Shown here: positions 1 through 64,000 of the stretch, one piece after another
How positions within the stretch are numbered: position 1 is the stretch's first letter
Layout: each line of letters opens with the position of its first letter
Source: Aliiroseovarius sp. S1339
Lineage (GTDB): Bacteria > Pseudomonadota > Alphaproteobacteria > Rhodobacterales > Rhodobacteraceae
DNA length: 64,000 bases
Reading direction: 5' to 3'
NCBI RefSeq assembly: GCF_023195695.1
Contig: NZ_JALPQG010000001.1
Span: 62,001 to 126,000, forward strand
Program-made: the position numbers and the translations under genes
The notes under the pieces: generated by a model
The model's input: the letters and a program-made list of their open reading frames with translations, nothing else
The model's database searches: none
Told to the model about the DNA's origin: nothing

Positions 1-282
1 CGGAACTTTCTGCGCGCGGGTTTGGGCGCGCTTGATTTCGCGAATTTGGGCGGCGGACACGTCATCAAGCTTACCCGCTTCAATTTCGTCCAGCCACGCA
101 CCGACTTTGGGATCAATCCGGCGGGCGTGCAGCATTTTTTCAATCGCTGCCAATTCCTCGGCCCGTTGTGGCCCTGCCCCCTCTGGCATCATGGTTTCCT
201 GATCCCAGCCCAAGCGGCCTGCGATTTCGGTTAAAGCTTGGGTGTCGCGTTGGAACACCATCAGGTCTTCAAATGCTGTCAT
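1..282 (-). CDS. Carboxypeptidase Taq (M32 metallopeptidase), N-terminal 94 codons only
   Basis: The gene begins at the ATG at 280-282 and runs off the left edge, so only the first 94 residues are present. They contain LGWDQETMMPEGAG followed by QRAEELAAIEKMLHARR, the conserved N-terminal helical part of M32 carboxypeptidases (carboxypeptidase Taq type). The HEXXH zinc motif of the family lies further downstream, outside the window, so catalytic integrity cannot be judged. M32 enzymes are cytoplasmic metal-dependent enzymes that remove C-terminal residues from peptides. The start lies 10 bases past the end of the heme A synthase gene on the same strand, so the two may be co-transcribed. Family assignment is fairly sure; the rest of the gene is unseen. 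Confidence 0.82.
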   Translation of the reverse strand, partial: MTAFEDLMVFQRDTQALTEIAGRLGWDQETMMPEGAGPQRAEELAAIEKMLHARRIDPKVGAWLDEIEAGKLDDVSAAQIREIKRAQTRAQKVP

Positions 283-292
283 GTTTTAGGCC

Positions 293-1441
293 CTAACTTC
301 GCACAGATTGTTCAGCGGGATAGCCCGCCAAGAAACGAGCGTTCAGGATCAAAACCCAAGCCATGATTGCACCCACCTGGTGTGTGATCGCCACATGAAG
401 CGGCGAGGCTTGTAACACTGTGGTAATCCCCAGCACCAACTGACCCAACACCATCACGGTCGCAAACGTAAAGCCCGCGCGTATCATCTGGTTGCCTGAT
501 CGTCGTGACACGCGCCAAACAACCAAAGCATAGATAACCAACAGATAGCCCATCATACGGTGCATGAACTGCACAAGACCTGCATTTTCGAAGAAGTTGC
601 GCCAGATGGGGGATAAGTCGAAGGCATCGGGCGGAAAGAACTGGCCCGCCATCCACGGCCAATCGACGAATGACCGGCCTGCATCGATCCCCGCAACCAA
701 CGCGCCCAACAGGATTTGCAGCAGCGCCAGATGCATCAGGCCCGTGCCCATGCCAAACAGTTTTGCTTCGCGGTTTCGGCGCGCAGCCATCAGGCTGGCC
801 TCTTTGCGGCCCAGCATAAGGATATACCACGCAATCAGGCCCAGAATGACAAAAGCCAGCCCAAGGTGGACGGCCAAGCGGTACGAGGCCACATCGACGC
901 GCTCGCCCGACAAGCCAGACGACACCATCCACCAGCCTATCGCACCCTGCACGCCACCAAGCGCGCCCAACATCAGCAGGCGACCAGTCCAGCCGTTGGG
1001 AATCTTTCGTGCTGCCAGAAACCCAAAGAACCCGACGGCCCAGACCAGTCCAATGAATCTGCCAAGCTGGCGATGCCCCCATTCCCACCAATAGATGGAT
1101 TTGAACGCCGCAAGGTCCATGCCGCTGTTTTGTAGTTTGAATTCGGGGATTTGCTGGTATTTCGCGAACTCGGTCGCCCATTCGGTGTCATTCATTGGCG
1201 GCATCGCCCCGGTGAACGGCGCCCATTCGGTGATCGAAAGACCCGAATCCGTCAGCCGCGTCAGCCCGCCAACAACCACCATCGCGGCCACCAGCGCAAA
1301 TAGAACCATCAGCCACAAGCGCACAGCACCGCGCGCCGCGCCGCCACCCGACCCACGTTCGATCACACCGGCTTTGGGGCCTTCCTGCGGGGCCGTGGTC
1401 TTGTCGCTGACTTCTTCAAAAATGCTGCGGGGTTTGGACAT
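293..1441 (-). CDS. ctaA: Heme A synthase, COX15/CtaA type
   Basis: This integral membrane protein of 382 residues oxidises the C8 methyl group of heme O to give heme A for aa3-type cytochrome oxidases. The sequence shows the family's first membrane segment followed by GGLTRLTDSGLSITEW, the paired-histidine segment EWGHRQLGRFIGL, and a repeat in the second half with QFMHRMMGYLL and a late THQVGA; these histidines are the expected heme ligands. I chose the ATG at 1439-1441 because GGGAG lies just upstream and the protein then starts MSKPRS; an in-frame extension to 1504 adds about 21 residues without family similarity. It is transcribed away from gyrA and probably leads into the M32 carboxypeptidase gene. 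Length fits alphaproteobacterial COX15-type enzymes. Confidence 0.93.
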   Translation of the reverse strand: MSKPRSIFEEVSDKTTAPQEGPKAGVIERGSGGGAARGAVRLWLMVLFALVAAMVVVGGLTRLTDSGLSITEWAPFTGAMPPMNDTEWATEFAKYQQIPEFKLQNSGMDLAAFKSIYWWEWGHRQLGRFIGLVWAVGFFGFLAARKIPNGWTGRLLMLGALGGVQGAIGWWMVSSGLSGERVDVASYRLAVHLGLAFVILGLIAWYILMLGRKEASLMAARRNREAKLFGMGTGLMHLALLQILLGALVAGIDAGRSFVDWPWMAGQFFPPDAFDLSPIWRNFFENAGLVQFMHRMMGYLLVIYALVVWRVSRRSGNQMIRAGFTFATVMVLGQLVLGITTVLQASPLHVAITHQVGAIMAWVLILNARFLAGYPAEQSVRS

Positions 1442-1561
1442 CTGGCTCTCCCATTCGCTTTCGCGCGATATTCCTTTACTTGGCGATGAATGCCAAGGGG
1501 GCAAGACCTAAGAAAAACCGAGAAATTCCGTCTGTTTCCGCGGTTAATCCGGTCCTTTCGG

Positions 1562-1591
1562 TTGCCCCTTCCGACAAGCCGATGATATAGT
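1562..1591 (+). promoter_or_regulatory. Candidate sigma-70 promoter of gyrA
   Basis: TTGCCC at 1562-1567 and TATAGT at 1586-1591 are separated by 18 bases. This places transcription start near 1598, about 40 bases before the preferred gyrA start codon. Predicted by eye only. Confidence 0.45.
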
Positions 1592-1637
1592 CGCCAGACC
1601 TAGATATTGTGTGAAACGCACCAAAACGGCGGACAAC

Positions 1638-4370
1638 GTGACAGACACCCCAGAAGTACCGGAAAACGAAGGCGAAATGCCGCCTGAACGTCCCGTTTAT
1701 GACGGCCCGCAAATCTCGATTGAGGAGGAGATGAAAACCTCCTATCTCGATTATGCGATGAGCGTGATCGTCAGCCGGGCGATCCCCGACCTTCGGGACG
1801 GGTTGAAACCGGTTCACCGGCGCATCCTTTACGCGATGTATGGCACCGGCAACACCCATGACAAACCTTACCGCAAGTCGGCACGTCCGGTGGGCGACAC
1901 GATGGGTAAGTATCACCCGCACGGCGATTCAGCGATCTATGACGCGTTGGTACGGATGGCGCAGCCGTTTTCCATGTCTTTGCCGCTTCTGGACGGTCAG
2001 GGCAACTTTGGCTCGATGGACGGCGATAATGCGGCGGCCATGCGATATACCGAAGTGCGGATGGACAAACCTGCCGCCTCGCTGCTGGCGGACATCGAAA
2101 AAGACACGGTCGATTTTCAAGACAACTATGACGGCAAAGACCTTGAACCAACGGTCTTGCCTGCCCGCTATCCAAACATGCTGGTCAATGGCGCCGGTGG
2201 CATCGCCGTCGGCATGGCCACCAACATTCCGCCGCACAATCTGGGCGAAGTCGTGGATGCGACGCTTGCGTTGATCGAAAATTCCGACCTAAGCTCGGAA
2301 GATCTGATGGAATATGTCCCTGGCCCTGATTTCCCCACAGGTGGCATCATGCTAGGCCGGTCCGGCGCCCGAAAAGCGTATCTTGAAGGGCGTGGCAGCG
2401 TGATCATGCGCGCCAAGACGCGGTTCGAGGAGATCCGCAAGGACCGTTACGCAATCGTGCTGGACGAAATCCCCTATCAGGTGAACAAGGCCACGATGAT
2501 CGAAAAGATCGCTGACCTTGTGCGTGAAAAGAAGATCGAAGGCATTTCGGCGGTTCAGGACGAAAGCGACCGGATCGGCGTGCGCGTTGTGGTCGAGCTG
2601 AAGCGCGACGCCACAGCCGAAGTGGTTTTGAATCAACTGTTCCGTTACACGCCGATGCAAACCTCGTTTGGCTGTAACATGTTGGCGCTGAACGGTGGTC
2701 GCCCCGAACAATTGACCTTGCGAGATTTTCTAAGCTATTTCATCACCTTCCGCGAGGAAGTTGTCACGCGCCGCACGGCCTTTGAACTGCGCAAAGCGCG
2801 TGAACGCAGCCATGTGCTGTGTGGTCTGGCTGTCGCTGTAACGAATGTCGACGAAGTGGTCGCGACCATCCGCGGCTCGGCTGACCCGGCAGATGCGCGC
2901 GCTAAGTTGATGGAGCGTCGCTGGCCCGCCCATGACATCGCGGAATACATTCAGCTGATCGACGATCCCACCCACAAGATGAACGAGGACGGGACCTATA
3001 ACCTGTCTGAAACGCAGGCCCGCGCGATCCTTGAGCTGCGCTTGCAGCGCCTGACCGCCATGGGCGTGAAAGAGGTCACGGATGAACTTCAAGACCTCGC
3101 CGCAAAGATCAGAGATTACTTGGATATTTTACGTTCACGCGAGCGGATCATGTCTATCATTTCGGACGAATTGCGCGAGGTGAAAGAGGCTTTCGCCGTG
3201 CCGCGGCGCACCGAGATTGTCGACTGGTCCGGTGACATGGACGATGAAGACCTGATCGAACGCGAGGATATGGTTGTGACCATCACCGCAAGTGGCTGGG
3301 CCAAGCGCACACCGCTGGCTGACTTCCGCGCGCAGAAACGCGGTGGCAAAGGGCTGTCGGGGATGCAGACCAAGGACGAAGACGCGATCACTACTCTGTT
3401 CGTCGCAAACACCCATACGCAGCTTCTGTTCTTCACCGATGACGGCATGGCTTACAAGCTCAAGACCTGGCGCCTGCCCCAAGGTGGCCGAACCGCCAAG
3501 GGAAAACCGCTGGTGAATATCCTGCCCATCCCCACAGGCGTGTCGATTGCAGCCATCTTGCCTGTTGATCGGGACGAAGAAGACTGGGACGACCTGCAGA
3601 TTATCTTTGCAACCTCGAAGGGCTCGGTGCGCCGCAACCGCCTGTCTGATTTCACCAATGTTATGCGCAACGGCAAGATCGCGATGAAGTTTGAAGGCGA
3701 TGATGAAGGCACCCGCCTGATCAACGCGCGAATTTGCGATGAAAACGATGACGTGATGCTGGTGACGACTTCGGGCCGTGCGATCCGCTTCCCGGTGACA
3801 GATGTGCGGGTCTTTAACTCGCGGTCTTCGACGGGTGTGCGGGGCATCAGACTGGTAAACGACGGAGACGAGGTCGTATCGGCCTCGGTCATTCGCCATT
3901 TCGATGCCACGCCGGACGAACGCACGAGCTTTATCAAGCGCTTCCGGTCTGAACTGGGCAACGACACCTCGGATGATGACACCAGCGAAGAGGTTGCGGG
4001 CGATCTGATCGAAGAACGCTATCAGGAAATGCTGGCGGCCAATGACCTGCTTGTTACGATCAACAAGGGTGGTATCGGCAACTTGACCTCCAGCCATGAC
4101 TACCGTGTTAGTGGTCGTGGTGGACAAGGTGTGGCTGCCATGAAAGGCGGTGAAATCGTGGCCTGTTTCCCGATTGAAATGGACGATCAGATCATGTTGG
4201 CGACATCCAAAGGGCAATCCATCCGCTGTCCGGTCAATGGCATTAGCTTCCGATCACGCAGCGCAGGCGGCGTAAAAGTGTTCAACACCGGCAAGGGCGA
4301 AGAGGTCGTCTCTGTCGCGCGGATCATTGAACAATCTGACGAAGAAGACGCCATGGACAGCGAAAGCTGA
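1638..4370 (+). CDS. gyrA: DNA gyrase subunit A
   Basis: GyrA is the DNA-cleaving subunit of gyrase, which works with GyrB to introduce negative supercoils. The N-terminal breakage-reunion domain carries AAAMRYTE with the catalytic tyrosine (about residue 137). The quinolone region reads [10 protein letters not shown], with the sensitive-type Ser (about 98) and Asp (about 102) both present. The C-terminal beta-pinwheel domain begins with [11 protein letters not shown], the GyrA box that separates it from ParC. An acidic insertion ([15 protein letters not shown]) sits in the C-terminal domain, as in other Rhodobacterales. Start: the frame is open from a GTG at 1611, but the GTG at 1638 gives [11 protein letters not shown], close to how related GyrA proteins begin, has GGCGGA just upstream and fits the promoter; 1611 has no ribosome site. 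A terminator follows the stop. Confidence 0.96.
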
Positions 4371-4388
4371 TCCGTTCGTCCTACATCT

Positions 4389-4423
4389 GCCCCTTTTCTG
4401 CAACACGCTGGCGGAAAAGGGGC
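4389..4423 (+). terminator. Terminator after gyrA
   Basis: Ten-base arms GCCCCTTTTC (4389-4398) and GAAAAGGGGC (4414-4423) enclose a 15-base loop, followed by a pyrimidine-rich stretch with a short T run. The U tract is weak, so termination may be partial. Confidence 0.6.
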
Positions 4424-4460
4424 TCTTCCCTTTTGCCCGACGATCTCCTATCTGCACCCC

Positions 4461-5807
4461 ATGACTGACAAGACATTACACATTGTGGGCGGCGGCATGG
4501 CCGGGTCCGAAGCGGCATGGCAGGCAGCCCATATGGGCGTCGATGTGGTGCTGCACGAAATGCGTCCAGAAATTGGCACCTTCGCCCACCAATCCGGTGA
4601 TTTTGCTGAAATGGTGTGCTCCAACTCGTTCCGGTCAGATGACGACGAACAGAACGCCGTTGGGCTTTTGCATTGGGAAATGCGCCAAGCGGGTGGCGTG
4701 ATCATGGCGTCCGCCGATGAAAATCGCCTGCCAGCTGGCGGCGCGTTGGCCGTGGACCGCGAAGCGTTTGCGCAAAACGTCACCGCCAAGCTGCACGCAT
4801 TGCCGAATGTCAGCGTGGAGTATGGCGAAGTAACTGATCTGTCCAGTGATGGGCATTGGATATTTGCCACTGGCCCGTTGACCTCGCCCGCCCTTGGCGA
4901 CGCGATCGCACGCGAAACTGGCACGGATCGTCTTGCCTTTTTCGATGCGATCGCGCCCATCGTCTATGCCGACAGTATTGATATGGACGTTGTCTGGGCG
5001 CAGTCGCGCTATGACAAGGGCGAGACGGAAGCGGAGCAGAAGGCCTACCTCAACTGTCCTATGACCAAAGACCAATACGAAGCGTTCATCGACGCGCTTC
5101 TGGCCGCCGACAAGACCGAGTTTCACGAGGGCGAAACCGCCACCTATTTCGACGGCTGCCTGCCGATCGAGGTGATGGCCGAACGCGGCCGCGAAACACT
5201 TCGGTTTGGCCCGATGAAACCTGTTGGCCTGACCAATGCGCATAAGCCCGAGGATAAACCCTATGCGGTTGTGCAGCTGCGCCGTGACAACGCGCTTGGC
5301 ACGCTGTTCAACATCGTCGGCTTCCAAACCAAAATGAAATACGGCGCGCAGTCCGAGGTTTTCAAGATGATCCCGGGTCTGGAAAGCGCCTCTTTTGCAC
5401 GACTGGGCGGCATCCACCGCAACACGTTCATGAACTCGCCAACACTACTGGACAACCAGATGCGCCTGAAGTCCCGCCCGAACATTCGCTTCGCCGGACA
5501 GGTGACGGGCGTCGAAGGCTATGTGGAAAGTGCGGCCATGGGGTTGCTCGCGGGCCGTCTGGCGGCTGCCGAGATCCTGGGCCTCGACCTTCCCACGGTG
5601 CCGCAAGACACGGCCATGGGCGCGCTGATCCACCACATCACCGGCGGGGCCGAGGCGAAAACCTTCCAGCCGATGAACGTGAATTTCGGGCTGTTCCGTC
5701 CGGTTGACGGGCTGAAAGGCGGGCGACGCGGTCGCAAAGATCGCTATAAGGCCTACACGGACCGCGCCAAAGAGGCCTGGACCGACTGGCTTGAGAAATT
5801 CACCTGA
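4461..5807 (+). CDS. trmFO: Methylenetetrahydrofolate--tRNA-(uracil-5-)-methyltransferase TrmFO
   Basis: TrmFO makes 5-methyluridine at position 54 in the T-loop of tRNA using methylenetetrahydrofolate and FAD. The 448-residue protein opens with the FAD-binding motif [14 protein letters not shown], followed by HEMRP and CSNSFRSDD, both typical of this family rather than of GidA/MnmG. The second half has [26 protein letters not shown], which holds a family-conserved cysteine, and a late FAD segment [19 protein letters not shown]. Length is normal for TrmFO. The gene is followed after 14 bases by gluQ, another tRNA-modification gene, and the two probably form one transcript. Confidence 0.95.
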
Positions 5808-5821
5808 AGGTCCGGTCTCTT

Positions 5822-6664
5822 ATGTCGGAATTCATTACAAGATTTGCGCCTAGCCCAACCGGCCCCCTGCATCTGGGCCACGCCTATTCCGCGCTGCTTG
5901 CCCACCAAATGGCGCGGGCAGCCGATGGCAGTTTCCTTTTGCGGATGGAGGATACGGACTTGCAGCGCAGCAAGCCGGAATGGGATGCGCTGATTTTGGA
6001 AGATCTGCATTGGCTTGGTATTCAATGGGACGGACCGGTCCTGCGCCAGTCCGAAAAGCTCGGTTCATACGGCACGCAGCTTTCAAAGCTTGAACGCAAA
6101 GGCCTGCTTTATCCGTGTTCGTGCAGTCGGGCGGATATTCGCGCCGCTCTGTCTGCACCGCAAGAAGGCCAGCCACACGAGGTTTATCCCGGCACGTGCA
6201 ATTCCCGGCCTATGAGCGATCGCCAACCCGGCGACGCCCTGCGCCTGAATCTGGGCCGCGCCTTATCCATTTTGGGCGACGATCTGCCGGTTTTCCACGA
6301 GACGGGAGCAGCCTTTCTTGGCACCCACAAGATTGATCCCGTTAATGCCAGGACCCAGATCGGGGATGTGGTGCTGTCGCGTAAAGGCGAGGATATAGTG
6401 GCCTATTTTCTTGCGTCTGCTATTGATGATGCGGCGCAGAATATCACTCATGTCATCCGGGGTGAAGATCTGTTCGACTTTACGGCGATTCAGGTGATCC
6501 TGTTGACGCTTCTGGGCCTATCCATTCCGATCTATCACCACCACAAACTGATCCGGGACGAAGCGGGCAAACGATTGGCCAAACGCGATGACGCACGAGC
6601 GATCTCGGCCTATCGTGCTGACGGGAAATCACCAGCCGACATCCGCCGGATGGTCGGGCTGTGA
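5822..6664 (+). CDS. gluQ: Glutamyl-Q tRNA(Asp) synthetase
   Basis: This 280-residue GluRS paralogue lacks the anticodon-binding domain and attaches glutamate to the queuosine base of tRNA(Asp). The class I HIGH-like motif is seen in RFAPSPTGPLHLGHA, and the KMSKS-equivalent in HKLIRDEAGKRLAKRDD. A zinc site of the GluQ type is seen in YPCSCSR followed some 20 residues later by YPGTC. Its length is about that of E. coli GluQ and far short of a full GluRS. It follows trmFO closely on the same strand and ends against hisI, which is convergent. Confidence 0.94.
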   Translation: MSEFITRFAPSPTGPLHLGHAYSALLAHQMARAADGSFLLRMEDTDLQRSKPEWDALILEDLHWLGIQWDGPVLRQSEKLGSYGTQLSKLERKGLLYPCSCSRADIRAALSAPQEGQPHEVYPGTCNSRPMSDRQPGDALRLNLGRALSILGDDLPVFHETGAAFLGTHKIDPVNARTQIGDVVLSRKGEDIVAYFLASAIDDAAQNITHVIRGEDLFDFTAIQVILLTLLGLSIPIYHHHKLIRDEAGKRLAKRDDARAISAYRADGKSPADIRRMVGL

Positions 6665-6682
6665 TACGCCCCAGCGCGATGA

Positions 6683-7042
6683 TCAGACTGTGGGCACCAT
6701 AATCTCTTCCTCGTCCCCATCACGCACTGCTGTGTAAAAGCAACTGCGCCGGTTGGTATGACAGGCCGGGCCCGTCTGACGCACCTGCAACAAGATGCAA
6801 TCGCGGTCGCAATCAACCCGCAAATCGACCAGTTCCTGCACGTGACCCGAGCTTTCGCCCTTTACCCAGAAACTCTGACGTGACCGTGACCAATAGGTGA
6901 CGCGCCCTGCGGCTAACGTGCGCTGCACGGCTTCCGCATTCATCCATGCCATCATCAGCACGTCGCCAGACTCCGCATCCTGCGCAATTGCCGGGATCAG
7001 ACCCTTGTCATCATATTTCAAAGCCTCGGCGTCGAATTTCAT
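6683..7042 (-). CDS. hisI: Phosphoribosyl-AMP cyclohydrolase
   Basis: HisI catalyses the third step of histidine synthesis, opening the adenine ring of phosphoribosyl-AMP. The 119-residue protein carries the family core [29 protein letters not shown] and [12 protein letters not shown], then [13 protein letters not shown]; the cysteines of the last two stretches form the zinc site. It is the stand-alone HisI form, without a fused HisE. The gene is alone: other his genes are not in the window. It is convergent with gluQ and divergent from the NifU-like gene, with 71 bases between the two start codons. Confidence 0.95.
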
Positions 7043-7113
7043 GGCCCGTCCTTTCCAATTGTCCGTGCGCGTCCTATGTAGTGCGGGAAACCGCGATGCG
7101 AAAGGTGGGATGC

Positions 7114-7554
7114 ATGAGCGACGGCGACCTGATCAAGCTCTATTCAAAACAAATTCTCGCCTTGGCAGCCGCGATTCCCCATCTTGGCGAGCTGGATGCA
7201 CCCGATGGCGAGGCGAAAGCACGCTCCCCCCTCTGCGGGTCGACCGTCTCGGTTGGCGTGACGCTTGACAACGGCGTAGTCGCAAATTTTGCGCAAAACG
7301 TAAAAGCCTGCGCGCTGGGTCAGGCCTCGGCAGCCATTCTGGGCAAGATCGTCAAAGGTCTTGATCGCGACACGCTTCAGCGCGGCCGCGATCAGTTGCA
7401 TAAAATGCTGGCCGAACAGGAGGCCGTCCCCACCGCACCGTTTGAGGGATACGAGGTGCTTCAGCCGGCGCGCGATTTCAAAAACCGCCATGCCTCGATC
7501 CTGTTGCCGTTCGATGCATCGCTCGCCGCGATTGATGACGCGCAGAGCGACTGA
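7114..7554 (+). CDS. NifU N-terminal-like iron-sulfur cluster assembly scaffold
   Basis: The 146-residue protein resembles the IscU/NifU N-terminal fold. It shows [10 protein letters not shown] and [17 protein letters not shown], the positions of two of the conserved cluster-binding cysteines; a third family cysteine, usually near the C-terminal end, is not evident, so scaffold activity is inferred and may be degenerate. I chose the ATG at 7114 because a G-rich AAAGGTGGG precedes it; an in-frame ATG at 7096 would add six residues. It is a single gene that ends near a terminator for the opposite strand. Genes of this type are common in Rhodobacterales as stand-alone short IscU-like proteins. 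Confidence 0.8.
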
Positions 7555-7559
7555 CCCAT

Positions 7560-7595
7560 AAAAAAACCGCCGCTCTCCTGGCAGGGAGGCGGCGG
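7560..7595 (-). terminator. Strong terminator reading leftward
   Basis: Read on the minus strand, CCGCCGC and GCGGCGG arms (7589-7595 and 7567-7573), with further partial pairing inside, are followed by seven Ts (7566-7560). It ends the transcript of the small membrane protein gene at 7747-7869 after about 150 untranslated bases. On the plus strand the T run is missing. Confidence 0.8.
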
Positions 7596-7746
7596 CAAGT
7601 TGCGGCTCGGGATTTCCGGATCCGGTGAAGGAATGAGGCAAAACACCGGACTTGGACAGGCGACGGGCAGTGATCCGTCTGGACGCATCGAAGTTGGGAC
7701 ATGATGCAGTGTCCGGACCCTGAGCAGGCAGAAACTGGGTTTGGGG

Positions 7747-7869
7747 TCAGATCACCCCCGGCAGATGCAGCGCACCGAAAAGCACAACCAACAGAGATGT
7801 TCCCCCGATTGCGTCCTGCCATAAGGTAGCGGACGAACGGGTCAATACGGCTTTCACGTCTTTCAACAT
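7747..7869 (-). CDS. 40-residue single-span membrane protein, possibly SOS-regulated
   Basis: I do not recognise a named family. The reading frame gives 40 residues: a basic, amphipathic N-terminal half (MLKDVKAVLTRSSATLWQD) and a hydrophobic C-terminal segment (AIGGTSLLVVLFGALHLPGV) long enough to cross the membrane once. The start is well supported: AGGAGAG sits seven bases before the ATG. I recall similar short proteins from other Rhodobacterales, but cannot check this here. The upstream 80-130 bases hold five GAAC repeats, two of them spaced as GAAC-N7-GAAC, the LexA operator form of alphaproteobacteria. Damage-induced one-span peptides of similar size are known elsewhere, for instance the division inhibitor SidA of Caulobacter; a comparable role here is inference only. 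A strong terminator lies about 150 bases downstream. Confidence 0.6.
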   Translation of the reverse strand: MLKDVKAVLTRSSATLWQDAIGGTSLLVVLFGALHLPGVI

Positions 7870-7948
7870 GGTCACTCTCCTGCTCTCTGTCTTGGTGGCG
7901 CCTTCGTGGTCGCTTTCACCTTTGTTGCTACTTTGTTCGCATATAAAA

Positions 7949-7997
7949 GAACCGCTTGTAAAGAACTTTTTAAGAACATTTGTGAACAAACGAGAAC
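7949..7997 (-). promoter_or_regulatory. GAAC repeat cluster containing a LexA-type box
   Basis: GAAC occurs in direct orientation at 7949-7952, 7963-7966, 7974-7977, 7984-7987 and 7994-7997. The second and third are separated by exactly seven bases, matching the GAAC-N7-GAAC (GTTC-N7-GTTC) operator known for alphaproteobacterial LexA. The other spacings are 10, 6 and 6. The cluster lies between the end of recG and the start of the 40-residue protein gene, so it would control that gene. No clear -35/-10 pair was found. Confidence 0.5.
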
Positions 7998-8004
7998 AAA
8001 GACG

Positions 8005-10095
8005 CTAACCAACTGAAATCAAACGGATCGCTTCATCCTGCCGCATGAGCCAAAGCAGCACGCGGGCGGCGTGGCCGCGCGGCGTGGTCAGGTCCGGGTC
8101 TTGCTGCAGCAACAGGCGGGCATCTTTTTGCGCCACTGCCATCAGACCTGCCTGATGTTCCAGATCGCCAACCCAAAAGCGTGGAAGGCCCGATTGTGCC
8201 GTGCCCAATACGTCGCCTGCCCCGCGCATTGCCAAATCCGCTTCGGAAATCACGAACCCGTCTTCTGTGTCGCGCATCACCGCCAGCCGTTTCTCGCCGC
8301 CTTCGGTCAGCGGCGGCTGATACATCAAAAGACAGGTCGACGCCGCCTGCCCGCGCCCCACCCGTCCGCGCAACTGGTGCAATTGCGCCAGCCCGAAATG
8401 CTCGGCTCGTTCGATCACCATGATCGAGGCATTGGGCACGTCGACTCCGACTTCGATTACCGTTGTCGCGACCAACAGCTTGGTTTTGCCCGCCACAAAA
8501 TCTGCCATGGCAGCGTCTTTCTCGGCAGGTGGCATCTGACCATGGACCATGCCGACCACGCCTTCACCCAACGCAGCGCGCAGGTGTTTGAACCGTTCTT
8601 CTGCGGCGGTCAGTTCCATCACCTCGCTTTCCTCGACCAGCGGGCAGACCCAATAGGCCTGCGCGCCGTCGGCAATCACACCACGCAGCCGTTCGACCAC
8701 CTCGTCGATCCGCCCGGAGGACACCAGCACAGTTTTGATCGGTTTGCGCCCCGGTGGTTTTTCATCCAGCACCGACACATCCATGTCGCCATATTGCGCC
8801 AGTGCTAAACTGCGCGGGATCGGCGTGGCGGTCATCACCAATACGTCTGCGGCCTGCCCCTTGGCACCCAATTCCATTCGTTGGGAGACACCAAACCGGT
8901 GCTGTTCATCTACAATGGCCAGACGAAGATCATGAAATTCAACGTCTTTTTGAAACACGGCATGGGTGCCGACAAGGATGTGAATGTCACCTTTCGCCAA
9001 CGCTTCCAACTTGGCGCGCCGCTCGGCCCCCTTATCGCGCCCGGTCAGGATATCGACCACAACACCTGCGGCTTCCGCCAAGGGACGCAGGCCTTGCAAA
9101 TGTTGTCGCGCCAGAATTTCAGTGGGGGCCATCATGACGCCCTGCCCGCCAGCCTCGACCGCGACCAGCAGCGACAGCAGCGCGACCAAAGTCTTTCCCG
9201 ACCCCACATCGCCCTGCAACAGCCGGTTCATTCGCTTGCCCGAAGCAAGATCGGCGGCGATCTCGTCAACCGCACGGGTCTGGGCGCTGGTTGGCGCATA
9301 GGGAAGTGCGGCCAGAACCTTGGCCTGTAAGTCGCCTGTGCCCACGCTGACCCGCCCCTTGCCACGTCGCACCTTGGCGCGTGCTAAGGCCAGCGTCAGT
9401 TGGTGGGCGAAGAACTCGTCATAGGCCAGACGCCTGCGCGCGGGCGATTGCGGCGACAAGTCATCCGCGCCTTCCGGGCCATGCGCCGCCATGAGCGCCT
9501 TGTTCCAATCGGGCCAGTGTTCACGTGATTTCAGCTCTGGGTCGATCCATTCTTTCAAGATGGGCAGACGGGTCAGAACCTCGCCCACACCCTTGGTGAT
9601 CACGCGCCCGGTTACCCCCGCAGTCAGGCGATATACAGGCTCATAATCAGGGATACTGGCGGCGTCATTTGGTTTCACGATGTAATCGGGATGCACGATC
9701 TGCAACTTCCTGTCGAAACTTTCCACTTTGCCGGAAATCACGCGCTTTTCGCCTTCGGGCAGTTGTTTGCCAAGCCACGGGCCGTTTGCGTGAAAAAATA
9801 CGAGTTCAAACGCGGTCAGGTCGTCGCGCACCTCAATCCGATAAGGCGCTGACTTCGTGCGACCCGGCCTGTGTTGCACCACCTCAATTTCGACCGTCGC
9901 CATCTCGCCGGGCAAAACTTCGGTGATTGAGACGCGGAATTTGCGGTCAATCCCCGCATGGGGCAACCAGAACAGAAGATCACGTGGAAGCTCTATCCCC
10001 AATGTTCCCAAGGCCTTGGCGGTCTTTTCGCCAATCCCGCCGAGGGTTTCCAGATCGGCAAACAAGGGAAACAGGATTTCGGGACGGGTTGCCAT
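8005..10095 (-). CDS. recG: ATP-dependent DNA helicase RecG
   Basis: RecG is a double-stranded DNA translocase that remodels stalled forks and recombination intermediates. The 696-residue protein has the N-terminal wedge (OB) domain, then Walker A in RLLQGDVGSGKTLVALL, motif Ia MMAPTEILARQHL, the DEQH box in IVDEQHRFGV, motif III VMTATPIPRSLAL, and the C-terminal helicase lobe with QLRGRVGRG and the TRG-type segment GFVISEADLAMRGAGDVLGTAQSG. Length is normal. The start lies three bases from the end of ligA on the same strand, so the two are probably co-transcribed. A LexA-type box lies just past its stop, but it points at the next small gene and not at recG. Confidence 0.96.
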   Translation of the reverse strand: MATRPEILFPLFADLETLGGIGEKTAKALGTLGIELPRDLLFWLPHAGIDRKFRVSITEVLPGEMATVEIEVVQHRPGRTKSAPYRIEVRDDLTAFELVFFHANGPWLGKQLPEGEKRVISGKVESFDRKLQIVHPDYIVKPNDAASIPDYEPVYRLTAGVTGRVITKGVGEVLTRLPILKEWIDPELKSREHWPDWNKALMAAHGPEGADDLSPQSPARRRLAYDEFFAHQLTLALARAKVRRGKGRVSVGTGDLQAKVLAALPYAPTSAQTRAVDEIAADLASGKRMNRLLQGDVGSGKTLVALLSLLVAVEAGGQGVMMAPTEILARQHLQGLRPLAEAAGVVVDILTGRDKGAERRAKLEALAKGDIHILVGTHAVFQKDVEFHDLRLAIVDEQHRFGVSQRMELGAKGQAADVLVMTATPIPRSLALAQYGDMDVSVLDEKPPGRKPIKTVLVSSGRIDEVVERLRGVIADGAQAYWVCPLVEESEVMELTAAEERFKHLRAALGEGVVGMVHGQMPPAEKDAAMADFVAGKTKLLVATTVIEVGVDVPNASIMVIERAEHFGLAQLHQLRGRVGRGQAASTCLLMYQPPLTEGGEKRLAVMRDTEDGFVISEADLAMRGAGDVLGTAQSGLPRFWVGDLEHQAGLMAVAQKDARLLLQQDPDLTTPRGHAARVLLWLMRQDEAIRLISVG

Positions 10096-10098
10096 AGC

Positions 10099-13179
<3,081 letters not shown>

Positions 13180-13181
13180 GC

Positions 13182-13811
13182 GTGTTGATCGCACCTGCCA
13201 TCACCGGGTTTGCCACCGGCTTTTCCCTTATTCTGGCCATTGGGGCGCAGAACGCGTTTGTCCTGCGTCAGGGGTTGATGCGCCAACACGTGTTCTGGCT
13301 GTGCCTGTTTTGTGCCGCCTCTGACGCGCTGTTAATCGCTGCAGGTGTGCTTGGCTTTGGCGCGTTGGTGACGGCTTGGCCGACCCTTCCCCTGATCATG
13401 GCGCTGGCCGGGGCAGGTTTTTTGATCGTCTACGGGGCGATGCGATTTGTTGCCGCCGCCAAAGGCGACTACGCGATGGAGATCGAGGGGAAGTCCCGAT
13501 CACTGGGCGCGGTGATTGCCATTGCGGCGGCCTTCACATGGGCCAATCCGCATGTCTATCTGGATACGCTGGGGCTGATCGGTGCGATCTCAACCTCGTT
13601 TGGCGACTGGTCCCAACGCCTTGCCTTCGGCGCGGGGGCAGTCACCTCCAGCTTCGCGTTCTTCTTCTCGCTGGGCTATGGCGCACGGCTGTTGGCCCCA
13701 ATCATGCAGAAATCTGGCGCATGGCGGGTGCTGGATGTGATCATCGGCCTGACCATGTGGGCAATTGCAGCCGGGCTGGTCAACGGTGTCGTGAGTGGCG
13801 CAATCGGCTAG
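13182..13811 (+). CDS. LysE/ArgO family amino acid exporter
   Basis: The 209-residue protein has six hydrophobic segments and begins with ITGFATGFSLILAIGAQNAFVLRQG, the signature of the ArgO/LysE branch (GAQNAFVLRQG). FTWANPHVYLDT in the middle matches the second conserved block of the family. Such proteins export basic amino acids such as arginine or lysine; the substrate here is not determined by sequence. The start is a GTG two bases after the DUF502 stop. Its last four bases overlap the end of the convergent patatin gene. Confidence 0.92.
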   Translation: MLIAPAITGFATGFSLILAIGAQNAFVLRQGLMRQHVFWLCLFCAASDALLIAAGVLGFGALVTAWPTLPLIMALAGAGFLIVYGAMRFVAAAKGDYAMEIEGKSRSLGAVIAIAAAFTWANPHVYLDTLGLIGAISTSFGDWSQRLAFGAGAVTSSFAFFFSLGYGARLLAPIMQKSGAWRVLDVIIGLTMWAIAAGLVNGVVSGAIG

Positions 13812-14860
13812 CTAAACATCTCTTCCAGATCGACGGTGCCGCGGGTGTTCAGATCATCGCGATGGCTGTCCAGAAACGCGCCCGCAGCGGCCCGCCCGGC
13901 TGCTTTCAGTCGGTGCAGCATCACCGTAGAAGGCACGAGCTTGGTGGCCGTGCTCAGATCTCGCATCAGCACGTCATCCGAAATCATATGAACCAACACA
14001 TCGCGCATTTGGCCAGAGGTTAACTTTCCCACCGAAATCAGTCGCTTGACGAAATTGATGGCCCTTAGCTCACGCAGAAGCGACGAGTTGAAGCTGATCT
14101 CGTTGATCCGGTTCTGAATATCAGCCGCGTTTTGCGGCACATCCGGGCGAAAAAGCGGGTTGATGTTCACTACGACCACATCAGCGGGAAGCGTCGGCTC
14201 AAACAACGGAAACAAAGCTGGATTGCCGGAATATCCGCCATCCCAAAACGCCTCATCCTTGCCGGTCTTGGGATCTTTCATTTCAACCGCCTGAAACACC
14301 GTCGGCAAACAGGCCGAGGCAAGGATCGCCTCGGTGCTGATTTCGGCCCCGTCAAATACCCTGATCTTTCCGGTGCGTACATTGGTGGCTGAGACATACA
14401 GGCGTGGACCGATATCCGCGCAGACTTGGTCGAAATCGAACTTTTCAACGACCGAATGCAGCGGGTTCATATAGAATGGACCATAGGCATAAGGGCTAAG
14501 GACGCGACTGGCCATATCCGCCCAAGCAACCATCGGCGAGGCTTGGAAAGCCTGGCTGATCAGCTCGTTCTGCGGCGCGAACTGCGCAAACCACGAGGTC
14601 AGGCGCAGGTCATGAACGCCCGCCACCGAATGCCAAAGTGCATCCAGATTGGCGCGCGCGGCGTCGCGGTCTTGTCCTTTGCCGTCGGCCACCAAACCGG
14701 ACTTCAAGGCCGCGCCGTTTAACGCGCCCGCCGAAGTGCCGGAAATGCCCGCAATCTCGATCCCTTCATCGTCCAGCAGACGATCCAATACGCCCCAAGT
14801 GAAGGCGCCATGTGCCCCGCCGCCCTGCAGGGCCAAGTTGATACGTTTTGGTTTTGCCAT
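13808..14860 (-). CDS. Patatin-like phospholipase family protein
   Basis: This 350-residue serine hydrolase carries the patatin features: the oxyanion segment LQGGGAHGAFTWGVLD near the N-terminus, the nucleophile elbow GTSAGA (Ser about 43), and the catalytic Asp in FWDGGYSGNP. Patatins use a Ser-Asp dyad to cleave acyl esters. It ends near residue 350 with a helical C-terminal part. The gene lies six bases after bdhA on the same strand, so both are probably transcribed together. Since BdhA acts in 3-hydroxybutyrate breakdown, the patatin may act on storage polyester or acyl substrates linked to that path; this is inference from position only. Confidence 0.9.
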   Translation of the reverse strand: MAKPKRINLALQGGGAHGAFTWGVLDRLLDDEGIEIAGISGTSAGALNGAALKSGLVADGKGQDRDAARANLDALWHSVAGVHDLRLTSWFAQFAPQNELISQAFQASPMVAWADMASRVLSPYAYGPFYMNPLHSVVEKFDFDQVCADIGPRLYVSATNVRTGKIRVFDGAEISTEAILASACLPTVFQAVEMKDPKTGKDEAFWDGGYSGNPALFPLFEPTLPADVVVVNINPLFRPDVPQNAADIQNRINEISFNSSLLRELRAINFVKRLISVGKLTSGQMRDVLVHMISDDVLMRDLSTATKLVPSTVMLHRLKAAGRAAAGAFLDSHRDDLNTRGTVDLEEMFS

Positions 14861-14866
14861 ACCCGA

Positions 14867-15652
14867 TTACAGCGCTGTCCAGCCGCCATCGACCGAAATC
14901 GAGGTGCCGGTGATTTGTGCGGCCGCGTCCGAGCACAGGAACACAGCGGTGCCGCCCATCTGCTCGACCGTGGCAAATTCTTTTGACGGCTGGCGGGTCA
15001 GCATCACATCGCGCACCACTTCGTCGCGGCCCATGCCATGGGTTTTCATCTGATCGGGGATTTGCGCTTCAACCAATGGTGTCAGGACATAGCCGGGGCA
15101 AATGGCATTGCAGGTGATCGCCTCTTCGGCTGTTTCAAGCCCTATGGTCTTGGTCAGCCCGATCACCCCGTGTTTGGCCGCGATATAGGCTGATTTATAT
15201 GGCGACGCGGTCAGACCATGTGCCGACGCGATGTTGATCACACGCCCCCACCCGGCCTTGCGCATCATCGGAAGCGCGGCGGCGATGGTGTGGAAGGCCG
15301 AATTCAGGTTGATCGCGATGATGGCGTCCCATTTTTCGGGCGGAAACTCCTCGACCGGGGCCACGTGCTGGATGCCTGCATTGTTTACAAGGATGTCGCA
15401 CTGCCCCGCTTTTTCAATCAACCCGCGGCACTGATCGGCTTTTGACATATCGCCCTGTATATAACGTGCGGTCACGCCAAACTCTCGGCCGATGTCAGCG
15501 GCCAGCGCGTGATCGTCTTCATTGTCGGTGAAAGAATTCAGAACCACATCCGCGCCAGCGCGCGCCAGTTCGCGTGCAATCCCAAGTCCGATCCCCGAGT
15601 TTGATCCGGTGATGACAGCGGTTTTGCCGTCCAGCGATGTCGTGATGGCCAT
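14867..15652 (-). CDS. bdhA: 3-hydroxybutyrate dehydrogenase
   Basis: BdhA oxidises (R)-3-hydroxybutyrate to acetoacetate with NAD in polyhydroxybutyrate turnover. The 261-residue short-chain dehydrogenase has the coenzyme motif TGSNSGIGLGIAREL, NNAGIQHVAPVEEFPPEKW, and the active-site YxxxK in SAYIAAKHGVIG with the preceding serine in NIASAHG. IQHVAPVEEFP and TISVDGGWTAL are characteristic of 3-hydroxybutyrate dehydrogenases among the many related enzymes. A good ribosome site, GAGGAG, precedes the start. The patatin gene follows six bases downstream. Upstream lies a small RNA gene on the same strand that ends in its own terminator before the bdhA promoter region. Confidence 0.93.
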   Translation of the reverse strand: MAITTSLDGKTAVITGSNSGIGLGIARELARAGADVVLNSFTDNEDDHALAADIGREFGVTARYIQGDMSKADQCRGLIEKAGQCDILVNNAGIQHVAPVEEFPPEKWDAIIAINLNSAFHTIAAALPMMRKAGWGRVINIASAHGLTASPYKSAYIAAKHGVIGLTKTIGLETAEEAITCNAICPGYVLTPLVEAQIPDQMKTHGMGRDEVVRDVMLTRQPSKEFATVEQMGGTAVFLCSDAAAQITGTSISVDGGWTAL

Positions 15653-15824
15653 TATGGTCTCTCCTCGGATAACTGATGTTGCGATGCAGCATACCTCAAC
15701 GCCGTTTACACGCCAGCGGTTTCACACCCTGCCAATTCAGCTTCGGTCAGGTTGGTTTTGTGACAGCCAATTGCCCCCGATTCTCTTGCAAAGCCGGACG
15801 GGCAAGCAGTCTGCTTTCGGCCAT

Positions 15825-15900
15825 AAAAAAAACGCCCGCACGAAGCGGGCGTTAAGTTATTGAGGCAGGTTTCATACAGGCAAGAAACCTATCGAGCAGT
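15825..15900 (-). ncRNA. Putative orphan small RNA, about 76 nt
   Basis: No reading frame lies here, yet the minus strand has a complete transcription unit. A promoter (15935-15907) is followed by a predicted start at about 15900. The transcript holds a hairpin with perfect seven-base arms AGGTTTC (15890-15884) and GAAACCT (15873-15867), a short single-stranded spacer, and a terminator with nine-base arms AACGCCCGC and GCGGGCGTT around UUCGU, ending in eight Us (15832-15825). The unit is complete before the bdhA gene begins 170 bases further on, so it is not simply a bdhA leader. I do not recognise the family. The layout (short hairpin, linker, strong U-tailed terminator) is that of an Hfq-type regulatory RNA, but function is unknown. 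Confidence 0.62.
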
Positions 15901-15906
15901 GCACTC

Positions 15907-15935
15907 TTTATAGGCGGTCAGGCGCCGTGTTCCAA
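15907..15935 (-). promoter_or_regulatory. Sigma-70 promoter of the putative small RNA
   Basis: On the minus strand TTGGAA (15935-15930), 17 bases, then TATAAA (15912-15907). Both hexamers are close to consensus and the spacing is ideal. Start expected near 15900. Confidence 0.65.
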
Positions 15936-16013
15936 GCTAAAAGTTTGAAAAGGCTATTTTTCGCCTCTAAGGTTTCCTAAATCAAAACAGGGACGTGAAG
16001 GAATATTGCGCCG

Positions 16014-17831
16014 ATGAGAGCATCCGTCATCCATAAGTTACGCGGGCTGGCCGGGGCGATTGCCCTGTCGGTGGTCGCGACCCAAATCGGCCATGCAGAG
16101 CCCAGACATGGCATAGCTATGTATGGAGACCCTGTCCTTCCACCTGATTTTGTGTCCCTACCCCACGTCAACCCAGATGCCCCGAAGGGCGGCAAGATCA
16201 TTTTTGCCGAGGCAGGCAGCTATGATTCGCTACACCCGGTGATCCGCAAGGGCAGCGCGCCGTGGCAACTTCGCTTCATGTTGTTCGAAAGCCTGATGGG
16301 CCGCAGCTATGACGAACCCTTCACGCTTTATGGCCTGCTGGCCGAATCGGTCGACACGGACGAGGCGCGAACTTGGGTCGAATACACCCTGCGCGAAGGC
16401 ACCAAATTCTCTGACGGAAGCGACCTGACCATAGCAGATGTGATGTGGTCTTACGACATGCTCGGCGAATTTGGGCACCCTCGCTATCAGGGCGCCTGGG
16501 GCAAAGTCGAGACGATGGAACAAACCGGACCGCGCTCGGTCAAATTCACCTTCAACGAAGAAGACCGCGAGCTTCCGCTGATCCTTGGAATGCGCCCCAT
16601 CATGAAGAAAGCCCAGTGGGAGGGGAAGGACTTTGAGGCCTCGGGCATCGACGTGATCCCCATCGGATCGTCGCCCTACGTGATAGGAGATTTCGAGCCG
16701 GGCCGGTATCTGACCTTGAAACGTAACCCCGATTACTGGGGCAAAGATGTGCCGTTCATGCAGGGCCAAGCCAATCTGGATGAAATCCGGTTTGACTATT
16801 ACGGCGACGGCGACGTGACGTTCGAAGCGTTCAAGGCAGGCGAGGCGACCACCCATCGCGAAACAAATTTGCAAAAATGGGCGGGTCAGTTTGATTTCCC
16901 GGCGGTGCAATCGGGTGACATCGTGCTGTCCGACATCCCCCATCAACGCCCAACTGGCATTATGGGCTATGTGATGAACACCCGGCGCGACGCCTTCAGC
17001 GACATTCGGGTGCGCGACGCGATGATCCACGCGTTCAATTTCGAATTCATAAATCAAAGCATCAATGCAGGCGCAAAGAAGCGTATCCTGTCGTACTTCC
17101 ACAACTCGGTGCTTGGCATGGCACCGGGTGAACCGGCCGAGGGTTTGGTGCGTGACATGTTGATGGAATATGATGAATTGCCAGAAGGCGCGGTTGAAGG
17201 CTACGCCCTGCCCGTCTCGGACGGATCGGCCCGCAACCGGCAAGGTCTGCGCGCCGCGATGGACCTGATGGAGGCCGCAGGCTGGACCGTTCAGGACGGC
17301 GTGATGAAAAACGCAGATGGCGTGCCGTTTACGTTTGAAATCCTGCTGAACTCCGGGTCGTCCGAAAACCGGCAGGAAATTGACTTCTTCGCCGCTGGTC
17401 TGGAACGCTTGGGGATCGTGCCGACCATCACCTCGGTCGACAGCGCGCAGTATAAAGAACGCACCAACGCGTTTGACTTCGATTTGGCTTATTACTGGCG
17501 CGGGCTGTCACTGAGCCCCGGCAATGAACAGAAGCTCTATTGGGGCTCGGAAAGCGCTGACAAAGAAGGCACACGCAATTGGATGGGTGTCAAAAGTGCG
17601 GCGATTGATGGTCTGATTGACAAAATGTTGAATGCCAAGGGCCAGGACGAATTTGAGGCTGCCACCAAGGCGCTTGACCGCGTGCTGACTTCGGGACGCT
17701 ATGTGATCCCGCTGGGTTATACCGACCTGTCGCACATCGCACATGTGAAAGAGCTGAAATACCCCGAACATGTGCCGATGTATGGCGACTATCTGGGCTT
17801 CCAGCCCGAGATTTGGTGGTACGAGGAGTAG
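16014..17831 (+). CDS. Extracellular peptide-binding protein of an ABC transporter, YejA-like
   Basis: This 605-residue protein is a periplasmic family 5 solute-binding protein. A signal peptide (MRASVIHKLRGLAGAIALSVVATQIGHA) precedes HGIAMYGDPVLPPDF and NPDAPKGGKIIFAEAGSYDSLHP, the N-terminal signature of the YejA/oligopeptide subfamily. LREGTKFSDGSDLTIADV and LKRNPDYWGKD are SBP5 family blocks. It would deliver peptides to a membrane permease, but no permease or ATPase genes lie beside it, so it is an orphan binding protein here. GAAGGA precedes the start. The 361 bases upstream hold its promoter region and the opposite-strand small RNA. Confidence 0.92.
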   Translation: MRASVIHKLRGLAGAIALSVVATQIGHAEPRHGIAMYGDPVLPPDFVSLPHVNPDAPKGGKIIFAEAGSYDSLHPVIRKGSAPWQLRFMLFESLMGRSYDEPFTLYGLLAESVDTDEARTWVEYTLREGTKFSDGSDLTIADVMWSYDMLGEFGHPRYQGAWGKVETMEQTGPRSVKFTFNEEDRELPLILGMRPIMKKAQWEGKDFEASGIDVIPIGSSPYVIGDFEPGRYLTLKRNPDYWGKDVPFMQGQANLDEIRFDYYGDGDVTFEAFKAGEATTHRETNLQKWAGQFDFPAVQSGDIVLSDIPHQRPTGIMGYVMNTRRDAFSDIRVRDAMIHAFNFEFINQSINAGAKKRILSYFHNSVLGMAPGEPAEGLVRDMLMEYDELPEGAVEGYALPVSDGSARNRQGLRAAMDLMEAAGWTVQDGVMKNADGVPFTFEILLNSGSSENRQEIDFFAAGLERLGIVPTITSVDSAQYKERTNAFDFDLAYYWRGLSLSPGNEQKLYWGSESADKEGTRNWMGVKSAAIDGLIDKMLNAKGQDEFEAATKALDRVLTSGRYVIPLGYTDLSHIAHVKELKYPEHVPMYGDYLGFQPEIWWYEE

Positions 17832-17987
17832 CACGCCAGTTGCGCGCATTAGCGGCTGTGCTTGGCTTTAGCCGAGTGTTCCAAGAGCGTATGTCCGCGT
17901 AGTCAGGGTTCATCACAGACTTGTCAGGCAGATGGATCGCGCGCTGTGCTAAAAATCGAAAAAATATCTATGAAAGGATTTGATTTC

Positions 17988-18443
17988 ATGCGCCATTCTA
18001 GAATTCTTGCCAGCCTTGCTGGTCTCGCAATGATGACCCAAGCCGCTACTGCCGAGATGGTCGAAAAGGCCAGCCCTCATTCCGTACCCGTCACCATCGA
18101 CAGACTTCAGGCGGCGGTTGAAGGTGCAGGCGCGACCGTCTTTGCGCGCGTGGATCATGCCAAAGGCGCGGCGTCGATAGATACCGAACTGCGCCCGACC
18201 GAAATGCTGATGTTCGGCAATCCCGCGCTTGGCACGCCAGCCATGTTGGACAGCCAGACCGCCGGACTTGATCTTCCGTTGCGGGTGTTGGCTTATGCAG
18301 ATGGTGACGGTCAGGTGCATGTTGTTTATCACGCGCCCGCCTCACTCGTCGAAGATCACGGCCTGCCTGCCGATGCAGAATACATCGCAAAGATGACTGG
18401 CGCTTTGGACAAACTGACTGACAAGGCGATTGCGGCGGAATAA
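17988..18443 (+). CDS. DUF302 domain protein, secreted
   Basis: The protein has 151 residues: a signal peptide (MRHSRILASLAGLAMMTQAATA) and a DUF302 domain with SVPVTIDRLQAAVEGAGATVFARVDHA, TELRPTEMLMFGNPALGTPAMLDS and a late YHAPASLVEDHGL. DUF302 proteins are small periplasmic or cytoplasmic proteins of unknown role. I chose the ATG at 17988 because AAAGGA lies upstream; an in-frame ATG at 17970 would add six residues and lose that ribosome site. The gene stands alone, convergent with the XRE-cupin regulator. The upstream 156 bases show nothing certain beyond a weak hairpin near 17870. Confidence 0.87.
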   Translation: MRHSRILASLAGLAMMTQAATAEMVEKASPHSVPVTIDRLQAAVEGAGATVFARVDHAKGAASIDTELRPTEMLMFGNPALGTPAMLDSQTAGLDLPLRVLAYADGDGQVHVVYHAPASLVEDHGLPADAEYIAKMTGALDKLTDKAIAAE

Positions 18444-18528
18444 GCGCGCACTGGCTGACAAAGTGAGAACGGAAACCGCGCAAATCTCGGGTTTCGCCAA
18501 CTTGGCTTGGAATGCAGTCCCACAAAAC

Positions 18529-19155
18529 TCAGGTCAGCGATGTCACCCACAGGATCGTTGCGTCCTCGTCGCTGACCGAGACCACGTTATGGCCCATCGA
18601 GGCGTCGTAATACGCGCTGTCGCCACGTTTCATCTCGACCGGTTCATAAAATTCGGTGATCAGGCGAATGGCTCCGGTCAGGACGTATAAAAACTCCTCG
18701 CCATCATGGCGCACCCAGCCGTCAAACTCGTCAAACGCGCGCGCCCGCACCCGTGCGCGATACGGCAACATCGCTTTCTTGGTCAGCGCGCCTGCCAGCA
18801 ACTCGTGCTCATAGGTTGCCGTCGCGTGTGCTGCACCCGCGCCGGTTTTGGTCACCGTCATACGCCCAGACACCTGCGCGGCCTTGGGCGCAGTGAAAAG
18901 CTGCGGCACCGAGATTTCCAGCCCGACCGCCAGCTTCTTCAACGCATCATAGGTCGGTGACATCTGCCCGTTTTCGATCTTGGATAGCGTCGAGCGGGCA
19001 AGCCCCGCCTGGCGCGCCGCTTGCTCCAACGTCCAGCCATGGGACTTGCGCAGATCGCGCACCCGCGCGCCAAGGTCCAGCGGGCTTGGATCGGGCGTTT
19101 CCTCGCCGTTTTCACGGGCCAGACGGATCAGGCTGGGCTGTTCAGGTTTCATCAT
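18529..19155 (-). CDS. XRE-family regulator with C-terminal cupin domain
   Basis: A 208-residue transcription factor. Residues about 30-80 form a helix-turn-helix of the XRE/Cro type (VRDLRKSHGWTLEQAARQAGLARSTLSKIENGQMSPTYDAL, seen in parts), and the C-terminal 100 residues form a cupin barrel (DGEEFLYVLTGAIRLI, RGDSAYYDASMGHNVVS). Regulators with this layout, for instance PuuR-like ones, bind a small ligand in the cupin and often control a neighbouring metabolic gene. The divergent acyl-CoA ligase gene starts 80 bases away and is the natural candidate target; no clear operator palindrome was found between them. Confidence 0.9.
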   Translation of the reverse strand: MMKPEQPSLIRLARENGEETPDPSPLDLGARVRDLRKSHGWTLEQAARQAGLARSTLSKIENGQMSPTYDALKKLAVGLEISVPQLFTAPKAAQVSGRMTVTKTGAGAAHATATYEHELLAGALTKKAMLPYRARVRARAFDEFDGWVRHDGEEFLYVLTGAIRLITEFYEPVEMKRGDSAYYDASMGHNVVSVSDEDATILWVTSLT

Positions 19156-19234
19156 GCCCTTTCAATACACCGAAATCGGTCTGATGCAACCGCGTGCACT
19201 TGCAACTTCGCCGCCCCCTTGGCACATCTGAGCG

Positions 19235-20779
19235 ATGCAATCTGAATTTCGCCCTACCGCCCCATTGCCCCCACCGCCAAGCGCGTTCAACATGGCCCGC
19301 TATGTGCTGGCTCATGCAACAGATCTGGGCGACAAAACCGCCTTGTCCGTGGTGACCGCGGATGGGGTTGGTGAGACGCATTGGACGTTCGCCCAACTCG
19401 ATCGTGCAGTGCGCGGGCTGGCGGGCGGATTACTGGCGCGGGGTCTAACACCCGGTGACCGGGTGCTATTGCGCCTTGGCAACACCGTCGATTTCCCGCT
19501 TGCGTTTCTGGGGGCTATTGCCGCCGGGCTGGTGCCGGTGCCGACCTCGTCGCAATTGACCGAGGCCGAAATCACCAAGATGGCCGCGATGATTGACCCA
19601 AAACTGATCATTGCCGATCAGGGGATTGCCCTGCCGAGTGGGCAGTCGGCCCCGGTTCTGGATGTCGAGACGTTGCACCAACTGGCCGACCACACCCCCG
19701 CTGCGTTTCATTTGAGCGACGCTGCCCGCGCTGGTTATATCGTGTTCACCTCTGGCACGTCCGGCAAGGCGCGCGCTGTGGTGCATGCACACCGCGCAAT
19801 CTGGGCGCGTCAGATGATGTGGGACGGCTGGTATGGCCTGACGCGCTACGACCGTTTGATGCACGCGGGCGCGTTCAACTGGACCTATACGCTGGGCACC
19901 GGGCTGATGGATCCGTGGTCGGTGGGCGCAACGGCGTTGATCCCAGCGGCGGGCACAAAATCCACCGACCTTGGCCAACTGCTCGCGCGTGAGAAGGCGA
20001 CGATCTTCGCTGCCGCCCCCGGTGTATATCGGCAAATGTTGCGGGCTGCCCTGCCCCCGCTGCCCGACTTGCGGCACGGCTTGTCGGCGGGCGAAAAGCT
20101 GCCCGCCACCACCCGCGCACAATGGGTCGACACCACTGGCACGCCGATCCACGAGGCATACGGCATGTCCGAATGTTCGACCTTTGTGTCAGGCGCACCC
20201 AATCACCCGGCCCCAAACGGCACGCTGGGTTTCCCCCAGCCCGGTCGTCGCATTGCGGTTCTTGATCAGGACGGCCAGATCGTCCCGCATCACACGCCGG
20301 GGATCATGGCCGTGCATGCCAACGATCCCGGCCTGATGCTGGGCTATCTTGGTGCTGAGGCAGACACAAAGAGCCGGTTTTCGGGGGATTGGTTCCTGAC
20401 GGGCGACACTGTCAGTATGGCGGCGGACGGTGCCATCACCTTCGAGGGGCGCTCTGACGACATCATGAACGCGGGCGGCTTCCGCGTCTCACCGATTGAG
20501 GTCGAGGCCGCCATCGCCCTCCATCCCGACGTGCACGAGGCCGCCTGTGCCGAGGTTGCCGTGAAGGGCGACGCCACAATCATCGCCTGTTTCTATACGC
20601 CCGAGGCTGACCCAGTGCCTAAGGAAGACCTATCGGCCCACGCCCACGACCGCTTGGCACATTACAAATGCCCCCGACTGTTCATCCCGGTAGACAGCCT
20701 GCCGCGCGGTGCCAATAACAAGCTATTGCGCGCCTCATTGCGCACAGATTTCGAAACTGGAACGTTGGCCACACTGTGA
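19235..20779 (+). CDS. AMP-dependent synthetase/ligase, benzoate-CoA ligase-like
   Basis: A 514-residue adenylate-forming enzyme that joins a carboxylic acid to CoA. The P-loop motif reads FTSGTSGKARAV, followed by YGMSE in the A5 motif, TGDT in A7, and GRSDDIMNAGGFRVSPIEVE in A8. The lysine of the A10 motif is in PRGANNKLLR. The arrangement, including the HAGAFNWTYTLGTGLMDPW stretch, is nearest the benzoate/cyclohexane carboxylate CoA ligase branch, but the acid cannot be read from sequence. It is divergent from an XRE-cupin regulator that may control it, and precedes a DsbA-like gene by 59 bases. Confidence 0.88.
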   Translation: MQSEFRPTAPLPPPPSAFNMARYVLAHATDLGDKTALSVVTADGVGETHWTFAQLDRAVRGLAGGLLARGLTPGDRVLLRLGNTVDFPLAFLGAIAAGLVPVPTSSQLTEAEITKMAAMIDPKLIIADQGIALPSGQSAPVLDVETLHQLADHTPAAFHLSDAARAGYIVFTSGTSGKARAVVHAHRAIWARQMMWDGWYGLTRYDRLMHAGAFNWTYTLGTGLMDPWSVGATALIPAAGTKSTDLGQLLAREKATIFAAAPGVYRQMLRAALPPLPDLRHGLSAGEKLPATTRAQWVDTTGTPIHEAYGMSECSTFVSGAPNHPAPNGTLGFPQPGRRIAVLDQDGQIVPHHTPGIMAVHANDPGLMLGYLGAEADTKSRFSGDWFLTGDTVSMAADGAITFEGRSDDIMNAGGFRVSPIEVEAAIALHPDVHEAACAEVAVKGDATIIACFYTPEADPVPKEDLSAHAHDRLAHYKCPRLFIPVDSLPRGANNKLLRASLRTDFETGTLATL

Positions 20780-20838
20780 TCCCCGACACTTCCCATACCC
20801 TTCAATCCCAGATAGAGCTTCACATTAGGGAGACCTGA

Positions 20839-21489
20839 ATGATCCGCCTTGATATTTTCTCTGATCCGATCTGCCCATGGTGCTATATCGGCAAATCCCG
20901 GCTTGACCGCGCACTTGAGGCGCGGCCAGATCATCCGTTTCAGGTGCAGTGGCATCCCTTTCAACTGAACCCCGATATGCCCAAGGCCGGAATGGATCGC
21001 CGTTCCTATCTGGAAGCAAAATTTGGGGGCCAGGACAGCGCCGTGAAAGCCTATCTGCCGGTTGCGACTGAAGCCGAGGCGTCAGGGCTTGAGATTAATC
21101 TGGAGGCCATCAAACGTACACCCAACACACTGGACGCACACCGCCTGATTCATTGGGCCGGGATTGAATTGAAACAGAACGCCGCCGTTGATCGACTGTT
21201 CCGGGCCTATTTCATCGACGGAAAAGACATTGGCAACACTCAGCAACTTGTTGAAATCGCGTCTGCAATCGGCATGAACGGAGATGTGGTCGCCCGCCTG
21301 TTGGCCTCAGACGCCGACATGGGCGACATCCAAGCACGTGACGCAGATGCGCGCGCCAAAGGCGTCCAGTCAGTGCCAACCTTCGTGATCGCCAATCAAC
21401 ATGTCGTATCCGGTGCTCAGCCCACGGATCTGTGGTCGCAAGTGATTGACGAACTGACCGCCCAGCTGGCGAAGGATGCTGCTCAGTGA
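20839..21489 (+). CDS. DsbA family oxidoreductase, FrnE-like
   Basis: The 216-residue protein is a cytoplasmic-type DsbA-fold protein: no signal peptide, the redox motif in SDPICPWCYIGKSRLDRAL (CPWC), and the C-terminal block GVQSVPTFVIANQHVVSGAQP with the cis-proline after Val. FrnE-like proteins act as thiol-disulfide isomerases in oxidative stress in some bacteria and as polyketide enzymes in others; role here is unknown. Its stop overlaps the GTG start of the MFS gene by four bases (GTGA), so the two are translationally coupled. Confidence 0.91.
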   Translation: MIRLDIFSDPICPWCYIGKSRLDRALEARPDHPFQVQWHPFQLNPDMPKAGMDRRSYLEAKFGGQDSAVKAYLPVATEAEASGLEINLEAIKRTPNTLDAHRLIHWAGIELKQNAAVDRLFRAYFIDGKDIGNTQQLVEIASAIGMNGDVVARLLASDADMGDIQARDADARAKGVQSVPTFVIANQHVVSGAQPTDLWSQVIDELTAQLAKDAAQ

Positions 21490-22706
21490 CGATAAGGCAC
21501 TTCCCCCCGCAAGCCCCCCTTCGCTTGCGGGAGTTTGTGCTGCTGATCGCTGCGCTATTCTCGATGGTGGCCTTTTCCATCGACTCGATTCTGCCCGCGC
21601 TGCCCGAAATCGGCAACCGGCTGGTGCCCGACGACGTCAACAAGGCGCAACTGTTGATCAGCTCTTTCGTGATTGGCGCGGGCGTTGGGCAGCTTATCTT
21701 CGGCCCGCTGTCTGACAGCATGGGGCGGCGCTTTTCTTTGTCGATGGGGATGCTGCTATATATGTGTGCGGCATTTGCGGCGCTTTGGGCGCAAACGCTC
21801 GAAGCCCTTCTGTTCTGGCGCTTTATTCAGGGGTTGGGGGCCGCTGGCCCGCGCACCTGCGGCATGGCAATGTCGCGCGATCTTTATGAAGGGCGCGAGA
21901 TGGCACGGGTGAACTCGATGGCTTTCGGCTTTTTCGTATTCGTCCCCGCAGTGGCTCCGATGATCGGCCAATGGATCGTACTGGGGTTCGGTTGGCGTCA
22001 CATGTTCACCGCCTACATCCTGTTGGCCGCGCTGATTCTGACCTGGTTCCTTTTGCGTCAGCCCGAGACGTTGCCGCCCGAGCGTCGACGCCCGCTCTCA
22101 CCTCGTCCCACCTTGGCTGCGTTCAAAGTGGTGCTGAGCACGCGGGTCACTTTGATCTACATGGCGGTGATTACGCTGGCTTTCGGGCAGCTCATGTCAT
22201 TCATCAGTTCAGCCCAACAAGTATTTGTCGATGTCTTGGGTGCAGGAACGAATTTCCCTTATTACTTTGCAATGGTGACAATTTTTTCTGCTGCGGCCGG
22301 GTTTCTGAATGCCAAGTTGGTGATGCGATTGGGCATGCGCAGGTTGGCGCTGGCCGGGTTTGGCGCGCAGACTGTTCTGGCGTCATTAACCCTGGTGATT
22401 TGGTGGGCGCTCGCCCCAGAAGGCGCGTTTGCCCTGTGGCTGTTCTGCGCTTGGGCCACGACCCTGTTCTTCCTGAATGGGCTGAGTTTTGGCAACCTGA
22501 ACGCGCTGGCCATCCAGCCCCTGGGCCATATGGCCGGCACCGCCAGCGCCGTTATCGGCGCGGTACCAACAGTCGCGGCCATCGCAATTGCCGCCCCGGT
22601 TGGGCTGGCGTTCAACAACACACCTTTCCCGCTGTTGATCGGCGTCACGATCTGTTCGGCGCTGGCAGTGGCGGTGATGCAGTTGGATCGTGGCAATATG
22701 AACTAG
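21486..22706 (+). CDS. Bcr/CflA family multidrug efflux transporter (MFS)
   Basis: The 406-residue protein has twelve predicted membrane segments of the drug-proton antiporter type. SIDSILPALPEIGNRL in the first segment and QLIFGPLSDSMGRRFSL (loop 2-3 motif) mark the Bcr/CflA branch, and LEALLFWRFIQGLGAAGPRTCGMAMSRDLY is the second family block (seen in parts). It would export hydrophobic compounds out of the cell. It begins with GTG overlapping the stop of the DsbA-like gene. It is convergent with mfd, with three bases between the stops. Confidence 0.9.
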   Translation: MTIRHFPPQAPLRLREFVLLIAALFSMVAFSIDSILPALPEIGNRLVPDDVNKAQLLISSFVIGAGVGQLIFGPLSDSMGRRFSLSMGMLLYMCAAFAALWAQTLEALLFWRFIQGLGAAGPRTCGMAMSRDLYEGREMARVNSMAFGFFVFVPAVAPMIGQWIVLGFGWRHMFTAYILLAALILTWFLLRQPETLPPERRRPLSPRPTLAAFKVVLSTRVTLIYMAVITLAFGQLMSFISSAQQVFVDVLGAGTNFPYYFAMVTIFSAAAGFLNAKLVMRLGMRRLALAGFGAQTVLASLTLVIWWALAPEGAFALWLFCAWATTLFFLNGLSFGNLNALAIQPLGHMAGTASAVIGAVPTVAAIAIAAPVGLAFNNTPFPLLIGVTICSALAVAVMQLDRGNMN

Positions 22707-22709
22707 AGG

Positions 22710-25700
22710 CTAGGCGCTTTTCGCAGCGCCCGCCTTCTGCTTTGCCTCTTTGACCTTGATCGCCAAATCCTGCGCAATCGCAAACGCACCTTTGATCTTG
22801 TCCGAGGTTTTGCGCCAGTCGCGGCGCACCACGATCTTGTTGTCGCGCACCTTGGCCAAACCGTTTTGGGCGTGAATGAAGTCCACCAACCCTTCGGGCG
22901 AGGCGAACTTGTCATTGTGGAACTGGATCGTCGCGCCCTTCGGCCCGCCATCCAGCTTGGCAATGCCCGCACGTTTGCACATACCCTTGATGCGCACGAC
23001 CAGAAGCAGGGTGTTCACCTCTTTCGGCAGCGGGCCGAAACGGTCAATCAACTCGGCGGCGAAGCCTTCAAGCTCAACCTTGGTGGCGAGCGACGACAGA
23101 CGGCGATAAAGCCCAAGGCGTACATCAAGATCAGGCACATAAGTATCTGGTATCAAGACCGGAACGCCCAGATTGATTTGTGGCGCCCATGTGCTGTCAG
23201 CGTCAGACAGCCCCTCTAGTTCGCCGGCTTTGATCTTGGCAATCGCCTCTTCCAGCATCTGCTGATAAAGCTCATAGCCCACTTCGCGCATCTGGCCCGA
23301 TTGCTCTTCGCCCACCAGATTGCCTGCGCCGCGAATATCAAGGTCTTGGCTGGCCAGCGTGAAACCCGCTCCCAACGCGTCCAGTGATCCCAGCACGCGC
23401 AACCGCTTCTGCGCGGTCGGCGTCAGCGGCACACGCGGTTTTGTTGTCAGATAGGCATAGGCGCGGGTTTTCGACCGCCCGACCCGGCCCCGGATCTGAT
23501 AAAGCTGTGCCAATCCAAACATGTCGGCGCGGTGGATCACCATCGTGTTCGCGGTCGGAATGTCGATACCGCTTTCCACGATTGTGGTCGCCAGCAGCAC
23601 ATCGAACTTGCCGTCGTAAAAGGCGTTCATCCGGCTATCCAATTCGCCCGCCGCCATCTGACCATGCGCCACAACATAAGTGACTTCGGGGACGTGGTCG
23701 GCCAGAAAGGCCTCGACGTCCGGCAAATCCTTGATGCGGGGCACCACGAAGAAGCTTTGTCCGCCACGGTAATGTTCGCGTAGCAGAGCCTCTCGCAACA
23801 TGACGCTGTCAAATTCCGAGACATAGGTGCGGATCGACAAACGATCCACCGGCGGTGTGCCGATGATCGACAGATCGCGCACGCCTGACAGCGACATTTG
23901 TAGCGTGCGCGGGATCGGTGTGGCCGACAGGGTCAGCACATGCACGTCGGACCGCATTTCCTTTAGCCGTTCTTTGTGACTGACGCCAAACCGTTGTTCT
24001 TCATCAACAATCAGCAACCCGAGGTTTTCAAACCGTACGTCCTTGGCCAACAGCGCATGGGTGCCGACCACGATATCCATCGTGCCGCGCGTCATGCCCT
24101 CGCGGGTTAGTTTTGCCTCGCGCTGGCCCACGAACCGGCTAAGCTGTCCGACCTGTATCGGAAAGCCCCGGAACCGTTCGGCAAAGCTTTTGAAGTGTTG
24201 GCGGGCCAGAAGCGTGGTCGGCGCAATCACAGCCACTTGCTGGCCGGACATGGCGGCGACGAAGGCCGCGCGCATCGCAACCTCGGTTTTTCCGAAGCCC
24301 ACATCGCCGCAGATCAGCCGGTCCATCGGGCGGCCCGAGGACAAGTCGGCCAACACATCTTCAATCGCGCCCAGTTGATCTTCGGTTTCCTGATACGGGA
24401 AACGGGCCGAAAATTCCTCCCATGCGTGGTGCGGTGCCTCCAGAACGGGGGCGCGGCGCAGCTCGCGTTCGGCGGCCAGTCGGATCAGTTTGTCCGCAAT
24501 CTGGCGGATGCGTTCCTTCAGCTTGGCTTTTTTCGCCTGCCACGCCCCACCGCCCAGCTTGTCCAGAAGGCCAGTATCTTGGCCGTATTTCGACAGAAGT
24601 TCGATGTTTTCGACTGGCAGAAACAGCCGATCCCCACCGGCATATTCCAGCGCGAGGCATTCATGCGGCGCACCCATCGCGGTGATGGTTTCAAGACCAT
24701 TGAACTTGCCCACACCGTGATCGACATGCACGATAAGATCGCCTGCCGACAGGCCCTGCGCCTCGGTCAGGAAGTTTTCGGCCCGCCGTTTGCGCTTTGG
24801 TGCGCGGATCAAACGGTCGCCCAGTACGTCCTGTTCGGAAATCACCGTCAGGTCCGGGCCTTCAAAGCCGTGTTCCAGCGGCCAGACCGTCAGATAGACG
24901 CCGCCTTTGCCGTCCGGCACATCACGGAAATCCCCGATCCGGGTGGTGGTGACCAGACCTTCATCTGCTAACAACCCCTGCAGCCGCTCGCGCGCACCGT
25001 CGGAATAGGACGCGACGATCACAGGTTGATCCTCTTTTGCCTTAATATGGTCAACCAGTGAATTGAAAAGATTTATATTTTCTTGCTGGCGTTCGGGTGC
25101 AAAATTGCGCCCGATGCGCCCGCCGCCATCCAGCACACCTGCACCAGTTGCCTGCGGAAGTGCGGCCAACTGCACCACGCGCGTATCAGCAAGTGCAGCC
25201 TCCCACGCCGTGTCATCCAGATACAACAGCGCTGGCGGACAGGGTTTATAGACCGTGTCCATCCGGTTCTTGGCGGTCATCGCGATCTTGCGGGTCTCAT
25301 ACTGGTCGACGATCGCGTCCCACCGGCTCAGGCGCGACGGCGTCAGTTGTTCATCCAACAGGACCGAAGAACCGGGCACGTAGTCAAAGATGGTTTCCAA
25401 CCGATCATGGAAGAAAGGCAGCCAGTGCTCGTTCCCCTGATGCTTGCGCCCTGCCGAAATCGCCTCATACAGCGGATCATCGGACCCTGCGGCACCAAAT
25501 TCGATGCGGTAGTTTTGGCGAAACCGTGTGATGGCAGCCTCGTCCAAGATGACTTCGGACACAGGGGCAAGTTCGATCCCCGTCATCTTGTCCGTCGTGC
25601 GCTGCGTCACCGGGTCAAACCGGCGAATGCCGTCCAGAACATCGCCGAACAGATCCAGGCGCACCGGACCCTGTTCGCCCGGCGGAAAAATGTCGATAAT

Positions 25701-26174
25701 GCCGCCGCGGATGGCGAAATCACCGGGCTCCATCACGGTTGGAGCTTGCGAAAAGCCCATCCGCACAAGGAACGCCCTGAGCGCATCAACGTCGATCTGA
25801 TGATCCACACGGGCGGTGAAGGATGTTTCCTGCAACAGCGTGCGCGCGGGCACCCGCTGGGTCGCGGCGTTCAACGTGGTCAAAAGAACAAACTTGCCTG
25901 CGATCTGCTTCGTCGCGAGCCCTGCCAGTGTCGCCATCCGTGTCGCCGACACATCTGCATTGGGTGACACCCGGTCATAGGGCAGACAATCCCAGCCTGG
26001 AAACCGGATCACCGCCACATCGGGCGCAAAGAACCGCAGTGCGGCCTCCATCGCGGCCAGTCGCTTGTCGTCGCGCGCCACATGCACGACAGGGCCATCC
26101 CCGCGCGCCAGTTCCTTCACCAACAGCGCGGCGTCATAGCCTTCGGGGGCACCTGAGAGTAGCAGTTTATCCAT
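22710..26174 (-). CDS. mfd: Transcription-repair coupling factor
   Basis: Mfd removes RNA polymerase stalled at lesions and recruits UvrA. The 1154-residue protein shows all modules: N-terminal UvrB-like domains (to about residue 350), the RNA-polymerase-interacting domain (LSAGDLIVHVDHGVGKFNGL), the translocase with Walker A DRLICGDVGFGKTEVAMRA and the DEEQ box IVDEEQRFGVSHKE, the QIRGRVGRSKTRAYAYL motif VI, and the TRG and D7 parts at the C-terminus. The length is typical. It is a single gene; downstream stop faces that of the MFS exporter. Confidence 0.97.
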   Translation of the reverse strand: MDKLLLSGAPEGYDAALLVKELARGDGPVVHVARDDKRLAAMEAALRFFAPDVAVIRFPGWDCLPYDRVSPNADVSATRMATLAGLATKQIAGKFVLLTTLNAATQRVPARTLLQETSFTARVDHQIDVDALRAFLVRMGFSQAPTVMEPGDFAIRGGIIDIFPPGEQGPVRLDLFGDVLDGIRRFDPVTQRTTDKMTGIELAPVSEVILDEAAITRFRQNYRIEFGAAGSDDPLYEAISAGRKHQGNEHWLPFFHDRLETIFDYVPGSSVLLDEQLTPSRLSRWDAIVDQYETRKIAMTAKNRMDTVYKPCPPALLYLDDTAWEAALADTRVVQLAALPQATGAGVLDGGGRIGRNFAPERQQENINLFNSLVDHIKAKEDQPVIVASYSDGARERLQGLLADEGLVTTTRIGDFRDVPDGKGGVYLTVWPLEHGFEGPDLTVISEQDVLGDRLIRAPKRKRRAENFLTEAQGLSAGDLIVHVDHGVGKFNGLETITAMGAPHECLALEYAGGDRLFLPVENIELLSKYGQDTGLLDKLGGGAWQAKKAKLKERIRQIADKLIRLAAERELRRAPVLEAPHHAWEEFSARFPYQETEDQLGAIEDVLADLSSGRPMDRLICGDVGFGKTEVAMRAAFVAAMSGQQVAVIAPTTLLARQHFKSFAERFRGFPIQVGQLSRFVGQREAKLTREGMTRGTMDIVVGTHALLAKDVRFENLGLLIVDEEQRFGVSHKERLKEMRSDVHVLTLSATPIPRTLQMSLSGVRDLSIIGTPPVDRLSIRTYVSEFDSVMLREALLREHYRGGQSFFVVPRIKDLPDVEAFLADHVPEVTYVVAHGQMAAGELDSRMNAFYDGKFDVLLATTIVESGIDIPTANTMVIHRADMFGLAQLYQIRGRVGRSKTRAYAYLTTKPRVPLTPTAQKRLRVLGSLDALGAGFTLASQDLDIRGAGNLVGEEQSGQMREVGYELYQQMLEEAIAKIKAGELEGLSDADSTWAPQINLGVPVLIPDTYVPDLDVRLGLYRRLSSLATKVELEGFAAELIDRFGPLPKEVNTLLLVVRIKGMCKRAGIAKLDGGPKGATIQFHNDKFASPEGLVDFIHAQNGLAKVRDNKIVVRRDWRKTSDKIKGAFAIAQDLAIKVKEAKQKAGAAKSA

Positions 26175-26218
26175 GGGTGGGAGTTAGCGGCCTGTGATCT
26201 CGTGTCAAGGGCGCGTGA

Positions 26219-26794
26219 CTAGCGCAGAACGCCCAGTGTCAGGTTCTGATACATGCCCCACAGCGACGTGATGAAGATCGCAGCCATACCTAGGAATTGC
26301 GTTTGAACCCGGTGGCGGCTTAAGCGCTTGCGCAGGTCTTCGCCCGTCAAGGCGCGTTCGCGGATCACCGCCGCCGTGTTCAAAGACATCAACCCAGCCA
26401 GAGCGATCGGGAACAGAAGAAGAAAGACCGCCTGCGCAAATTCGACCTTGTACCAAAAGCCCAGAATGGCCAGCGACGTGAACATCGCCGCCGCAAAGCC
26501 CAGGATCCAAAGGCCCGAAACACCCGCGACATAAAGCACGCGGTTGCAGTTGATGCGCACCAGATCCTCAAGATCATGTTGTGCGTCGCCTTCCAGTCGG
26601 GCGGCTTTCTGAATCAGGTCAAACGGAACGCCGATCACCCAATGGCTGACAGTGGACCAAGCCACGGCAAGCGCAATCCAATACCACAGATTGGAAAAGG
26701 ACCGCATGTCGATGATTTCGAAAACGGTGGAATACCAATCCACGTGCGCGTCACCTTGAATTTGGGCCGTCACTTGAGCGGTCCGACTTGTCAT
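26219..26794 (-). CDS. Conserved Rhodobacterales membrane protein of unknown function
   Basis: The 191-residue protein has four or five hydrophobic segments (about residues 36-55, 90-115, 118-140 and 168-185) and a conserved start VDWYSTVFEIIDMRSFSNLWYWIALAV. From memory, homologues in this order are sometimes labelled a component of the SufBCD complex, but nothing in the sequence supports a role in iron-sulfur assembly and no suf genes are near. A paired motif RINCNRVLYVAGVSGLW lies in the middle. It lies 44 bases upstream of mfd on the same strand and may share its transcript. Confidence 0.75.
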   Translation of the reverse strand: MTSRTAQVTAQIQGDAHVDWYSTVFEIIDMRSFSNLWYWIALAVAWSTVSHWVIGVPFDLIQKAARLEGDAQHDLEDLVRINCNRVLYVAGVSGLWILGFAAAMFTSLAILGFWYKVEFAQAVFLLLFPIALAGLMSLNTAAVIRERALTGEDLRKRLSRHRVQTQFLGMAAIFITSLWGMYQNLTLGVLR

Positions 26795-26840
26795 CGGAAC
26801 GATTGCCTGCTCGGGCCTATCTTAAACACGGGCAGACTAG

Positions 26841-28001
<1,161 letters not shown>

Positions 28002-28075
28002 TCGCGCGTGCAGCTAGGCTGTTTTTCGCGCCTCATACGTAAAACGGGTGACAGCTTCGCCGCTTTCCGCTACAT

Positions 28076-28105
28076 TTTGTGGTTAAGTGGACCAAGAACC
28101 ACAAA
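28076..28105. repeat. Perfect 9-base inverted repeat upstream of the SYLF gene
   Basis: Arms TTTGTGGTT (28076-28084) and AACCACAAA (28097-28105) enclose 12 bases. The repeat lies 75 bases after hemB and 44 before the SYLF lipoprotein start. There is no T run, so it is more like an operator or an mRNA stem than a terminator. Confidence 0.6.
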
Positions 28106-28149
28106 CGAGCACACAATCGCGCCGGCGGCGCTTTCAACGAGGCAAAATT

Positions 28150-28716
28150 ATGCAAGAAGACAGGCTTTCCCGCAGGGGTTTTATCATTGCAGCAGGTGGC
28201 GCAAGTATGTCGCTTGCCGCTTGTGCAAACGGTGTTGGATCACGCGACGGCGACCGCATTGACGCGCGCGTCGACAGCACGCTGAACTACCTTTACAACC
28301 GCTATCCCGGCACAAAAGAATTGGCGGCAAAATCAACCGGTCAACTGGTGATGCCGCTGGTGACGGAAGCGGGCTTCGGACTGGGCGGCGCATACGGGCG
28401 CGGAGCCCTGCGCATTAACGATGCGACCGTGGATTATTATCTGCTGACGCAAGCCAGTGCGGGTCTGCAAATCGGCGCGCAGCAATACGCGCATGTTCTG
28501 TTTTTCATGACGGATCAGGCGTTGCAGGATTTCCGTCAGGCTGCCGGTTGGGTCGCTTCGGCTGATATCAAATATGCGTTCCAAACCGAAGGCGACCGCC
28601 TGTCAGCCGACACGATCACAGCATCGTCGCCAGTGGTTGCAGTGGTGTTTGGTCAGGCAGGGCTGATCGCAGGAGCCTCGATCGAAGGGGCGAAATACAC
28701 GCGGATCATTCCCTGA
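28150..28716 (+). CDS. SYLF (YSC84-like) domain lipoprotein with Tat signal
   Basis: The 188-residue protein begins LSRRGFIIAAGGASMSLAAC: the twin arginine in SRRGF suggests Tat export and the following LAAC (Cys25) suggests lipidation. The rest is a SYLF domain (KSTGQLVMPLVTEAGFGLGG, ADIKYAFQTEGDRL), a lipid-binding fold first named from yeast Ysc84. Bacterial forms are cell-envelope proteins of unclear role. I chose the ATG at 28150, which has CGAGGC upstream; the frame opens at 28087. A terminator follows at 28749. A perfect inverted repeat lies upstream. Confidence 0.85.
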   Translation: MQEDRLSRRGFIIAAGGASMSLAACANGVGSRDGDRIDARVDSTLNYLYNRYPGTKELAAKSTGQLVMPLVTEAGFGLGGAYGRGALRINDATVDYYLLTQASAGLQIGAQQYAHVLFFMTDQALQDFRQAAGWVASADIKYAFQTEGDRLSADTITASSPVVAVVFGQAGLIAGASIEGAKYTRIIP

Positions 28717-28748
28717 TCCACACAGGTTGGAATGGCCGAGAACGACGA

Positions 28749-28773
28749 GGGCGGCTTAGGGCCGCCCTTTTTT
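28749..28773 (+). terminator. Terminator after the SYLF gene
   Basis: Arms GGGCGGC (28749-28755) and GCCGCCC (28761-28767) around TTAGG, followed by six Ts. Confidence 0.85.
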
Positions 28774-28791
28774 GTGCGTGATACCCACGAC

Positions 28792-29664
28792 TTAGTCGAC
28801 GTCCCTCAACCGTTTTATCAGGCTCGAGGTGTCCCAGCGACCGCCGCCCATCTTCTGCACATCCTTGTAAAACTGGTCGACCAGCGCGGTGACAGGCAGT
28901 GACGCGCCGTTTTCATCTGCGGTCGACAGGCAAATGCCAAGATCCTTGCGCATCCAGTCCACCGCAAAGCCATGTTCGAAATGATCATCCGCCATTGTTT
29001 CATGCCGATTGACCATCTGCCAGCTGCCAGCGGCACCGCCCTGGATCACATCCACCACCTCGCGGATATCTAGCCCGGCCTTCTCGGCGAAGTGCAGCCC
29101 TTCGGACAGGCCCTGAACCAGCCCCGCGATGCAAATCTGGTTGACCATCTTGGTCAGTTGGCCCGCGCCGCTGTCGCCCAGCCGCTTAACAGTGCGACCA
29201 TAGGCTTGCATGATCGGCTCGGCGATATCAAAGGCAGCCGCATCGCCGCCACACATGATCGACAGAACACCGTTTTCGGCCCCCGCCTGCCCACCAGAGA
29301 CCGGCGCGTCGATGAAAAACACACCTTTGTCTGACGCGGCCGTGTGCAATTCGCGCGTAACCGCCGCCGAGACTGTCGTGTGGTCTATAAAAATCCCGCC
29401 GTCCTGCATTCCGGCCAAAGCCCCATCATCGCCCATCACCACAGCGCGCAAATCGTCATCATTGCCAACGCAGGTCATCACGAAATCGGCGCCCTTTGCC
29501 GCGTCCTGCGGCGTCGCGGCCCAGTTGCCACCATGTTCATTGGCCCAGCTTTCAGCTTTCGCGGTCGTCCTGTTATAGACGGTGACATTGTGGCCCTTGC
29601 TGACAAGATGGCCCGCCATGGGATACCCCATGACTCCCAGCCCTAAAAATGCGCATTTTGCCAT
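28792..29664 (-). CDS. NAD(P)-dependent beta-hydroxyacid dehydrogenase (3-hydroxyisobutyrate/tartronate semialdehyde reductase family)
   Basis: The 290-residue enzyme has the N-terminal Rossmann motif FLGLGVMGYPMAGHL, the substrate-binding DAPVSGGQAGAENGVLSIM and the catalytic lysine in GQLTKMVNQ. These define the 3-hydroxyisobutyrate dehydrogenase-like family, which includes enzymes that reduce small 3-carbon semialdehydes; the substrate is not decided by sequence. I chose the ATG at 29662-29664 because GGAAGGAA precedes it; the open frame extends to 30096 but overlaps the divergent acylase gene. It is divergent from that gene by about 110 bases. Confidence 0.88.
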   Translation of the reverse strand: MAKCAFLGLGVMGYPMAGHLVSKGHNVTVYNRTTAKAESWANEHGGNWAATPQDAAKGADFVMTCVGNDDDLRAVVMGDDGALAGMQDGGIFIDHTTVSAAVTRELHTAASDKGVFFIDAPVSGGQAGAENGVLSIMCGGDAAAFDIAEPIMQAYGRTVKRLGDSGAGQLTKMVNQICIAGLVQGLSEGLHFAEKAGLDIREVVDVIQGGAAGSWQMVNRHETMADDHFEHGFAVDWMRKDLGICLSTADENGASLPVTALVDQFYKDVQKMGGGRWDTSSLIKRLRDVD

Positions 29665-29775
29665 GACAGTTTCCTTCCGTTGAATTCCCTTTTGAAGCAC
29701 AGTAGTTACCGCTGGAATACGCAAGGTCAACGGCGACGGCGGGAAGTTATTTTGAAGAACGTTGGATAAAGTGTG

Positions 29776-32244
29776 ATGGGCAAGGTCGTTCTTTGGATGA
29801 TCCGGATCGTGGCAGGACTGCTTGGGCTTGCGGGGTTGGTGATGGTGCTGGTTTATTATCTGGCCGCGCAATCCCTGCCCGACTATAGCGTCACGCGCCA
29901 GACCGCCGGCATCTCGGCCCCGGTCGAGATTGTGCGCAACAATGCCAACATCCCGCATATATTTGCCGAAAACGATGCCGATGTGTTTTTCGGGCTGGGT
30001 TATGCCCATGCGCAGGACCGGTTGTGGCAAATGATGGTGATGCGCCGCACGGCACAAGGTCGCCTGTCCGAGCTGTTCGGACGTCGTACATTGCAAGTGG
30101 ACGAGCTGATGCGACGGCTTGACCTATACAGTCTGTCCAAGGCCGCCGTCGCAGTGCAGGACGATGACACCAAAGCCGCGCTGAAAGCCTACAGCTCCGG
30201 GGTCAACGCCTATCTGAGCCGTGTGAACTCGGACGCTCTGGGCCGTGGTGCACCCGAATTTTTCATGTTTTCCAATGATATTTCGCCGTGGCAACCCGCC
30301 GACAGCATCGCCATTCTGAAACTGATGGGCGTGCAACTTGCCGGTCATCTGGAAGACGAGCTTCTGCGCGCCCGCGTCACACTCGCCCTGCCAGAAGACC
30401 GGGTGAAGGACATTCTGCCCGATATTCCCGGCACCGGTGTGGCGGCCCTGCCCGACTATGCCGCCCTTCTGGGCGTGCCCGCGACGCAGTTCGCCAACCT
30501 ACCCGCCAATCAAGATCGCCCTGATCTTTGGCCCACACCGCGTCGTGGCTTTGCAGGCGCGTCAAATGCTTGGGCAGCAGCGGCCAAACGTTCGGCTTCG
30601 GGCGGCACGCTGCTGGCCAATGATCCGCATCTTGGGTTCACCGCGCCAGCGATTTGGTATCTGGCACGGTTGGAGCTTTCGACAGGCGGAGTGATCGGCG
30701 GCACGATCCCCGGCATGCCCGCGATGCTGGTTGGGCGGTCGGATGAATTTGGCTGGGGTGTCACCTCGTCTTATCTGGACGACCAAGACCTGCATGTCGA
30801 ACAGCTGAACCCGGACAATCCCGGAGAAGTCAAAACTCCCGACGGGTTCAAACGCCTGACCACGCGCGGCTCGATCGTGAAGATCAAAGACGAAGCGCCT
30901 GTGACCTTCAATCTGCAATGGTCCGAAAATGGGCCGATCCTGCCCGGTCATCTGTTTGACCTTGGGATCATCACCCCACAGGGCCACGCGATGTCCCTGA
31001 ACTGGACGCTGTTGACGAAAGAAGACCGCTCGATGAGCGCGGCTGTCCGGTTGATGCGGTCAAAAACCGTGATGCAGGGCATTGCTGCCGGGACGGATTA
31101 CGTCGCGCCCAGCCTGACCCTGACTATGGCGGATCGCGACAGCATTGCCATGAAGGTCATCGGTGCGATGCCGAAACGGGACGCGGCACATCAGACCCGC
31201 GGTCGTATTCCCAGCCCCGGCTGGGCGGCAGAAAACCGGTGGCAAGGGCAGCTGAGCTACAGCGCCAACCCCGAGTTTGTTCAGCCGACCGGCGGGATTG
31301 TCGGCAACACCAACAACAAGCTGGTCGACCGCCCCTTCCCCAATCATATGAGCTATAACTGGGGCGACAGCCAACGCGTGCAGCGCTGGAGCCGCTTGAT
31401 GCAGGCGCGCGAAGTGCACACACGCGACAGTTTCATCGAAGCACAGCTGGACTCTGTGTCCGTCACCGCCCGCACGCTTTTGCCGCTGATTGGCGCTGAC
31501 CTATGGTTCACCGGCGACGCCGCCCCTGAAGGCACGGTTGAACGTGAACGCCAGCGTGCGCTGACGTTGCTGGCCAACTGGAACGGAGAAATGAACGAAC
31601 ATATGCCCGAGCCGCTGATTTATTCGGCCTGGCTGCGCGCCCTTCAGACCCGCCTGATCCGTGACGAGCTTGGTCCGCTGGCAAATGAATTCCCTCATGT
31701 GGACCCGATCTTCATTGAACGTGTTTTTCGCGATATCCAAGGGGCGGGCGTCTGGTGTGACGTCATCCAATCGGCACCAGAGGAAACTTGCACCGACGTT
31801 GCCCGTGTTGCGCTGGATGACGCGCTTTTGTGGCTGCAGGAAAATGCTGGCGGCGCGCAGGAAAGCCTGCGTTGGGGGGATTATCACGAGGTGACGCACC
31901 AACACCCTGTGCTGGGCGATGTGCCGTTTCTGAAATGGTTCGTGAACATTCGCCAATCGACCTCGGGTGGGGACAACACCTTACAGCGCGGGCGTACAGC
32001 GGGAAAAGGCCAGAACCCCTATCGCAACGTGCACGGGGCCGGGTTTCGCGGCGTGTATGATTTCGCCGACCCCAACAGCTCTCTTTTCGTGATCTCGACC
32101 GGGCAGTCGGGCCATCCGCTGTCACGCCATTACGATGATCTGGGCGAGCTGTGGCGGCGCGGCGAATACACCCCGATGTCGCTTGACCCGGCTTTGGCGC
32201 GTGCGGCGTCCGTGGGCGTAACGCAGCTGTTGCCAAAGAATTAA
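29776..32244 (+). CDS. Penicillin acylase family protein (possible AHL acylase)
   Basis: The 822-residue protein is an N-terminal-nucleophile hydrolase exported across the inner membrane: an N-terminal hydrophobic segment (residues 5-30) acts as signal or anchor. The A-chain part starts with VEIVRNNANIPHIFAENDADVFFGLGYAHAQDRLWQM, the B-chain begins at the autocatalytic serine in GASNAW (Ser263), and later NPDNPGEV and NTNNKLV match family blocks. Such enzymes cleave amides; members include penicillin and acyl-homoserine-lactone acylases, so a role in quorum signal turnover is possible but not shown. The start may be ATG 29776 or GTG 29773. It is convergent with hflX, stops six bases apart. 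Confidence 0.88.
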   Translation: MGKVVLWMIRIVAGLLGLAGLVMVLVYYLAAQSLPDYSVTRQTAGISAPVEIVRNNANIPHIFAENDADVFFGLGYAHAQDRLWQMMVMRRTAQGRLSELFGRRTLQVDELMRRLDLYSLSKAAVAVQDDDTKAALKAYSSGVNAYLSRVNSDALGRGAPEFFMFSNDISPWQPADSIAILKLMGVQLAGHLEDELLRARVTLALPEDRVKDILPDIPGTGVAALPDYAALLGVPATQFANLPANQDRPDLWPTPRRGFAGASNAWAAAAKRSASGGTLLANDPHLGFTAPAIWYLARLELSTGGVIGGTIPGMPAMLVGRSDEFGWGVTSSYLDDQDLHVEQLNPDNPGEVKTPDGFKRLTTRGSIVKIKDEAPVTFNLQWSENGPILPGHLFDLGIITPQGHAMSLNWTLLTKEDRSMSAAVRLMRSKTVMQGIAAGTDYVAPSLTLTMADRDSIAMKVIGAMPKRDAAHQTRGRIPSPGWAAENRWQGQLSYSANPEFVQPTGGIVGNTNNKLVDRPFPNHMSYNWGDSQRVQRWSRLMQAREVHTRDSFIEAQLDSVSVTARTLLPLIGADLWFTGDAAPEGTVERERQRALTLLANWNGEMNEHMPEPLIYSAWLRALQTRLIRDELGPLANEFPHVDPIFIERVFRDIQGAGVWCDVIQSAPEETCTDVARVALDDALLWLQENAGGAQESLRWGDYHEVTHQHPVLGDVPFLKWFVNIRQSTSGGDNTLQRGRTAGKGQNPYRNVHGAGFRGVYDFADPNSSLFVISTGQSGHPLSRHYDDLGELWRRGEYTPMSLDPALARAASVGVTQLLPKN

Positions 32245-32249
32245 CGCGG

Positions 32250-33560
32250 TTAGAGCGCCGCGTAGTCCGCCGCCTGACGATCCGTCCAGGTCACAGTCAC
32301 CTGCCAGCCGTCTTCGCCGGGCTCTTCGGCCTCTACAATGCCTTTGTCAAACAGCCACGCGCGTTTGCGGCCATCGGAGAACGCCAGCGACAGCGTTTCT
32401 GTTTTGCGTGGCGCATCAAGGATAGCGTCGATGGTTTGCACAAGATCGTCAAACCCTTCGCCGGTCAGGGCAGAGATTGCCAAGACCTGATCGTTGCGTT
32501 CAGCTTCGCGCCTGCGCGCTTCTTGTGCCTCATCATCCAGCAGGTCGATCTTGTTCCAGATCTCAAGTTGTGGTGTTTCTTCGCTGACGCCAAGTTGGGA
32601 CATGATCAGCTCGACATCATGGGCCTGTTCATCGGAGCTCGCGTGGCTGATGTCCCGCACATGCAAGATCAGATCGGCCGCCAACACCTCTTCCAACGTG
32701 GCGCGGAAGGCGGCCACTAGCTGGGTTGGCAGGTCCGAGATGAAGCCCACCGTGTCCGACAAGATCACCTTGCGCCCACCGCCCTGCGCAGCCTGATTGC
32801 CAACCGACGGCAGTTCGATCTGACGCATGGTGGGGTCAAGCGTGGCAAACAGCATGTCTTTCGCCAGCACGTTCGCCCCGGTCATCCGATTGAACAGAGT
32901 GGATTTTCCCGCGTTCGTATAGCCAACAAGCGCCACAATTGGATATGGCACCTTGGCGCGGGCGGCGCGGTGCAATTCGCGGGTTTTGACGACCTTGGAC
33001 AGTTGCTTGCGCAGACGGTTCAGATGGTCGTCAATCGCGCGCCGGTCAGCCTCGATCTGGGTTTCGCCGGGGCCACCGACAAAGCCAAGCCCGCCGCGCT
33101 GGCGTTCAAGGTGGGTCCACGCGCGGACCAATCGCGTGCGCTGATAGGTCAGCGCCGCCATTTCGACCTGCAACACGCCTTCACGCGTGCGTGCCCGATC
33201 CGAGAAAATCTCAAGGATCAGGCCTGTTCGATCCAATATCTTGACGTTCCATTCTTTCTCTAGATTGCGCTGCTGCACGGGGCTGACGGGACCGTCAATA
33301 AAGACAAGATCAACTTCGGCACTGTCCAGTTTCGCGCCAAGTTCCTGCAACTTGCCCTTGCCAAAAAGCTTGCCGGGATGGGGCGTAGGAAGGCGCACGA
33401 CGTCAGCGCCCACCACCTCAAGATGTGGCAAGGCGGATGCAAGGGAAACAGCTTCCTCAAGCGCGGGCGCGGGATCACGCCGCCCCCTGTCAGATGTCAG
33501 TTCGGGGTGGAAAACCCAAGCCCGGGTGGGCTGTTCTTCCCTGTCAATGAGGTCGTTCAG
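32250..33560 (-). CDS. hflX: GTPase HflX, probable CTG start
   Basis: HflX is a ribosome-splitting GTPase. The P-loop is in [17 protein letters not shown], with [23 protein letters not shown] as G3 and WNKIDLLDD as G4; the N-terminal HflX domain has [23 protein letters not shown]. With only the ATG/GTG/TTG starts, the frame would begin at a TTG at 33431, inside the HflX domain. Reading on upstream adds 43 residues ([18 protein letters not shown] and onward) that look like the missing HflX N-terminus. The only start in that stretch is a CTG at 33558-33560 that overlaps the hfq stop as CTGA. I take this as the start, giving 436 residues, the normal length. It forms an operon with hfq. Confidence 0.9.
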
Positions 33561-33793
33561 CTTTCTTCGCCATCATAAAGGTTGATCGGCTGGCCCGGCA
33601 TAATGGTCGAAATCGCGTGCTTATAAACAAGCTGTGACTGCCCATCACGGCGCAGAAGGACGCAGAAATTATCGAACCACGAAATAACGCCCTGCAGCTT
33701 CACGCCATTGATCAGAAAGATCGTCACGGGGACTTTTGCTTTTCGAACATGATTCAGAAACGCATCCTGTAGGTTCTGTTTGTCGGCAGCCAT
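33557..33793 (-). CDS. hfq: RNA chaperone Hfq
   Basis: Hfq binds small RNAs and mRNAs as a hexamer. The 78-residue protein shows Sm1 ([25 protein letters not shown] in parts) and Sm2 ([11 protein letters not shown]) and the distal/proximal residues expected. Length and the short acidic C-terminus (YDGEES) are typical of alphaproteobacterial Hfq. The start has AAAGGA upstream and hflX overlaps the stop by two bases. The intergenic 201 bases to trkH contain the promoter. The window has three putative small RNAs that would be plausible Hfq partners. Confidence 0.97.
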
Positions 33794-33994
33794 CGCTTTT
33801 TTCCTTTGTTGTCTCGTGCTGCCGGAGCCCCGACAGAATATTACTGACCGACACTATGGCGTGGAGACTTAACCTTTTCCAGTCCCTTTTTGCATCATGG
33901 TATCAAGGCGATGGCCCCGGACCGCTGGGAAGAGCCGCATCGCAGCATCACGCGCGGCGCGTGCGTAATGTGTGTATTTTGCAGCGGGCGGGTG

Positions 33995-35542
33995 TTAACG
34001 CCGCCAGCTTTCAGGGTTCAGCAGCGCCACAATGGCCAGCATTTCCAGTCTGCCAAGGATCATGGCACCTGCCAGCACCGCTTTGGCGGGATCGCTGAGC
34101 GCACTATATGAAATCGGCTCGGACGCCGCGATTTGGGCGATTGGGCCCGTGGTGGTCAGGGCCGCGATGGTCAAGGTCATCGAGCTTTCGAAATCCTGCC
34201 CCATCAACGCAAACAGCCCCATGACCAGTGCGACTGACATCGACATGAGCATAAAGAACACCCATGCCATATAGGCCCCCCGGCCCCGCATATGCCGCGC
34301 CTCAATGCCCGACCCGCCGACCGAGGACGGGTGGACGAGCTTCTCCATCTCGCGCAGCCCGTGCACATAAAGCGCGTAGACCCGCATCAGTTTCGCGCCC
34401 CCGGCGGTTGTGGCAACGCCCCCGCCGACCAACGCAAGACCCATCAGGATCAGGCCCGGTGTCTGAAGGCCGGACCAGTTGCGACTGACCTCCCATGCGG
34501 CACTTTCAAAACCGGTGGTGGTCAGGAACGATAGCACAGTGAAAAAGCTTCCCCAAAGCGAGGTGATGCCAGCGATCCAATTCAGTTCTTCGTCGACGTC
34601 ATAAGCACCCAGCCAATGGCGCAGGAACAAAAACAACGGCAGCACGATGACGATCACCAGCGCCATGCGGATTTCCGGGTCATCTGCCAGCCTGCGTCGT
34701 CGTTCGCTGCCCTGCATGTCCGAGGAAAAGGTCACGCGCGATATCGCAAAGAAAAAGAAGAAGACCATCACGATTTCGCCCACATATCCGGACTGCCCCC
34801 CACTTGGCCCCCCGACCGGAGAAATGCCGCTGGTCGCAATGGTCGACATCGCGTGGCACAGCGCGACGAAGGCACCGTCACCTGCCAGGATCAACCCCAA
34901 CCACAGGGCCAGCGTTAGCCCAGTGTAGACCGGCAACAGACGCACCCCATAGGTCCGAATACGTTCCGAGAAATCGGCAACGCGCGTGATTTGGCTGACC
35001 CCCGCCCCGAACCGTGTGTCGCGCGAGGCGGCAGCCCCGCGCGCCCCGAACCGGGCCCGCACTTCGAACCCGCCCAGTGACATCGGAGCCAGAATGGCAA
35101 TCGCACCGACCCAGATGAACAGCCCGCCCATCCAACCAACCAAGGCACGCCACAGATGCACCGAACGGGCGATCCGACCCGCATCGTCAAACAACGTCGC
35201 GCCAGTGGTGGTCAGGGCCGACACCATCTCGACATAGGAATTCAGGAAAGTCGTCGTGCGCACCGCCTGATGGAACGGCACCGCCAACATCAGGGGCAGC
35301 AACACGAACAAGCCCAGAAGCGCCAACAAGTGGCGTCGGTGTCGGGTGGAGCGTGGTCGATTTGCCATGGCGATCGCCAGAAACGAGGTCAGAAACCCAA
35401 AGAGCAGCGCCCCATACAGAAAGACCCGTGCCTCGTAAAACTCGCCAATCATCCAGCCAAAGCCCGCGGGCATCAACATCGCTAGCGCGCTGATCCCCAT
35501 CAAGATCACAAGCAGCGGCAGTTTGGCGATTTGGGCAAGCAT
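33995..35542 (-). CDS. trkH: Trk-type potassium uptake membrane protein TrkH
   Basis: TrkH is the potassium-translocating subunit of the Trk system. The 515-residue protein has ten or more hydrophobic segments and four P-loop-like repeats, e.g. SALTTTGATLFDD, CHAMSTIATSGISPVGG, TVLSFLTTTGFESAAW and AALTTTGPIAQ, the selectivity-filter turns. The sequence also carries GGVATTAGGAKLMRVYALYVHGLREMEKLVHPS near the gate. It lies 27 bases downstream of trkA on the same strand, so the two form one operon and make one complex. Confidence 0.94.
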   Translation of the reverse strand: MLAQIAKLPLLVILMGISALAMLMPAGFGWMIGEFYEARVFLYGALLFGFLTSFLAIAMANRPRSTRHRRHLLALLGLFVLLPLMLAVPFHQAVRTTTFLNSYVEMVSALTTTGATLFDDAGRIARSVHLWRALVGWMGGLFIWVGAIAILAPMSLGGFEVRARFGARGAAASRDTRFGAGVSQITRVADFSERIRTYGVRLLPVYTGLTLALWLGLILAGDGAFVALCHAMSTIATSGISPVGGPSGGQSGYVGEIVMVFFFFFAISRVTFSSDMQGSERRRRLADDPEIRMALVIVIVLPLFLFLRHWLGAYDVDEELNWIAGITSLWGSFFTVLSFLTTTGFESAAWEVSRNWSGLQTPGLILMGLALVGGGVATTAGGAKLMRVYALYVHGLREMEKLVHPSSVGGSGIEARHMRGRGAYMAWVFFMLMSMSVALVMGLFALMGQDFESSMTLTIAALTTTGPIAQIAASEPISYSALSDPAKAVLAGAMILGRLEMLAIVALLNPESWRR

Positions 35543-35569
35543 GGCGTTGGCCTTATGCGGGCTGCGGGA

Positions 35570-36946
35570 TCAGAAGAAGTCGATGGTGACTTGAAGCAGG
35601 CGTTCGACCTCGGGCACGTCTGCGGACATCGAGAACAGCGTGACCACGTCACCTTCATCAATCCGTGTGCCGCCTGTTGGCCTCACCACCTTGTCACCTT
35701 TCAGGATCGCGCCAACCAACACGCCTTCGGGGAAGTCAATGTCGCGCACCGCCTTGCCTGCAATCGGCGAGGTCGACAATACCTGCGCCTCGATCACCTC
35801 GGCCTCGGCGTCGCCCAGCGAATAGACCTCGCGCACCTTGCCGTGGCGGATGTGGCGCAGGATTGAGCTAACGGTTTGCGTGCGCGGGTTGATATAAGCG
35901 TCGATTTTCAGAGGTCCCATGAGGTTGACCAGCGAGGGATCATTGATCAGGCAGATCGACATCGCGCAGCCCGCCGCCTTGGCCCTGACCGAGGCCAGCA
36001 GGTTCACCTTGTCATCATCGGTCACCGACAGAATGGCATCGGCACGTGGCACGCCCGCCTCGTTCATAAGCTCGATATTCATGCCGTCGCCATTCAAAAC
36101 AACCGTGCGTTCCAACGCATCGGCCGCGTGTTCGGCAACCGTGCGGTTTAACTCGACGACTTTGGCGCGCACGCGGTCGGTCCGTTTTTCCAGTTCACGC
36201 GCGACGGCCAGTCCGACATTGCCACCCCCAAGGATGACAACACGTTCCTGCCGCTTGACCGATTTGCCGAACACCTCAAGCGTGCGGTTCACATCTTCGG
36301 TGCGGGTGAACACATAGATTTGGTCACCACCAAAAAGTTGGTCGCCGGGTTCCGGCGCAAACAAGGATCCCTCACGGCGGATGCCGACAACCACGGCGGT
36401 GAGCGTCGAAAACAGATCTGTCAACTGGCGCAATGGCGTGTTCACCACCGGGCAGTCTTCGGCAATCTGGATGCCCAGAAGCTGCACACGCGCGTCCATG
36501 AAGCTTTCAATGTCGAAAGCTGAAGGCGCTTGCAGCCGTTTCAGAACCGCTTGGGCGACCTCGCGTTCCGGGCTGATCACCACATCAATCGGAAGGTGGT
36601 CACGCCGATACAGATCGGCATAAATCGCGTCCAGATAGCTTTGCGCCCGCAGGCGCGCAATCTTGCGTGGGATCGAAAAAACAGAATGCGCCACCTGACA
36701 GGTGACCATGTTCACCTCGTCCGAATGCGTGGCGGCGATAATCATGTCGGCGTCGCGTGCGCCTGCGCGGTCCAGAACGTCAGGATAGGACGCATGTCCC
36801 GACACACCCTGCACATCAAGCGTATCGGTCGCGCGCGCCACAAGCTCGGCGTTGTTGTCCACCACGGTCACGTCATTCTTTTCACTGGAAAGGTGACGCG
36901 CGATTTGCCAGCCTACCTGGCCGGCACCGCAAATGATGACTTTCAT
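35570..36946 (-). CDS. trkA: Trk system potassium transporter TrkA
   Basis: TrkA is the cytoplasmic NAD-binding regulator of TrkH. The 458-residue protein has two Rossmann domains, MKVIICGAGQVGWQIARHL and VVILGGGNVGLAVAREL, each followed by a TrkA-C domain. GGGAGAACC precedes the ATG. It leads into trkH and follows ntrX with 109 bases between. In Rhodobacter-like genomes trkA commonly follows the ntrYX genes, and that order is present here. Confidence 0.96.
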   Translation of the reverse strand: MKVIICGAGQVGWQIARHLSSEKNDVTVVDNNAELVARATDTLDVQGVSGHASYPDVLDRAGARDADMIIAATHSDEVNMVTCQVAHSVFSIPRKIARLRAQSYLDAIYADLYRRDHLPIDVVISPEREVAQAVLKRLQAPSAFDIESFMDARVQLLGIQIAEDCPVVNTPLRQLTDLFSTLTAVVVGIRREGSLFAPEPGDQLFGGDQIYVFTRTEDVNRTLEVFGKSVKRQERVVILGGGNVGLAVARELEKRTDRVRAKVVELNRTVAEHAADALERTVVLNGDGMNIELMNEAGVPRADAILSVTDDDKVNLLASVRAKAAGCAMSICLINDPSLVNLMGPLKIDAYINPRTQTVSSILRHIRHGKVREVYSLGDAEAEVIEAQVLSTSPIAGKAVRDIDFPEGVLVGAILKGDKVVRPTGGTRIDEGDVVTLFSMSADVPEVERLLQVTIDFF

Positions 36947-37055
36947 CCGGTTCTCCCTGATGTCACGTCAAAATCCATGGCAGATGGTCCGGTTATGGTC
37001 AATGCCTGCGGATCAATGCCAATGTCGCCGTGTCGCACAGAGCGGGCCCGAGCGA

Positions 37056-38489
37056 TTACGCCTCGGCCTCAATTTCCGCCTCATCGTCTTCGCCCGCCAC
37101 ATAGGCCACGCGCGCGCCAGCTTTCGACCCAGTGACAACACCAAGGGATTTCAGTTTGCGGTGGAGGGCCGAACGCTCCATGCCCACAAAATTCGCGGTG
37201 CGAGAGATGTTGCCGCCAAAGCGGTTGATCTGGGTCAGAAGGTATTCCCGCTCGAACGCCTCGCGCGCTTCGCGCAGGGGCATCATGGCCAGCGCGCCGG
37301 ATACAACCACGCCCTGATCACCGCCATCCTCGCCCCCGCCGTCCTGCCCGGGAAGGTCCGTGGCCTGAATGGCACCCGTCCCTTCGCCCAAAATAAGCAC
37401 GCGTTCAATCATGTTCTTTAGTTGCCGCACGTTGCCCGGCCATTGCATTGTTTGAAGCATCGCCTCGGCGTCCTCCGCCAAGGCGCGCAATGGAAGCCCC
37501 TGATCGCGGTTGAACACTTCAAGGAAATAACGCGACAGCTCGGGTATATCCTCGCGCCGTTCGCCCAAGGGAGGCACGGCAATCGGCACCACATTCAGGC
37601 GGTGATACAGTTCTTCCCGGAACCGCCCGCCTTCGATTTCGACCTGCAAATCACGATTGGTAGATGAAATGACACGTAAATCGACCGACACTTTATCGTT
37701 GCCGCCGACGCGCTGGAACCTTTGGTCAACCAGCACACGAAGAATTTTGGATTGCGTGCCAAGCGGCATGTCTGCCACTTCGTCAAAATACAGCACGCCG
37801 CCATTGGCCTCCTCCAAAAGGCCGGGTTCTACGCCTCGTTCGGCACTTTCTCGGCCAAACAGAACCTCTTCCATACGGTCCGCCTCGATCGAGGCAGAGT
37901 TGACCACGACAAATGGCGCTGAGGCCCGATCAGAATTGGCATGAACATAGCGCGCCGCCATTTCTTTGCCTGCGCCCGCCGCGCCGCTTAAAAGCACACG
38001 TCCGTTTGACTTGGTAACTTTATCAAGATTTGATTTCAATGACTTGAAAGCCGCACTTGATCCAATCATCTCGGTCGGATGCAAGTCGCGACGCCTGAGT
38101 TCAGTGTTTTCGCGACGCAGGCGGCTTGTTTCCATCGCGCGCCCAATCACCACCATCAACTGGTCAATGTTGAACGGCTTTTCGATGAAATCATAGGCAC
38201 CCTGCTTGATCGCCGCGACCGCGATTTCAATGTTGCCATGCCCCGAGATGATCACCACGGGCACTTCGGGATGTTCGCGTTTGACCATCTTCAGGATGTC
38301 GATGCCGTCCATCGCTGAATCTTTCAGCCAAATGTCCAGGATCATCAGCGAGGGCAGTTCTGCCTTCACCTCGGCCACCGCCTCGTCTGACGTGCCCGCC
38401 AGCCGCGTTGAAAAGCCCTCATCTTCCAAGATATCCGAAATCAGTTCGCGGATGTCTCGTTCGTCGTCGACAATCAGAATATCACTCAT
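37056..38489 (-). CDS. ntrX: Nitrogen response regulator NtrX (lacks GAFTGA motif)
   Basis: NtrX is the response regulator partner of NtrY. The 477-residue protein has a receiver domain with the phosphoacceptor in LMILDIWLKDS (Asp52), an AAA+ domain with a Walker A of GAAGAGKEMAARYVH and VLYFDEVADMP as Walker B, and a Fis-type helix-turn-helix (NRFGGNISRTANFVGMERSALHRKLKSLGV). The L1 loop where sigma-54 activators read GAFTGA here reads FGRESAERGVEPGLLEEA, so the contact loop is missing and it probably does not act through sigma-54. Its start overlaps the ntrY stop by four bases. Confidence 0.95.
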   Translation of the reverse strand: MSDILIVDDERDIRELISDILEDEGFSTRLAGTSDEAVAEVKAELPSLMILDIWLKDSAMDGIDILKMVKREHPEVPVVIISGHGNIEIAVAAIKQGAYDFIEKPFNIDQLMVVIGRAMETSRLRRENTELRRRDLHPTEMIGSSAAFKSLKSNLDKVTKSNGRVLLSGAAGAGKEMAARYVHANSDRASAPFVVVNSASIEADRMEEVLFGRESAERGVEPGLLEEANGGVLYFDEVADMPLGTQSKILRVLVDQRFQRVGGNDKVSVDLRVISSTNRDLQVEIEGGRFREELYHRLNVVPIAVPPLGERREDIPELSRYFLEVFNRDQGLPLRALAEDAEAMLQTMQWPGNVRQLKNMIERVLILGEGTGAIQATDLPGQDGGGEDGGDQGVVVSGALAMMPLREAREAFEREYLLTQINRFGGNISRTANFVGMERSALHRKLKSLGVVTGSKAGARVAYVAGEDDEAEIEAEA

Positions 38490-40747
38490 TTTGCCCCCCG
38501 TGTTGACTGCTCTGTCTGCCCATCATCCGCGGGCAGAAAAATACGTGCCATTGCGCCGACATGGGCGCTGTCCTCGTTAAAGACGGGCGCGTCTTCAAGG
38601 ATCAAACGCCCGCCATGCTCTTCGATAATCTTCTTCACAATCGGAAGCCCCAGACCCGTGCCTTTTTCGCGCGTGGTTACATAGGGCTCAAACAGCCTTG
38701 CCCGATCTTCGGGCAGGCCGATGCCATTGTCCGCGATGGTGATTTCGATGCCGCCAGTAACGCGCGACATCACCACCCGAATTTCCGGTGCGTGGCCTTC
38801 CGGCGCATCTTTTTCCTGCAATGTTTCAATAGCTTCACCTGCATTCTTAATTAGGTTTGTCAGCGCCTGACCAATCATCGTCGAGTCAATCTCGACATCA
38901 ATTGGACCATCCAGCAGCTCTGCGCCGATGGTCACGCCCTCTTGCCCGGCCTGTTGCAACACAACCGCATCACGCACCAGTTTCACAATATCGGTCGCGC
39001 GCCGCTCCGGTTCCGGCATACGGGCAAATTTTGAGAATTCGTCAACGATACGGCGCAGATCGTTGGTCTGGCGCACGATTACGTCGGTGTATTGTTCCAG
39101 CGCTTCCACATCAATGCCTTCAACACGGCTGAACTTGCGCTTGATGCGTTCGGCGGACAATTGGATCGGGGTCAGCGGGTTCTTGATTTCATGCGCAATA
39201 CGGCGCGCCACGTCGCCCCAAGCCGCCATGCGTTGGGCGGATACAAGGTCCGTTACATCGTCAAACGCGACCACATAGCCTTCCAGCCCGCCGTCATCAT
39301 TGCGCCGGGTCGCGATGCGCACCAGCAGGTTTTCCTGCTTGCCGCCACGGGTCAGGCGCAGTTCGGTTTGGGCGGTTTCGCGACCACCAAGGGCGACCTC
39401 GTCCAGCAAAGGCTGGAATTCGGGAACGACAAGCGACAACTCGTGCGCCTGCACGGTTTCGTCGCTGACGTCCAAAACATCTTCAGCGGCACGGTTGACG
39501 AACGTCACCTGTCCTTCGGCATTCAGGCCGATCACGCCGCCGGTTACCGACCCCAGCACGCTGTCAAACAACCGCCGACGGCGTTCAATCTGTTCGGTGT
39601 TATCCAACAAACGCTCGCGCTGGCCTTTCAATTGGGTCGTCATCTGGTTGAAGTATCGACCCAGCATGGCAATCTCGTCATCGCCTTCTTCTTCGATCAC
39701 GCGCACATCCAGATCACCGCCACCGACCCGTTGCGCGGCCCCGGCCAACCGCCCGATGGGGCGCGCCAGACGTTCGGCAAATGACATCCCCATCCAGATT
39801 GCCGCGAGAATCAGGATCATCGCAAAGCCTAGATAAATCAGGCCAAACTGGAACAGGCGCTGGCCGCGCTGGGATTCCAACTGGTTATAGACTCGCGCGG
39901 CTTCTTGCGTTTCATCGACAAGGTCAAGGATTTGCCCGTTCACGTCGCGCGTGAGTTGGATCAGGTGGTCGGGGAAATTATCAAGCTTGATCAGAACCCG
40001 GAACTCGTTGTTCTGCCAGTCCTCAATCACCACGGTTTCACCGGCCAGTGCGCGGTCAAGGTCCGCCTGCGCAGGCTGTTCATAGTCAAACAGGTACGAG
40101 CCACCGCCACGCACGCGAATGATCCCATGGGAGTCGATGACATAGGCCTCTCGCAACCCACGTTGAATCCTTGACTGCCCTTGTGTCAGCAGCGAGCCCA
40201 ACTCGGCATCTGTCAAAAGCAATTGGGATTGGCGCTGGCGTTCTAAAAACAGCGCAATGGCCTCTCCGTCCTGCAACAGACCATCGCGGCTTTCCTGTTT
40301 ATAGGCCTGAGCTGCGGACAGCGAATTGCCAACCACGGTGCGGATGCGATCGGAAAACCAGCCTTCCAGCCCCATATTCAGGGTCAGCATTGCGAAAATG
40401 GCGACCAAGATCGTGGGGCTTAGGGCGATAACGGCAAACACCATGGTCAGGCGCAGGTGAAGCCGCGACCCGGCGCTTTCCTGACGGCGCGCCACGATCA
40501 TCCGGCTGACGCCAGCCAGAACAAGCCCGGCCACCATGATGACATAGATCGCATCTGCCAGAAGGATCAGCCGCAGCGTATTGCTGTCAGCGCGTTGGGT
40601 GAATGGGCCGAGGGCCAGGAACGTGACGATTGCCAGCACAGGTCCGAGAACGACCATACCGAAGGCCCCAAGTGACCTGAACCGGCGCCACCGGCGCATG
40701 GACAGATACTGGTCCAACCTTGACTTACGCACCGCGCGTCGCGCCAC
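38486..40747 (-). CDS. ntrY: Nitrogen regulation sensor histidine kinase NtrY
   Basis: A 753-residue membrane sensor kinase. N-terminal membrane segments near residues 25-45, 55-80 and 95-120 and a further one at about 300-320 border a periplasmic part; a HAMP domain (GRLAGAAQRVGGGDLDVRVI) follows, then a PAS domain and the dimerization region [23 protein letters not shown] with the phosphorylated histidine. The ATP domain has LIKNAGEAIETL, IADNGIGLPED and GTGLGLPIVKKI. NtrYX systems act in nitrogen, redox and envelope control in alphaproteobacteria. The stop overlaps the ntrX start (ATGA), so the two are coupled. Confidence 0.96.
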   Translation of the reverse strand: MARRAVRKSRLDQYLSMRRWRRFRSLGAFGMVVLGPVLAIVTFLALGPFTQRADSNTLRLILLADAIYVIMVAGLVLAGVSRMIVARRQESAGSRLHLRLTMVFAVIALSPTILVAIFAMLTLNMGLEGWFSDRIRTVVGNSLSAAQAYKQESRDGLLQDGEAIALFLERQRQSQLLLTDAELGSLLTQGQSRIQRGLREAYVIDSHGIIRVRGGGSYLFDYEQPAQADLDRALAGETVVIEDWQNNEFRVLIKLDNFPDHLIQLTRDVNGQILDLVDETQEAARVYNQLESQRGQRLFQFGLIYLGFAMILILAAIWMGMSFAERLARPIGRLAGAAQRVGGGDLDVRVIEEEGDDEIAMLGRYFNQMTTQLKGQRERLLDNTEQIERRRRLFDSVLGSVTGGVIGLNAEGQVTFVNRAAEDVLDVSDETVQAHELSLVVPEFQPLLDEVALGGRETAQTELRLTRGGKQENLLVRIATRRNDDGGLEGYVVAFDDVTDLVSAQRMAAWGDVARRIAHEIKNPLTPIQLSAERIKRKFSRVEGIDVEALEQYTDVIVRQTNDLRRIVDEFSKFARMPEPERRATDIVKLVRDAVVLQQAGQEGVTIGAELLDGPIDVEIDSTMIGQALTNLIKNAGEAIETLQEKDAPEGHAPEIRVVMSRVTGGIEITIADNGIGLPEDRARLFEPYVTTREKGTGLGLPIVKKIIEEHGGRLILEDAPVFNEDSAHVGAMARIFLPADDGQTEQSTRGAK

Positions 40748-40840
40748 TGTGCTCGCCCCTACTACTCATGGCCGCGTTGCCGCGGCGACCGCCTGTGTGG
40801 CCCCGGGTCTTGTGCCCGATTGCCACGCTCTGTTGCCCTT

Positions 40841-42217
40841 TTACATCAACTTACGGCGGCGTGTCACCTCGATTTCGAGCTCGGTGATCTTTTTACGCAA
40901 GGTATTGCGGTTGATTCCCAATAAATCAGCACATTTAGCTTGATTGCCCCCGGTCGCATCCAACGCAATTTCGAGCAAAGGAAGCTCAACTTCCCGCAAA
41001 ATCCGCTGATACAGGCCCGTTGGGGGCAATGTCCCGCCGTGCAAATCGAAGTAACGTTGCAGGTGACGCGCCACCGAATCTGCCAGCCGCTCATCGTTCA
41101 GATCGGCGGCCACGAACGAGGTGGACACCGGCCCGCCAAGCGCCAGTTCCACCTCTGCATTCGAAATTTCTTCCTCGGCACTGGTCACCACCAGTCGGTT
41201 CACGAGGTTTTCAAGCTGACGCACGTTGCCCGGCCACGGAAATGCCCGCAAGGTTTGTGCCGCTTCGCCCGCAAATCGGCGTTCCGGTAAGCCATCCCGC
41301 GCGGCACGGGTAAGAAAGTGGTCTGACAGAGCTGGAATATCCTCAAGCCGCTCACGCAGGCTGGGAACCGGGATCACCACACCTGCAAGGCGATAGTACA
41401 GATCCTCGCGAAATTCGCCCTGCGCTGCCGCTTTCGCCAAATCCCCTTGCGAGATGGCCAGAACCCGCGGGCCGCCCTGCCCCAAACTGTCCAGCAGCCG
41501 CGACAGTCGCGCCTGTGCATCCGCGTCCAGATCGCCCACGCCATCAAACAAGATCGTGCCACCACGCGCGCGCTGCACAACTTCGCTGACCCCATCTGAC
41601 GGGGCAAGATCATCCGGCGTAGCAATGACATACGGTGCCTCACGCCGATCCGAAAAATCGTGCAACGCTTGGGCAATCAACGACTTTCCCGTTCCGCTTT
41701 CACCGGTGATCAATACGGGCAAATCGACATTCAGAACCCGCGCGACCAGTCGGTAAAGCTCTTGCATCGCAGGCGTGCGCCCAACAAGCGGCAGATCTGT
41801 GGCGGTGTTCGGGGCCTGACTTGAATCACCTGCAGCATCGGGCGTGCGCAGGCGTCTACGGTCTAACGCCTGTGCTGTGCGTTTCATCAGGTCAGGCAGA
41901 TCGAAAGGTTTGGGCAGATAGTCGAACGCCTCGGCTTCAGCGGCCTGAATGGCAGTCATGATGGTGTTTTGCGCCGAGATGACAATCACCGGCAGATTCG
42001 GGCGCAGCTTTGCGATCCGCGGTAAGGCCTCTAGCCCGTTTCCGTCCGGCATCACTACGTCCGAGATCACCGCATCCCCGCGCCCATCCTCAACCCAGCG
42101 CATCAGGGTCGCCATTGACCCGGTCGCATGCACCCGACACCCCGCGCGGGTCAGCGCCTGCGTCAAAACCGTGCGGATCGTGCGGTCATCATCTGCAACA
42201 AGGACAGTTCCATCCAT
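40841..42217 (-). CDS. ntrC: Nitrogen response regulator NtrC (GAFTGA-less, sigma-70 type)
   Basis: A 458-residue NtrC: receiver domain with [11 protein letters not shown] (Asp53), AAA+ domain with Walker [16 protein letters not shown] and Walker B-like [12 protein letters not shown], and a Fis helix-turn-helix at the end ([22 protein letters not shown]). The segment between the Walker motifs goes straight from [16 protein letters not shown] to [12 protein letters not shown], with no GAFTGA loop. The same deletion is known in Rhodobacter capsulatus NtrC, which activates sigma-70 promoters from tandem distant sites. Two matching palindromes lie upstream of amt here. The gene follows ntrB with a two-base gap. 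Confidence 0.96.
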
Positions 42218-42219
42218 GG

Positions 42220-43302
42220 TCAGTCTCCTTTGCGGTGAGGGGCCGGGGCGATCGGCAATGAAATGCGAAACGCGGTGCGCCCCGGACGGCTGTCAACTGC
42301 GATCAGCGCGTCATGGTCCGACAGGATCTTGGACACCAGTGCCAAGCCCAGCCCGGTGCCGTTTTCACGCCCCGACACGAACGGGTCAAACACCTGATCG
42401 GCGATATCGGCAGGCAACCCCGGCCCGTTGTCGATGATCTCGACCTGAAGGGGCAAACTGGCCAAGCCGCCATCAGGCAGGTGCAGCTTCAACCCGGTCT
42501 CGTAAAACGTGTGAAGTTCAATTTTTCCCGCACCAGAGCAGGCTTGTGCGGCGTTCTTCAACAGGTTCAGGAACACCTGTTGCAATTGATCGCCATCCAC
42601 CCAGACATCGGGCAAGGACGGATCATATCGTTCCAGAATGTCCATCCCCGGCGCAAACCCGACCTGAGCGGTGGCGCGTGCGCGGTCCAGTATGTCGTGA
42701 ATATTCACGGCGGTGCGGGCCGGGGGGCGAAGGTCTCCGAATTGCTCGACCTGATCCAGCAACGCGACCACCCGGCGGCTTTCCGCGACGATCAAGTCTG
42801 TCATCTCTTGATCCTCTGCCGACAGGGTCATCGACAGAAGCTGCGCGGCACCGGTGATCCCGGCCAGCGGGTTCTTGATCTCGTGCGCCAGCATCTCGGC
42901 CATGCCGATGGCCTGACGGGCCGCCGCTTTCGACCCCTGCACAAGGCCAAGATGTTCGGCACCATGGCGTGGTTGAAACAAGATCACCACGTGATCATCG
43001 CGCCCGTCCGTGGTGGCCAGAGGGGCTATTTGCAAGTTGACTTCGCGCACCATGCCAGAGGGAAGCGTCAACTTGGCCCCGTCCACATAATATGGCCCCT
43101 TCGAGTTGCGCACCCGGTCCTGCGCGCCCTCGATATCTATTGAAAGGGTCAGCTTCGTTGACAGCTTCGCCCCGCGAAAACTGCGCTCCGAGCTGTTCAA
43201 AAACGCCTCGCCCGCGCCGTTCAGGCGGACCACCAGCCCTGCCCCGTCCAACTCGATCGCCGGGACGGGCAGCGCCGCCCATAGTGATGCGTCGCTGATC
43301 AT
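42220..43302 (-). CDS. ntrB: Nitrogen sensor histidine kinase NtrB
   Basis: NtrB phosphorylates NtrC under nitrogen limitation and is controlled by PII proteins. The 360-residue cytoplasmic protein has a PAS domain ([20 protein letters not shown]), a dimerization helix with [20 protein letters not shown] (His140), and an ATP domain with [23 protein letters not shown] and [13 protein letters not shown] chose the ATG at 43300-43302, which overlaps the dusB stop as ATGA; the open frame to 43347 adds 15 residues without similarity. The order dusB(nifR3)-ntrB-ntrC is the classic Rhodobacter nif-regulatory operon. Confidence 0.95.
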
Positions 43303-44279
43303 GCCGCCCGCCGCTCTGTCATGATGGCATCGGGCAACATGGCGCATACCTCTGTAGGGTTTCGGTTGGACAGCACACGGCGGCGCAGCTCCGCGTCGGT
43401 GCCCGCCTGATCCATATACCAGCCCAGATGCTTTCGTATGACGCGCGCGCCAAGCTCAGGTCCGTAAAACTCAAGACTGGCGCGGTAGTGGTCTTCGACA
43501 AGTCGCGCCAGTGCCGCGCCTTGCGGGATCATGGGTGCGCCTGTGCCATAGATATCATGCGCGACCTGTGCCAGAAGCCACGGCTGCCCGCCTGCCCCAC
43601 GCCCGATCATCACGCCATCTGCGCCGCTGTCTGCCAGCGCTTGCCGGGCGGTCTGCGCGTCTACGATGTCGCCATTGGCAATGACCGGGATCGAGACGGC
43701 GTCCTTGACCGGACGGATCGCCGCCCAATTGGCGCGGCCTTTGTAGAACTGACAGCGGGTGCGGCCGTGGATGGTGATCATCTGAATGCCCGCCGCTTCG
43801 GCGCGCTTGGCAAGCTCGGCAGCGTTCAGGCTGTCATCGTCCCATCCCAGCCGGGTTTTCAGCGTGACCGGGAGCGACACTGCGGCCACGATTGCCTCGA
43901 CCAGCTTCAGCGCATGATCCAGATCGCGCATCAGGGCTGATCCAGACATGCCGCCCACGACCTTACGGGCGGGGCAGCCCATGTTGATGTCGATGACCCT
44001 CGCGCCGTTCTGTTCGACCATCCGCGCAGCCTCGCCCGCCCAATAGACATCGCGCGCGGCCAGTTGCACGGCGGTGTTTGCGTGGCCAAAGCCAAGCTCG
44101 GCCCGTTCGCGCACACCCGGTTTGGCCTGCACCATTTCCTGGCTGGCAACCATTTCCGACACCACAAGTCCCGCGCCGAAGCTGCTGACAATGTTGCGAA
44201 ACGGAAGATCCGTGATCCCGGCCATTGGGGCCAGAATAACCGGAGGGTCGAGCGTTACATCTTTGACGCGGACTGACAT
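43299..44279 (-). CDS. dusB: tRNA dihydrouridine synthase DusB (NifR3)
   Basis: DusB reduces uridine in the D-loop of tRNA with FMN. The 326-residue protein starts PPVILAPMAGITDLPFRNI, has MGCPARKVVGGMSGSALMRD with the catalytic cysteine, KTRLGWDDDSLNAAELAKR, TIHGRTRCQFYKGRANW and NGDIVD, all family blocks. I chose the ATG at 44277-44279, preceded by AAGGA; the frame stays open to 44333. In Rhodobacter it was named nifR3 because it heads the ntrBC operon, as it does here. It is divergent from ispDF. Confidence 0.94.
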   Translation of the reverse strand: MSVRVKDVTLDPPVILAPMAGITDLPFRNIVSSFGAGLVVSEMVASQEMVQAKPGVRERAELGFGHANTAVQLAARDVYWAGEAARMVEQNGARVIDINMGCPARKVVGGMSGSALMRDLDHALKLVEAIVAAVSLPVTLKTRLGWDDDSLNAAELAKRAEAAGIQMITIHGRTRCQFYKGRANWAAIRPVKDAVSIPVIANGDIVDAQTARQALADSGADGVMIGRGAGGQPWLLAQVAHDIYGTGAPMIPQGAALARLVEDHYRASLEFYGPELGARVIRKHLGWYMDQAGTDAELRRRVLSNRNPTEVCAMLPDAIMTERRAA

Positions 44280-44445
44280 GCCTAATCCTTGTGCAGTGGG
44301 TTCAACCTGCCCGATACCCCTGCGAAATATCAACTTTCAGCGCGATGTGCGAGCCGTCATTTCACAAACCGCCCATTTTTTGTGCAGTTTTTCGCACCCA
44401 AACCGCCCCATTGTCCTTCATTTCAGCACGGCCTAAACAAGAGCC

Positions 44446-45591
44446 ATGGATATCGCAGCGATCATCGTTGCCGCAGGGCGCGGCACCCGTGCGGGCGGGC
44501 AGCGCCCCAAACAGTGGCAAACCGTGGCCGGGGCATCGGTCGCAGCCCACAGCGTGGCCGCATTCCGCGATCACCCGCGTGTCACGCGTTGCGTGTTGGT
44601 CATCCACCCAGAGGATCACGGTGACGCGCAGCAGATCGACGGCATCCAAACCGTGATCGGGGGCGCCACCCGCGACGCAAGTGTGCGGGCTGGACTGGAG
44701 GCGTTGCAAGCCAACCCGCCCGATCTTGTGTTGATCCACGATGTGGCCCGGCCCTTGGTCTCTGCCAAAGTGATCGACGCGGTGATTGACGCTTTGTCAT
44801 CCGCGCAAGGGGCCGCGCCTGCGATCCCCGTAACCGACGCGTTGTGGCGCGGTGATGAAGGGGTGGTAACAGGCACGCAATCGCGTGACGGGCTTTATCG
44901 GGCGCAGACCCCGCAAGGTTTCCACTATGCCCCTATCCTTGCCGCTCACCGTGCGCATAACGGCGGCGCGGCGGATGACGTTGAGGTTGCGCGCAAGGCC
45001 GGGCTGGACGTTGCCATCACGATGGGCGATGAGGCGAATATAAAGATCACCACGCCGGACGATTTCGCGCGCGCAGACCGGTTGATCCGCGACAGAGCAA
45101 AGGAACAGGCCATGGATATTCGTGTGGGCAACGGGTTTGACGTGCATGCGTTTGAAGATGGCGACCACGTCATCCTGTGCGGCGTGCGCATCCCGCATGG
45201 TCGCAAGCTGAAGGGTCATTCCGACGCCGATGTAGGGATGCATGCCCTGACCGATGCGATCTATGGCGCGCTGGCGGAAGGCGACATTGGCCAGCACTTC
45301 CCACCCTCGGACCCGCAGTGGAAAGGGGCTGAGAGCGATATTTTCCTGCGCCATGCGGTCGATCTGGCCAAGTCGCGCGGCTATCGGTTGTCGAACGTGG
45401 ACGTGACGCTGATCTGCGAACAGCCCAAGATCGGGCCTCATGCGGTCGCCATGCGCGAGGCTTTGGCGGGTATCATGGGCATGGATGTGGACCGGGTGTC
45501 GGTGAAAGCCACGACCTCCGAACGGTTGGGTTTCACCGGGCGGTCCGAAGGCATTGCCTCGCTGGCCTCGGCCACTTTGATCAAGGACTGA
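44446..45591 (+). CDS. ispDF: Bifunctional IspD/IspF enzyme of the MEP pathway
   Basis: The 381-residue protein joins 2-C-methyl-D-erythritol 4-phosphate cytidylyltransferase (IspD, residues 1-225) and 2,4-cyclodiphosphate synthase (IspF, from about residue 225). IspD shows [19 protein letters not shown] and [12 protein letters not shown]; IspF shows [13 protein letters not shown], the metal site in the Asp-x-His pair [24 protein letters not shown] and [15 protein letters not shown]. This fusion is typical of alphaproteobacteria. pgpA and a CinA-family gene follow with 3-base gaps, so the three are one operon. Confidence 0.96.
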
Positions 45592-45594
45592 GCC

Positions 45595-46095
45595 ATGCAG
45601 AAATCGACCGCCAAGCTGATCGCGACTTTCTTCTATGCGGGGCTTTTGAAGCCCGCCCCCGGCACATGGGGCACGCTGGCCGCCCTGCCCGTCGCGTGGC
45701 TGCTGCACATGATCGGCGGGCCGATTGCCCTGACCGGCGCGACCATCGTCGCCTATTATGTCGGCCTGAAAGCGACCGAGGCGTATACGGCAGGTTCCGA
45801 CAATCACGACCCCGGCGAGGTGGTAATTGACGAGGTCGTCGGCATGTGGATCACCCTGTTTCCCGTGTCCTTCGGGGCCAAGATGATGGGCGCGGATATA
45901 CTCGCGCTCTATCCCGGGTGGGTCATCGGCTTTCTGGCCTTCCGGTTCTTCGACATCACCAAGCTTGGTCCCATCGGCAAAGCCGACCGGCGCGGGGATG
46001 CGACGGGGGTCATGATGGATGATGTCTATGCTGGCGTAGCAGCGGCGATCACGGTGATCGTTGCGGCCTACGGTGTTCATGCGTTTATGATGTGA
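45595..46095 (+). CDS. pgpA: Phosphatidylglycerophosphatase A
   Basis: PgpA removes phosphate from phosphatidylglycerophosphate in phospholipid synthesis. The 166-residue membrane protein has KPAPGTWGTLAALPVAW, DPGEVVIDEVVGMWI and FRFFDITKLGPIGKADRR, the three conserved blocks of the PgpA family, with four hydrophobic segments. It follows ispDF by three bases and precedes the CinA-family gene by three bases. Confidence 0.94.
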   Translation: MQKSTAKLIATFFYAGLLKPAPGTWGTLAALPVAWLLHMIGGPIALTGATIVAYYVGLKATEAYTAGSDNHDPGEVVIDEVVGMWITLFPVSFGAKMMGADILALYPGWVIGFLAFRFFDITKLGPIGKADRRGDATGVMMDDVYAGVAAAITVIVAAYGVHAFMM

Positions 46096-46098
46096 CCT

Positions 46099-46590
46099 AT
46101 GCCCGACACGTTAGAAATCGCTGATCTTCTCGACCTGTGCCGCAGCAAGGGCCTCAAAATCGCCGCGGCAGAAAGCTGCACGGGCGGCATGGTGGGCGCT
46201 TGGCTGACGGACGTGGCGGGCAGCTCGGACGTCTTTGACCGGGGCTTCATCACCTATTCCAACGCCGCCAAACGCGACATGTTAGGGGTCAGCCCAGCCA
46301 CGCTTGACGCGCACGGGGCTGTATCGGAACAGGTCGCGCGCGAAATGGCGCTGGGCGCGCTGTCCAGATCGCAGGCCGACCTTGCTGTGTCGATCACCGG
46401 CATCGCTGGCCCCGGCGGGTCCGAGCACAAGCCCGAGGGGCGCGTGTGCTTCGGCTTGGCGACGCGAGACGCCTGCGAGACCGAGACCGTCGAATTCGGC
46501 GCGCTGGGCCGGGCCAAGGTCCGCCACGCCGCAGCCGCGCACGCGGTTAAACTTCTGGCGCGAGCTGCCCTGTCCTTAGGCAAAGCCTGA
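46099..46590 (+). CDS. CinA family protein (nicotinamide-nucleotide amidohydrolase type)
   Basis: The 163-residue protein is the short CinA-C form (PncC in some bacteria), which hydrolyses nicotinamide mononucleotide to nicotinate mononucleotide. Diagnostic blocks are AAESCTGGMVGAWLTDVAGSSDVFDRGFITYSNAAKRDMLGV (in parts), SITGIAGPGGSEHKPEGRVCFGLA. It is the last gene of the ispDF-pgpA operon. Amidase activity is family knowledge and not shown here. Confidence 0.9.
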   Translation: MPDTLEIADLLDLCRSKGLKIAAAESCTGGMVGAWLTDVAGSSDVFDRGFITYSNAAKRDMLGVSPATLDAHGAVSEQVAREMALGALSRSQADLAVSITGIAGPGGSEHKPEGRVCFGLATRDACETETVEFGALGRAKVRHAAAAHAVKLLARAALSLGKA

Positions 46591-46639
46591 AACGTAGATC
46601 CGGTTTGCGCCCATATCTGCGCCATACACCCCAAAAACC

Positions 46640-46689
46640 CGCCTAATATTTAGGCGCGCGTCGTTTTATGCCTGCTGTATGGGCATAAA
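46640..46689 (+). promoter_or_regulatory. Tandem NtrC-type sites upstream of amt
   Basis: Site 1, 46640-46656, is CGCC-N9-GGCG with further pairing (TAA/TTA) inside. Site 2, 46669-46685, is TGCC-N9-GGCA inside a longer inverted repeat TTTATGCC (46665-46672) / GGCATAAA (46682-46689). Centres are 29 bases apart, nearly three helical turns. The first matches the CGCC-N9-GGC consensus of Rhodobacter capsulatus NtrC. They lie 78-127 bases before the amt start codon. No sigma-54 -24/-12 element was found. Confidence 0.6.
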
Positions 46690-46766
46690 TCCCCGTGCGA
46701 CTGTCCCCTCCTCCTGCGCATTGCGCCACAAAACGCAGCATCACCAACTCTTTGAAGGAGCATCCC

Positions 46767-47948
46767 ATGAACGGGGCAGACACCGCCTGGATCATCGTCG
46801 CCACAGCCCTTGTGCTTTTCATGTCGCTGCCGGGGCTCGCGCTTTTTTATGGCGGGCTTGTGCGCGCCCGCAATGTGCTCAGCGTCTTTATGCATGTTTA
46901 TGCCATTGCCTGTTTGATGAGCGTGCTGTGGCTCGCCTTGGGCTACACCATTGCCTTCGGGGATGTGAGACACGGCTGGTTTGGCAGTCTGGACAAAGCC
47001 TTCCTGTCCGGCGTCACCGCTGACAGCCTGTCAGGCACCCTGCCCGAGGTCTTGTTCTTCGCCTTCCAGATGACCTTCGCGATTATTACGCCCGCGCTGA
47101 TCGTTGGGGCCTATGTGGAACGGGTTGGCTTTGGCTTTGTCATGACCTTCTCGGGCCTGTGGATGCTGGTGTGCTATGCGCCGGTTGTGCACTGGATCTG
47201 GGGGGGCGGCGCATTGGCGGATGGCGGCATTTTCGGCGCGTTCGGCACGCGCGATTTTGCGGGCGGTATCGTGGTGCACGAAACCGCCGCCATAGCCGCG
47301 TTGATCATCGCCGTGATGCTTGGGCCGCGCAAACACCGCACCACACCGCCACATGCGCCGTGGATGGTGTTCATGGGGGCGGGCATGCTTTGGGTGGGCT
47401 GGTTTGGCTTCAATGGCGGCTCGCAACTGGCCGCAGATGGCGGCGCGGCGATGGCGATCACCGTCACCCATATTTCGGCCGCCACCGCGTCATTGAGCTG
47501 GGCCCTGTGGGAGCGGATCAAATACGGCAAGGCCAGCCTTGTGGGCATCGTGACGGGCACCATTGCCGGTCTGGCCTCGATCACGCCAGCCTCTGGCTTC
47601 GTGGGCCCCATCGAAGCGCTGATCATCGGTGGCGTCGCTGGTATCCTGTGTCAGGAGGCGGTGAACATCATCCGTGACAGGTTGCACATAGACGACACAC
47701 TGGATGTGTTCGCGGTGCACGGTGTTGGCGGCATCTTTGGCACCATTATGATCGCGGTCTTCGGTCAGGGCAGTTGGGTCGCCCAACTCGGTGCATTGGT
47801 GATCGTCGGCCTGTTTACCGCCGTTGTCACGGTGGTTTTGGTTAAGCTGGTCTGCCTGATCACCCCGTTGCGCGTCGATGCAGAGATGGAAGCGAACGGG
47901 CTGGACCTGTCCGCCCATGGCGAACGCGCCTATGATATAATGTCTTAG
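46767..47948 (+). CDS. amt: Ammonium transporter (Amt family)
   Basis: A 393-residue ammonium transporter with eleven predicted membrane segments. Family features are LALFYGGLVRARNVLSVFMH, the first of the twin pore histidines in GGIVVHETAAI (His171), DVFAVHGVGGIFGT with the second histidine, and GFNGGSQLAADG. I chose the ATG at 46767-46769, preceded by AAGGAG; the ORF is open from 46695. No glnK lies beside it, unlike the usual glnK-amtB pair. It is probably switched on by NtrC through the two palindromes upstream. A terminator shared with MmgE/PrpD follows. Confidence 0.95.
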   Translation: MNGADTAWIIVATALVLFMSLPGLALFYGGLVRARNVLSVFMHVYAIACLMSVLWLALGYTIAFGDVRHGWFGSLDKAFLSGVTADSLSGTLPEVLFFAFQMTFAIITPALIVGAYVERVGFGFVMTFSGLWMLVCYAPVVHWIWGGGALADGGIFGAFGTRDFAGGIVVHETAAIAALIIAVMLGPRKHRTTPPHAPWMVFMGAGMLWVGWFGFNGGSQLAADGGAAMAITVTHISAATASLSWALWERIKYGKASLVGIVTGTIAGLASITPASGFVGPIEALIIGGVAGILCQEAVNIIRDRLHIDDTLDVFAVHGVGGIFGTIMIAVFGQGSWVAQLGALVIVGLFTAVVTVVLVKLVCLITPLRVDAEMEANGLDLSAHGERAYDIMS

Positions 47949-47973
47949 GGAGCATCGCGCATTACTCAAGAAG

Positions 47974-48000
47974 AAGGCGGGCTCATGGCTCGCCTTTTCC
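47974..48000. terminator. Terminator between amt and the MmgE/PrpD gene
   Basis: Arms AAGGCGGGC (47974-47982) and GCTCGCCTT (47988-47996), nine pairs with one GU, loop TCATG, then a short T run. It can serve the amt transcript and, more weakly, the opposite strand. Confidence 0.7.
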
Positions 48001-48009
48001 ATTTGCAGA

Positions 48010-49311
48010 TTACGGTGCGCGCAACAGCGTGCACAGCGCATCCATATCTGGCAGCGAGCCGATAGCCTCAATCACCTGATCCGCCCTCGCCCCCAGAAGC
48101 GCACGGGACTTGGCTTCCAACTTCACGCGACGATCTGCAAGACTCATCGGCGCATTCAGATTGCCCTCGCGGTTCAATACGGCACCGTTTTGCAACGTAA
48201 CCTCAACCCGCGCGGCGGTTTCGGCGATGTTGTCGTCGGCCAGCACATGCACCCGTGACGCCAACGCCACCAAGGCCGGATCGCGCGCCACCTGATCCGA
48301 GAAACTGGCAAGTGCCGTGGTATCCACACCCGACAGCGCCATGGCGGCGCAATGTGCATATGAAAATTTGACCTCAAGCCCGGTTTTGGGGTGTGGAATA
48401 TTACACACGCTCAGCCAACGTGGATGGGTCCAAAGCTGTATCTCGGCCACATCCGCCGCCGCACAGTCGATATCAGACAGCGCTTCCAGCATCGCGTGAG
48501 TGCCGTGGCAACAGGCATGAAACTTGTGACTGATTGTCAGAATATCCCAATGGCGACCTAAGTCGTCGAAGGCGATCGCGTCTGCCTCGCCTGAATGGGT
48601 TGGGCCAAACCCTTGCGGGCCGTCGATCCCGTCGGGGGCAGATATGAACCCCGCCTTGGCGGCGCGCGCGACCTCGACCCCGGTTTGGGCGGCGAGACCG
48701 GCGTGATAGGGTTTGCCCATCGTGCCAAACTGGCTTTTCAACCCCGCGGCACGTGTGGCGCACAAGCCCAAAGCCTGCGTCAGCTGATCCGCGCTCAGCG
48801 CCAACAAACGCCCCGCAGCCAAGGTCGCACCGAATGCCCCGGCAGTCGCTGTCTGGTGGAACCCTGTTTGATAGTGATTGCGCCCCAGCCAACGCCCCAG
48901 CCGGATCGAGCCTTCGACGCCGACCAATGCAGCGTCCAGCATTTCCGATCCTGGTGCCCGGATCCATTCGGCAATCGCCAGCGCGGCGGGCACCGCCGCA
49001 ACCGACGGGTGGCCGATATGGGCGAAATGGGTATCGTCATAGTCCAACGCGTGCGAGGCCGTGCCGTTGACCATCGCCGCCGCGCGCACCGGAAGTTTGC
49101 GCGCACGACCCACGACGCTTGCCTGACTTCCGCCGCCATCATCGACCGCCATATCACAGATGATCCGCGCGACAGGCTCATCCGCACCTGCAATCGCGAC
49201 GGTTGCCCAATCCAGCAAAGACAGTGCCATCATCTCGCGCGCATCATGGGCTTGATCACCCATCACCGGAGCGACGCCGAAGCGCACCAGATTGTCCATC
49301 GCTTGACCCAT
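48010..49311 (-). CDS. MmgE/PrpD family protein
   Basis: The 433-residue protein belongs to the MmgE/PrpD family, whose best-known members are 2-methylcitrate dehydratases and cis-aconitate decarboxylases. It shows ALDYDDTHFAHIGHPSVAAVPAALAIAEW (in parts), GLCATRAAGLKSQFGTMGKPYHAGLAA and KFHACCHGTHAMLEAL, which hold the family's conserved Asp, His and Lys residues. No other methylcitrate genes are near, so the substrate is unknown. I chose the ATG at 49309-49311, with GGAAAGGGG before it; a TTG 21 bases earlier is possible. It is divergent from the CorC gene. Confidence 0.86.
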   Translation of the reverse strand: MGQAMDNLVRFGVAPVMGDQAHDAREMMALSLLDWATVAIAGADEPVARIICDMAVDDGGGSQASVVGRARKLPVRAAAMVNGTASHALDYDDTHFAHIGHPSVAAVPAALAIAEWIRAPGSEMLDAALVGVEGSIRLGRWLGRNHYQTGFHQTATAGAFGATLAAGRLLALSADQLTQALGLCATRAAGLKSQFGTMGKPYHAGLAAQTGVEVARAAKAGFISAPDGIDGPQGFGPTHSGEADAIAFDDLGRHWDILTISHKFHACCHGTHAMLEALSDIDCAAADVAEIQLWTHPRWLSVCNIPHPKTGLEVKFSYAHCAAMALSGVDTTALASFSDQVARDPALVALASRVHVLADDNIAETAARVEVTLQNGAVLNREGNLNAPMSLADRRVKLEAKSRALLGARADQVIEAIGSLPDMDALCTLLRAP

Positions 49312-49399
49312 CTGCGGCCCCTTTCCTGCCAATCCCTTGAAAGCATACGCGTAGCGCTACATAAGACTAACAGAAAAGCGAAAGGCAAACGGGATCATT

Positions 49400-50674
49400 A
49401 TGGACACAGGTTTTTGGATCAGCAGCGGGGCAATTGCGGCCCTTCTTGTGTTGTCTGCCTTCTTCTCGGGATCGGAAACGGCTTTGACGGCCGCGTCACG
49501 CGGTAAGTTGCGGTCGCGCGCAGACCGGGGCGACCGGGGATCAGAACGCGCGTTGAACATCACCGAGGATAACGAACGCCTGATCGGTTCGGTGCTTCTT
49601 GGCAACAACCTTGTGAATATCCTCGCAACCTCGCTTGCGACGGCGCTGTTTACCCGGCTGTTCGGCGACAGCGGTGTGGCGCTGGCGACCCTTGTCATGA
49701 CCCTGCTTGTCCTGATCTTCGCCGAGGTGCTGCCCAAAACCTATGCCATCACCATGCCCGAGGACGCAGCTGCAAAAGCATCTGGCCCGATATCCATCGT
49801 GATCCTTCTGTTTTCGCCGATAGTGGCGGCTGTGCGCGTCATCACGCGCGGGCTTCTTAGCCTGTTCGGCGTGAAAACCGACCCCGACAGCCACATTCTG
49901 GCCGTCCGCGAGGAAATCATGGGCGCAATCGCGCTGGGCCATTCCGAAGGGGCTGTAGAAAAGGAAGACCGTGACCGGTTGTTGGGTGCGCTGGATTTGG
50001 GCGACCGCGCGGTCGAAGAAATCATGCTTCACCGCAGCCAGATTGAAATGGTCGACGCCACCGCCCCCGCTCTTGAAATCCTTGAACAAATCCTGGCCTC
50101 ACACCACACCCGCTTGCCGGTGTTTCGCGATGAGCCCGAAAACATCATCGGTGTCATTCACGCCAAGGACCTGAGCCGCGCGATGTATTCCGCCCAGGCC
50201 GAAGGCAAACCGATCAAGGAATTTGACGTTCTTCAGGTGGCGACAAAGCCGTATTTCATCCCCGAAACCACCACGCTTGACGACCAGATGCGCCAGTTCC
50301 TAAGACGCCACACGCATTTTGCGCTGGTGGTCGATGAATACGGATCGCTGGAAGGCCTGATCACGCTTGAGGATATTCTGGAAGAAATTGTGGGCGAGAT
50401 TGTTGACGAGTTTGATGTCCAGACCGAACCGGAAATCAAACCGTCGCCGGATGGGCATTACCTCGTTGAAGGTGCCGCCACTATCCGCGACCTGAACCGC
50501 GCCAACGACTGGAACCTGCCGGATGACGAGGCGAACACGATCGCCGGTCTGGTCATCCACGAGGCGCAGATGATCCCCAACGAAGGTCAGGTCTTCTCGT
50601 TCCACGGGTTCCGGTTCGAGGTGCTGAAACGGGACGGCAACCGGGTTGCTTTGCTTAAAATCCGGCCATTATAG
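49400..50674 (+). CDS. HlyC/CorC family transporter (CNNM-type)
   Basis: The 424-residue protein has an N-terminal DUF21 membrane domain with about four spans (AFFSGSETALTAASRGKLR, NLVNILATSLATALFT), two CBS domains (about residues 210-330: MLHRSQIEMVDATAPALEI, HFALVVDEYGSLEGLITLEDILEEIVGEI, in parts) and a C-terminal CorC_HlyC domain. The family exports magnesium or cobalt in some bacteria; the ion here is not decided. A possible promoter, TTGAAA-N18-ATAAGA, lies at 49337-49366. The neighbouring genes give no hint of function. Confidence 0.9.
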   Translation: MDTGFWISSGAIAALLVLSAFFSGSETALTAASRGKLRSRADRGDRGSERALNITEDNERLIGSVLLGNNLVNILATSLATALFTRLFGDSGVALATLVMTLLVLIFAEVLPKTYAITMPEDAAAKASGPISIVILLFSPIVAAVRVITRGLLSLFGVKTDPDSHILAVREEIMGAIALGHSEGAVEKEDRDRLLGALDLGDRAVEEIMLHRSQIEMVDATAPALEILEQILASHHTRLPVFRDEPENIIGVIHAKDLSRAMYSAQAEGKPIKEFDVLQVATKPYFIPETTTLDDQMRQFLRRHTHFALVVDEYGSLEGLITLEDILEEIVGEIVDEFDVQTEPEIKPSPDGHYLVEGAATIRDLNRANDWNLPDDEANTIAGLVIHEAQMIPNEGQVFSFHGFRFEVLKRDGNRVALLKIRPL

Positions 50675-50760
50675 CGCACCCCCATTGCTGTATTTTCACT
50701 TGAACTTGCTGTCGTGATCGCGGCTAGTTGGTGGCAATGTAACTGAGATCGGAGCCTTAG

Positions 50761-51129
50761 ATGAAACAGTGGACCACCTCACCGCTCAATATTGCCGTCG
50801 CGCTTTGCACGCTTTTGACGAGCGCGTCTTTTGCTGTGGCCCAAAGCGACCCGAATGACCCGCTGTATCAGGCGCTGGCCGGCAAATCCTTCGTTGGCAA
50901 AACCGGGCTGGCCATCACATTGGAACCCGATGGCTCCATCAGTGGTGGCAATGACACGCTGCAATTTGGCGGCACCTGGACGGTTGAGGACGGCAAATAC
51001 TGCCGCACTCTGACCGAACCAACTCCCGAGCCGATGCGGTCAAGCGGGTGTCTGGATGTTCTGATCGAAGGCGATCAGGCGACCCTGACCAGCGCGGACG
51101 GCACCACGCGGACTTATACGTTGCAATAA
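50761..51129 (+). CDS. Small secreted protein of unknown function
   Basis: I do not recognise this protein. The 122 residues start with a signal peptide (MKQWTTSPLNIAVALCTLLTSASFAVAQ) and continue as a small beta-rich domain with LAGKSFVGKTGLAITLEPDGSI, GGTWTVEDGKYCRTL and RSSGCLDVLIEGDQATLTSADG (in parts). Two cysteines (YCRTL, SGCLD), about 18 residues apart, could form a disulfide. It has no close partner; the HerA-like gene is convergent 14 bases after it. It may be a periplasmic binding or inhibitor-like protein, but this is a guess. Confidence 0.72.
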   Translation: MKQWTTSPLNIAVALCTLLTSASFAVAQSDPNDPLYQALAGKSFVGKTGLAITLEPDGSISGGNDTLQFGGTWTVEDGKYCRTLTEPTPEPMRSSGCLDVLIEGDQATLTSADGTTRTYTLQ

Positions 51130-51143
51130 GGGCGACGGGTTGC

Positions 51144-52697
51144 TTAGCGTCCCTTGAACAATGACCCGAAGATGCCGCGCACGATACGTCTGCCGGTTGT
51201 GCCCTTTAGCTCTTTGATCACCACATTAACGACCGCTTCGCTGAACCCTTCGTCCGATTTTCGCGACCGCCGGCGTGAATTTGGCTTGTCAGCTTCGGCG
51301 CCGGTGTATCGCCGCCCGGTGTTGAACTCGCGCAAGGTCAAGGTTTCTTCCGCCTCGGTTTCGCGACGCTCTGCCTCTTCTGCTTCTTTCGCGGCGTCAG
51401 TAGCCCGTTTGGTCAGCACCTCATAGGCGCTTTCGCGATCTTGCAGCGTCTCGTATTTTCCGGCGATTGGCGAGGCATCAATCAGCGCCTTCCGCTCGCC
51501 CGCCTCAATTGGGCCGAGTTGCGAGCTTGGCGGGCGGATCAAGGTGCGTTCCACCACGCCCGGCGCACCCTTGGCTTCCAGAAACGACGTCACAGCTTCG
51601 CCCACGCCGACCTCGCGGATGGCATCTTCGGTCGAAAAGCGCGGGTTGTCGCGATAGGTTTCGGCGGCCTGTTTCAGTTCCTTGCGGTCGCGACCGGTAA
51701 AGGCGCGCAGCGCATGCTGGACGCGATTGCCAAGCTGGCCAAGAATATCTTCGGGCACGTCGGCGGGGTTTTGGGTAATGAAATAAATGCCCACGCCTTT
51801 GGAGCGGATCAGGCGCGCGACCTGTTCGACCTTGTCCACCAGCGCTTTGGGGGCGTCGTCAAACAGCAAGTGTGCCTCGTCAAAGAAGAACACCAGCTTG
51901 GGTTTTTCGGGGTCACCGACCTCGGGCAGTTCCTCAAATAGTTCGGACAGCAGCCACAACAGGAACGTGGCATAAAGGCGCGGTGCACCCATCAGCTTGT
52001 CAGATGCGAGGATCGAGATGCGGCCACGCCCGTCTATGTCGGTGCGGATGATATCAGCCAGATCCAGCGCAGGTTCGCCAAACAGCTTATAGCCGCCCTG
52101 ATTTTCCAGCACCAACAGCGCGCGTTGAATGGCACCAACCGACGTGGTGGATACGTTGCCATAGCGCAGCGACAACTCTTTCGCGTTTTCACCCACCCAG
52201 ACCAACAAGGCTTGCAGGTCTTTCAGGTCCAGCAGCGGCAGGCCCTGTTCGTCAGACACGCGGAACGCGATGTTCAACACGCCTTCCTGTGCGTCCGTCA
52301 ATTCCAACAGGCGCGACAGCAGAAGCGGCCCCATTTCGGTCACGGTGGTGCGGATCGGGTGGCCCTGTTCGCCGAACAGATCCCAGAAGGTGACCGGGAA
52401 CGCCTCATAGGTGTAATCGTCAAACCCGATCTTCTCAGCACGACTGGTGAAAGCGTCGTGCAGTTTGAACCCGGCAGACCCCGCCTTGGCCAGGCCGGAC
52501 AGGTCGCCTTTTACATCCGACATGAAAACCGGCACACCTTGGGCGGCAAAACTTTCGGCCATGATCTGCAACGTGACGGTTTTACCTGTGCCAGTCGCCC
52601 CGGCAACCAATCCGTGTCGGTTGGCATATTTCATCAAAAGCCCTTGTTTGGTGCGATAATCTTCGCCACCGCCACCCATAAAAATCGCACCGTCCAT
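51144..52697 (-). CDS. HerA-like ATPase (DUF853 family)
   Basis: The 517-residue protein has a Walker A in GLVAGATGTGKTVTLQIMAESFAAQGVPVF (in parts) and Walker B-like KLVFFFDEAHLLFDDA, with GVGIYFITQNPADVPEDILGQLGNRVQHALRAFT (in parts) as the sensor region: the HerA/FtsK-type ATPase fold of DUF853, sometimes called YjgR. The C-terminus is charged and low in complexity. Function is unproven; relatives pump or unwind DNA. An excellent ribosome site (GGAGG) precedes the ATG at 52697. It is convergent with the small secreted protein gene. Confidence 0.9.
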   Translation of the reverse strand: MDGAIFMGGGGEDYRTKQGLLMKYANRHGLVAGATGTGKTVTLQIMAESFAAQGVPVFMSDVKGDLSGLAKAGSAGFKLHDAFTSRAEKIGFDDYTYEAFPVTFWDLFGEQGHPIRTTVTEMGPLLLSRLLELTDAQEGVLNIAFRVSDEQGLPLLDLKDLQALLVWVGENAKELSLRYGNVSTTSVGAIQRALLVLENQGGYKLFGEPALDLADIIRTDIDGRGRISILASDKLMGAPRLYATFLLWLLSELFEELPEVGDPEKPKLVFFFDEAHLLFDDAPKALVDKVEQVARLIRSKGVGIYFITQNPADVPEDILGQLGNRVQHALRAFTGRDRKELKQAAETYRDNPRFSTEDAIREVGVGEAVTSFLEAKGAPGVVERTLIRPPSSQLGPIEAGERKALIDASPIAGKYETLQDRESAYEVLTKRATDAAKEAEEAERRETEAEETLTLREFNTGRRYTGAEADKPNSRRRSRKSDEGFSEAVVNVVIKELKGTTGRRIVRGIFGSLFKGR

Positions 52698-52778
52698 CTA
52701 CGCGCCTCCAAGGCTAAAAAACCACTTGTCTAGAACAATACAAAGTTAACCAATTTGTGCCAGAGTGGATTCATCCCT

Positions 52779-52850
52779 GGTGACCTTGGGTCATCGGGGT
52801 TGACATCCTCCCTGTCAGACTGGCCTCGCCTTCGGGCGGGGCATTTTTCT
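52779..52850 (+). ncRNA. Putative CcsR/cuckoo-like small RNA with anti-SD loop
   Basis: No reading frame lies here. Three hairpins follow on the plus strand. First, GGTGACC (52779-52785) pairs GGGTCATC-type arm (52789-52795) over TTG. Second, TGACA (52801-52805) pairs TGTCA (52813-52817) with a seven-base loop TCCTCCC. Third, GCCTCGCC (52823-52830) pairs GGCGGGGC (52835-52842) over TTCG, followed by a T-rich tail: a terminator. A loop of CUCCUCCC type next to a terminator is the form described for the CcsR/cuckoo RNAs of alphaproteobacteria. The CcsR core loop is one base longer; seven of its bases are matched. The 5' end and promoter are not clear, and there is no DUF1127 gene upstream as in other CcsR loci. 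Confidence 0.55.
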
Positions 52851-52942
52851 TAACACCGTCAACAAATTACAACGGACTACTCATGCGCCGGTGTCATTGC
52901 CAAAATCCGACATTTTGGGCCAGTTTCACGTCGCAAAAGGTC

Positions 52943-52971
52943 TTGACCCCTGCGACCAATTGACATAGTTT
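52943..52971 (+). promoter_or_regulatory. Sigma-70 promoter in the gap upstream of the IalB gene
   Basis: TTGACC (52943-52948), 17 bases, TAGTTT (52966-52971). Good -35, moderate -10. Start expected near 52978. Confidence 0.5.
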
Positions 52972-52977
52972 TGCCCC

Positions 52978-53041
52978 AATAGCCGGTCAGTCCGGCAGGG
53001 AGAGAAGATTTGAAAAGGGTCCGCTTGTCGGGCCCTTTTTG
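52978..53041 (+). ncRNA. Short terminated transcript: small RNA or attenuator leader
   Basis: From the promoter at 52943-52971 an approximately 63-base transcript would hold a hairpin GCCGG (52982-52986)/CCGGC (52992-52996), an unpaired purine-rich AGGGAGAG, and a strong terminator with 11-base arms 53013-53023 and 53029-53039 (one GU) plus T run. A ten-codon frame with TTG start (53010-53042), preceded by AGGGAGAG, overlaps the terminator. The unit is complete before the IalB gene 200 bases on. It may be an independent small RNA or an attenuated leader; the ten-codon frame is likely chance because it lies in the stem. Confidence 0.42.
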
Positions 53042-53239
53042 ATGTTTGTGCCTGTGACTTGCACCAATTCAATGCGGCCCGCCCATAGGAATACTTGGCG
53101 CGAAGCTCGGCGATCTCTTGCCCATAACCCGGCGTCTTATTGAACTTGCAAAGTCTTGCAGGGGTTTTGCACCTGACAGCCCAGCATGGGCATGTTATCC
53201 AATCGATCAATGAGACCCGATTAATTGTAAGGATCGAAA

Positions 53240-53911
53240 ATGAAGGCTGAGCTGATGAAAACGCTGCCACTGGCAGCTCTTTTGGCGCTGGCGACCCCGG
53301 CATTTGCACAGGACACCACCGAGGCCCCTGCCGCAGAAACTCCCGCCGAGGAAGCACCGGCGACAGAGGCACCTGCCGCAGAAACTCCCGCGCCCGCACA
53401 ACCCAATGTCGATCTGGGCGAGCCCGCGGGTGACGCACGTCAGGCTGGACAAACCTATATCGAAAAGGTTGTAGGCGATTGGGAACGCAAGTGTATCACC
53501 CTGCCCGATGGTCAGGGCGATGACCCCTGCCAGATGTATCAACTTCTGAAAGACGAAAAAGGCAATGCGGTTGCCGAAATCTCGCTTGGGCGTCTGCCCG
53601 ATGGCGGTCAGGCAGTGGCCGGTGCGACGGTTGTTGTGCCACTTGAAACGCTGCTGACCCAGCAATTGACCATCGCGGTCGATGGCGGTCAGGGCAAACG
53701 TTACCCGTTCCGTTTCTGCGCGCAGCCCGGATGTGTTGCCAATATTGGCTTCACCCAAAGCGAAATCGATGGCTTCAAACGCGGCGCTAAAGCCACGGTT
53801 ACCATCGTGCCCGCTGCGGCCCCCGATCAGAAAGTCAACTTGTCCATGTCGCTGAAAGGTTTCACAGGCGGATATGACGAGCTGATCGTTCCAACGCAGC
53901 CACAGCAGTAA
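53240..53911 (+). CDS. Invasion-associated locus B (IalB) family protein
   Basis: The 223-residue protein has a signal peptide (MKAELMKTLPLAALLALATPAFAQ), a low-complexity Ala/Pro/Glu linker (about residues 25-60) and an IalB domain with VGDWERKC, CQMYQLLKDEKGNAVAEISL, YPFRFCAQPGCVANIGFT and a late FTGGYDEL. IalB proteins are periplasmic proteins of unclear function, named from Bartonella. The linker is encoded by a near-perfect 26-base direct repeat (53321-53346 and 53366-53391, one mismatch), so its length may vary between strains. AAGGA precedes the start. A bidirectional terminator follows. Confidence 0.9.
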   Translation: MKAELMKTLPLAALLALATPAFAQDTTEAPAAETPAEEAPATEAPAAETPAPAQPNVDLGEPAGDARQAGQTYIEKVVGDWERKCITLPDGQGDDPCQMYQLLKDEKGNAVAEISLGRLPDGGQAVAGATVVVPLETLLTQQLTIAVDGGQGKRYPFRFCAQPGCVANIGFTQSEIDGFKRGAKATVTIVPAAAPDQKVNLSMSLKGFTGGYDELIVPTQPQQ

Positions 53912-53932
53912 ACGCTTAGTCAAATAATCAGA

Positions 53933-53961
53933 AACGCCGCCTCACTGGGCGGCGTTTTTCG
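53933..53961. terminator. Bidirectional terminator between IalB and KAS genes
   Basis: Arms AACGCCGCC (53933-53941) and GGCGGCGTT (53948-53956) with six-base loop TCACTG. T runs flank both sides, so it can stop transcription from both the IalB gene and the ketoacyl synthase operon. Confidence 0.85.
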
Positions 53962-53980
53962 TTTAAGACTGTGACGATGA

Positions 53981-55201
53981 TCAGGCGGCACGCAACGCCA
54001 GAACCGCATTCAACCCGCCAAAGGCAAAGGCGTTTGACAACACAGCGTTGACCTTCACATCGCGCGCCACGTTGGGCACCACATCCAGCGCGCATTCAGG
54101 GTCGGGTTCTTCATAACCGATTGTGGGCGCGATCACGCCTTCGCGCAGCGCCATGATACAGGCCAGCAGTTCAACCGCGCCGGTGCCTCCAATCAAATGC
54201 CCGTGCATCGACTTGGTGGACGAGATCATCAGATCATCCGCGTGATGGCCGAAGGCATCCGCAACCGCCGCACATTCAGTTTTATCATTGGCTGTCGTTC
54301 CGGTGCCGTGGGCGTTAACATAGGCCACGTCCTCCGGGTTCAGCCGCGCATCCTGCATCGCCCCGGCAATCGCACGCGACGCGCCTTGTTTGGACGGCAT
54401 CACGATGTCAGCGGCGTCCGAGGTCATCGAAAACCCCACCACCTCGGCCAGAATGTCGGCGCCGCGCGTGCGGGCACGCTCGTAATCCTCAAACACAAAG
54501 ACAGCCGCACCTTCACCCTGAACCATGCCATTTCGGTTGGCCGAAAACGGGCGGCAGGCGTCTTTGGACATAACGCGCAGACCTTCCCACGCCTTGATGC
54601 CGCCAAAACACAACATCGCCTCGGAGCCACCAGTGATCATCACATCCGCCATACCTGTGCGGATCATCTGCATCGCCTGCCCCATCGCGTGGTTCGAACT
54701 GGCACAAGCCGAGGCCACCGTGAAGCTTGGCCCCTTCAGGTTCCATTCCATCGACACATGGCTGGCGGCGGCGTTGTTCATCAGCTTGGGCACGACAAAC
54801 GGATGAACGCGGTTCTTCCCGTCCGCATAGACCGAGCGGTAGTTTTCATCCAGCGTGTTCATCCCGCCACCCGAGGTGCCAAGGATCACGCCCGAGCGTG
54901 TCGCAAGCTCGCCCGAAAAGCTCAGCCCAGACTGGCCGATAGCCTCGCGGGCAGCCAGCAATGTGAACTGGGTGAACCGATCATACAGCGCGATTTGCTG
55001 GCGGTTAAAGCTGTCTTCGGGCTCGTAGCCCTTGATCTGCGCGCCAATGCGGATCGACAGACGTTCGACGTCCTGAAATTCAAGATCCCCGATGCCGCAG
55101 CGACCATCGCGCATTGCCTGCAATGTCTCGGCGACATTGCGGCCAAGCGCGTTGATCGTGCCCTGACCGGTGATAACAACGCGTCGCATGTGATGTGTCA
55201 C
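53981..55201 (-). CDS. Beta-ketoacyl-ACP synthase, FabF-like
   Basis: A 406-residue condensing enzyme of the KAS II type. The catalytic cysteine is in ASACASSNHA (Cys166), the histidines are in NAHGTGT (about 302) and KSMHGHLIGGTG (about 337), and the lysine is in that last motif. It extends an acyl chain on ACP with malonyl-ACP. Because an acyl carrier protein gene lies three bases upstream and an LpxD-type gene before that, it probably makes a special acyl chain for the envelope. Sequence alone does not tell chain length or whether it is the main FabF. Confidence 0.92.
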   Translation of the reverse strand: MTHHMRRVVITGQGTINALGRNVAETLQAMRDGRCGIGDLEFQDVERLSIRIGAQIKGYEPEDSFNRQQIALYDRFTQFTLLAAREAIGQSGLSFSGELATRSGVILGTSGGGMNTLDENYRSVYADGKNRVHPFVVPKLMNNAAASHVSMEWNLKGPSFTVASACASSNHAMGQAMQMIRTGMADVMITGGSEAMLCFGGIKAWEGLRVMSKDACRPFSANRNGMVQGEGAAVFVFEDYERARTRGADILAEVVGFSMTSDAADIVMPSKQGASRAIAGAMQDARLNPEDVAYVNAHGTGTTANDKTECAAVADAFGHHADDLMISSTKSMHGHLIGGTGAVELLACIMALREGVIAPTIGYEEPDPECALDVVPNVARDVKVNAVLSNAFAFGGLNAVLALRAA

Positions 55202-55203
55202 CT

Positions 55204-55470
55204 TCAGGCTGCCTGCGTGGCGACCAGCCCCGTTACTGCCTCAATGATCGCCTTGACCGAAGAGATGTCAAAATCCCCTTCGGTCGGGTCATTGGCATTG
55301 AAAGGCACTGACACATCAAAAGCTTCTTCGATCGCGAAGATGCTTTCCACAAGACCAAGGCTGTCGATGCCAAGATCTTCAAGCGACTGATCCATCGAGA
55401 CGTCGCCCGGCTCTAACATGGCCTGTTCCGCCAGAATCGCGATCACGCGATCTTTGATACTGTCCGACAT
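55204..55470 (-). CDS. Acyl carrier protein, specialised
   Basis: The 88-residue protein has the phosphopantetheine site DLGIDSLGLVE (Ser37). It differs from the housekeeping AcpP in its longer loop after helix II and a Thr/Ala-rich C-terminus (DFDISSVKAIIEAVTGLVATQAA), so it is not the general AcpP but a dedicated one, comparable with AcpXL-type carriers of lipid A chains. It lies between an LpxD-type gene and a ketoacyl synthase gene (three-base gap), which supports a dedicated pathway. Confidence 0.9.
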   Translation of the reverse strand: MSDSIKDRVIAILAEQAMLEPGDVSMDQSLEDLGIDSLGLVESIFAIEEAFDVSVPFNANDPTEGDFDISSVKAIIEAVTGLVATQAA

Positions 55471-55498
55471 GGCGTTCCCTTTCGCGTTGCGCGGATAT

Positions 55499-56605
55499 CT
55501 AGTCCTTGTCTACGAGTTTTGAAACAGTTTTTTGAAGCTCGCGCAAAGTCTGGGCCAGACGCGGCAGGCGACGCAATTCGCGTCGGATTGCCATCTCGGT
55601 TTCGATCTTTACGGCAGGGCTTCCCAAAACCGCGCGCCCAGCAGGCACGTTTGTGTAAATATTGGTGCCACCGCCCGCAATTACATCATCGCCGATGAAG
55701 ATATTGTCACTGACGCCCACCTTGCCACCCAACACGACACGGTTGCCGATCCGGGCGGACCCGGACACGCCGACATTGCCACACAACATGACATCTTCGC
55801 CGACATCTGCGTTGTGACCCACTTGAACCTGACAGTCGATCTTAGTGCCACGTCCGATGCGTGTGGCGCGGATCGTGCCGCGATCAATGGTCGAGCTTGC
55901 ACCCAGTTCAACATCGTCGCCGATCTCGACCCCACCCAGCGAATGCACGCGCGCCCAATGGTGGCTGCCAACGACGAACGCAGCTTTGTCGCCCTCGGCC
56001 ATACCGCCGCGCAGGCTTTCCACCGCACTTTCCTTGTCCAGCGTCACGAACGAGAAACCATCCCCCCCAACGACCGAATTTGGCTGGCCGATATAGCGGT
56101 CCCCGATCTTGCACAGATGCTCAATGCGCGCGCCCGAATGCAGTACCAGATCATCACCGATAACAGTGCCATAGCCGATTGAGGCATGCGGCGCGACCTG
56201 CGCGCGCGCGCCCACGGTGACATTCGCGCCGATCACTGCCAGCGGACCGATGCGAGCGCCTTCGCCGATTGTGGCGGTGTCGTCGACAACAGCAGTCGGG
56301 TGAATCCCTTCGCCAATACCAAGGCCGGGATCAAGCGCGCGGGTCAACAGTGGCATGGCCGCCTTGCCCCGGTTCAAACAGATTGCGCCTTCCAGCCCCA
56401 GCGCCTCCCAGTCGGCCCCGTCCCAGAGCAACGCCGCGCGCGCGCGGCCCTTGGTGATGCCATCGGCATATTTCGGGTCCATCGCCAGCGCAAGCTGGTC
56501 CGGCCCGGCATCAGATGGCTCGGCCGCGCCGATCAGGGCGATATCACCATTGCCCAGCACCTTGGTGCCCAGCGAGGCGGCGATTTGCGAAAGAGTGAAC
56601 TGCAT
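55499..56605 (-). CDS. lpxD: UDP-3-O-(3-hydroxyacyl)glucosamine N-acyltransferase
   Basis: LpxD adds the amide-linked 3-hydroxyacyl chain in lipid A synthesis. The 368-residue protein has the N-terminal UDP-binding domain (LALAMDPKYADGI) and a left-handed helix of hexapeptide repeats; QVGHNADVGEDVMLCGNVGVSGSARIGN contains the catalytic histidine. I chose the ATG at 56603-56605 with AAGGAGG before it. The canonical lpx operon partners (bamA, fabZ, lpxA, lpxB) are absent here; instead an acyl carrier protein and ketoacyl synthase follow, which hints at a second, dedicated acylation site or a relocated lpxD. Confidence 0.9.
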   Translation of the reverse strand: MQFTLSQIAASLGTKVLGNGDIALIGAAEPSDAGPDQLALAMDPKYADGITKGRARAALLWDGADWEALGLEGAICLNRGKAAMPLLTRALDPGLGIGEGIHPTAVVDDTATIGEGARIGPLAVIGANVTVGARAQVAPHASIGYGTVIGDDLVLHSGARIEHLCKIGDRYIGQPNSVVGGDGFSFVTLDKESAVESLRGGMAEGDKAAFVVGSHHWARVHSLGGVEIGDDVELGASSTIDRGTIRATRIGRGTKIDCQVQVGHNADVGEDVMLCGNVGVSGSARIGNRVVLGGKVGVSDNIFIGDDVIAGGGTNIYTNVPAGRAVLGSPAVKIETEMAIRRELRRLPRLAQTLRELQKTVSKLVDKD

Positions 56606-56660
56606 CTGACCTCCTTGTCCCGGTGTTGGGCGCAATGACCCGCCACCTTTGACGAAGGAT

Positions 56661-58286
56661 TTAACCCCCTACGCCGCCAAGCGCCACCCCGGCGTTCTGC
56701 AGCGCGTCCCAAATCTTGGCGTCACGTCCATAAACGTCGCGACGATAGTTCATCCGCCCCTTGGCCGGCGCGACGGCCGTGCGATAAACCAGATGCACCG
56801 GCACCGGTTCGTTCAGGTCGATCCGCGTCTCGCGACCGGTGTTCAGAACCTTGTGGAACGTGCCTTTCGGGTCCGCGCTCTGCTTCGCCAGCAGGGCATA
56901 GGCAAAATCGAACGGATCGCTCAGCCGGATGCAGCCATGGCTGAAGGCGCGCACTTCACGGCCAAACAGGCTTTTTGACGGTGTGTCATGCAGGTAGATG
57001 TTGTGTTTGTTCGGGAACATGAACTTCACCAACCCAAGCGCATTTCGGCTGGATGGGGGCTGCTTGATCGCAAAGGGAAAGGACTTTGCAGAGAACGCAT
57101 TGAAGTTCACCGCAGATCGGTTGACCACACGGCCCCGGCTGTCGATCAGTTTCAGGTGGCTAACAGCATTGGGATTGCGCTTGAGCATCGGCAGATACTC
57201 TTTCGTCGCGATCGAGCGTGGAACGTTCCAGGTCGGGTTCACCACCAAGAACTCCATCACATCCGAGAATTCTGGGCTGCGGCGGTCATGCACGTTTTTG
57301 CCAATCACCGAACGGGTCGCAAACGTTACGCGCCCGCCGTCGACAATTTGGGCAGTGAAATCGGTTAGGTTCACCCACACATGGCGTGTGCCGCGGTCGA
57401 TATTGGTCCAGCGTTCCCGCTCCATCGCCACAAGGATCGAGGCCAGACGCTTTCTAAGCGGTGTGTTGATGGCGGCCATCGTGCCGGGTCCAGCGACGCC
57501 ATCGGCGTCCATCCCATGGTCTTCCTGGAACTGCTGCACGGCCTTCTGGATCGAGGCATCATAGGATTGGCTGGCCGATCGGTTCAGATATCCCATATGG
57601 ATCAAGCGGTTACGCAAAGAGACCACTGCCACGCCAGCCTCGCCGGGTTTTAGCGATTTGGCGGGCACAGGTTCGCCCCATCCACCGTTGGCAAGCCGTT
57701 TTTCCAACCGCAGCTTTTCTTTCATCAACCGGGCGTATTCCGGTGATTTGGGCGGCAGCGATTTCAAAAAACCGTTGGGGCTTGATTTGACAAAACCCGC
57801 CAGAAGCTCAGCCCCGCTTTTTCGTGGCACTTTGCGCACAATGCCGCTGTCCACCTTCGATGGGGTCAGGACACCGCTGTTGACGCCATGGGCATAGGCC
57901 AGAAACAGTTTAGACATCGCGACTTCAAGACGGCCAAGATCGCGCAGGCTTTCCACGCTTTTCAACTGGGTCATCAAAGACGCGGTGTCATAGGCAGGCA
58001 ATCCATGGTCGCTGGCCGTCGCCAACGCTTTTAACAGCGCGCTGCGCCGCGCAGTGTCATCCGGGTTCGTTCCGGTCCAGATCGGCTGGTAACCATTAGC
58101 CCGATAGAATTCGGCAATTTCCGCATCACGTGCGGCAGCTTCCGCCACGGCTTGCGCGAAGGCCGACACTTTGGTTTGCGCCTGCGTTGGCACAGCCGTT
58201 GTTGTGAAAAGGAAAATCCCCAGAATTGCGGCAAAAACTGCCGTGAAAAAAGAGGAACGACGTCGTGGCAGCGCGTTCTTAATCAT
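56661..58286 (-). CDS. L,D-transpeptidase family protein (YcbB/LdtD-like)
   Basis: The 541-residue protein has an N-terminal membrane or signal segment (MIKNALPRRRSSFFTAVFAAILGIFLFTTTA), a peptidoglycan-binding domain (AVQQFQEDHGMDADGVAGPGTMAAINTPL), and a YkuD domain whose catalytic stretch is FSHGCIRLSDPFDFAYAL (Cys near 454). Such enzymes make 3-3 crosslinks between meso-diaminopimelate residues of peptidoglycan. I chose the ATG at 58284-58286, with GGGCGAG before it; the frame is open to 58457. lpxD follows after 55 bases, and the divergent DUF882 gene is a likely functional partner. Confidence 0.92.
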   Translation of the reverse strand: MIKNALPRRRSSFFTAVFAAILGIFLFTTTAVPTQAQTKVSAFAQAVAEAAARDAEIAEFYRANGYQPIWTGTNPDDTARRSALLKALATASDHGLPAYDTASLMTQLKSVESLRDLGRLEVAMSKLFLAYAHGVNSGVLTPSKVDSGIVRKVPRKSGAELLAGFVKSSPNGFLKSLPPKSPEYARLMKEKLRLEKRLANGGWGEPVPAKSLKPGEAGVAVVSLRNRLIHMGYLNRSASQSYDASIQKAVQQFQEDHGMDADGVAGPGTMAAINTPLRKRLASILVAMERERWTNIDRGTRHVWVNLTDFTAQIVDGGRVTFATRSVIGKNVHDRRSPEFSDVMEFLVVNPTWNVPRSIATKEYLPMLKRNPNAVSHLKLIDSRGRVVNRSAVNFNAFSAKSFPFAIKQPPSSRNALGLVKFMFPNKHNIYLHDTPSKSLFGREVRAFSHGCIRLSDPFDFAYALLAKQSADPKGTFHKVLNTGRETRIDLNEPVPVHLVYRTAVAPAKGRMNYRRDVYGRDAKIWDALQNAGVALGGVGG

Positions 58287-58635
58287 GTCTCGCCCAATAG
58301 TAAAACACCTGTAGTTGTTATAGGATATTCCACAATTGGCCCGTTCAAGTCCATTCACAAAGCCGATAAAAAGCCCGCTTAGAACGCGGCGTGTCTTTCG
58401 CCCCATGCTTTGGCGCGTTTGGGCCACTGTTAACCGCAAATTCACCGATTTCAGCAAAATTCTGCCGATTTAGCTTGAACACGTTAAGCATCAGAAATCT
58501 TTGCTTGGCCCGCGATTCGAGTTGTGCCATAACATCGGCAAGCTTGGGGAAGAGGCTTAAACACTTGTTGACCTGATCGGACAACGATCCACATCAGGCG
58601 CTGCAAAACAGGCAAGCGATGGGACACGCTGGGAC
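58287..58635. other. Gap between L,D-transpeptidase and DUF882 genes
   Basis: 349 bases between two divergent genes. It must contain both promoters. On the minus strand a TATAAC hexamer near 58319 could be a -10 element for the transpeptidase gene; on the plus strand TTGACC at about 58568 has no clear -10. A 79-codon open frame with TTG start (58345-58584, minus) has no ribosome site or recognisable sequence. I see no tRNA or convincing small RNA. Confidence 0.5.
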
Positions 58636-59217
58636 ATGACTATCGACAATTCGGTCGGATCTAAATCCATTTTAACTCGCCGCGGAGTGCTGGGGGCTTT
58701 TGCCGCCACAGCAGTTACTGCCGCGCCAATGTATGCAAATGCCGCTGGCTTCCTGCGTGGCGGGGGCGATGTCCGTCGACTCGCCATGTATTCTGGGCGC
58801 ACAGGCGAAACGATCAACATGATCTATTGGATCGAAGGCAAATACATCAAAGATGCCTTGAAAGAGATTAACCATTTCATGCGCGACTGGCGCACCGACC
58901 AGGCGATTAAGATCGACACGCGCACCGTCGACATCATGGCCGCTGCTCATGGGCTTATGGATGCCCGCGAGCCTTATATGATGTTGTCGGGTTATCGGTC
59001 GCCCAAGACCAACGCCATGCTTCGGTCGCGGTCGCGCGGCGTTGCCAAGAATTCTCTGCACATGAAGGGTCAGGCGGCAGATCTGCGACTGAAATCAAGG
59101 TCGGTCAATCAGATGTTCAAAGCGGCGGTGGCCTGTCATGGTGGCGGCGTCGGCAGGTACTCCGGTTCGAATTTTGTTCATATGGATTGCGGTGTAGTCC
59201 GCAGCTGGGGCCGGTAA
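58636..59217 (+). CDS. DUF882 protein, MepK-like murein endopeptidase, Tat signal
   Basis: The 193-residue protein starts with a Tat signal peptide (LTRRGVLGAFAATAVTAAPMYANA, cleavage after about residue 36). The mature part is a peptidase M15-like domain with SGYRSPKTNAMLRS, SLHMKGQAADLRLK (metal-binding His and Asp) and NFVHMDCG (second His). E. coli YcbK/MepK, of the same family, cleaves 3-3 crosslinks of peptidoglycan. In E. coli ycbB and ycbK lie next to each other; here the YcbB-like transpeptidase is divergent and adjacent, which supports the same pairing. Confidence 0.9.
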   Translation: MTIDNSVGSKSILTRRGVLGAFAATAVTAAPMYANAAGFLRGGGDVRRLAMYSGRTGETINMIYWIEGKYIKDALKEINHFMRDWRTDQAIKIDTRTVDIMAAAHGLMDAREPYMMLSGYRSPKTNAMLRSRSRGVAKNSLHMKGQAADLRLKSRSVNQMFKAAVACHGGGVGRYSGSNFVHMDCGVVRSWGR

Positions 59218-59252
59218 CGCGTCCCATGTCCACCCCTACCTAACAACGCGAC

Positions 59253-59285
59253 AAAGGCCCCCTGTTTGGTGGGCCTTTTCTTTTG
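59253..59285 (+). terminator. Terminator after the DUF882 gene
   Basis: Arms AAAGGCCC (59253-59260) and GGGCCTTT (59271-59278), ten-base loop, then TTCTTTTG. Confidence 0.75.
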
Positions 59286-59384
59286 TGTGTGGGGATGAGG
59301 TCTGACTAGGGCCACCCGCAACAATCTGATGACCAGCCCCCGACGGCAGCCTTACTCAACACGCTTGCGTGTTCAGATGATCCC

Positions 59385-60050
59385 TCAGCCTTTGTCAGGC
59401 ATCAGGCGACCGGGCTCGTTCGTTTCCAGATAGGCTTCCTGTTCCGGCGTTAGTTCAATGCAGTCATACCCCGTCACCATCGGGCGAACATGTTCGCGGA
59501 ACCCGTGCCCCACCGTCAGAAGGTAGACATGGGTAATAACGAAAGCTGCAATGACATAGGCTGCCAGCAGATGCACATTGGCGATAACGTAAAGCGCGAA
59601 TGTTGACCCCTCTTCGGCAGCCCAGAAATTATAGGTCAGATACAGCAGACCCGACCCCCAGATCGCCGGAAACACCACCATCTTCAGACCAAAATATGTA
59701 AGCGCCTGAAGGGGGTTATGTTTGCGCCAGAAAATCTTGCGGTACGGGGGCTCTTCGCCCTTGAACACGCCGTAAGCATAGAAGCGCGCCATTTTGAAAA
59801 GACCTTCCAGATGCGGCACGAACTGGCGCCAGGTTCCGGTTGTGAACAGCCAGAACGTGGCAAAAATCCACACCGCCAACAGGATCAGCGCCGCGATCGT
59901 GTGCAGCATCACCGCCGGGCCGAACGGCAGCAGCGAATGCATTCCGTTCAAACCGAAACCGGTGAACAACAAGACCATGATCATCACCATCTGCGTCCAA
60001 TGCCACAAACGTTCAAACCGCGGGTAAACCTTTACAATGCGTTTAGCCAT
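59385..60050 (-). CDS. Cytochrome b/b6 domain protein, membrane partner of the octaheme cytochrome
   Basis: The 221-residue protein has four membrane segments of the b561/formate dehydrogenase gamma type. Candidate heme ligands are the histidines in ERLWHWTQM, VMLHTIAALI, VHLLAAYVIAAFV and ITHVYLLTVGHGFREHVRP. Such subunits pass electrons between the quinone pool and a periplasmic enzyme. I chose the ATG at 60048-60050; the frame is open to 60110 but that overlaps the upstream gene. Its start overlaps the end of the octaheme cytochrome gene by eight bases, so the two are coupled. Confidence 0.9.
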   Translation of the reverse strand: MAKRIVKVYPRFERLWHWTQMVMIMVLLFTGFGLNGMHSLLPFGPAVMLHTIAALILLAVWIFATFWLFTTGTWRQFVPHLEGLFKMARFYAYGVFKGEEPPYRKIFWRKHNPLQALTYFGLKMVVFPAIWGSGLLYLTYNFWAAEEGSTFALYVIANVHLLAAYVIAAFVITHVYLLTVGHGFREHVRPMVTGYDCIELTPEQEAYLETNEPGRLMPDKG

Positions 60051-61701
60051 GATCCGTGCCTCCTTTGCGACCACCAACGATGCGCAGAATAATGTGAAGT
60101 CCCACACCAAGAATTGTCAGTGCGACCAGCGCCATGCCCAACAGGCCGATGGGTGAACGCGGGTTGGTGCCGGGCATATAGACGGCAGCGATCCCGTCCA
60201 GTCGTCCGTTTTCCGCATGGCAGGCCGCACAATCCACAGCGTCCGTGGCAGGCGCAACCATATGGGTGATCGGCCAATACATCTGCGTGTCGACAAAATC
60301 GAAATTGCCGGAATATTCCTGCCCGGCGGCCTTCATCCCGGCCTCGATCGCTTTGGACCAATCAAAGTTGGTCCAAAACGCGGTGTCGGTGGTTGGCCCC
60401 CAAACATGGGAATAGGCCAGCTTGTTGCTGCCGGTGTCGTAAGACTGCCGCCCCTCCATCCGTTTGAAGGGCCAAATCCGGCTGTCTATGCCACCCGGCT
60501 CGCCGTTGATCCGGTTTACCTCGACCATAGTGGCCGGGTCGATCACCTCATCAGTGGCGTATTCCACATGGCCGTTGAACCACGCATAATGCGGCACGAC
60601 ATCCTCGCCCCAATCGAAATCGCCCTTGGTCGACAGATATGTGTGCAGCGCTTGGCCGTCGGACTGAATGAAATTGCTTTCATGCATCGGTTTGCCCGCC
60701 GCATCCAACCGACCGGCAGTGGACCAGTCCCAATAAGTCTTGGTCGCCACGCCGCCACGCGCGAATTCGGGGATATGGCAGCTTTGGCACGCCACCTTAT
60801 CGGTGTGGTCATTCAACTTCACACCTTTGATGTTTAATGGGTGCGGATCGCTGTCATGACAGCTTTCACAGGTCGCCGCGGTGCGCACCGCGCCCGGCTT
60901 GCCGGTGCCGATCATATCCTTCGCGACCGTGTCGTAACGCGACCCGGCCCAATTGTGCTTGTCTTCGACATGGCAGGTTGAGCATGTGAAATTCAGCCCA
61001 TCGGGTGCCATATGCACATCAACCTCTTTCGGCGGCGCGTAGAGCACCGAACTGAGGTCGCCATGTTTTACATTGTCCCCGCCGCCCCCGTAAAAGTGGC
61101 AGTTGCCGCAATTGTCCCGCCCCGGCATGCCCACCGACTGTGCCGCCTTGGTCAAGTCGACCGGCCACGCAAGCGACCCGGTGATCGTCTTGGTGCCGGG
61201 TTTCACGGGATCTAACGGCGGATGACCTGCACCGGTGGCCGTCTTGGTGTATTGGCCTGACCGGTCGTGGCAGACCAGACAGTCGGGCGCGACGCCAGCC
61301 TCTGCGGGTGTGACCGACATATCGTCCCAGCCGTAACCCGCGTGACACGAGGTGCATCGTGCCTCGTTCCCCGCAACGTTGCCGCAGAACGCGTTGATCA
61401 CCTTGGATTTCCCCAGATTTTGACCGCTGTCGCTTTGGTAATCCCATGTAAAATGAATGGCATGCATAAGCTGGTCATCTGCCGCGTTGTGGCAGGACAG
61501 ACAGGCCTGTGTCACCTCGGGACCCGTCGCGAACTTTTTCTGAAGGACCTCAAGCTTTGAATGGTCCACCGTCGCATTTGTCGGGATGGCTGGCGGTTCA
61601 GGTGGTGGTGTCGGGCTTGCGCTCTGACCCTCGGCTAAAGCAAAACCCGCCACGCCGGCGCATAAAATAAGGACAAACGGGACCGCTAGGTAACGTCTCA
61701 T
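60043..61701 (-). CDS. Octaheme c-type cytochrome, tetrathionate reductase family
   Basis: The 552-residue periplasmic protein has a signal peptide (MRRYLAVPFVLILCAGVAGFALA) and exactly eight CXXCH motifs: CLSCH, CTSCH, CLVCH, CGNCH, CSTCH, CESCH, CQSCH and CAACH. A C-terminal membrane segment (GLLGMALVALTILGVGLHIIL) anchors it. Size, heme number and spacing fit the octaheme tetrathionate reductase (OTR) family; purified OTR reduces tetrathionate, nitrite and hydroxylamine. I chose the ATG at 61699-61701 with GAGGAGAGG before it. The downstream cytochrome b gene is coupled by overlap. An AT-rich inverted repeat overlaps the likely -10 element. Confidence 0.93.
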   Translation of the reverse strand: MRRYLAVPFVLILCAGVAGFALAEGQSASPTPPPEPPAIPTNATVDHSKLEVLQKKFATGPEVTQACLSCHNAADDQLMHAIHFTWDYQSDSGQNLGKSKVINAFCGNVAGNEARCTSCHAGYGWDDMSVTPAEAGVAPDCLVCHDRSGQYTKTATGAGHPPLDPVKPGTKTITGSLAWPVDLTKAAQSVGMPGRDNCGNCHFYGGGGDNVKHGDLSSVLYAPPKEVDVHMAPDGLNFTCSTCHVEDKHNWAGSRYDTVAKDMIGTGKPGAVRTAATCESCHDSDPHPLNIKGVKLNDHTDKVACQSCHIPEFARGGVATKTYWDWSTAGRLDAAGKPMHESNFIQSDGQALHTYLSTKGDFDWGEDVVPHYAWFNGHVEYATDEVIDPATMVEVNRINGEPGGIDSRIWPFKRMEGRQSYDTGSNKLAYSHVWGPTTDTAFWTNFDWSKAIEAGMKAAGQEYSGNFDFVDTQMYWPITHMVAPATDAVDCAACHAENGRLDGIAAVYMPGTNPRSPIGLLGMALVALTILGVGLHIILRIVGGRKGGTDHG

Positions 61702-61741
61702 GGCTATGCCTCTCCTCATCTCCGGTTCGCGCGGCGGAGGA

Positions 61742-61765
61742 AAACATTCACTATATCTAATGTTT
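61742..61765 (-). promoter_or_regulatory. Inverted repeat overlapping the probable octaheme operon promoter
   Basis: Arms AAACATT (61742-61748) and AATGTTT (61759-61765) with ten bases between. On the minus strand a TATAGT hexamer (61755-61750) lies in the spacer and would serve as -10; the -35 is poor. The region is AT-rich while its surroundings are GC-rich. A repressor operator is plausible. Confidence 0.5.
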
Positions 61766-61895
61766 ATATGCTAATCGCCCCTAAGGATATGGACCAAAAT
61801 GACGCATCCTTTAGCCGCGCGCGCGATCTTTCCCGCGCGCGATTGACCGCGCCACAACCGTTTGGCATCGTCGCGCAACATTTTACGAGGTGGCG

Positions 61896-62636
61896 ATGAA
61901 ACCCTTTCTGATCTTACAATTGCGCCCTGAGGCTGACGCATCGGACGACGAGTTCGACGCTTTCCTGACCAAAGGTGGGCTGGCGCAAGACGAGGTGCAC
62001 CGCATCCGCCTGGATCAACAGGACATTCCCGCTGACCTGTCCCTAACAAATTACTCCGGCGTGATTGTCGGCGGCGGGCCCGGTTGTGTTTCGGATGCCC
62101 CCGAAAAAAAACAGCCGGTCGAGGCCAAGATCGAGGCGGAGTGTCTGGCGCTCATGCCCGAAATCACCGCCCGCGACCTGCCGTTTTTGGGGTGCTGCTA
62201 TGGGATCGGCATCCTTGGTCATCATCTGGAGCCCGGTTCCGTGTCGAAAAAAAGCTATGGCGAGCCGGTCAGCGCCAGCCCTTGCCGGGTGACTGCTGAG
62301 GGGCGCAATGACCCGCTGCTGGCAAACATCCCCGACGCGTTCGAAGCCTTCGTTGGCCACAAAGAAGCGATGCAGCACCTGCCAGATGGCTGCACTCAAC
62401 TCGTAACGTCGGCGCCTTGCCCGTTCCAGATGATCCGCTATGGACAAAACGTCTATGCCACGCAGTTTCATCCCGAAGCGGACGCTGGAAATTTCGAAAC
62501 CCGCATTGGAATCTACAAACATCACGGGTATTTTCCACCCGAGGAAGCCGAGGCTCTTGTGGATATGGTCCATGCTGCGAACGTGCACGCGCCTGCACAG
62601 ATTCTAAGGAATTTCGTGAAACGGTATCGGGATTGA
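61896..62636 (+). CDS. Class-I glutamine amidotransferase (GMP synthase-like)
   Basis: The 246-residue protein has the triad: Cys101 in LGCCYGIGILGHHL, and the His and Glu in QFHPEADAGN. It is a free-standing amidotransferase, or a family member with another role such as gamma-glutamyl hydrolysis; it carries no partner domain. I chose the ATG at 61896-61898 (ACGAGG upstream); GTG at 61890 is an alternative. It is divergent from the octaheme operon and convergent with the GcvT-type oxidoreductase. The substrate is unknown. Confidence 0.88.
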   Translation: MKPFLILQLRPEADASDDEFDAFLTKGGLAQDEVHRIRLDQQDIPADLSLTNYSGVIVGGGPGCVSDAPEKKQPVEAKIEAECLALMPEITARDLPFLGCCYGIGILGHHLEPGSVSKKSYGEPVSASPCRVTAEGRNDPLLANIPDAFEAFVGHKEAMQHLPDGCTQLVTSAPCPFQMIRYGQNVYATQFHPEADAGNFETRIGIYKHHGYFPPEEAEALVDMVHAANVHAPAQILRNFVKRYRD

Positions 62637-62771
62637 TCCTCCAACCTGTTTTTTGAAAAACAAATAAACCGTACACGCGAGAGGATACCAACCTCGCGCC
62701 TTGTCCTTCGATTGGCTGCGCAAATGTGTGGTGCCCAGTGGTGCGAGATCCTTAGTCGGTCAACCTTTGAT

Positions 62772-64000
62772 CTACATGCGCGCCCGCGCGCTGGTTGGAT
62801 CATACATACTGTCGCCAACCACCACGGCGTCGCGCATTTCGTTGTGGATCAGCACCTGAAGCCGCGCGCCTTCCACAGCATGTTCGGGTAGCACAAGAGC
62901 CATCGCGATGTCATGGCTAAAAAAGTAAGAGAACCCGCCCGACGTCACCCGCCCGACAAGTGCGCCGTCTGCATAGACCCCTTCATCAGCGACGACAGAT
63001 GTGTCGCGCGACGGCAGTTTCAGGGTGACAAGAATGCGGCCCAATCCGGCCTTTTCTTGTTGTTGCAAAGCGTCCCGTCCGATGAACTCGCCCTTGTCCA
63101 GCTTTACAAACCGGCCAAGCCCCGCCTCTAGCGGCGAGATGTCCTGCCCTAACTCGCGGTGCAGCGCACGGTAGGATTTTTCCAGCCGCATCGATTCGAG
63201 GGCTTTCAGGCCAAAGGGCACCAGCCCATGCGCCGCGCCTGCGTTCAGCAAAGTCTCGACCAAATGGCGGTTATAGGCGACCGGGTGGTGCAACTCCCAC
63301 CCCAGCTCGCCGGTATAGCTGACCCGGATAAGATGCACGTCGCGCGCATAGCCGACTTCGCCCATCTGGGCTGATAACCAAGGAAAGGCATCGTTTGACA
63401 GGTCGTTATCGGTCAGCGGTTGAAGGATGTCGCGCGATTTGGGGCCCGCAATCGCAACAACCCCCATCTGTTCGGATACATTTTCCAGCGTCACACTGCC
63501 ATCTTGCGGCAGAAGGCGGGAAAGCTGGTCAAAATTATAGGCCTCGCCATTTGGGGTGCTGACCAGATAGAACGCGTTCTGCGCATACCTGATGACGGTG
63601 TATTCGCCGTCAACGCCACCCGCCGGGTTACACACAACGCTCAGCACCAGACTCCCGATTTTTGGCAGAGAATTGGCGATGATCCCGTCCAGCCAGCGCG
63701 CCGCGCCCTCTCCTTTCACCCAGAATTTTGTCATTGGCGACATTTCAATCAGGCCCGCGGCGGTGCGGGTCGCGCGCACCTCATTCTCCACGAATTTCAT
63801 GTGGTCTGTCTTGCGAAAGCTGTATTCCGGCACAGCCAGTTCAATCGTTGGCGCGAACCAGCTTGGCAATTCATAGCCGTCCAGACTGGTCCAAACCGCG
63901 CCCTTGGCCGTCAAAAGGTCGTATGATCCGACGGTTTTCAGGGGCCGCGCACCGGGAAAGTCTTCGCCGGGCACGCGGGCATGCATATGGCGACCCCAAG
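62772..64000 (-). CDS. FAD-dependent oxidoreductase, GcvT-domain C-terminal part (partial)
   Basis: The frame stays open from the stop at 62772 to the right edge, so the N-terminus is missing; the visible 409 codons form an aminomethyltransferase (GcvT) module (EMSPMTKFWVKGEGAARWLDGI, GPKSRDILQPLTDND, VSYTGELGWELHHPV, PFGLKALESMRLEKSYRA) typical of the C-terminal half of dimethylglycine/sarcosine dehydrogenase-like enzymes of about 800 residues. These oxidise methylated amines and pass the methyl group to tetrahydrofolate. The FAD domain would lie outside the window. It is convergent with the amidotransferase gene. A weak hairpin and AT-rich stretch lie between the two genes. Confidence 0.88.
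   Translation of the reverse strand, partial: WGRHMHARVPGEDFPGARPLKTVGSYDLLTAKGAVWTSLDGYELPSWFAPTIELAVPEYSFRKTDHMKFVENEVRATRTAAGLIEMSPMTKFWVKGEGAARWLDGIIANSLPKIGSLVLSVVCNPAGGVDGEYTVIRYAQNAFYLVSTPNGEAYNFDQLSRLLPQDGSVTLENVSEQMGVVAIAGPKSRDILQPLTDNDLSNDAFPWLSAQMGEVGYARDVHLIRVSYTGELGWELHHPVAYNRHLVETLLNAGAAHGLVPFGLKALESMRLEKSYRALHRELGQDISPLEAGLGRFVKLDKGEFIGRDALQQQEKAGLGRILVTLKLPSRDTSVVADEGVYADGALVGRVTSGGFSYFFSHDIAMALVLPEHAVEGARLQVLIHNEMRDAVVVGDSMYDPTSARARM

Follow-up and report, generated by a model that had tools for sequence, protein, structure and literature searches.

The locus behind recG

The window analysed here is a stretch of 64,000 nucleotides from Aliiroseovarius sp. S1339, in which a 40-codon open reading frame (ORF) follows recG on the minus strand after a gap of 135 bp. 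As the preliminary description of this DNA had stated, recG and the ORF upstream of it are read on the same strand as the small gene, and both end before it. The features of the locus, with coordinates counted within the window, are the following.

7560-7746, minus strand: 3' region of 187 bases, apparently structured, with an intrinsic terminator at its end
about 7567-7596, minus strand: terminator hairpin, with a T run at 7560-7566
7747-7869, minus strand: 40-codon ORF encoding a predicted single-span membrane protein, stop codon within the coordinates
7877-7881, minus strand: Shine-Dalgarno sequence AGGAG upstream of the small ORF
7924-7938, plus strand: second LexA-type box, GTTG-N7-GTTC on the plus strand and GAAC-N7-CAAC on the gene strand, covering the presumed start region
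7957-7962, minus strand: -35-like hexamer TTTACA (TTTACA or TTGAC in most loci)
7963-7977, minus strand: main LexA-type box, GTTC-N7-GTTC on the gene strand
7984-7987, minus strand: third GTTC half-site, 10 bp further upstream
7994-7997, minus strand: fourth GTTC half-site, another 10 bp upstream and less conserved
8005-10095, minus strand: recG, the upstream neighbour of the small gene
10099-12600, minus strand: ORF upstream of recG, putatively ligA, a name that stems from the first reading of the sequence

A short single-span protein under coding selection

The ORF at 7747-7869 translates as MLKDVKAVLTRSSATLWQDAIGGTSLLVVLFGALHLPGVI. Its ribosome site had been rated highly beforehand, which the AGGAG at 7877-7881 bears out, and in a comparative set of 88 loci, which omits L073 and L078 (the same genes as L020 and L022), 83 have GGAG, GAGG or AGGA 3-18 nt before the ATG. 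The frame evolves under coding selection, with a pooled pN/pS of 0.17 across 12 within-genus pairs (pS 0.355, pN 0.060).

The membrane span noticed in the window copy is a constant feature of the protein, since all 88 members have one hydrophobic span with a 17-residue Kyte-Doolittle maximum of at least 1.6, located at about residues 20-36 in most of them. From residue 21 to the end, 86 of the 88 contain no K, R, D or E, and a charged amphipathic span of the TisB type is not present. Among 56 members L34 never varies, and D19, G22, L26 and P37 each reach a conservation of 90% or more. The N-terminal segment is probably cytoplasmic, which would place the short LHLPG end at the outer face. The basic amphipathic segment that the preliminary description saw ahead of the span is weakly borne out: in the window copy residues 1-19 carry a net charge of +1 and the hydrophobic moment is 0.39, but the net charge of this segment is 0 in 45 of the 88 members.

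Searches of family collections gave nothing credible. No PDB chain matches the small protein, PHROGs returned one matched member at E 0.2, and the scattered matches in NCBIfam (six, best E 0.005) and Pfam (four, best E 0.024) each involved one or two of 56 members.

Distribution in the Rhodobacteraceae

In a first search of 41 genomes the protein was found in 23, namely in all 21 Aliiroseovarius genomes (one copy being cut by a contig end) and in two of four other Rhodobacteraceae genomes, and in none of the 16 genomes of other families. A profile built from 20 sequences then matched in 323 of 394 Rhodobacteraceae genomes, which represent about one genome per genus; together with the pN/pS ratio, this establishes the conservation of a frame that had been proposed from a single sequence. 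Among these, 68 loci were inspected, which were the stronger profile matches (E 8.6e-12 or better), and every one of them holds an ATG-initiated ORF of 39-42 aa behind recG, on the same strand and 95-305 bp away.

Of the 71 genomes without a profile match, 20 listed genomes, G069 excepted, and six others (G186, G194, G203, G231, G269 and G337) were followed up. Thirteen of the 20 have an ORF that is diverged but built in the same way. Ten of these came to light via the promoter pattern, with recG upstream in nine of the ten loci and no recG within the 1.5 kb of the remaining one (L157); in G051, G073 and G084 the small ORF was found through recG, behind which it lies. G186, G194 and G337 also carry a small ORF. 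In G044, G053, G090, G203 and G231 the first 400 bp or so behind recG showed no such ORF, and recG was not found in the profile-negative genomes G050, G065 and G095. Most Rhodobacteraceae appear to keep the small gene directly behind recG.

A class-wide sample of 385 genomes gave ten matches to the profile. The five strong ones are all from Rhodobacteraceae, and the five weaker ones (E 0.001-0.008) were taken as chance, four being parts of longer frames (330-547 aa) and the fifth falling in a frame of 45 aa; there was no credible match outside Rhodobacteraceae among the matches listed. Phage sequences yielded no match to the small protein, and a plasmid collection yielded one record, a 1.58 Mb replicon of Pseudorhodobacter turbinis (E 0.02, 45% identity). 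The small protein is real and widespread in the Rhodobacteraceae, and it is without a family name.

Anatomy of the operator

All five of the GAAC repeats that had been described upstream of the gene were located, at 7949, 7963, 7974, 7984 and 7994 of the plus strand, and they read GTTC on the gene strand. The pair at 7963 and 7974 has the N7 spacing of the form GAAC-N7-GAAC, the steps from 7974 to 7984 and from 7984 to 7994 have N6, and the first pair is separated by N10. Taken alone, GAAC-N7-GAAC is not significant in the window (three found vs 2.25 expected by chance), and the case for an operator therefore rests on conservation.

The N7 pair is indeed kept in relatives, as the main box GTTC-N7-GTTCTT anchors 87 of the 88 loci, the exception being L104 with N6 spacing. 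In 82 of 87 loci the third GTTC is placed exactly 10 bp farther from the gene; L023, which is cut by a contig end, was dropped from the upstream counts. On the downstream side TTTACA or TTGAC adjoins the array in most loci, and the spacer from this -35-like hexamer to GAACA is 17 bp in 66, 18 bp in 19 and 16 bp in two of 87 loci.

The second, opposed box goes beyond the preliminary description, as do the spread of the gene through the family and the apparent structure of its 3' region. As the partner half-site of this box, 11 bp on, 81 of 87 loci have CAAC, three TAAC, two GAAC and one AAAC, and the box is a perfect GAAC-N7-GAAC in L111, L136, L153, L158, L159, L180 and L186. Within 110 bp of the start, 12 of 104 loci have some GAAC-N7-GAAC and 91 have the one-off form, whereas L187 has neither. 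The locus L180 reads TTGACG-N6-GAAC-N7-GAAC with a terminal TAGAAC, which is the layout of lexA promoters, and L186 has the perfect second box without the upstream array. Such turnover of boxes with the LexA pattern kept would be expected if LexA reads these sites. The N7 spacer of the main box, TNAAAAA, is also conserved at about 0.8-1.8 bits per column, which is unexplained by LexA alone. In four loci (L072, L100, L117 and L130) one more perfect GAAC-N7-GAAC lies past the common second box, on the side of the start codon.

The Caulobacter LexA consensus is given in the available text of PMC13384398 as (T/A)TGTTC-N6-TGTTC. Compared with it, the main box lacks the T before the second GTTC, and the second box matches save for one base.

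Similarity to the recA, lexA and uvrA sites

In 14 genomes at least one intact GTTC/GAAC-N7 pair was found in 41 of 42 recA, lexA and uvrA promoters, the exception being uvrA of G024 (L148). Two overlapping N7 pairs occur in 11 of the 14 lexA promoters, and that of G023 has an N7/N6 triple. A LexA matrix was made from 42 distinct recA/lexA/uvrA sites, with the sites of the small gene not among them. Applied to both strands of the window, it places 7961-7979 at rank 1 with 20.1 bits, second place reaching 12.5, while the training sites score 15.5-27.3 bits; since the training sites had been selected by the pattern itself, such a score depends largely on its eight fixed bases. The second box (7922-7940) has rank 6 with 8.3 bits.

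A locus was taken to pass if the 150 bp upstream of the small gene contained a site scoring no lower than the weakest training site. By this threshold 101 of 104 scored loci pass, among them ten that the operator pattern itself had brought in and that are for this reason disregarded in what follows. Among loci found without the operator, 86 of 88 found by the protein and five of six found by recG pass, whereas not one of 831 control stretches taken from these loci does; the failures are L089 (just under the threshold), L104 (N6 spacing) and L187. The SOS-type control first suggested from the window is supported by this comparison, both by the first rank of the main box and by its recurrence across loci. 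Judged from these sites, the small gene carries an operator like those of recA, lexA and uvrA of the same organisms, as a member of the regulon would, and its control by LexA is highly probable.

The array of three half-sites has 19 matches in the 14 genomes, 13 of which lie at the small-gene locus (in 13 of the 14 genomes), one at lexA of G023 and five elsewhere; a reversed control pattern has 14. Upstream of recA (e.g., in L031) a second conserved, degenerate GTTC element (GTTCTTATTTTGTGCTC) faces the GAAC-N7-GAAC box, a convergent layout that resembles that of the small gene. For Dinoroseobacter shibae, LexA sites have been predicted at lexA, recA, dprA and others, and recG is absent from the main text of that report as far as its available portion extends (PMC6473078).

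The same array could be read by a regulator other than LexA, such as an OmpR-type activator that would bind the GTTC repeats with their 10/11-bp period and respond to a different stress. The position and the period of the array are typical of direct-repeat activators as well, and its spacer is conserved beyond GTTC. Candidates of this kind do not fit, however, as far as the available excerpts of the literature give their motifs: the published CenR motif is TGA-N8-TGA, and those published for ChvI of Caulobacter and Sinorhizobium are TTGC-N3-GCAA and GCC-N8-GCC. The sequence of the main box also admits a CtrA-type reading, TTAA-N7-TTTA, but CtrA was discarded, since some loci, among them L018 and L020, have lost TTAA and retained GTTC. 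Against another regulator also stand the match to the recA, lexA and uvrA sites, the perfect second box of some lineages and the arrangement in L180, which resembles that of lexA.

The distribution of LexA itself bears on the same question. Its DNA-binding domain was detected in 373 of the 394 family genomes. Among 20 listed genomes in which it was not detected, 12, mostly fragmented assemblies, carry the small gene (nine by profile and three by inspection), and in two of the 20, G158 and G269, lexA is cut by contig ends. The case that favours another regulator is G186, a genome rated 100% complete in 3 contigs, which keeps the gene and the operator although the DNA-binding domain of LexA was not detected in it, an S24-peptidase protein of about 149 residues being all that was found. 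Directly upstream of this S24-peptidase, UmuD-like gene there is a GTTC-N7-GTTC box (L207, about 1390-1415), which counts in turn against another regulator. In G186 either LexA has diverged or was missed, or another protein uses these sites. Weighed together, these points make a regulator other than LexA improbable for the small gene.

In the lexA genes of G049 (L202) and G085 (L201), which represent two genera, the frame appears to be broken at nearly the same N-terminal place (RDG/PPSFDEM), and one base is missing at a C run in L202; these breaks may reflect assembly error, a true frameshift or slippage.

Promoter and read-through

A sigma-70 consensus scan of 7400-8100 found no promoter. 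For 7555-8005 on the minus strand, the terminator scan reported nothing between recG and the small gene, and read-through from recG, with constitutive expression, is therefore possible; the scan returned two terminator-like sites vs 1.2 by chance, which is a weak count. Transcription from recG may extend across the small gene and end where that of the small gene ends.

A conserved 3' region

In the window the 3' region folds with -68.9 kcal/mol, which corresponds to a z of -3.86 with the terminator and -1.57 without it. For the family, RNA counts refer to the 86 of 88 loci with a recognised terminator, L123 and L124 being left out, and 20 of these 86 sequences come from one genus. The 3' regions are 128-247 bases long and, without the terminator, have a mean z of -1.8, with 36 of the 86 below -2.

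Short motifs recur in these regions well above shuffled sequences. CUGCC occurs in 86/86 (2.28 copies vs 0.47 in shuffles), UGUCCC in 81/86 (1.56 vs 0.15) and CUGUCC in 79/86 (1.51 vs 0.13). Furthermore, stems of at least 6 bp surround the UGUCCC loop in 51 of 81 cases (control 27%), with 58 distinct stems, and the UGCCU loop in 59 of 84 (control 27%), with 78 distinct stems. ACTGCC has no stem excess (5/38 vs a control of 16%), and RNAalifold on 16 sequences gives 4 of 26 pairs with both sides changed. The persistence of the loops while the stems change suggests a functional RNA, and the region looks like a conserved structured RNA, as judged from its sequence and predicted folding.

No Rfam family matches the 3' region above threshold, and there were two sub-threshold matches. 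One of them, ar7/EcpR1 (RF02342), reaches 17.7 bits (E 0.66) against a gathering score of 60 bits, and its place between divK-pleD and rpmG is not shared by the recG-linked region; this identity was rejected for the RNA. The available text of PMC4414408 locates EcpR1 behind divK-pleD. In the available text of Weinberg 2010 (PMC2864571), recG appears in a reference only.

The 3' region raises the question of whether the RNA might be the main product, made in the SOS response and binding mRNAs or a protein through its CUGCC and UGUCCC motifs, with the peptide as a secondary product. The enrichment of both motifs over shuffles and the stem excess around the UGUCCC and UGCCU loops, formed by many distinct stems, speak for such an RNA. 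The clear coding selection on the peptide speaks against it, as do the moderately unusual folding once the terminator is removed (z -1.57 for the window copy), the ACTGCC motif without stem excess and the small number of doubly changed pairs, and we consider an RNA as main product very improbable. That one LexA-repressed transcript might yield both a division-holding peptide and a structured 3' RNA acting on mRNAs or on a protein is a more probable combination, though still a doubtful one.

A candidate SOS effector of the inner membrane

We propose that the small gene has a promoter of its own, located between recG and the ORF, which LexA would repress from two places. One would be the GTTC-N6-GTTC-N7-GTTC array, immediately 5' of the -35-like hexamer, and the other the opposed GAAC-N7-(C/G)AAC box over the presumed start region. 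Upon DNA damage RecA would trigger the cleavage of LexA and the promoter would be freed, and the transcript would give rise to an inner-membrane protein of about 40 residues with one span. Like SidA in Caulobacter, this peptide could contact the late divisome (FtsW/FtsI/FtsN) within the membrane and so hold division for as long as repair has not brought the signal down. Binding of LexA, induction, topology and the division target are all predictions of this scheme. The scheme as a whole, a LexA-repressed inner-membrane SOS effector that is most plausibly a SidA-like division inhibitor, is put forward tentatively. Given LexA control, division inhibition is the somewhat favoured role, an assignment by analogy that follows from the likeness to SidA, YneA and SosA.

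The role of the peptide could also be a different one under the same control. TisB of Escherichia coli is a LexA-controlled short membrane peptide with a charged amphipathic span, and a peptide of this kind would lower the proton motive force and slow growth without acting on the divisome. The LexA-type operator, the very short protein with its one span and the several half-sites, which suggest tight repression, would all suit such a peptide. However, the stretch from residue 21 onwards is uncharged in nearly all members, the conserved D19, G22, L26, L34 and P37 suggest a specific contact, and wide spread with fixed synteny is unusual for a toxin. A TisB-like action is the main rival in function but is unlikely on this evidence, and the division inhibitor is the reading that we carry forward.

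In the literature that was searched, with most subscription journals outside the search, the small gene and its 3' RNA are unnamed, no SOS division inhibitor is named for Rhodobacteraceae, and no damage checkpoint of peptide plus RNA is described for this family. The locus represents a known functional kind with a new protein family and an unexpected conserved 3' region. Rhodobacteraceae are a large family that includes laboratory models, and the gene is a direct and strong candidate for a factor by which these bacteria may pause their cells, and perhaps their division, during DNA repair. The conserved 3' region raises a second question on the same transcript; if true, a peptide and an RNA on one transcript would constitute a damage checkpoint that joins both.

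Comparison with known systems

Several SOS-associated membrane peptides invite comparison. The Rhodobacteraceae protein differs from TisB in its uncharged span (86 of 88 members) and in its widespread, syntenic gene, and no antisense antitoxin came to notice. YneA and SosA are larger than the 40-residue protein. They belong to other phyla, and the comparison with them is by description: excerpts of the literature present YneA of Bacillus subtilis and SosA of Staphylococcus aureus as SOS-induced division inhibitors with a single span.

Two Caulobacter crescentus proteins are closer in kind, as described in the available text of PMC4211646. DidA is a damage-induced division inhibitor of 71 aa with a single span and is independent of the SOS response, unlike the Rhodobacteraceae gene with its LexA-type boxes. 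SidA is a LexA-controlled inner-membrane protein of 29 aa that acts on FtsW. The protein described here is like SidA in being a very short single-span protein (39-42 aa) with LexA-type boxes upstream, and unlike it in its 40 residues, its place behind recG and its occurrence, as found here, in Rhodobacteraceae only.
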